Source: a virus. From it: a stretch of 20,229 nucleotides of DNA. Positions 1 through 20,229 of the stretch are shown here, one piece after another (within the stretch, counting starts at the first letter, position 1; the number at the start of each line of letters is the position of its first letter). The notes under the pieces were generated by a model. The model had not been told where the DNA came from and ran no database searches. It saw nothing but the letters and a program-made list of their open reading frames with translations. Position numbers and translations under genes: made by a program. Location: positions 1 to 20,229 of the IMG/VR virus record IMGVR_UViG_3300045922_000028; one strand, 5' to 3'.

Positions 1-24
1 CATGTTCTGAGAAAAGGGTAGATA

Positions 25-444
25 ATGGCACTGACACCAGCACAACTCGCGCTTTGCTCGCTGATCTTTGGAGCGGGCGTAGCTACGCAGCCTGTTGCCG
101 AGAAGGTCAAGAGCCGTGCGGTCGCGCAGAAGGTTGCGCCGAAAGCGAAACCCGCGTCTGCATCTCGTGCAGCTTCCAAGCCTCAAAGCGCCAGCATTAT
201 GGACTGCCCGACGCTGGTGCCCTATTCGGTGATGCCAAACCTGGCCCCAATCCTGCCGCTCGACAAGCCACAGATCGTCGATCTGAAAACCGGAGAAAAC
301 GTTACGCCACCGTCTGGCGGTAACTTTGTGTGGAGTTGGCGGCCACCTGCTTCGGCCGTGCCCGAACCAGCGGTATGGGGCATGATGCTGTCGGGTTTCG
401 GGCTCGTTGGGTTTTCGCTCCGTCGTCGGAAGGTGGCAGCATGA
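25..444 (+). CDS. PEP-CTERM sorting-signal protein, small exported protein
   Basis: This encodes 139 residues. The C-terminus is a textbook PEP-CTERM tail: VPEP at about residue 112, then a hydrophobic stretch with W, MM and GFG, ending in RRRKVAA. In this family the tail is read by an exosortase in the inner membrane, which cleaves at PEP and passes the protein to the cell surface or polymer matrix. The W-x-MM and GFG pattern is typical of alphaproteobacterial members. The N-terminus has a hydrophobic stretch (residues 7-20) but no clear basic start, so export is plausible rather than certain. Residues 25-55 are rich in Ala, Lys and Ser. An AAGGG ribosome site lies about 8 bases before ATG. 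The stop overlaps the next gene by four bases (ATGA). It runs against the phage late operon, so it is either a cargo gene of the phage or flanking host DNA. The tail assignment is secure; the function is unknown. Confidence 0.85.
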   Translation: MALTPAQLALCSLIFGAGVATQPVAEKVKSRAVAQKVAPKAKPASASRAASKPQSASIMDCPTLVPYSVMPNLAPILPLDKPQIVDLKTGENVTPPSGGNFVWSWRPPASAVPEPAVWGMMLSGFGLVGFSLRRRKVAA

Positions 445-635
445 GCGGTTGGGTTTTCCGCAGGGCGGCTCTTGCGCGGCAGAAAAAGCGTCGTCAACGG
501 ATTGCCGAGTTTGCGGAACTGCTCTCAGAGGGCCTGACGCTTGAGCAAATCTGGCAGCACATGGGCATCGGGAAGAGTACTGCAACGGAATACCTAAGGC
601 AGATAAAGGCCGATCTCGGACCGCAAGCAGACTAG
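441..635 (+). CDS. Small helix-turn-helix protein, likely DNA-binding
   Basis: This encodes 64 residues starting at the ATG in the ATGA overlap with the PEP-CTERM gene, which makes translational coupling likely. A longer reading from an upstream ATG in the same frame would lie inside the preceding gene and is not preferred. The N-terminal 20 residues are strongly basic (RR, KKRRQR). Residues 32-58 (LTLEQIWQHMGIGKSTATEYLRQI) have the spacing of a helix-turn-helix, with a short turn at GIG and a recognition-like second helix. The likely role is a small regulator or a DNA-binding accessory. Nothing shows which promoter it would act on. It ends 26 bases from the stop of the converging Rz1-like gene, and no clear terminator hairpin is visible between them. 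Confidence 0.65.
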   Translation: MSGWVFRRAALARQKKRRQRIAEFAELLSEGLTLEQIWQHMGIGKSTATEYLRQIKADLGPQAD

Positions 636-661
636 GAGCAAGACACGGAACGGACAGGTGG

Positions 662-937
662 CTAGAACGAGGAAAGCCCCGATAGGCCGGCACACGCGCG
701 CATGATGCCGTCTGCCTCGATGCCATAGGCGCGCCACTCAAGCAGCCGTTCAAGCGCCCGCGCCAGCCGGGCCTTGTCGGTCTCAGGCATATCGCCCAAG
801 CCGCCGGGCATGTCAGGCACCCGCTCGACACAGGCGACCGGCACCGGCACCTTGACCTCGACCGTCCGCACGATTGGCTCCGGCCGTGTCGTCGCGCAGC
901 CGGCCAGAAGCAGCGCCACAAAGACTGCCCACCTCAT
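662..937 (-). CDS. Rz1-like outer-membrane spanin lipoprotein
   Basis: This encodes 91 residues from the ATG that overlaps the stop of the Rz-like gene (ATGA). An ATG 15 bases further upstream is possible but would put five polar residues ahead of the signal. The protein begins MRW, then a short hydrophobic run, then a lipobox LAGC with Cys14. This is the lipoprotein signal of an o-spanin, which anchors in the outer membrane and pairs across the periplasm with the Rz partner to fuse the membranes at lysis. The following stretch is rich in Pro and Val (PEPIV, VPVPV), as in Rz1 proteins. At 91 residues it is longer than lambda Rz1. Two further Cys residues (about 40 and 82) are notable. Its place right after the Rz-like gene, overlapping rather than nested, supports the call. 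Confidence 0.8.
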   Translation of the reverse strand: MRWAVFVALLLAGCATTRPEPIVRTVEVKVPVPVACVERVPDMPGGLGDMPETDKARLARALERLLEWRAYGIEADGIMRACAGLSGLSSF

Positions 938-1356
938 TTCAGTATCTCCCATGCCTCGATGGTCAAAGGGTCTGCCGGCTCCGGCGCTGCACCCGATGGG
1001 CGCGATGCTGCGGCCAGCCGCGCGCGTAGCGCCTCGGTCGATCTCCGCTCGCTTTCCGCCTGCCGCCGCGCCTCCTCCGCCGCCCTGCGCGCTGCCTGTC
1101 CAGCCGCCTCGATCTCGGCGACGGCCGCATTCTGTCGGGCTACTGCATCTTCCAGCGCCGCCGCATTGGCGCGCGCCTGGCGGAGGTCGCTCACCAGAAC
1201 CGCCACCTCTCCGTCGCGCGATGCATAGCCCGCCTTGAAGCCAGCCGATCTGACCTGCGTATAAACGACGACGAGCAGCAGCGCGACGCCCAGCCCGAGC
1301 CAGATGCGCGGATCCACGCGACGGACCAACGCCCAGATTTTCGCGAAAAATATCAT
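934..1356 (-). CDS. Rz-like inner-membrane spanin (i-spanin)
   Basis: This encodes 140 residues starting at the ATG overlapping the stop of the holin-like gene (ATGA). The open frame extends much further upstream, but that part lies out of frame over the endolysin and holin genes. Residues about 18-33 form one membrane segment (WLGLGVALLLVVV). From about 55 to 120 there is a long Ala/Glu/Arg-rich helix that should form a coiled coil in the periplasm. One N-terminal membrane anchor plus a periplasmic coiled coil is the i-spanin design. It works with the Rz1-like lipoprotein encoded by the next, overlapping gene in the last step of Gram-negative lysis. The sequence itself is low complexity, so the call rests on topology and context. 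Confidence 0.8.
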   Translation of the reverse strand: MIFFAKIWALVRRVDPRIWLGLGVALLLVVVYTQVRSAGFKAGYASRDGEVAVLVSDLRQARANAAALEDAVARQNAAVAEIEAAGQAARRAAEEARRQAESERRSTEALRARLAAASRPSGAAPEPADPLTIEAWEILK

Positions 1357-1583
1357 TCTTCCTGCTCCTCGATCTGCCGCAGCGCCAGCGCCCGGCCGCC
1401 GCTGCTGCTGCCGAATTCGTAGCCGATGACGCTGCCTCCCCAACCGATCACCGCGCCTAGAATGCCCCAGACCTCGGCGGGGATCGTGCTTTTGTCGAGC
1501 GGCAGGAATAGCAGCCCGGCAATGATGAAAAGCCCGCCGACCACGACAATGAGGCCGATGATCCGCCTGAAATTCCATTTCAT
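1353..1583 (-). CDS. Holin-like small membrane protein
   Basis: This encodes 76 residues, from the ATG overlapping the endolysin stop (ATGA). A basic start (MKWNFRR) is followed by a very hydrophobic segment at residues 8-28 and a second, weaker one at about 34-54 (AEVWGILGAVIGWGGSVIGY). The C-terminal tail (about 60-76) is polar and ends EEQEE. Two membrane segments with a short charged tail fit a small holin, which would let the endolysin, lacking its own signal peptide, reach the periplasm. It sits between the endolysin and spanin genes, where a holin is expected, though many cassettes place the holin first. No holin family is recognised by sequence; another small membrane protein of the cassette is the alternative. 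Confidence 0.7.
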   Translation of the reverse strand: MKWNFRRIIGLIVVVGGLFIIAGLLFLPLDKSTIPAEVWGILGAVIGWGGSVIGYEFGSSSGGRALALRQIEEQEE

Positions 1584-2206
1584 GGCTTGAATCCAATCGC
1601 CCGATCGAAAGCCGCGAAATCGCCCAGATACAGCAGCCGCTCCGCATTGCGCCTGCGAACCAGGCCGGGCAGGACTTTGCCGCCCGCCTTGTTCCAGAGC
1701 AGAAAAGCGTCTGCCGCATTGTCGTGCTCGCCTGCATTGTGGTAGCGCAGGACCGACGACCGGCCAAATGCGGCCATCCCAATATTGTAGGCCAGCGAGA
1801 CCATGGCGCCAAACTGATTGCCGGTCGCCCTCGGCGCCGCCTTGGCCACGCCGTCCTCGAAAGTGGTGAGAATGTTTCGGAAAAGCGCATCTGCGCGCTG
1901 CTGCGAGATGCGGTCGCCCGGCTTGACCGGGCCGCCATCCTCGTATCGCGTATTGCCCCACCCGATAGTCCAGACGCCAGCCGGGCAGCGGTAGGCCGTC
2001 AGCCGGCAGCTTTCGAAGTGGTGCAGCAGCGCGATGGCGCGCGCATCGATGCGCCGCTTGGCGGCCGGTGGTGCATCCGTCGCGACCTTCGCCATCACCG
2101 CGCGATGTGTGGCCGGCCCGTAGATGCCGTCTGGCTCGACCCCGACCGCGCGCTGTAGCGCCTGCACATCGGCCAACGTGACGCCTGCGAAACGGGGTGC
2201 GCTCAT
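1580..2206 (-). CDS. Endolysin, GH24 (T4-type) lysozyme with N-terminal peptidoglycan-binding-like region
   Basis: This encodes 208 residues. The start is the ATG (MSAPRF) overlapping the stop of the small GTG gene; the frame stays open further upstream, but that part covers the neighbour. The catalytic pattern of the GH24 muramidase family is intact: Glu65, eight residues, Cys74, five residues, Thr80 (E-8x-C/D-5x-T). It cuts the MurNAc-GlcNAc bond of peptidoglycan. Residues about 8-40 (TLADVQALQRAVG, DGIYGPATHRAV) look like a small peptidoglycan-binding repeat, placed N-terminally. There is no signal peptide or signal-anchor, so release by the holin encoded just downstream is expected. The rest of the fold (NQFGAMVSLAYNIG, LWNKAGGKVLPGLVRRR) is also typical. 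The call is secure; the role of the binding region is inferred. Confidence 0.93.
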   Translation of the reverse strand: MSAPRFAGVTLADVQALQRAVGVEPDGIYGPATHRAVMAKVATDAPPAAKRRIDARAIALLHHFESCRLTAYRCPAGVWTIGWGNTRYEDGGPVKPGDRISQQRADALFRNILTTFEDGVAKAAPRATGNQFGAMVSLAYNIGMAAFGRSSVLRYHNAGEHDNAADAFLLWNKAGGKVLPGLVRRRNAERLLYLGDFAAFDRAIGFKP

Positions 2207-2361
2207 GGTTGCTGTCCTAGTTGCATGAACCGTTGCCGGGCGCCCTCGACCCTGTGCTGAAATCGGGTGTAGGTCTCGGTCCTCGCGCGCGCAGTCATTC
2301 TGTCCCGCATCGCGATTGCCTCCTGCCACTCGGTCCAAGCCCGCATCTGTTCGTCCGTCAC
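2203..2361 (-). CDS. Small 52-residue protein, GTG start, unknown function
   Basis: This is a short gene locked into the operon at both ends. Its GTG overlaps the stop of the phosphoesterase gene (GTGA) and its TGA overlaps the ATG of the endolysin (ATGA). The 52 residues begin MTDEQMRAWTEW and are rich in Arg, Glu, Gln and Met, with no membrane segment and no cysteine. The whole chain could be one or two amphipathic helices. The exact fit between the two neighbours, with the same four-base overlaps used throughout this end of the operon, is the main evidence that it is translated. I do not recognise a family. Its position ahead of the endolysin makes a lysis-timing role possible, but nothing in the sequence shows this. 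Confidence 0.6.
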   Translation of the reverse strand: MTDEQMRAWTEWQEAIAMRDRMTARARTETYTRFQHRVEGARQRFMQLGQQP

Positions 2362-3527
2362 TTGCGCGCCTCCATCATCGTCTCAACATGGAAGTTCGAT
2401 CTGCCGACCTCACCGAACTCTCTGTGATAAGTGATGACCTTCATGGAACTCTTGGACCGATAGCCGGATTTTCGGTGCCATGCGTCCGAAGCCGCAAGAG
2501 TTCTGTGTGTTTCGATTGTGCATCCTACCTTATCGACAATCCGGTCGTGATGGAAGTGGCCGCGATGAAAAACGCGATTTTTCGTCCGGCCCCACGCCTG
2601 CGGCTCGTCATGCGCCATGATCGCCGGCAGCGCCTCCTCTTTCGGTCCATCCCCGTGTGTGAAGCCAAGCAAGTTGACGCCGAATTCCCGATAATGAAAA
2701 TAGGCCGGGCTTTCTTCTATTTTGACACGCGGATTGCCCGAGAAGTGCATTGACAGGGCCAATGTCAAGGCAAGGGCCGAGATGTCGTCGTGATTGCCGC
2801 GTTCGTTGATGACTTCGACGATCTCGTGCTTCTGCAGCAGCCGGTGGACCAGATGCACCATCGTCCACGCGCCAACCCGAAGAACGCGGTGATGCCGGCC
2901 GTCAACGTCAAGCTTGTTCCCGGATTGGCGGGTCTGGCCGCTGTTGTCGTCGGCGTGGAAGAAATCTCCGAGGTTCTGCAGAATGGCCGTCTTTGCTGGC
3001 GGCGCTGTGCCCACCAGAAAGTCCACTGCTCGTTTGGTGCGCGCTTCCGCGATCTTGAGGTCGAAGTCCTCACCGACTTCCGGTGCGTGCGCTTGCATCC
3101 CGAAATGGGGATCGCCCATAGGGTAGAGGCACAAAAGGTCGTCATCGACGTAATCGGGCGGGGCTATTGGTGCAGAAGGCGGCGTGGTTTCGCAAATCGA
3201 CTCAACGAGAGTTTTTACCTGCGCCTCGATCTGATCTCTGTCGATCTGGCTCTTGACCCATTGGCCTGTAGGAACGCCCTCTTTGTTGTAGTAGGTGGAA
3301 ACGCCCTTGACGATAAATCCCTCGGGCACGGGCCGGGTCATGTCGTGCTCGGGGCTGAATCCTTGCCTTGCGGCCTTGATCTCAAGCGCCTTTATCGCTC
3401 GCCTGACGACAGATTCGTGGCAGCCAAGAGCCTTTGCTGCCGCCCTATTGGAGCCATACAGATCAAAGGCGTCCAGTATCTCTCGCTGGCGTTCGGTAGC
3501 AAACGCACGCAACCGCTCGTCAAACAT
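2358..3527 (-). CDS. Calcineurin-like metallophosphoesterase with N-terminal helix-turn-helix
   Basis: This encodes 389 residues from ATG, with an AAGGA ribosome site just upstream. Residues about 13-50 (RQREILDAF, NRAAAKALGCHESVVRRAIKALE) read as a helix-turn-helix of the kind that recognises DNA. The rest is a metallophosphoesterase with the metal-binding motifs in order: GDPHFG (Asp139, His141), LGDFFHADD (Asp188), ERGNHDD (Asn245, His246), THGD (His291) and RGHFHH (His324, His326). Enzymes of this fold use two metal ions to cut phosphodiesters or phosphomonoesters; nucleases such as Mre11/SbcD belong to it. With a DNA-binding domain fused, a DNA-acting phosphodiesterase is the reasonable guess, but the substrate is not shown. 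It lies between the ejection genes and the lysis genes, an unusual place for a DNA enzyme. Confidence 0.85.
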   Translation of the reverse strand: MFDERLRAFATERQREILDAFDLYGSNRAAAKALGCHESVVRRAIKALEIKAARQGFSPEHDMTRPVPEGFIVKGVSTYYNKEGVPTGQWVKSQIDRDQIEAQVKTLVESICETTPPSAPIAPPDYVDDDLLCLYPMGDPHFGMQAHAPEVGEDFDLKIAEARTKRAVDFLVGTAPPAKTAILQNLGDFFHADDNSGQTRQSGNKLDVDGRHHRVLRVGAWTMVHLVHRLLQKHEIVEVINERGNHDDISALALTLALSMHFSGNPRVKIEESPAYFHYREFGVNLLGFTHGDGPKEEALPAIMAHDEPQAWGRTKNRVFHRGHFHHDRIVDKVGCTIETHRTLAASDAWHRKSGYRSKSSMKVITYHREFGEVGRSNFHVETMMEARK

Positions 3528-3536
3528 AGCTGGTCC

Positions 3537-3767
3537 TTACTGGAAGATTTCGCGCAGTTTCGCCCCGACGGCACCGGCAATCATGGACACGCCAGCCAAC
3601 AAGCCCCAGGCGCGGTTCTTCAGTTTCTGGTAGTCAGCATTGATAGTGTTGTGCGCCTGCTCGACCTGCTTGATCTCCTGTTCGAGAGCAAGAAGCCGCT
3701 TGTCGATACCCTCAAGAAGCGCCTCGATACGGGCCAGCCGTTCAACGGTGGTTTTGGCGGCGGTCAT
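3537..3767 (-). CDS. Small coiled-coil protein with C-terminal hydrophobic segment
   Basis: This encodes 76 residues from the ATG overlapping the stop of the large ejection-like gene (ATGA). Residues about 6-50 are a charged helix with hydrophobic positions at heptad spacing (ERLARIEALLEGIDKRLLALE), suggesting a coiled coil. Residues 54-70 (AWGLLAGVSMIAGAVGA) are hydrophobic, and the chain ends KLREIFQ. A coiled coil followed by one membrane segment recalls XhlA-type lysis accessory proteins, but a small virion or tail-associated protein is equally possible. It is nine bases from the phosphoesterase gene. I do not recognise the family with confidence. Confidence 0.6.
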   Translation of the reverse strand: MTAAKTTVERLARIEALLEGIDKRLLALEQEIKQVEQAHNTINADYQKLKNRAWGLLAGVSMIAGAVGAKLREIFQ

Positions 3768-5953
3768 TGCGGAACCCCCATCATGGAGGCTTCCGGCGAA
3801 GGCGGGACACCTTCTGGCACACGATCGCCAGTCAGGAGTGTCGTGCCGGCCGAGAGGAAGACCCCCTGCACCAACTCACGGACCCCGCGGCGCGGCATAC
3901 CAGATTTTTCCAGAATGTCGAGAACGCGGGGCAGCTTCTTGGGGTCAAACAGATCATCGGCCAGTTTTTCGGCCGCAGCACGGCCGATCGGCGTGCGGGC
4001 CAGAAGATTGTTGACGATGGCCGCCTTGAACGCGCCACCGCCACCGAAGCCAAAACCGGACAGGATGTCTACCATGTCTTCGGTCGAGTTCAGGACGGTC
4101 TCGATCTTGTCGGGCGGCACACGGGCCAGTGCGGCAAGGGCGTCGATTGCCTGCTTCTGAGAAGCGGCGTAGTTCAGGAACGCTTCGCCTTCCCCGCCCG
4201 GCATGGCCGCAACAATCCTCTCCCGAAAACCGGGGTCATTGGCTGCCCGAGTGGCCAACGAATAGGACTGACTGAGAGAATCGTCATACAGGCCGGAACG
4301 GGCGCCAAGGGTGACGCCGGTTGCGCCTTCGGGGCTTTGGCGGGCGATTGCGGCCAGCGTGTCCGTCGTAGACGCACCGGGGCTGGCTGCCTGGCGCCCA
4401 AGGTTGGCGCCACCGACATACCCAGGATTGCCGCCATCAGCCACAGCGTTACGTCGCGCAAAGTTCCGCACGGCTACACCATATTCAGGCACTTGGTTGC
4501 TGACAAACTGGTTCACCTCGTCGGCCAGATCTTTGTAGTCCCGAGCACCGGGAACCTGGGGGTTCTTGCCGAGCGCACGGCGGATCGTGTCAAAATCACC
4601 GACGGTAAGGGGTTGGCCGTTGTCGAGAGCGTTGCGCAAGCGGTCGCGGGTCAGCTTCGGCAGAGAGACATAGGGCAGGATGTCTTCGGCGATAACCTGG
4701 TGCATACCGGAAATATCAACAGGAGTATCCCGAATGGCTCCGAACTCTGCATTAGCAAGATCGCTGGCACGTCGCTTGAGTTCTTCTGGACCGACAACCG
4801 GACGCCGGCCGGGAATCGGGCCTGCATCGGGGTTGGCCGACAAAGCATTGGGGGTCGCGTTGGGAGTCCGCACCAACCTGTCAGCCATCTCCTCCGGCAA
4901 CGTCGTGCGGGCGGTATCGAGTTCACGGGCCACACGACCGACCTGAGACCCTTCCAACGGACGGGTAAAGCGCCGCGCTTCTTCCGGAGTCAGGATGTCG
5001 GCCAGACGGGGGCCTTTGCCGGTAGACCGCGAATACTGTTCGGCGCGTTGCATAAGATCAGCCGGATCAAGGCCAGCCGATTGAATATAGTCAGCCGCCG
5101 CCGTCTCCGGCCTCTTACCGAATTGCTGGACTACACGCCGAGCCCCCGCGGCCAAGGGGGGCGCCACTGCGCCAAACCCGGCACCGAGCACAGCATCCTG
5201 GTCCACGGTGTCTAGCCTTTGGTCAGGTTCCTGCGCTCCGGCACCCGCCAATGCACTCATACCCGCCCCGATACCGGCACCGGCAAGCATCTGCCTCCCG
5301 AGGCCAGCCACACGGCCAAGCGCGCCTGCGGGGGCAGCGAACTGCCCGGCGATTCCGCCAGCCTGCCCCAACATACGAAGGTTCGGGTCGTCGGCTTGGC
5401 GGCGTTGCTGCTGGCGCTGCCAAGCGGCTTCATACTCCGGCCCGGAAAGAGCGCCTGTTTCGATAAAGGCTTGCGCTTCGTCGGCCCAGTTGAACAGCAT
5501 GACGTCAAAAAAACCGCGCGCAGTCGCGCCAAGATCGCTACTGGGGGTGTAGTTTCCTTCGGCGTCGGGCGCTACGCGGGTGACCTCCCATTGAATCGGA
5601 TCCGTCCCGCCTCGACGGTAGTAATCGGCTGCGGCCTCGATCTGCGTGGGTTTCGGCAAAACGATCCCGCCACCGGTTTCCGCGCTCCTGACGGTGCCGA
5701 TATACCGCCGAACCGCATCCGGCGTTGCCCCGCGCCGAAGCATCTGCTCGATCTCGAACTGCAGTTCGTTCTGTTGAACAGCGTTTGCCGGTGCGACCTC
5801 GCCGATGGCGTCGAACTCGTTTGCAACCGGCTGTGGGGCCGGTGCAACCTCGCCGATGGCGTCGAACCCGTTTGCAACCGGCTGTGAGGCCGGCATGGCT
5901 GCGGGAACCGGCGGGGTCTCCACAACGTCGCTGAAGGCGTCGAACTCGTCCAC
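3764..5953 (-). CDS. Large ejection (internal virion) protein, positional counterpart of P22 gp16
   Basis: This encodes 729 residues with a GTG start one base after the SLT gene's stop. No enzymatic motif is seen. The first 57 residues hold FDAF/FDAIGEVAPA units: two near-identical 17-residue repeats preceded by a weaker copy at the very start. Residues about 190-260 are rich in Gly and Ala (GGIAGQFAAPAGALGRVAGL, GAGIGAGMSALAGAGA) and could insert in or cross a membrane. The middle and C-terminal parts are Ala/Arg-rich and mostly helical, with a second glycine run (FGFGGGGAF) near residue 635. Size, composition and position as the last of three large ORFs after the neck and fibre genes match the ejection proteins of P22-like phages, which leave the capsid with the DNA and form a channel in the host envelope. 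The assignment is by context. Confidence 0.7.
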   Translation of the reverse strand: MDEFDAFSDVVETPPVPAAMPASQPVANGFDAIGEVAPAPQPVANEFDAIGEVAPANAVQQNELQFEIEQMLRRGATPDAVRRYIGTVRSAETGGGIVLPKPTQIEAAADYYRRGGTDPIQWEVTRVAPDAEGNYTPSSDLGATARGFFDVMLFNWADEAQAFIETGALSGPEYEAAWQRQQQRRQADDPNLRMLGQAGGIAGQFAAPAGALGRVAGLGRQMLAGAGIGAGMSALAGAGAQEPDQRLDTVDQDAVLGAGFGAVAPPLAAGARRVVQQFGKRPETAAADYIQSAGLDPADLMQRAEQYSRSTGKGPRLADILTPEEARRFTRPLEGSQVGRVARELDTARTTLPEEMADRLVRTPNATPNALSANPDAGPIPGRRPVVGPEELKRRASDLANAEFGAIRDTPVDISGMHQVIAEDILPYVSLPKLTRDRLRNALDNGQPLTVGDFDTIRRALGKNPQVPGARDYKDLADEVNQFVSNQVPEYGVAVRNFARRNAVADGGNPGYVGGANLGRQAASPGASTTDTLAAIARQSPEGATGVTLGARSGLYDDSLSQSYSLATRAANDPGFRERIVAAMPGGEGEAFLNYAASQKQAIDALAALARVPPDKIETVLNSTEDMVDILSGFGFGGGGAFKAAIVNNLLARTPIGRAAAEKLADDLFDPKKLPRVLDILEKSGMPRRGVRELVQGVFLSAGTTLLTGDRVPEGVPPSPEASMMGVPQ
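5787..5888 (-). repeat. Two tandem 51-base repeats coding a 17-residue FDAIGEV motif
   Basis: Two adjacent copies (5787-5837 and 5838-5888) differ at only a few bases. They code SQPVANGFDAIGEVAPA and PQPVANEFDAIGEVAPA in the ejection-like protein. The protein's first residues (EFDAFSDVVE) are a weaker third copy. The near-identity at the DNA level suggests a recent duplication or ongoing slippage. Confidence 0.9.
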
Positions 5954-5954
5954 G

Positions 5955-7589
5955 TCAGCGCCTCACCCGAACCTGGCCGTCAGGCGTGCGAAACATCGTG
6001 CCCGGCGGGAGGGCTCGCGCTTCCGCAGCCGAGGTAACGGCGACCGGACCACCCTGAAGAGGCCGGCTGTCGATTCCTGCTCGCTGAACACGAGCATACA
6101 CGTCAGGAGGAAGGGCCTTTCTCAGCGTGTCTCCGGGACCAAACAGCTTGTCGAGTTGGTCAACCGCAAACAGGTTGGCCTCCACGTCCTGCGTGGGATC
6201 GGTCGCCATGTTCAGGAAGAACTGAAGTTCGACGTTCGAGTTCATTTGCTGCGCCGACATGCCAGTTACCTGCTTCAACTGCGCGATGATGGCCGGACGG
6301 AGGCTGTTCACCCGTTCCCGGAGCCGCTGGTCCTCCGAACCCAACGCACGGCCTACCCTCTGGCCGATACCAGTTCCCGCAACGTAGTTCCGCACGTTGG
6401 ACACGAGGCCGCGTTCCGCACTGGGAGCAAAACCTCTCCGGTCGAGGCTTGCGTAGGTTGTCGCCAAACCGGAAAGAGTTTCGCCAAGGCGGGCTCTGGC
6501 TTCAGCCCTTGAGCCGTCGTCTTCCTTGCCAGCGGCGCCTCTAGGTGCTGCCACGGGCCTGGGCGGGGCATCCGGCGTTACGGCCAGACGGCGAGCACCA
6601 CCTTGGCCCCCGAGAACCTTCGGAACATACGCCCGCGTTTCCGCGGGAAGCTGGCTTAGCCAGTTATCCCCACCACGCTGGATCGCCTGCCGGACTGCTG
6701 CGGGACCAGCGTTGTAAGCCGCTACAGCACGTTCGATGTCCCCGAACTGCCGCAGCATCTCGTTGAAATACGCTTCCCCGAGCGCCCGGTTATATTCCGG
6801 ATCGGTGCGGTAACGGTTTTCATCAAACGGCAGGCCAGCCAAGGCAGCGGCTTCGGGAGCAGTGCCGGGCATGACCTGCGCGATACCGATTGCCCCGGCG
6901 GACGAAGTAAGCGGGCGGCCGTTGGCGTCAAACTGACGCCCGCCGCTCTCGACAGTCAGCATACGCTGGAAAACGGAACGCGGGTCTCTTGGAACAGACG
7001 GCGCACGGTCAACCTGGAACAGTTCCGTGCCACCGCCACCGCGGCGGATCGCGGCTGTGGTCGGGGGGAGTTTGATCTGCGACCAATACTCCACCGCCTT
7101 CTGCCGATCGCCGCCAAAAATCTCGGTCAGGCGCTCGATAAGCTGAATGTCGGCAGACGGTGAAACACTCTGCGGAGCCTCAAAAACCGACTCGACCGTC
7201 CCATCCTCGCCCACACGAACAAGATTGGTGCCGACCTTCATAAGCTGCGGGCCGGGAGGGCGAAGCGCATTGCGTGCGGCTACGGCCTGCTCGGGGCCTT
7301 CCTGAAACAGAAAAGCGAAAGCTTCTTCGTCGTTGGGGTTGGCAGCCAGACGGGCACGGGCCTGCCGGACCTGCTCGGCTCGCTCCATCTGCTGGCGGCG
7401 AGTCATCTCGGTTCGGTAGACCGGCTCGACGCCCCCTGCCATGGCAAAGGCGTCGGCTACTGTGCCAAGCTTCTCCAGGAAGTTCCTTTTCGGGCGCGCC
7501 TGTCGCACGGGCGGCAGGTTGAGACCCGGCATCTGCGGCATTTGCGGAAGGGGCGAGGTCAGCACGCTGCCGAGGTAGTTTTCAGGCAC
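5955..7589 (-). CDS. Ejection (internal virion) protein with lytic transglycosylase (SLT) domain
   Basis: This encodes 544 residues; the start is a GTG that overlaps the end of the previous gene by eight bases. Residues about 206-325 form an SLT domain: the catalytic Glu is Glu214 in TVESGG, followed by GIAQVMPGT (235-243), AAYNAGP (290-296) and a Tyr-Val at 321-322. SLT enzymes cleave the glycan strand of peptidoglycan to form 1,6-anhydro ends. In a virion protein this opens a local hole for DNA entry, as in T7 gp16. The flanking N- and C-terminal parts are Pro/Arg/Ala-rich with no other motif; the C-terminus ends in a short Gly/Arg segment. There is no signal peptide, which argues against a host cell-wall enzyme. 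Its place between the gp7-like gene and the 729-residue gene corresponds to P22 gene 20. The enzyme domain is secure; packaging in the virion is inferred. Confidence 0.88.
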   Translation of the reverse strand: MPENYLGSVLTSPLPQMPQMPGLNLPPVRQARPKRNFLEKLGTVADAFAMAGGVEPVYRTEMTRRQQMERAEQVRQARARLAANPNDEEAFAFLFQEGPEQAVAARNALRPPGPQLMKVGTNLVRVGEDGTVESVFEAPQSVSPSADIQLIERLTEIFGGDRQKAVEYWSQIKLPPTTAAIRRGGGGTELFQVDRAPSVPRDPRSVFQRMLTVESGGRQFDANGRPLTSSAGAIGIAQVMPGTAPEAAALAGLPFDENRYRTDPEYNRALGEAYFNEMLRQFGDIERAVAAYNAGPAAVRQAIQRGGDNWLSQLPAETRAYVPKVLGGQGGARRLAVTPDAPPRPVAAPRGAAGKEDDGSRAEARARLGETLSGLATTYASLDRRGFAPSAERGLVSNVRNYVAGTGIGQRVGRALGSEDQRLRERVNSLRPAIIAQLKQVTGMSAQQMNSNVELQFFLNMATDPTQDVEANLFAVDQLDKLFGPGDTLRKALPPDVYARVQRAGIDSRPLQGGPVAVTSAAEARALPPGTMFRTPDGQVRVRR

Positions 7590-8277
7590 GGGACACGTCC
7601 AGCTTGGAGTAATCCACCGTCAGGAAACCGTTTTCAAGCGGGCCAAGCGCCTCGGGACGCAGGACCGCAACCTCGTTGGCCAGCACGCCGATATGCTCCC
7701 GGTCGTCTCCCCTGTAAGTGAAACGATAGACGCCAAGGCCGTCCGGCTTCGTGTCGATCAGTTCGATGTTATCCTTGGCCCGCGGGTCCGACAGCGTTGC
7801 AAGACCGCCAGCCACTTGACCGATCTGCCCGAGCGTGCCGAGGAAGCCCGAGAGACCACCCGTCTTCCTGTTTTGCGATCCGACATTGGCAATAAGCTGG
7901 CCGGCCCCCAGGCCGCCTTGCAGCCCGACTTGCGAGCCCTGCAACAGATTGCCGAGGTAGTTCTGATAGGAGCCCTGCGCCAGTTGGCCGGCGCGCGTCT
8001 GAAGCCCCCGAAGGGTCGAACCGGACTGAAGAAGGCCACGGGCCGCAGCCGATCCGCTGACGCCGCGCATGGCCTCACCAAAGATGTTCTGGTAGCCAGT
8101 GGACCGCTTGAAGTTATCGAAACCCGCGCCGCCGTCTTCGCCCGTCAAGGCGTTCATATAGGCGCCAAGGCCCTGGGAGCCCTGCGCGGCAAGTTGGGAA
8201 GCAACCGGCCTGAACGTGTCAGTAATATACTGATACTGAAGGTTGGTCGGCTTCCTCTTGGACTTCAAAAAACCCAT
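7582..8277 (-). CDS. gp7-sized ejection/DNA-transfer-like protein with C-terminal S74-type domain
   Basis: This encodes 231 residues, beginning MGFLKSKRK. Residues 70-160 are rich in Gly, Gln, Ser and Leu (GLLQGSQVGLQGGLGAGQ), like P22-type DNA-transfer proteins. From about residue 160 the sequence looks like a short S74 (intramolecular chaperone) domain: LSDPRAKDNI with Ser163 and Lys168 five residues apart, HIGVLANEV at 195-203, and VDYSKL at 221-226. In classical S74 proteins the Ser-Lys pair cleaves the chaperone off after the trimer folds. Here the domain is only about 68 residues, shorter than usual. Its size and position match P22 gene 7, so it may be an ejection protein that carries such a domain; a small fibre is the alternative. 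Its start lies 59 bases inside the end of the preceding gene. Confidence 0.75.
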   Translation of the reverse strand: MGFLKSKRKPTNLQYQYITDTFRPVASQLAAQGSQGLGAYMNALTGEDGGAGFDNFKRSTGYQNIFGEAMRGVSGSAAARGLLQSGSTLRGLQTRAGQLAQGSYQNYLGNLLQGSQVGLQGGLGAGQLIANVGSQNRKTGGLSGFLGTLGQIGQVAGGLATLSDPRAKDNIELIDTKPDGLGVYRFTYRGDDREHIGVLANEVAVLRPEALGPLENGFLTVDYSKLDVSRA

Positions 8278-8695
8278 AGCGCGCCTCGAACTTCTGGCGG
8301 GTCATGGAGAAATGCTCCTGCTGACCCTCTGCTGTGTCCGTCAAACCAAGAGACTTGAACCCCATCTGACGTGTAAACCACCGAGAAGCGCGATTGAACG
8401 CGGGCACCATTCCGACAATGGCGCGAGCCTGGCAAGCAACGAACATATACCGCAGCAAATCTACAGCCGTCAAGAAGGCTTCCGGCACACGATCAACCAT
8501 CAACCAATGGCCCTTGTAGATGCGATCGCCCACTTCCTCGAACATGAGAATGTTCCGACCGTCCGTTATGGCGACGTTAGCAGGATCGGCCAACCACACC
8601 GCCGCGTCGAAGCCCTCTTCCACCATACCAGCCATGTCCGGCTGGTCCACGCGCTCCTGAAGCGTTCTGGCGCATGTGAGAAAGGTGACGGTCAT
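8219..8695 (-). CDS. GNAT-like protein, positional counterpart of P22 gp14 / T7 gp13
   Basis: This encodes 158 residues from the ATG overlapping the stop of the fibre-like gene (ATGA). The frame is open further upstream, but that part overlaps the fibre gene and is not coding-like. Residues about 105-135 (AIVGMVPAFNRASRWFTRQMGFKSLGL) resemble the last part of a GNAT acetyltransferase fold, where a residue run like FTRQMGF closes the domain. A GNAT-like fold is also known in T7 gp13-type internal virion proteins. No clear acetyl-CoA loop (Q/RxxGxG/A) is seen, so activity is doubtful. It sits directly before the gp7-like gene, the place of gene 14 in P22. A role in assembling the ejection proteins is an inference. 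The last 19 residues are encoded by DNA that also codes the start of the next gene. Confidence 0.65.
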   Translation of the reverse strand: MTVTFLTCARTLQERVDQPDMAGMVEEGFDAAVWLADPANVAITDGRNILMFEEVGDRIYKGHWLMVDRVPEAFLTAVDLLRYMFVACQARAIVGMVPAFNRASRWFTRQMGFKSLGLTDTAEGQQEHFSMTRQKFEARYGFFEVQEEADQPSVSVYY

Positions 8696-9639
8696 GCGAT
8701 AAGCGCGTATGCAGTCTTGGTCCCCACACTTGTGGGCCAAGTGCCGGTGCCGCTGGGGGACACGCCCGCAGTCTTGACGCTGCGGCCAGTCATCATGCTG
8801 ACTCCCGTTCCTCCCACGACAGCCGCTGTTCCCACAACCGACTGAAGGTTGGTGACGGACCCCGTGAGAGTAGGGGTTTCCTCCGTGCGCCTGAAAGTCG
8901 CAAGAAGATTGGCGCCAACAATAGCTGTTAATAGGGTCCAAGCAAGGGAAGTAAGACTGACATTGACAGACAGCGCTGTTGCAACAGTAGATGTAGCAAA
9001 TGCCGCTGTTCCGCCTGAATACTCGTAAATGGCAATGGCTCCACCATCTACCTGTGAAGTTGGGTTTTGCGTGGCAGTTTCACCCACCCCCGCTACACGC
9101 CACGCAATAAGGTGGTCAGGGACGGTGGTATTGCTGTCGATATTGGTCCACCCTGAACTGAGTGTCGGGGGATTGGTGTTCGTCGAGTTCATTACGAACG
9201 CGACCAGAATATTCCCCGCCGTTGGCGCAGCATCCATGGTGATGCCGCCTGCAATGTTTGCAGTAGCAACAATTTTCTCTTGAACAAAAGTCACAGGTCC
9301 GCCTCCTCCGCCACCTGAACCGCTGGTTGCCGCCGTGATCCGGCCTTGCGCGTCAACAGTTAGATTCGTGTTCGTGTAACTTCCCGGCGTAACCGACGTG
9401 TTTGACAGATTGAATGTTCGGTTCGCGCTCAGGTTTCCGCCACCAGTGAGGCCGGTTCCGGCTGTCAGGACAATCGACTTGTCCGCCTTGCCGTCCACAT
9501 CGTCAGCCGTGCTGCTCTCATTGCCGAATAGCTGCTCCCACAGTCGCATGAACGTCGAGGTGGGAGTTCCGGTCTCGGGATCGACGATCGGCCTCTTGAT
9601 GTTGAGAGGGTCGATTCGGAGCCTCGGGGGCTTAGCCAT
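8692..9639 (-). CDS. Tail-fibre-like structural protein
   Basis: This encodes 315 residues. The N-terminal 40 residues (RPIVDPETGTPTSTFMRLWEQLF) look like the attachment segment seen in phage fibres. Residues about 58-107 contain the familiar fibre motif AGTGLTGGGNLSANRTFNL followed by a VDAQGRI element, then a Gly-rich linker of six glycines near residue 112. The rest (about 117-315) is Thr/Ser/Ala/Val-rich and probably a beta-sandwich or lectin-like head. Such proteins are usually trimers that project from the tail and bind receptors. It overlaps the gp10-C gene by eight bases upstream and the GNAT-like gene by four downstream. It may be the needle or a short side fibre; the sequence does not decide. 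Confidence 0.78.
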   Translation of the reverse strand: MAKPPRLRIDPLNIKRPIVDPETGTPTSTFMRLWEQLFGNESSTADDVDGKADKSIVLTAGTGLTGGGNLSANRTFNLSNTSVTPGSYTNTNLTVDAQGRITAATSGSGGGGGGPVTFVQEKIVATANIAGGITMDAAPTAGNILVAFVMNSTNTNPPTLSSGWTNIDSNTTVPDHLIAWRVAGVGETATQNPTSQVDGGAIAIYEYSGGTAAFATSTVATALSVNVSLTSLAWTLLTAIVGANLLATFRRTEETPTLTGSVTNLQSVVGTAAVVGGTGVSMMTGRSVKTAGVSPSGTGTWPTSVGTKTAYALIA

Positions 9640-10537
9640 CTTGCGTGTCTCCGTTCAGGCGCACATCCAGGCCGTCGATCCGAACAGTGGCGCCAGTATC
9701 CCGAAACTCGAAAATCCGCCCCGGCGCCCGAATGAGGCCGAGAGAACGCCACATGATTTCGGCGCTGTCTTCGCCGGCCGGAACGTCAATCGAGCCTTGG
9801 TCCTGAAACGACTTGCCGTTGTCGTCGCTGGTGTAGAGCGTGATGGCCGCCGGCACAAAAGCCGGGTTCCCGGTGTTGATAACGAGGAACACCGCATTGT
9901 TACGGACGGATTGGCGCATACGGGCCGGAACGCCACCCGAGACACGACGCTCGAAGTCTTCGGGCGGGTTTTCCTCGATCGGGCTGTCATCGAGGCCATT
10001 GTTCGGATCCAATGTCCACAGAAGGCCGAAATTGTCGTCGCCACCCACGACATTGGTAGCTGCGCCTCCGAGATAGTTGGCTTTGTCGATAGACAGCCAG
10101 TTGAGACCGAGATGCAGCCTCCATGTCGAGATACCCTTGTTGGCCCATGTGCTCCACGAGTTCGTGGTCAGATCGTAGACAAGGCTACTGCTCTCACCAA
10201 GGCGGAGCACATAGAAATCATGGCCATCAAGGCTGAAAGCCCAGGCACGGGCTTTGCGGATTTCCGGCTTTCCTATTACCGCTACCAGAACGGAAGCGTG
10301 CGACACACGGAAAGGAAAACTCCAAGATACCGTAAGCAGAGACGAAAGCTGCGACGTGTCTACTTGCAGCGTTGGCAAGTTGAAACAGGTAAGCAACGAA
10401 AAATGCGACAGATTTAGGTCCGGGTTTCCCTCGTTGAGAGAAAGAGCCGTAGCCTGTGACAGGTTTAGGCCCGGCTCCCCCTCATTGAGAGAAAGAGCCG
10501 TAGCCTGTGACGCCCTGATTTCAGGCGTGTCAGCCAT
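9632..10537 (-). CDS. C-terminal half of a split gp10-like neck protein, with N-terminal repeat array
   Basis: This encodes 301 residues. From about residue 97 the sequence reads as the second half of a P22 gp10-type (packaged-DNA stabilisation) protein: ARAWAFSLDGHDFYVLRLG with a V-Y-D-L-T-T-x-S-W strand, and near the end TLYTSDDNGKSF and WRSLGLIRAPGRIFEF, typical closing beta-propeller blades. In P22 the protein closes the tail channel under the portal after packaging. The matching first half is the 423-residue gene two genes upstream. Residues 10-96 are different: about five units of 17-18 residues starting S-Q or S-H, of which the first two are nearly identical. The start ATG overlaps the previous stop (TAATG). 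The gp10 link is by motif and gene order; the repeat region has no assigned role. Confidence 0.75.
   Translation of the reverse strand: MADTPEIRASQATALSLNEGEPGLNLSQATALSLNEGNPDLNLSHFSLLTCFNLPTLQVDTSQLSSLLTVSWSFPFRVSHASVLVAVIGKPEIRKARAWAFSLDGHDFYVLRLGESSSLVYDLTTNSWSTWANKGISTWRLHLGLNWLSIDKANYLGGAATNVVGGDDNFGLLWTLDPNNGLDDSPIEENPPEDFERRVSGGVPARMRQSVRNNAVFLVINTGNPAFVPAAITLYTSDDNGKSFQDQGSIDVPAGEDSAEIMWRSLGLIRAPGRIFEFRDTGATVRIDGLDVRLNGDTQDG
10250..10510 (-). repeat. Array of about five 17-18-residue units in the gp10-C-like protein
   Basis: Units begin with Ser-Gln or Ser-His followed by alternating hydrophobic residues: SQATALSLNEGEPGLNL, SQATALSLNEGNPDLNL, SHFSLLTCFNLP..., SQLSSLLTVSWSFPFRV and SHASVLVAVIGKPEIRK. 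The first two are a 51-base tandem duplication (10460-10510 and 10409-10459) with only a few base differences; the others are strongly diverged. The array is bracketed by PEIRA at the protein's start and PEIRKA at its end. It could form a stacked beta structure. Confidence 0.75.
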
Positions 10538-11622
10538 TAGACCGTCCGGTCGATCTTCAGATTCATCGCATCAACAGCGGTCGGGGTCCAGGGCGCACTG
10601 GTGGCGGGGTCTTCCTCGAAAATGTCGAACCAATAGGTGAAAGCGGTCGTAACTGGACGATCCGCGCCAGCCTGTTCGTCAGACCCACTAATCACCGACA
10701 CCTGAAGGTTGCCATCGCCGCCGTCGATCTTGCGAGACCGTTGAACCGTCATGACACCCCGGACACTGGTGATGTCGGGGGGCAGATTTGTCAGGGTGCA
10801 AACATAGGCGTCGGGCGGAGTGTTGTCGGCGGAGATGTATTGCGTGGCGTCCAACGGCGGGCTGTTGTCCAACAGATTCCACCCAGTTGAACCCGTCGAA
10901 GGCGCCCAGTTAAGAACAACATCGCCGTCGGGAACGAGGTTGACGACAAACACGGACCCAAGAAAGTCATTGTTGTAGGTGCCGGTGTTGTTCCACACCA
11001 CGAGGTCTTTAATATACATTTGAGCGAAATTACCGGTCGCCCCGGAAAAATGTTCAAGCCACTCTACTTGAGCAATACTACCAGCAGCACCTTGGTTATC
11101 TACACCTGTAAGGTTCAAAACCGTTACGCCGTCAACGCGGATTTCTACAGAACCCGCAACAGAATCAGGGGTGGCTTTGATTTCAATGTGCTGCCATGCG
11201 TTTGCCACAAGAACGGGTCCGGCTGTTTCTCCAATCAAGGTTGTGTTTACGGCCCCGCGAAATACTCGAATACCCCCGTCAGTTCGAACATGAACAGTCA
11301 TGATAGTTTGGTTTATGTTATTAGCAAACCGGATAGCGGGGCCCCTACCTGTGGAAACAGGAAGATTTTCCATCCAAAGCCTAAAACCGTTCCCGACAGT
11401 TGAAAACGACCCCGAAAGCGCTTTTCTCACCCAATTCCCGCCCCCGATCCCCATACGAAGGACACGCCCGCTGGCTGTCGGCTCAGGGTCGTTGACAATA
11501 GAAGGCCGGACATTGGACGGGTTGCCGTCTGATATGCCTGCAACTTCAGCATACGCCCCGTTCCGCATAAACAGAGTGTTCGTGCCATACATCGAAAAGT
11601 TATCCATCCACTCAATAGCCAT
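10537..11622 (-). CDS. Lectin-like (LamG/concanavalin-type) structural protein
   Basis: This encodes 361 residues from an ATG one base after the stop of the gp10-N gene, with AAAGG upstream. Residues about 50-230 read as a jellyroll: FRLWMENLPV, GGIRVFRGAVNTTLIGET, AWQHIEIKATPDSVAGSVEIRVDG, and YIKDLVVWNNTGTYNNDFLG. The W-x-H-I-E pattern and the strand with a D-G turn are typical of concanavalin/LamG-like domains in phage particles. The remainder (about 235-361) has a second beta-rich region ending FDIFEEDPATSAPWT. It may bind a surface sugar or decorate the tail. It separates the two halves of the gp10-like protein. No catalytic motif is seen. The fold is likely; the role is inferred. Confidence 0.72.
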   Translation of the reverse strand: MAIEWMDNFSMYGTNTLFMRNGAYAEVAGISDGNPSNVRPSIVNDPEPTASGRVLRMGIGGGNWVRKALSGSFSTVGNGFRLWMENLPVSTGRGPAIRFANNINQTIMTVHVRTDGGIRVFRGAVNTTLIGETAGPVLVANAWQHIEIKATPDSVAGSVEIRVDGVTVLNLTGVDNQGAAGSIAQVEWLEHFSGATGNFAQMYIKDLVVWNNTGTYNNDFLGSVFVVNLVPDGDVVLNWAPSTGSTGWNLLDNSPPLDATQYISADNTPPDAYVCTLTNLPPDITSVRGVMTVQRSRKIDGGDGNLQVSVISGSDEQAGADRPVTTAFTYWFDIFEEDPATSAPWTPTAVDAMNLKIDRTV

Positions 11623-11623
11623 A

Positions 11624-12895
11624 TCAAAGCACCTTTGCCAGTCTGAGAGCGGTTCGGATTCTTTCCTCTACGCTGTTGTCCGAAATGCGCTGCGGCGCAC
11701 CACCCGAAATGGCATACACCACCCCGTCGCTATCCGCAACGATGATGGTGTCCTTGATCTGTGCGTCTGTGCCCTCGACGGTGCCACGATCAAAGACCTG
11801 GCCCTGCACCCGGAGAAACGGAACTTCGAAATCTCCGGTTGGATACCAGACTTCCGTGGTTTTCTCTCCAAGAAGCCAGAATTGGTCTCCAACGACCCGA
11901 ACAGCAAACAGGGGGTCGGGCGACCTTTCGGCCGTGGCAAAGTTCAAGGGCCGGATGAACGTCTCGCCGGGCTCGATCCAAAAGAACCGCCCGTTGAAAC
12001 CGCTCACATTCGTCGTCTTCGGAACCACAATGACATATCCGGCAACGAAAGCCACGCTGACAGGCGCCAGATCGTCAGGCATGTCCACAGTCGTCAGATA
12101 GGGCGACCCGCCTCCCGTAAGCGTAGCCGCGCCCCAGGAGATGTTTGCGCCCGTCTCCGTCGTCGTGATACCGTTTCCGGGAGCGCCGACATCTCGCGCC
12201 TGCACTCGAAGCGTGAGGGTTGTTGAAGACCGGCCGAGAACGGTCGGATGCTCCACCAACAACGTGGAATACTGCGTGCCAGCGTCCCCATCGTTGTTTA
12301 TGGCCGCTCGCATATTGTCGAGAGACACAACATTCGAGCCGCCAAGCTGCACCAGCCACGGATTGGCTGAAGTGCCAGCAGGCGTTCCGGCGTTTACACT
12401 GGCGTTGGTCCACTGATAATACACGCCGCCGATCTCGATGACATCGTTGTTCTGAATCGCCCCCGCAGCCGACAGAACTCCAAGCGCGTATCCGTTTTCC
12501 GTGTAGAGCCAGAGCGTCGTGCCGTCGGCAACGTAACAGAACTCAGGCGTTCCGGAGCCAAGAGCCGAAGTGATAGCAATGCTCGGAAAGCCATCCGGGT
12601 TCCCCGCAATGCCGGAACCAATGAAGGTAACGATGTTCGTCGGGTCCAGCCGGTATAACTCCTGCCCCGAGACGATAAACAGCGCGCCGCCAAAGCTACC
12701 TGGCTCGCTGAACAGCGCACGAATCGGGCCTTCTCCGACACTGACAAACCGTCGGTTGGAAGGCCGCGACAGGATCGCGGTCCCCTCCTTCAAGTTCGTC
12801 GGGTTGGCTTCCAGATAGCGGTTGCGGAGCGGAATGAAGGGCTCACCCGCTACACTACGCCGCCAGTCGGTGTTCCAGAGATTAACGGTTACCAC
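11624..12895 (-). CDS. N-terminal half of a split gp10-like neck protein
   Basis: This encodes 423 residues with a GTG start that overlaps the gp4-like gene by seven bases. The beginning (LRNRYLEANP, KEGTAILSRPSNRRF) and later elements (VRVVGDQFWLLGEKTTEVWYPTGD at about 333-354, PFLRVQGQVFDRGTVEGT at 359-376, GVVYAISGGAPQRISDNSVEERI at 391-413) follow the pattern of P22 gp10-type packaged-DNA stabilisation proteins. It stops at residue 423, just where the next blade (found in the later 301-residue gene) should begin. Residues about 142-266 seem to be an inserted beta domain of a kind seen in other phage tail proteins (DNMRAAINNDGDAGTQYS, GAPGNGITTTET, WGAATLTGG). The protein should sit in the neck below the gp4-like adaptor. 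Confident for the family; the split is read from motifs. Confidence 0.8.
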   Translation of the reverse strand: MVTVNLWNTDWRRSVAGEPFIPLRNRYLEANPTNLKEGTAILSRPSNRRFVSVGEGPIRALFSEPGSFGGALFIVSGQELYRLDPTNIVTFIGSGIAGNPDGFPSIAITSALGSGTPEFCYVADGTTLWLYTENGYALGVLSAAGAIQNNDVIEIGGVYYQWTNASVNAGTPAGTSANPWLVQLGGSNVVSLDNMRAAINNDGDAGTQYSTLLVEHPTVLGRSSTTLTLRVQARDVGAPGNGITTTETGANISWGAATLTGGGSPYLTTVDMPDDLAPVSVAFVAGYVIVVPKTTNVSGFNGRFFWIEPGETFIRPLNFATAERSPDPLFAVRVVGDQFWLLGEKTTEVWYPTGDFEVPFLRVQGQVFDRGTVEGTDAQIKDTIIVADSDGVVYAISGGAPQRISDNSVEERIRTALRLAKVL

Positions 12896-13677
12896 GGGTT
12901 ACCGCCATACCACTGGTTGTAGCTTTGGTGGGTATCGGGCACGTTCTGGCCGCCGTAGCTGGTCGATGCCCGCTGCGTGTATCGTTGCTTGCACCGCGGC
13001 AGAAGCCGGTTGTAGATGAACATGGTCCCGGCAGTCGGGTCGATCTCGTCAAGGCCGGTCAGACGAATTGCGGTGCCGGCCACGAGCAAATCGTCAAACT
13101 CGGGCGGCAGCGGCAACGGGTCGGTAAGGGTCAACGGCTGGATCGGACGCCAATCGGCCAAATCCGACCGATAGAACAGGGTCAACGGGTCAAATCCGGG
13201 CAACAGCACCATCGTCGATGCGCCGTCCACCAGGCGGCCATTGCCGTCTATCGTCAGATTGGCAGGCGAAGCTACGCTGACAAAGGCCATGCGAGCACCA
13301 TCCGAAGGATTGGACGGAAGATAGACGGTTCCAGCCGAACCTCCACGCCACAGCACCCGAGAGTTCTGCGGCGGCTGGCTCACATAGGCTGTGGACGCTG
13401 GCGTTCTTTCGCCAATCGGAAAGGTCTGGTCGTAGTCTGACTGGTTGGACGGAAAGGGAAGCGCCACCGGATCCGCGTTGAGCGGCGCGGTGATCTGCAC
13501 AGTAGGCACAGCCCACTCAGAAAGGTTCTCCCCGATCTCCGCGCCAAACAGGGACATAAGGAAGCCATTGAGCCGCGACAGGCCCTCATCAAGTTCCGCT
13601 GGCGTGAAAGCGGGGCTGTTGATGGTCTTGATCGCTGCCTCTCTGTAGGCGCGCTCTACGGCTTCCTGTGCGAGCAT
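12889..13677 (-). CDS. Head-tail adaptor, P22 gp4-like
   Basis: This encodes 262 residues. The N-terminal 45 residues (AVERAYREAAIKTINSP, TPAELDEGLSRLNGFLMSLFG) match the helical start of P22 gp4-type proteins, which form a ring under the portal after DNA packaging. A C-terminal LPPEFDDLLVAGTAIRLTGL element at about 190-209 is also typical. Between them, residues about 100-180 form a beta-rich insertion (VLWRGGSAGTVYLPSNP, LTLFYRSDLADWRPI), which makes the protein longer than P22 gp4. The tail end is rich in Gln, Ser, Tyr and Trp (YNQWYGGNPW). Its start codon shares one base with the stop of the 68-residue gene (TGATG). The next gene encodes gp10-N, as expected from the P22 order 5-4-10. Confidence 0.8.
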   Translation of the reverse strand: MLAQEAVERAYREAAIKTINSPAFTPAELDEGLSRLNGFLMSLFGAEIGENLSEWAVPTVQITAPLNADPVALPFPSNQSDYDQTFPIGERTPASTAYVSQPPQNSRVLWRGGSAGTVYLPSNPSDGARMAFVSVASPANLTIDGNGRLVDGASTMVLLPGFDPLTLFYRSDLADWRPIQPLTLTDPLPLPPEFDDLLVAGTAIRLTGLDEIDPTAGTMFIYNRLLPRCKQRYTQRASTSYGGQNVPDTHQSYNQWYGGNPW

Positions 13678-13883
13678 CAGAACATATCCGTCTCAACGTC
13701 GGGTTCGGCTTCGCTCTCGACGACCTTCTTTGGACGACCCCGAGGCTTGGGCTCTTCGGTTTTCGACTCAACCACCTTGGAAGGGTGATCTTGCCAGCCC
13801 TCGGGAACTTCCTCGGCCGACCTGAAAATAGCCGACTGACCGCCAGGGCCGTAGCGGAATGAGGGGAATGTTTGGGCGCCCAT
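13677..13883 (-). CDS. Small 68-residue protein with AT-hook-like motif
   Basis: This encodes 68 residues; the ATG has a good ribosome site (AAAGGAAAGG) about 7 bases upstream. The N-terminal part (FRYGPGGQSAIFRSAEEVPEGWQDHP) resembles small proteins found beside capsid genes in many phages. The second part is charged, with a PRGRPKK element like an AT-hook, repeated VVES stretches, and an acidic C-terminus. It may bind DNA or the capsid. It has no membrane segment or Cys. It lies between the collagen-like gene and the gp4-like gene. The role is unknown. Confidence 0.65.
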   Translation of the reverse strand: MGAQTFPSFRYGPGGQSAIFRSAEEVPEGWQDHPSKVVESKTEEPKPRGRPKKVVESEAEPDVETDMF

Positions 13884-13886
13884 GTA

Positions 13887-13909
13887 AATGCCTTTCCTTT
13901 GGTGGCATT
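13887..13909 (-). promoter_or_regulatory. Short hairpin enclosing the ribosome site of the 68-residue gene
   Basis: A six-base inverted repeat (AATGCC / GGCATT) flanks an 11-base loop that holds the A/G-rich ribosome site. It lies in the 46-base gap after the collagen-like gene. The stem is short, so any effect on translation is uncertain. Confidence 0.35.
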
Positions 13910-13929
13910 ACGCCTGCATATAAGAAAAA

Positions 13930-15090
13930 TCAAGCCGCACGGAACAGGACAAACGCAGGAGCGTTGGTTGAAAGATGCGAACTGCTAAAAGTCCAATCAG
14001 GGGCAGAACCTCCGTATGTTACTGTGCGAGACAGAGAAAGACGGACAACCGGGGTAGAAGCGTTAGTAATACTCAAAACATAAGAAGCCCCGACACCGAG
14101 TATTCGGAGAGTTTGTGTTGAGTTTGTCCACGTCCCTACCCAATACAGCTTCCCTTTCAGGAAGGTAAACGAGATTGACTCCATAACAGTAGCAACCGAA
14201 GAACAGTCAATGTCACCAGTCTGTGCCAGAATTGTTGACGGATAGCCGTTGCTGTCCGTATCGTAGATCACCACGCGGCACAAAGAGGAACCAACTCCGG
14301 TAGAAATAGAGACGCCCGCTTGGTCAATTGTTTGATCTACGGCGCAAAACATGGGCGAGACCGTCATTCGACCAGCCGCTTGGCCGGCAGTCGAACGAGC
14401 GGTAGCGTTCATGTTGTTGGTAAAGAACAGCCCCGCCGGGTAAAGGAGGGGGTTCATAATCATCTGACCGACACCGTCTGCTCCCGGTGGGCCAGTCGGG
14501 CCAGTGGGGCCAGTGGGGCCAGTGGGGCCTTGAGGACCAGTCGCGCCAGTAAAACCAATGGGGCCAGCAGGGCCTTGGGGGCCTTGGGGGCCTTCGGGGC
14601 CAACCGGGCCTTGAGGGCCAGTAGCCCCGTCAGCACCTGGAACACCGGGGTTTCCTTGCGGTCCTTGGGGGCCAACCGGGCCTTGGGGGCCAGTAGCCCC
14701 GTCGGCACCGGGAGCACCGGGAGCGCCAGGAGCGCCATCCGCGCCAGCCGGTCCTGCGGGTCCAATTGGGCCTTGGGGACCGGCAGGACCAGTAGGGCCG
14801 GCTGGACCAGTAGGACCAGTAGGGCCGGCAGGACCAGTAGGACCGGGCGGGCCTTGGGGGCCGGGAGGACCGGGGGGACCAGCGCCACCGCCGCCACCGC
14901 CGCCCGGAAAGGCCGAGACGTTGCCATCCGTCAACAGGTATACCCCGTTGGTGTCCTTGGCATAATACATGGAGAAAACCCCAGGGGGCATAGGACGCCC
15001 CACCGGGATTTGAGAGATCGGGCCAACTCGGGCTATATCAAGCCAGAGATTGCCGAAACCGCCATCTTGTATGGGTTCTTTCGGTGGCAT
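13930..15090 (-). CDS. Collagen-like trimeric fibre protein
   Basis: This encodes 386 residues. Residues 1-62 ([41 protein letters not shown]) form the N-terminal part, followed by a run of seven glycines. Residues 71-205 are 45 perfect Gly-X-Y triplets, mainly GPQ, GPT, GPA and GAD, which would form a collagen-type triple helix. Bacterial and phage collagens of this kind rely on folding domains rather than hydroxyproline. The C-terminal 180 residues are beta-rich ([30 protein letters not shown]) like fibre-tip domains. The protein is probably a trimeric fibre or head/neck decoration. A good AAGGGG ribosome site lies four bases upstream of ATG, after the coat-gene terminator. The triplets are unmistakable; the location on the virion is inferred. 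Confidence 0.88.
14476..14880 (-). repeat. Gly-X-Y collagen-like repeat region, 45 triplets
   Basis: The run of GGN-CCN-NNN codons is unbroken. Nine-base micro-repeats (GGGGCCAGT on the plus strand) are clustered near 14490-14530. Such DNA is prone to slippage, so triplet number may vary between relatives. Confidence 0.93.
14599..14709 (-). repeat. 39-base direct repeat inside the collagen-like region
   Basis: Copies at 14599-14637 and 14671-14709 differ at two bases and are 72 bases (eight triplets) apart. Both code [13 protein letters not shown]. The similarity suggests duplication of an eight-triplet block. Confidence 0.8.
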
Positions 15091-15103
15091 GACGCCCCTT
15101 AAA
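15091..15103 (-). promoter_or_regulatory. Ribosome binding site of the collagen-like gene
   Basis: AAGGGG lies four bases before the ATG, between the end of the coat-gene terminator and the gene start. It is a strong match and fits well-expressed structural protein translation. Confidence 0.6.
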
Positions 15104-15106
15104 CCG

Positions 15107-15141
15107 AAAAAGGAGGGGGAAGGCTCTTGACCTTCCCCCTC
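15107..15141 (-). terminator. Factor-independent terminator after the coat protein gene
   Basis: Reading the minus strand, the stop of the coat gene is followed six bases later by a perfect 11-base stem (GAGGGGGAAGG / CCTTCCCCCTC) with a seven-base loop, then two bases and TTTTT. This is a strong intrinsic terminator. It sits between the coat gene and the rest of the late genes, so it would reduce downstream expression relative to the capsid, or need antitermination. Confidence 0.88.
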
Positions 15142-15147
15142 TCGTGG

Positions 15148-16491
15148 TCAGGCGGTGCCAGCAACCAGAGCGCCCATGAACGGATCCATGTTCTCGGCGC
15201 CGTAGATGCAATCCCACCGATGGATGTGCTGGCCGGTAGCAATGTCCGACCCGCGCCAGTAGCGAATGGAGATACCCGTTTCGGGATCCACCGCGTAGCT
15301 GGATTCGCCCGTGAAAGGCTGATGCAGCCGAGCACTCACCAACTGGATCGCGGAGCGGGTCCACGCACCCCGGAGACGGCGGGTCAGGTTGGCCGGGCCA
15401 AGGTGGGTGACAACCGCATTGTCCACCGCAGCAGCGTTGACGGTGGCGAACGCAGTGTTGGCTGCGGTCGAGATACCGTCGTTGGTGCCTTGGACGATCA
15501 GCGGGGGGTTGACGATGAGGTTCATGGCACCGCCAGCGTCGGCAACGATCGGCGTGTTGAGCGGGGAACCGACCGGAACCGAACCCGAAGCAGTCGAGGA
15601 GCCACCAAGCACCGTGAACTGTTGGAGGTAGGGAAGCTGGACATTGTTCCGCCAATCCCACGCGAACACGTTGGCGATAGTGAGGATTTCACCAACCCGA
15701 ACAGTGGCGCCGGCCGCTTGACCGTCAACCGTGAGGGTCTGGACCATGGTGTCCTTCACATCACGATAGTTGACGCTCAGAGTGCCGTTGTTGATCAACG
15801 TCGTGCCCGCCGCAACACGGGTGCCGTTCGTGACCGCCGGGCATTGCTGCGTGGCGTAGAGGTCAATCTCCGAAAGGATCGGGATGCGAATCCTGTTCAG
15901 TGCATCCCGGTTCACGTTCTGGATGTTGCCACCGATCAGCGAACCACGGATGTTCTCGCCATCCTCGAACAGAACGGTCGAAACCAGGTCCGTGTTCGGA
16001 ACACCGAGGTTCATCAGTCGGGTATGAACCCGATTGAAGGCCGCAGGGCTCTGGATGAAATTATCCGGGTCCGTTGCCGGCGTCGAACCACCGACGTAGG
16101 AGAAGAACTTGGCCACCTGACGCTGAAGATGCGCGTCGATCTGGTGAGCAAGCGTCGAAGCAGCCGACTTCATGACCTCCGAACGCATGAGCGCGTTGTA
16201 GGATTCGACATACTCGATGTCGCCCACAGCCACGTGGACCTTCGCATACTGGTCCACCGCAATGTCGATGGAACCAGTGATGATGTCCTGGGTCGCCAGC
16301 GCGGCGCTCTTGGCCGAAGCATCGTTGCGAGCGAACCGCGGAGGACGCTTCACATTGATCTTGAGGCCGTTTTCGTCGGTCACCTGGTCCCGGAACGTGC
16401 CCTTGACCAGCTTCCCGGTCACGAGTTGGTTCTTGGCCAGAAGGAGCATGACATTCGCATACTCCTGTGCGTTGAGAAACTGGTTTGCCAC
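15148..16491 (-). CDS. Major capsid protein, P22 coat-like
   Basis: This encodes 447 residues with a GTG start; the ATG five bases upstream is out of frame, and a TAAGGGG ribosome site lies eight bases before the GTG. The N-terminal part (GTFRDQVTDENGLKINVKRPPRFARND, then IAVDQYAKVHVAVGD) and the helical segment with SYNALMRSEVMKSAASTLAHQID fit the HK97-fold coat of the P22 family. Residues about 240-300 (DTMVQTLTVDGQAAGATVRVGEILTIANVFAWDWRNN) look like the inserted I-domain typical of P22 coat. The C-terminal part (RGSDIATGQHIHRWDCIYGAENMDPFMGALVAGTA) is the final strand region. The scaffolding gene is directly upstream and a terminator directly downstream. Size and order match P22 gene 5. 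Confidence 0.88.
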   Translation of the reverse strand: MANQFLNAQEYANVMLLLAKNQLVTGKLVKGTFRDQVTDENGLKINVKRPPRFARNDASAKSAALATQDIITGSIDIAVDQYAKVHVAVGDIEYVESYNALMRSEVMKSAASTLAHQIDAHLQRQVAKFFSYVGGSTPATDPDNFIQSPAAFNRVHTRLMNLGVPNTDLVSTVLFEDGENIRGSLIGGNIQNVNRDALNRIRIPILSEIDLYATQQCPAVTNGTRVAAGTTLINNGTLSVNYRDVKDTMVQTLTVDGQAAGATVRVGEILTIANVFAWDWRNNVQLPYLQQFTVLGGSSTASGSVPVGSPLNTPIVADAGGAMNLIVNPPLIVQGTNDGISTAANTAFATVNAAAVDNAVVTHLGPANLTRRLRGAWTRSAIQLVSARLHQPFTGESSYAVDPETGISIRYWRGSDIATGQHIHRWDCIYGAENMDPFMGALVAGTA

Positions 16492-16506
16492 GGCATTTAC
16501 CCCTTA
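16492..16506 (-). promoter_or_regulatory. Ribosome binding site that decides the GTG start of the coat gene
   Basis: The last codons of the scaffold gene form TAAGGGG, eight bases before the GTG. An ATG lies between them but in another frame. The site supports GTG as the start. Confidence 0.6.
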
Positions 16507-17453
16507 CTGTTGACCATCTTTTCGAAGGCCAGAAAATCTGCGGTTGCCGCCGAAGTGCTGAACTGGCCCGTGGACCCCCTGGCGGGACTGATGGGGTCCG
16601 GTGCGCTCGAAACAATCTTTGGCTTGGGACGGGCTGGCTGAGACATCTCGGCCTCTTTCCGGCCAAACCAGAGAGCCTGCTGCCGCGGGTTCATGTCAGC
16701 GACCTTGGCCGCCTCCACCGGATTTTGAGCGAGATAGTAGAGAATCTCAGCGGCGACCTTTGTTTCCGCTGCGGTCTCGAACATCTCCTGGGTCAGAGGG
16801 AACTCGCCATTCTTGGCGGCTTCCACAACGACCGTATCAAAATCGGAGAACTTGGCTTGGCCGATTTCCGTGACCTGGGCAGCCTTTTCGCGGACTTGAG
16901 CAAGATGTTGCTCGGCAGCAGCCGCGCGCTGAGCTTCTTCCTGCTTTCGCAGGAGCGCCTGTATTTTCTGCTCCGCGCGGAAATCCGCCAGATCAGAGAA
17001 ATACTGCGGGTCCAGTTCCCCATACCGATAATTTCTCGGATCGGGGCCTTGAACAGTCGGATCTCTATTCCCCTCGGCAACAGGTGTCAAGGGGTCTTCC
17101 TTTGCAGCTTTCGCGGCCGCTAGTTCGGCTTCGAGTTGCCGAAGCCGAGTGCGCTGTGCAAGGGCTTCGCGCTCCCAATACCGACGATCCGCCGTCAGTT
17201 TGTTGATGCGTTCGGCGGTGGTTCGCTTGGACTTGTTGAGTTTTTCGACTTCCTCGCTATCTTCAGCGCCGCTGTCGTCATCTCCGCCTGCATCATCGCC
17301 AGTCTCGCCGGCGTCAGCAGCCACAGGAACCGCGTCTTCGGGCTCATCCCTGGTTTCCTCCTTGGGAGCCTCACGCAACGCAGCCGGCGTGAAGATCGAA
17401 ATATCGGTTTCCTGAGTGTCAACCGCGTTTGCGTCGGGGTTCTGTTCGGTCAT
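16497..17453 (-). CDS. Scaffolding protein, P22 gp8-like by position
   Basis: This encodes 318 residues from the ATG of MTEQNPDANAV; the longer open frame upstream overlaps the portal gene and is not coding-like. The start lies 35 bases inside the end of the portal gene. The protein is highly charged: acidic N-terminal third (about 15-80, with DAGGDDDSGAEDSEEVEKL), then a long helix with coiled-coil character (about 85-135, RRYWEREALAQRTRLRQLEAE) and another at about 165-210. The C-terminus is basic and polar (ARPKPKIVSS, ending FLAFEKMVNSKG), as in scaffolds that bind coat. A flexible acidic, helical protein directly before the coat gene, about the length of P22 gp8, is the standard scaffold. 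No cleavage site is seen. Confidence 0.8.
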   Translation of the reverse strand: MTEQNPDANAVDTQETDISIFTPAALREAPKEETRDEPEDAVPVAADAGETGDDAGGDDDSGAEDSEEVEKLNKSKRTTAERINKLTADRRYWEREALAQRTRLRQLEAELAAAKAAKEDPLTPVAEGNRDPTVQGPDPRNYRYGELDPQYFSDLADFRAEQKIQALLRKQEEAQRAAAAEQHLAQVREKAAQVTEIGQAKFSDFDTVVVEAAKNGEFPLTQEMFETAAETKVAAEILYYLAQNPVEAAKVADMNPRQQALWFGRKEAEMSQPARPKPKIVSSAPDPISPARGSTGQFSTSAATADFLAFEKMVNSKG

Positions 17454-19521
17454 CGTCACCGTCCTCTTGCAAAGAATTGGCCAGTTCCATGGCCTTGAAA
17501 ATCTTGTCCGAATCTCTGGTTTCCACCTTGGCGTCCACGTCACGAGCCCGAGCATCGGCGTCAGACAAAGCCTTGCGTGCGGTTGCCCGAAGATTGACAG
17601 CGCGGGCCATCCGTTCGGCGACTTCGGCCCGGACAGCCTGAATCTCGGCTTCCTTCAGCTTCATGTCGATCTCCGCAGCCATCTGCGCCGCCCGGCTTTG
17701 CTGCTCCTGCATTTCCTGCATTTCAGGCGGCAATTCATCGGGCGGAACGACGCCGGGCGGCAGATTCAGACGGAAACGACGCGCAAATTCGGACGCCTGG
17801 GGCCAATCCTGGGCTTCTGCGACCAAATCCATCACGAGAGCGGCGCTTTCGGGCGCTGCGTTCACGAAAGTCATCATCTGTTCGGCCGCCAGAGCCCGTT
17901 TTGTGACTGTCGCGGGGCCAGTCGTCACCGCCAGACCATATTTGCCCATGGTGATGTCGCTATCGGGGTCCGTAGGGTCGTTGATAACGACCTGAAGGGC
18001 CTTGTCCTTCTCCCCGAGGATCGTAACCGTCCGCATCGTGTCGTAAACGGTCGGAATAAGTTCCAGAAGGTTCTTCGCGCACCGTTCTTCGGCAATCCGA
18101 AGCCGGTCGTGGTAGACGAAACTGCCAAGATCGCTGACGGACTGGCGCGCCTGAATGGCTTTTCCAGACACTTCGTTCGATTTCTGGCCCAAAGACGCCT
18201 CGTGGATGTTGGACACATCCCGGATGTCCTGCACGGACATCTGTGTCTCGGTCAGCAACGCCGCGTCGAGCGCTGGCGGATCTTGCCGCTTGGGCTCCAT
18301 GCCCTCCGAGTTGTAGATCAGCAACGGATCGTCACTCAGATGGCTGTTCCGCCACTCCTTTTCGTATCCCGCAACGGCTTCCTTGGTCGCCACCCACTTG
18401 TTGCGGGGCGCTGCGACCATCTGTTCGGCCGCAATCGAGCGTTGGTAGTTGTGAAGGCGCTGAGGGTCTTTGAGAAGCCTCACCAGGCCCCAACGATGCA
18501 CCTTGTCGCCCTCTCGCAGTTCCCATCCGGGAACCCGGTAAACCGGAACAGACGACACAGGAAGCGTGTAGGGGCCTTCGAGGATGTCTCCGCCCGAGCA
18601 AAGATACTTCTGGCAGACGATCCGGGGCACGTCGCGGACCATCGGTGTGCCGTCAGGGCGCCGGACAATCGCTTCGGGGTTCGGAGAACCGTCCGGCAGG
18701 ATGGAAATGACCGAAAGACGCTCCTCAAGCGTCTCCGGTTCGATCTCGACCGTGCTTCCGCTCTGAAGCAGGGCAATCGTGCGCCGGCCATCCTCGATCC
18801 GCCGCCAGTAGCTGACCACCTTGATGCAGTCGAATGCATACCAGGTCGTCGTGCCGGTGCCCGTGGTGGCCGCGGAATCCCCGAATCCGGTGGTCGCCGC
18901 CCACGGATAGCGCGCTTTGAAATCGCCGATTGCGATGTCGTCCACCACAAACGCAAAACGGCTGTCTCCCGCGCACGGAAGAACGGCCATGGGGTCGAAC
19001 ACAGCCGCAAAGGGGTTGGCAATCGGCTCGATCTTGGCGTCTTGGTAGAACACCTCGTCATTACTGTATTCCAGGCAAAGCTGGAACGCCCCGATACCGC
19101 AGATGGTCTGGTATTTCATCGCCTCATCGCGGGCAAAATCGGACTGCGAGTTCTTGAATATGGCCCTGATGATCCCCTGGCGGACTTCCGCGATCTCCCG
19201 CGTGCCATCCTGCATGGGGTATACCCGGATTTCAGTCTCGTTCATGAGACGATTTCCGATGATCTGCGCCACAAACGCAGGAAGGCGGTTGATCGTCAGG
19301 CAGGGCTTGCGCGCTCTCTTGCGCTGTTTGAGGACGTTCGAGTCCCACTGTTCGCCAAAAGTAAACCGGATGTCTTCCAGCGCCGCAATACGATTGTCGT
19401 TATCGGCCTCGATCCCCTGGTCGAAGCGTTTACGCATCTCGGAGAGGAACTCCTCGGCGTCTCTGTAGCCTTTGGGGACCGCTGGTTTGCGGCGTCGGGA
19501 CGTATCGGTGTCGTAAGCCAT
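17419..19521 (-). CDS. Portal protein, P22-like
   Basis: This encodes 700 residues, close to the P22 portal length. The ATG follows directly after the terminase stop, with GGTGG upstream. The N-terminal part (EFLSEMRKRFDQGIEADNDNRIAALEDIRFTFGEQWD) and RKRARKPCLTINRLPAFVAQIIGN at about 66-90 are hallmarks of P22-type portals. The middle contains HRWGLVRLLKDPQRLHNYQRS, typical of this family, then QDIRDVSNIHEASLGQKSNEVSGKAI. The last 100 residues (about 590-690) are a long charged helix (QQSRAAQMAAEIDMKLKEAE) that would make the barrel reaching into the capsid. The ring of twelve portals is the vertex through which DNA is packaged and ejected. The neighbours (terminase, scaffold, coat) confirm it. 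Confidence 0.92.
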   Translation of the reverse strand: MAYDTDTSRRRKPAVPKGYRDAEEFLSEMRKRFDQGIEADNDNRIAALEDIRFTFGEQWDSNVLKQRKRARKPCLTINRLPAFVAQIIGNRLMNETEIRVYPMQDGTREIAEVRQGIIRAIFKNSQSDFARDEAMKYQTICGIGAFQLCLEYSNDEVFYQDAKIEPIANPFAAVFDPMAVLPCAGDSRFAFVVDDIAIGDFKARYPWAATTGFGDSAATTGTGTTTWYAFDCIKVVSYWRRIEDGRRTIALLQSGSTVEIEPETLEERLSVISILPDGSPNPEAIVRRPDGTPMVRDVPRIVCQKYLCSGGDILEGPYTLPVSSVPVYRVPGWELREGDKVHRWGLVRLLKDPQRLHNYQRSIAAEQMVAAPRNKWVATKEAVAGYEKEWRNSHLSDDPLLIYNSEGMEPKRQDPPALDAALLTETQMSVQDIRDVSNIHEASLGQKSNEVSGKAIQARQSVSDLGSFVYHDRLRIAEERCAKNLLELIPTVYDTMRTVTILGEKDKALQVVINDPTDPDSDITMGKYGLAVTTGPATVTKRALAAEQMMTFVNAAPESAALVMDLVAEAQDWPQASEFARRFRLNLPPGVVPPDELPPEMQEMQEQQSRAAQMAAEIDMKLKEAEIQAVRAEVAERMARAVNLRATARKALSDADARARDVDAKVETRDSDKIFKAMELANSLQEDGDDDRTEPRRKRG

Positions 19522-20229
19522 CTAGAGCATCCACCCACCTTCGGAGTTTTCGAACTCATGATACGACACTGCCACAGTCGGGGTCGATTCTACCTCGCTC
19601 AAGGAAACCCGGCGTTCTGGTTTTGGCTCAAAATACTCTTTTGAGGCAAAAGTCAAGGCCAGGGCGTCCCCGAGATCGGGCGACCGCAATCCTCGGGTCT
19701 TCATGTCGGCCTTCGACATCAGTAACCAATCGAGGTTCGTGCGGTGTATCTGGCGGACTGACACGAGATCGGAAGCAAGGTCATCGTCATTCGGTATCGA
19801 GGCATAGCCCTCGGGGTCTTCCAGCCACTCTTTCAGCCTGCCATACATCTCCGCCCGCCGGTTCTCCGGCCCTACGCGGCTGCGGTTGGCCATCTTCATC
19901 TGCGAGGGCGACCCAAAGCTGACTGCCCGTATCTTGTCGCTGTATGAAGGGCCGTAGGCTCTCAGGGACGTGACGATCGCCTGCCCCATGTTTCCGCTGT
20001 CGATATTCACGCGGTCGGGGTCGTGTCGGTCGATCATGTCTTTTACCCATTGAACGGCCTCAGCGTGTTGAAGTTTCGTGCGCCATTCCTTGACTGTCAC
20101 GGCGTTGCCATGGCGCACGATGATGGCGAAGCGGTCCCCGCCACCGCCAGCCGGGTCGACGCCCATGATCTTCGGGCCAGCCGGAATCGTATCGCGGCCA
20201 CGGGCTCGCAGAACCGCCGCAGGGTTGAT
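19522..20229 (-). CDS. Terminase large subunit, C-terminal nuclease part (partial)
   Basis: This encodes the last 235 residues; the 5' end continues past the right edge of the window in the same open frame. A Met at 20166 is internal and not the true start. The part shown is the RNase H-like nuclease domain: GVDPA with Asp25 (window numbering), VNIDSGNMG with Asp77, and SPDLGDALAL with Asp188 near the end, which together form the metal-binding acidic triad of headful or cos-cutting terminases. This nuclease cuts concatemeric DNA while the absent N-terminal ATPase drives packaging through the portal encoded by the next gene. The stop TAG abuts the portal ATG without a gap. The tail (FEPKPERRVSLSEVE) is probably a docking segment. 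Confidence 0.92.
   Translation of the reverse strand: MNPAAVLRARGRDTIPAGPKIMGVDPAGGGGDRFAIIVRHGNAVTVKEWRTKLQHAEAVQWVKDMIDRHDPDRVNIDSGNMGQAIVTSLRAYGPSYSDKIRAVSFGSPSQMKMANRSRVGPENRRAEMYGRLKEWLEDPEGYASIPNDDDLASDLVSVRQIHRTNLDWLLMSKADMKTRGLRSPDLGDALALTFASKEYFEPKPERRVSLSEVESTPTVAVSYHEFENSEGGWML

Follow-up and report, generated by a model that had tools for sequence, protein, structure and literature searches.

The DNA analysed here (the window, i.e. the whole stretch) is the 20,229-base IMG/VR virus record IMGVR_UViG_3300045922_000028, a single metagenomic contig. The genes of its minus strand follow a P22-like order, with the portal (PHROG 156), the scaffold (PHROG 8865) and the coat (PHROG 283) followed by the neck genes. 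The order portal-scaffold-coat-gp4-gp10 is found, the gp4 slot being occupied by an ORF that has no match in Pfam or PHROG; in the first relatives collected it also immediately precedes gp10N. After the coat gene come a collagen-like fibre gene, the gp4-position gene, the N-terminal half of a gp10-type protein (gp10N), a lectin-like gene and the C-terminal half (gp10C), and then a fibre gene, an S74-domain gene and a transglycosylase gene. Three tightly packed, head-to-tail ORFs of 423, 361 and 301 aa fill the positions 12895 to 9632 (Table 1), and no significant match was obtained in Pfam for any of these three products. The gp10 protein is an essential gate protein that seals the packaged DNA; in its ordinary one-chain form it is a hexameric beta-propeller with the gp4-type adaptor on one side and the tail needle on the other.

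Table 1. Features of the split gp10 locus and of the adjacent genes (coordinates refer to the window).
Feature	Coordinates	Strand	Evidence
gp10N (423 aa, GTG start), N-terminal part of a neck propeller of the P22-gp10/Hc3 type	11624..12895	-	PHROG 578; PDB 9vyg_M, 7eeq_1; conserved in all relatives
Inserted domain of ~130 aa in gp10N, ~residues 133-264, boundaries approximate	12104..12499	-	Presence/absence among relatives
End of gp10N, helix SVEERIRTALRLAKVL and stop, upstream edge of the break	11624..11674	-	Alignment with VSTHAVEYAISQ of unsplit gp10
Lectin-like gene between the halves, 361 aa	10537..11622	-	PHROG 2448 (3.5e-26); PHROG 6368; ConA-like fold of a modelled homologue
Outer ConA/LamG-like domain of the lectin, ~residues 1-222, hypervariable	10957..11622	-	DNA identity; greatest distances within the family
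Conserved C-terminal domain of the lectin, ~residues 223-361	10540..10956	-	DNA identity; invariant residues (alignment A3)
gp10C, C-terminal propeller half with N-terminal repeat segment, 301 aa	9632..10537	-	PHROG 578; PDB 9vyg_M
R-repeat segment of gp10C, residues 1-95, units of ~17-18 aa, e.g. LNLSQATALSLNEGNPD	10253..10537	-	Sequence; alignment A2
Propeller half of gp10C, starting at RAWAFSLDGHDFYVLRLG	9635..10252	-	Aligned with YTYQQEGHSFYVL of unsplit gp10
gp4-position gene, 262 aa (gp4 is the tail accessory factor in P22)	12889..13677	-	Position only
Tail-fibre-like gene downstream of gp10C	8692..9639	-	PHROG 38058 (1.6e-6); N-terminal 114 aa conserved, remainder hypervariable

The original prediction was that a gp10-like protein is present here in two halves with a lectin-like gene between them, and the comparison with PHROG 578, the profile of P22 gp10 and head closure Hc3 (486 positions), bears this out. 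The protein gp10N matches the positions 25-280 of the profile (E-value 1.8e-27) and gp10C the positions 284-471 (E-value 4.9e-13). The two matches have no overlap, so that the ORFs cover distinct regions and both of them match gp10. A search against solved structures gave the same partition, gp10N matching the residues 119-261 of the Pan3 protein 9vyg_M (6e-19) and gp10C the residues 315-439 (9e-5). Homology across the PHROG 578 profile is therefore displayed by the two ORFs jointly, and the single continuous chain of ~440-530 aa that characterizes PHROG 578 and P22 gp10 is not present. As had been proposed, the 423-residue gene stops just past the SVEERI motif (ORF end SVEERIRTALRLAKVL), and the motif RAWAFSLDGHDFYVLRLG of the next blade begins at residue 97 of a gene located ~1.1 kb further on, the ORF of 301 aa. 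In the unsplit relatives the sequence runs from QRVSTHAVEYAISQ to AVSYTYQQEGHSFYVL without interruption; in the window, gp10N terminates with QRISDNSVEERIRTALRLAKVL and gp10C picks up at KARAWAFSLDGHDFYVL, which indicates that the break affects one linker and has removed few residues, if any. It is flanked by the VEERI helix and the RAWxFxLDGH strand, and this point is constant across the relatives. The domain of ~130 aa inserted in gp10N is missing in five loci (L021, L106, L109, L113 and L136) and is also found within the lectin gene in the basal group and in L019 and L020.

Related loci were gathered by protein-based scans of viral contigs and by one scan of bacterial genomes. Both halves were detected in 127 distinct loci that repeat the same order, and in none of the 127 are the halves carried by one ORF. 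A lectin-type gene lies between the halves in 108 loci (74 of standard length, 27 long, 4 double and 3 with an extra gp10C domain). Sixteen loci are devoid of a lectin gene and have gp10C preceded by a fused domain of more than 150 aa; three have neither a lectin gene nor a fused domain by the profiles used. The other occupants of the slot are an F5/8-type C domain (ahead of gp10C in L057), a tail-fibre domain and Hoc-like Ig domains (fused at the end of gp10N in L038); the gap of L136 contains a lectin-like frame that was missed by the profile. Among 25 long related records (27-51 kb), 23 contain a gp10N piece and a gp10C piece whose overlap on PHROG 578 is small at most, and two contain only gp10N pieces according to PHROG 578, their gp10C being recovered with a closer profile. 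The family search found no full-length gp10 copy in any of these 25 records.

The 87 unsplit, more distant relatives are all encoded by one ORF of 442-526 aa, and none of them is the single-chain form with a large insert that would be expected as an intermediate. Some gp10 entries of 561-656 aa appear in the BFVD listing. The mixed fragment alignments A4 and A7, in which the fragments were misplaced, were left aside. A maximum-likelihood tree was built from 63 split and 11 unsplit rows. In this unrooted tree, where the long branch of Pam1 (L030) adjoins the split group, the split sequences are all set apart by a branch with a support of 100/99. A lectin-type gene, in a longer form, is already present in the most deeply branching split lineage (L020 and its relatives). 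The simplest history is hence a single cut that contained the lectin, with fused domains replacing it later. No member of the split clade was found among the phage records tested, a tblastn search of these records with gp10C gave no match, and among the annotated records that were checked, the closest ones (MW202691 and MW202483) carry a single-chain gene; the clade is large and apparently uncultured. We found no report of a two-chain gp10 in the open-access literature.

The pairwise distances of the two halves were compared over 46-50 non-redundant loci. The distances of gp10N and gp10C are correlated with r of 0.82-0.83, those of gp10N and the gp4-position neighbour with r of 0.64, and the partial correlation of the halves given gp4 is 0.71. 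The lectin is decoupled from gp10 (r of 0.13-0.16, and 0.13-0.14 with gp10N) and its correlation with the repeat segment is only 0.25. Since tree distances are not independent these correlations are descriptive, with a clear rank order, and the co-variation of gp10N and gp10C may in part reflect shared descent. That a gene was inserted into an ancestral gene whose two parts stayed functional, as originally envisaged, is supported: the lectin gene, with a repeat segment fused to gp10C, lies within a gp10 that was ancestrally single-chain, and the two halves are retained and co-vary across the clade.

The three genes of the relative L116 share one frame, which allowed their products to be folded with AlphaFold as a single read-through chain (gp10N, lectin, gp10C) in which the two intervening stops were read as glycine. 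With a first alignment (A5, 20 rows, without unsplit rows) the propeller failed (pLDDT 57, pTM 0.40). With a second one (A11, 77 rows, 14 of them unsplit homologues) the mean pLDDT was 81 and the pTM 0.65; both gp10 parts were mostly near pLDDT 90, and the repeat segment (793-851) was unstructured (pLDDT below 50). The top PDB match of this second model in Foldseek is the single-chain Pan3 protein 9vyg_M (E-value 3e-17), with a TM-score of 0.87 by target length and an alignment that extends across both halves. Guided by the unsplit homologues, the model thus has the beta-propeller fold, and the superposition indicates that the halves are compatible with one gp10 propeller, which supports the earlier proposal of a neck protein made of two chains. 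The quality of this model depends on homology, because the alignment deprived of unsplit rows gave no propeller, and as these rows guided the folding it is not an independent proof of chain association.

The lectin matches PHROG 2448 with an E-value of 3.5e-26 (residues 97-354 of the protein, positions 81-328 of 335 in the profile). The modelled homologue consists of a concanavalin-A-like jelly roll followed by a conserved second domain, and the initial label "lectin-like" can be retained. In the PDB, the jelly roll is closest to domains of alginate-lyase and carbohydrate-binding type. Homologues of PHROG 2448 occur among the tail genes of unrelated phages, and in nearly all our loci the lectin gene adjoins the repeat segment. 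In the Mesorhizobium phage Cp1R7A-A1, the gene after the lectin encodes a stand-alone R-repeat protein similar to the start of gp10C (E-value 4.6e-4 in a small database, with short units of low complexity). In the Tetraselmis viridis virus S20, the gene after the lectin encodes a LamG domain, R-repeats and a baseplate hub (PF09931, 1.1e-37); these repeats are visible in the sequence and were not detected by the profile. From these two phages, the lectin and the short repeats have the appearance of a tail cassette that can be transferred as a unit, with the repeats attached N-terminally to a structural domain of the tail. As the repeats are joined to such a domain in other phages, we read them as a docking arm that would attach the lectin onto the neck, and a position of the lectin alongside the propeller, raised as a possibility in the original prediction, is plausible.

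The comparison of the window with the close record IMGVR_UViG_3300044998_000118 reveals which parts vary at the DNA level. The gp4-position, gp10N, gp10C, S74 and SLT genes are 97-99% identical. The outer domain of the lectin displays 46-63% identity over most of its length and its C-terminal domain 83-95%; the repeat segment displays ~75% and the adjoining propeller half of gp10C 98%. In the tail-fibre-like gene, the distal part is conserved at ~34% only. The divergence of the outer lectin, the repeats and the distal fibre is the pattern of receptor-contacting regions. Apart from this DNA comparison, the residues 1-114 of the tail-fibre-like protein are conserved, with an identity of 98%. We found no near-identical lectins (at least 75%) on divergent gp10 backgrounds; recent whole-gene swaps are consequently without support, and exchange is deduced only from the decoupled distances.

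Taken together, we consider it probable that an ancient insertion occurred at an inter-blade linker, that the halves form one two-chain propeller and that the gap serves as a slot for adhesion modules. The joint propeller is supported by the profile coverage, the co-variation and the homology-guided model. It could be argued that gp10N alone is the working neck protein and that gp10C, now separate (e.g. as a lectin anchor), no longer completes the propeller, since the halves are distinct chains and gp10C bears the added repeat segment, plus a further domain in 19 of the 127 loci. This is doubtful: gp10N spans just ~55% of the profile, gp10C retains the blade motifs and is as well conserved as gp10N in the close pair, it tracks gp10N more closely than gp4 does, and the read-through model superposes both halves on one solved propeller. 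Marginally less doubtful, and still unlikely, is that the two-chain propeller is correct and that the lectin gene is a passenger in a tolerated spot, its product being free or attached elsewhere. The decoupled distances and the location of lectin homologues elsewhere in unrelated phages are in line with this, but 108 of the 127 loci, those of the deepest branch among them, have a lectin-type gene precisely here, nearly always beside the repeat segment, and the loci without it usually have another domain fused at the same junction.

A conserved break at a fixed point is likewise what one would expect if a processing element were present, by which the halves are rejoined into one chain before assembly (intron, trans-splicing, split intein or programmed bypass). 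We regard this as very improbable, as the junctions, mostly of -4 to 18 nt, leave no space for an intron, neither gp10N nor gp10C has an intein-like extension, and a complete conserved gene lies between them. An interruption by an intron or an intein was rejected on inspection of the break, where no such sequence is found and the stop and start codons are separate. The window is a single metagenomic contig, and a pseudogene, a sequencing error or a chimeric contig could be invoked; this is hardly credible, given an order repeated in 127 distinct loci from many samples and long open frames with conserved residues in both halves. Decay, misassembly and artefact were discarded on the basis of these conserved loci and of the separate ORFs.

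For the insertion at the linker, the following course can be proposed. The ancestor of this group of podophages would have had an ordinary one-chain gp10. A tail cassette, consisting of the PHROG 2448 lectin gene and then the short repeat segment, would have entered gp10 at the linker between two blades, so that gp10N stops after the VEERI helix, the lectin keeps its own gene and the repeats become the new N-terminus of gp10C. The junctions are near-contiguous or overlapping (in the window, one base and a stop-start overlap, TAATG), and the three proteins are therefore probably translated in a coupled way. The chains gp10N and gp10C would assemble into one propeller, and the gap would be a slot whose usual occupant is the lectin, and elsewhere domains fused to one half. 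The lectin is probably tethered via the repeats at the exterior of the neck, where its variable domain might contact glycans of the host surface; it appears that gp10 was opened to accommodate what is probably a module for host recognition. More tentatively, and with the balance tilting slightly against it, the break could be a general adhesion slot, in which a two-chain propeller mounts a fast-evolving lectin or a fused domain at the blade junction via the repeat arm and so places host recognition on the DNA gate. If a clade with a two-chain gp10 and an inner lectin is confirmed, a core propeller can be opened as a mounting site, and a natural two-piece system would be available for neck closure and for the signalling of host contact to the gate. 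The annotation of such loci would be corrected as well, because either half can easily be labelled "hypothetical" or "truncated".

Compared with P22 gp10 and Hc3 (solved structures: Pan3 9vyg stabilization protein, Pam1 7eeq needle head and P22 8eap), the proteins described here display homology over nearly the whole profile and share the blade motifs and the place after the gp4-type gene in the P22-like order. They differ by having two chains instead of one, with a lectin gene and a repeat segment in the break, and by the extra domain inserted in gp10N. In a study of podophage ancestry, the P22-type gp10 (tubeB) is handled as one protein (PMC10386132). Seven-bladed propellers of short tails are likewise formed by the T7 gp12, the SU10 nozzle and the crAss001 muzzle, with extra domains inserted at a propeller opening within one chain; T7 and SU10 also have docking sites for fibres (PMC6702177, PMC9509320, PMC10172136). 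In those three systems the chain is continuous, whereas the chain described here is interrupted and the inserted protein has a gene of its own. The PHROG 2448 proteins of Cp1R7A-A1, of S20 and of Brevundimonas and Sphingomonas phages are the same two-domain protein, followed by repeats of the same type in two of these unrelated phages, but they are found among tail-tip or fibre genes and not within a neck gene. The S20 protein TVGG_00031 (LamG, R-repeats, baseplate hub PF09931) has its R-repeats fused N-terminally to a structural domain of the tail, in the gene directly after the lectin gene, as in the window; the domain is the baseplate hub of a long-tailed phage in S20 and the propeller of a podophage here.

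The domain of about 130 residues located inside gp10N, the N-terminal half of the neck propeller, is absent in some relatives among the loci of the split clade (uncultured podophages where gp10 is encoded by two ORFs). The middle lectin gene of the loci L019, L020 and L250-L281 contains this same domain, which is mobile and common to the neighbouring proteins gp10N and lectin. In the loci L298 and L305, a second ORF upstream of the split pair matches the gp10N profile, possibly due solely to this mobile domain within another protein.

Coordinates of the features described in the text
Feature	Record	Position	Strand
729-aa ORF	window	3764-5953	-
Fibre-like gene	window	8692-9639	-
~130-aa domain of gp10N	window	12104-12499	-
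Second gp10N-profile ORF	L298	1872-3350
Second gp10N-profile ORF	L305	1450-2928
LamG, R-repeats and baseplate hub	L025 (NC_020840)	9306-10805

The best viral-structure match (BFVD) was the unnamed protein A0A516L9K4 (422 aa; 46% identity across 427 alignment columns), which has the length of gp10N and is probably a further split gp10 half. The C-terminal half, gp10C, is preceded in the loci L138, L144, L152 and L162 by long fused domains, propeller-like by eye; the three tested (L138, L152 and L162) displayed no significant match with Pfam or PHROG families.

The fibre-like gene of the window, conserved in its first 114 residues and hypervariable in the rest, is a probable second receptor-binding gene. 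The 729-aa ORF has no significant match in Pfam or PHROG; its position after the transglycosylase gene suggests an ejection protein.

In bacterial genomes, the split clade was matched only by L163 (Erythrobacter MAG) and L164 (Chthoniobacterales MAG). These are phage contigs binned into MAGs, and therefore only weak hints of Erythrobacter and Chthoniobacterales as hosts. In Tetraselmis viridis virus S20 (L025), a single chain combines LamG, R-repeats (of the type found at the N-terminus of gp10C in the window, there in units of about 17-18 aa) and a baseplate hub. The tail genes of this record are of siphophage type, and thus its true host is probably a bacterium rather than the listed alga.
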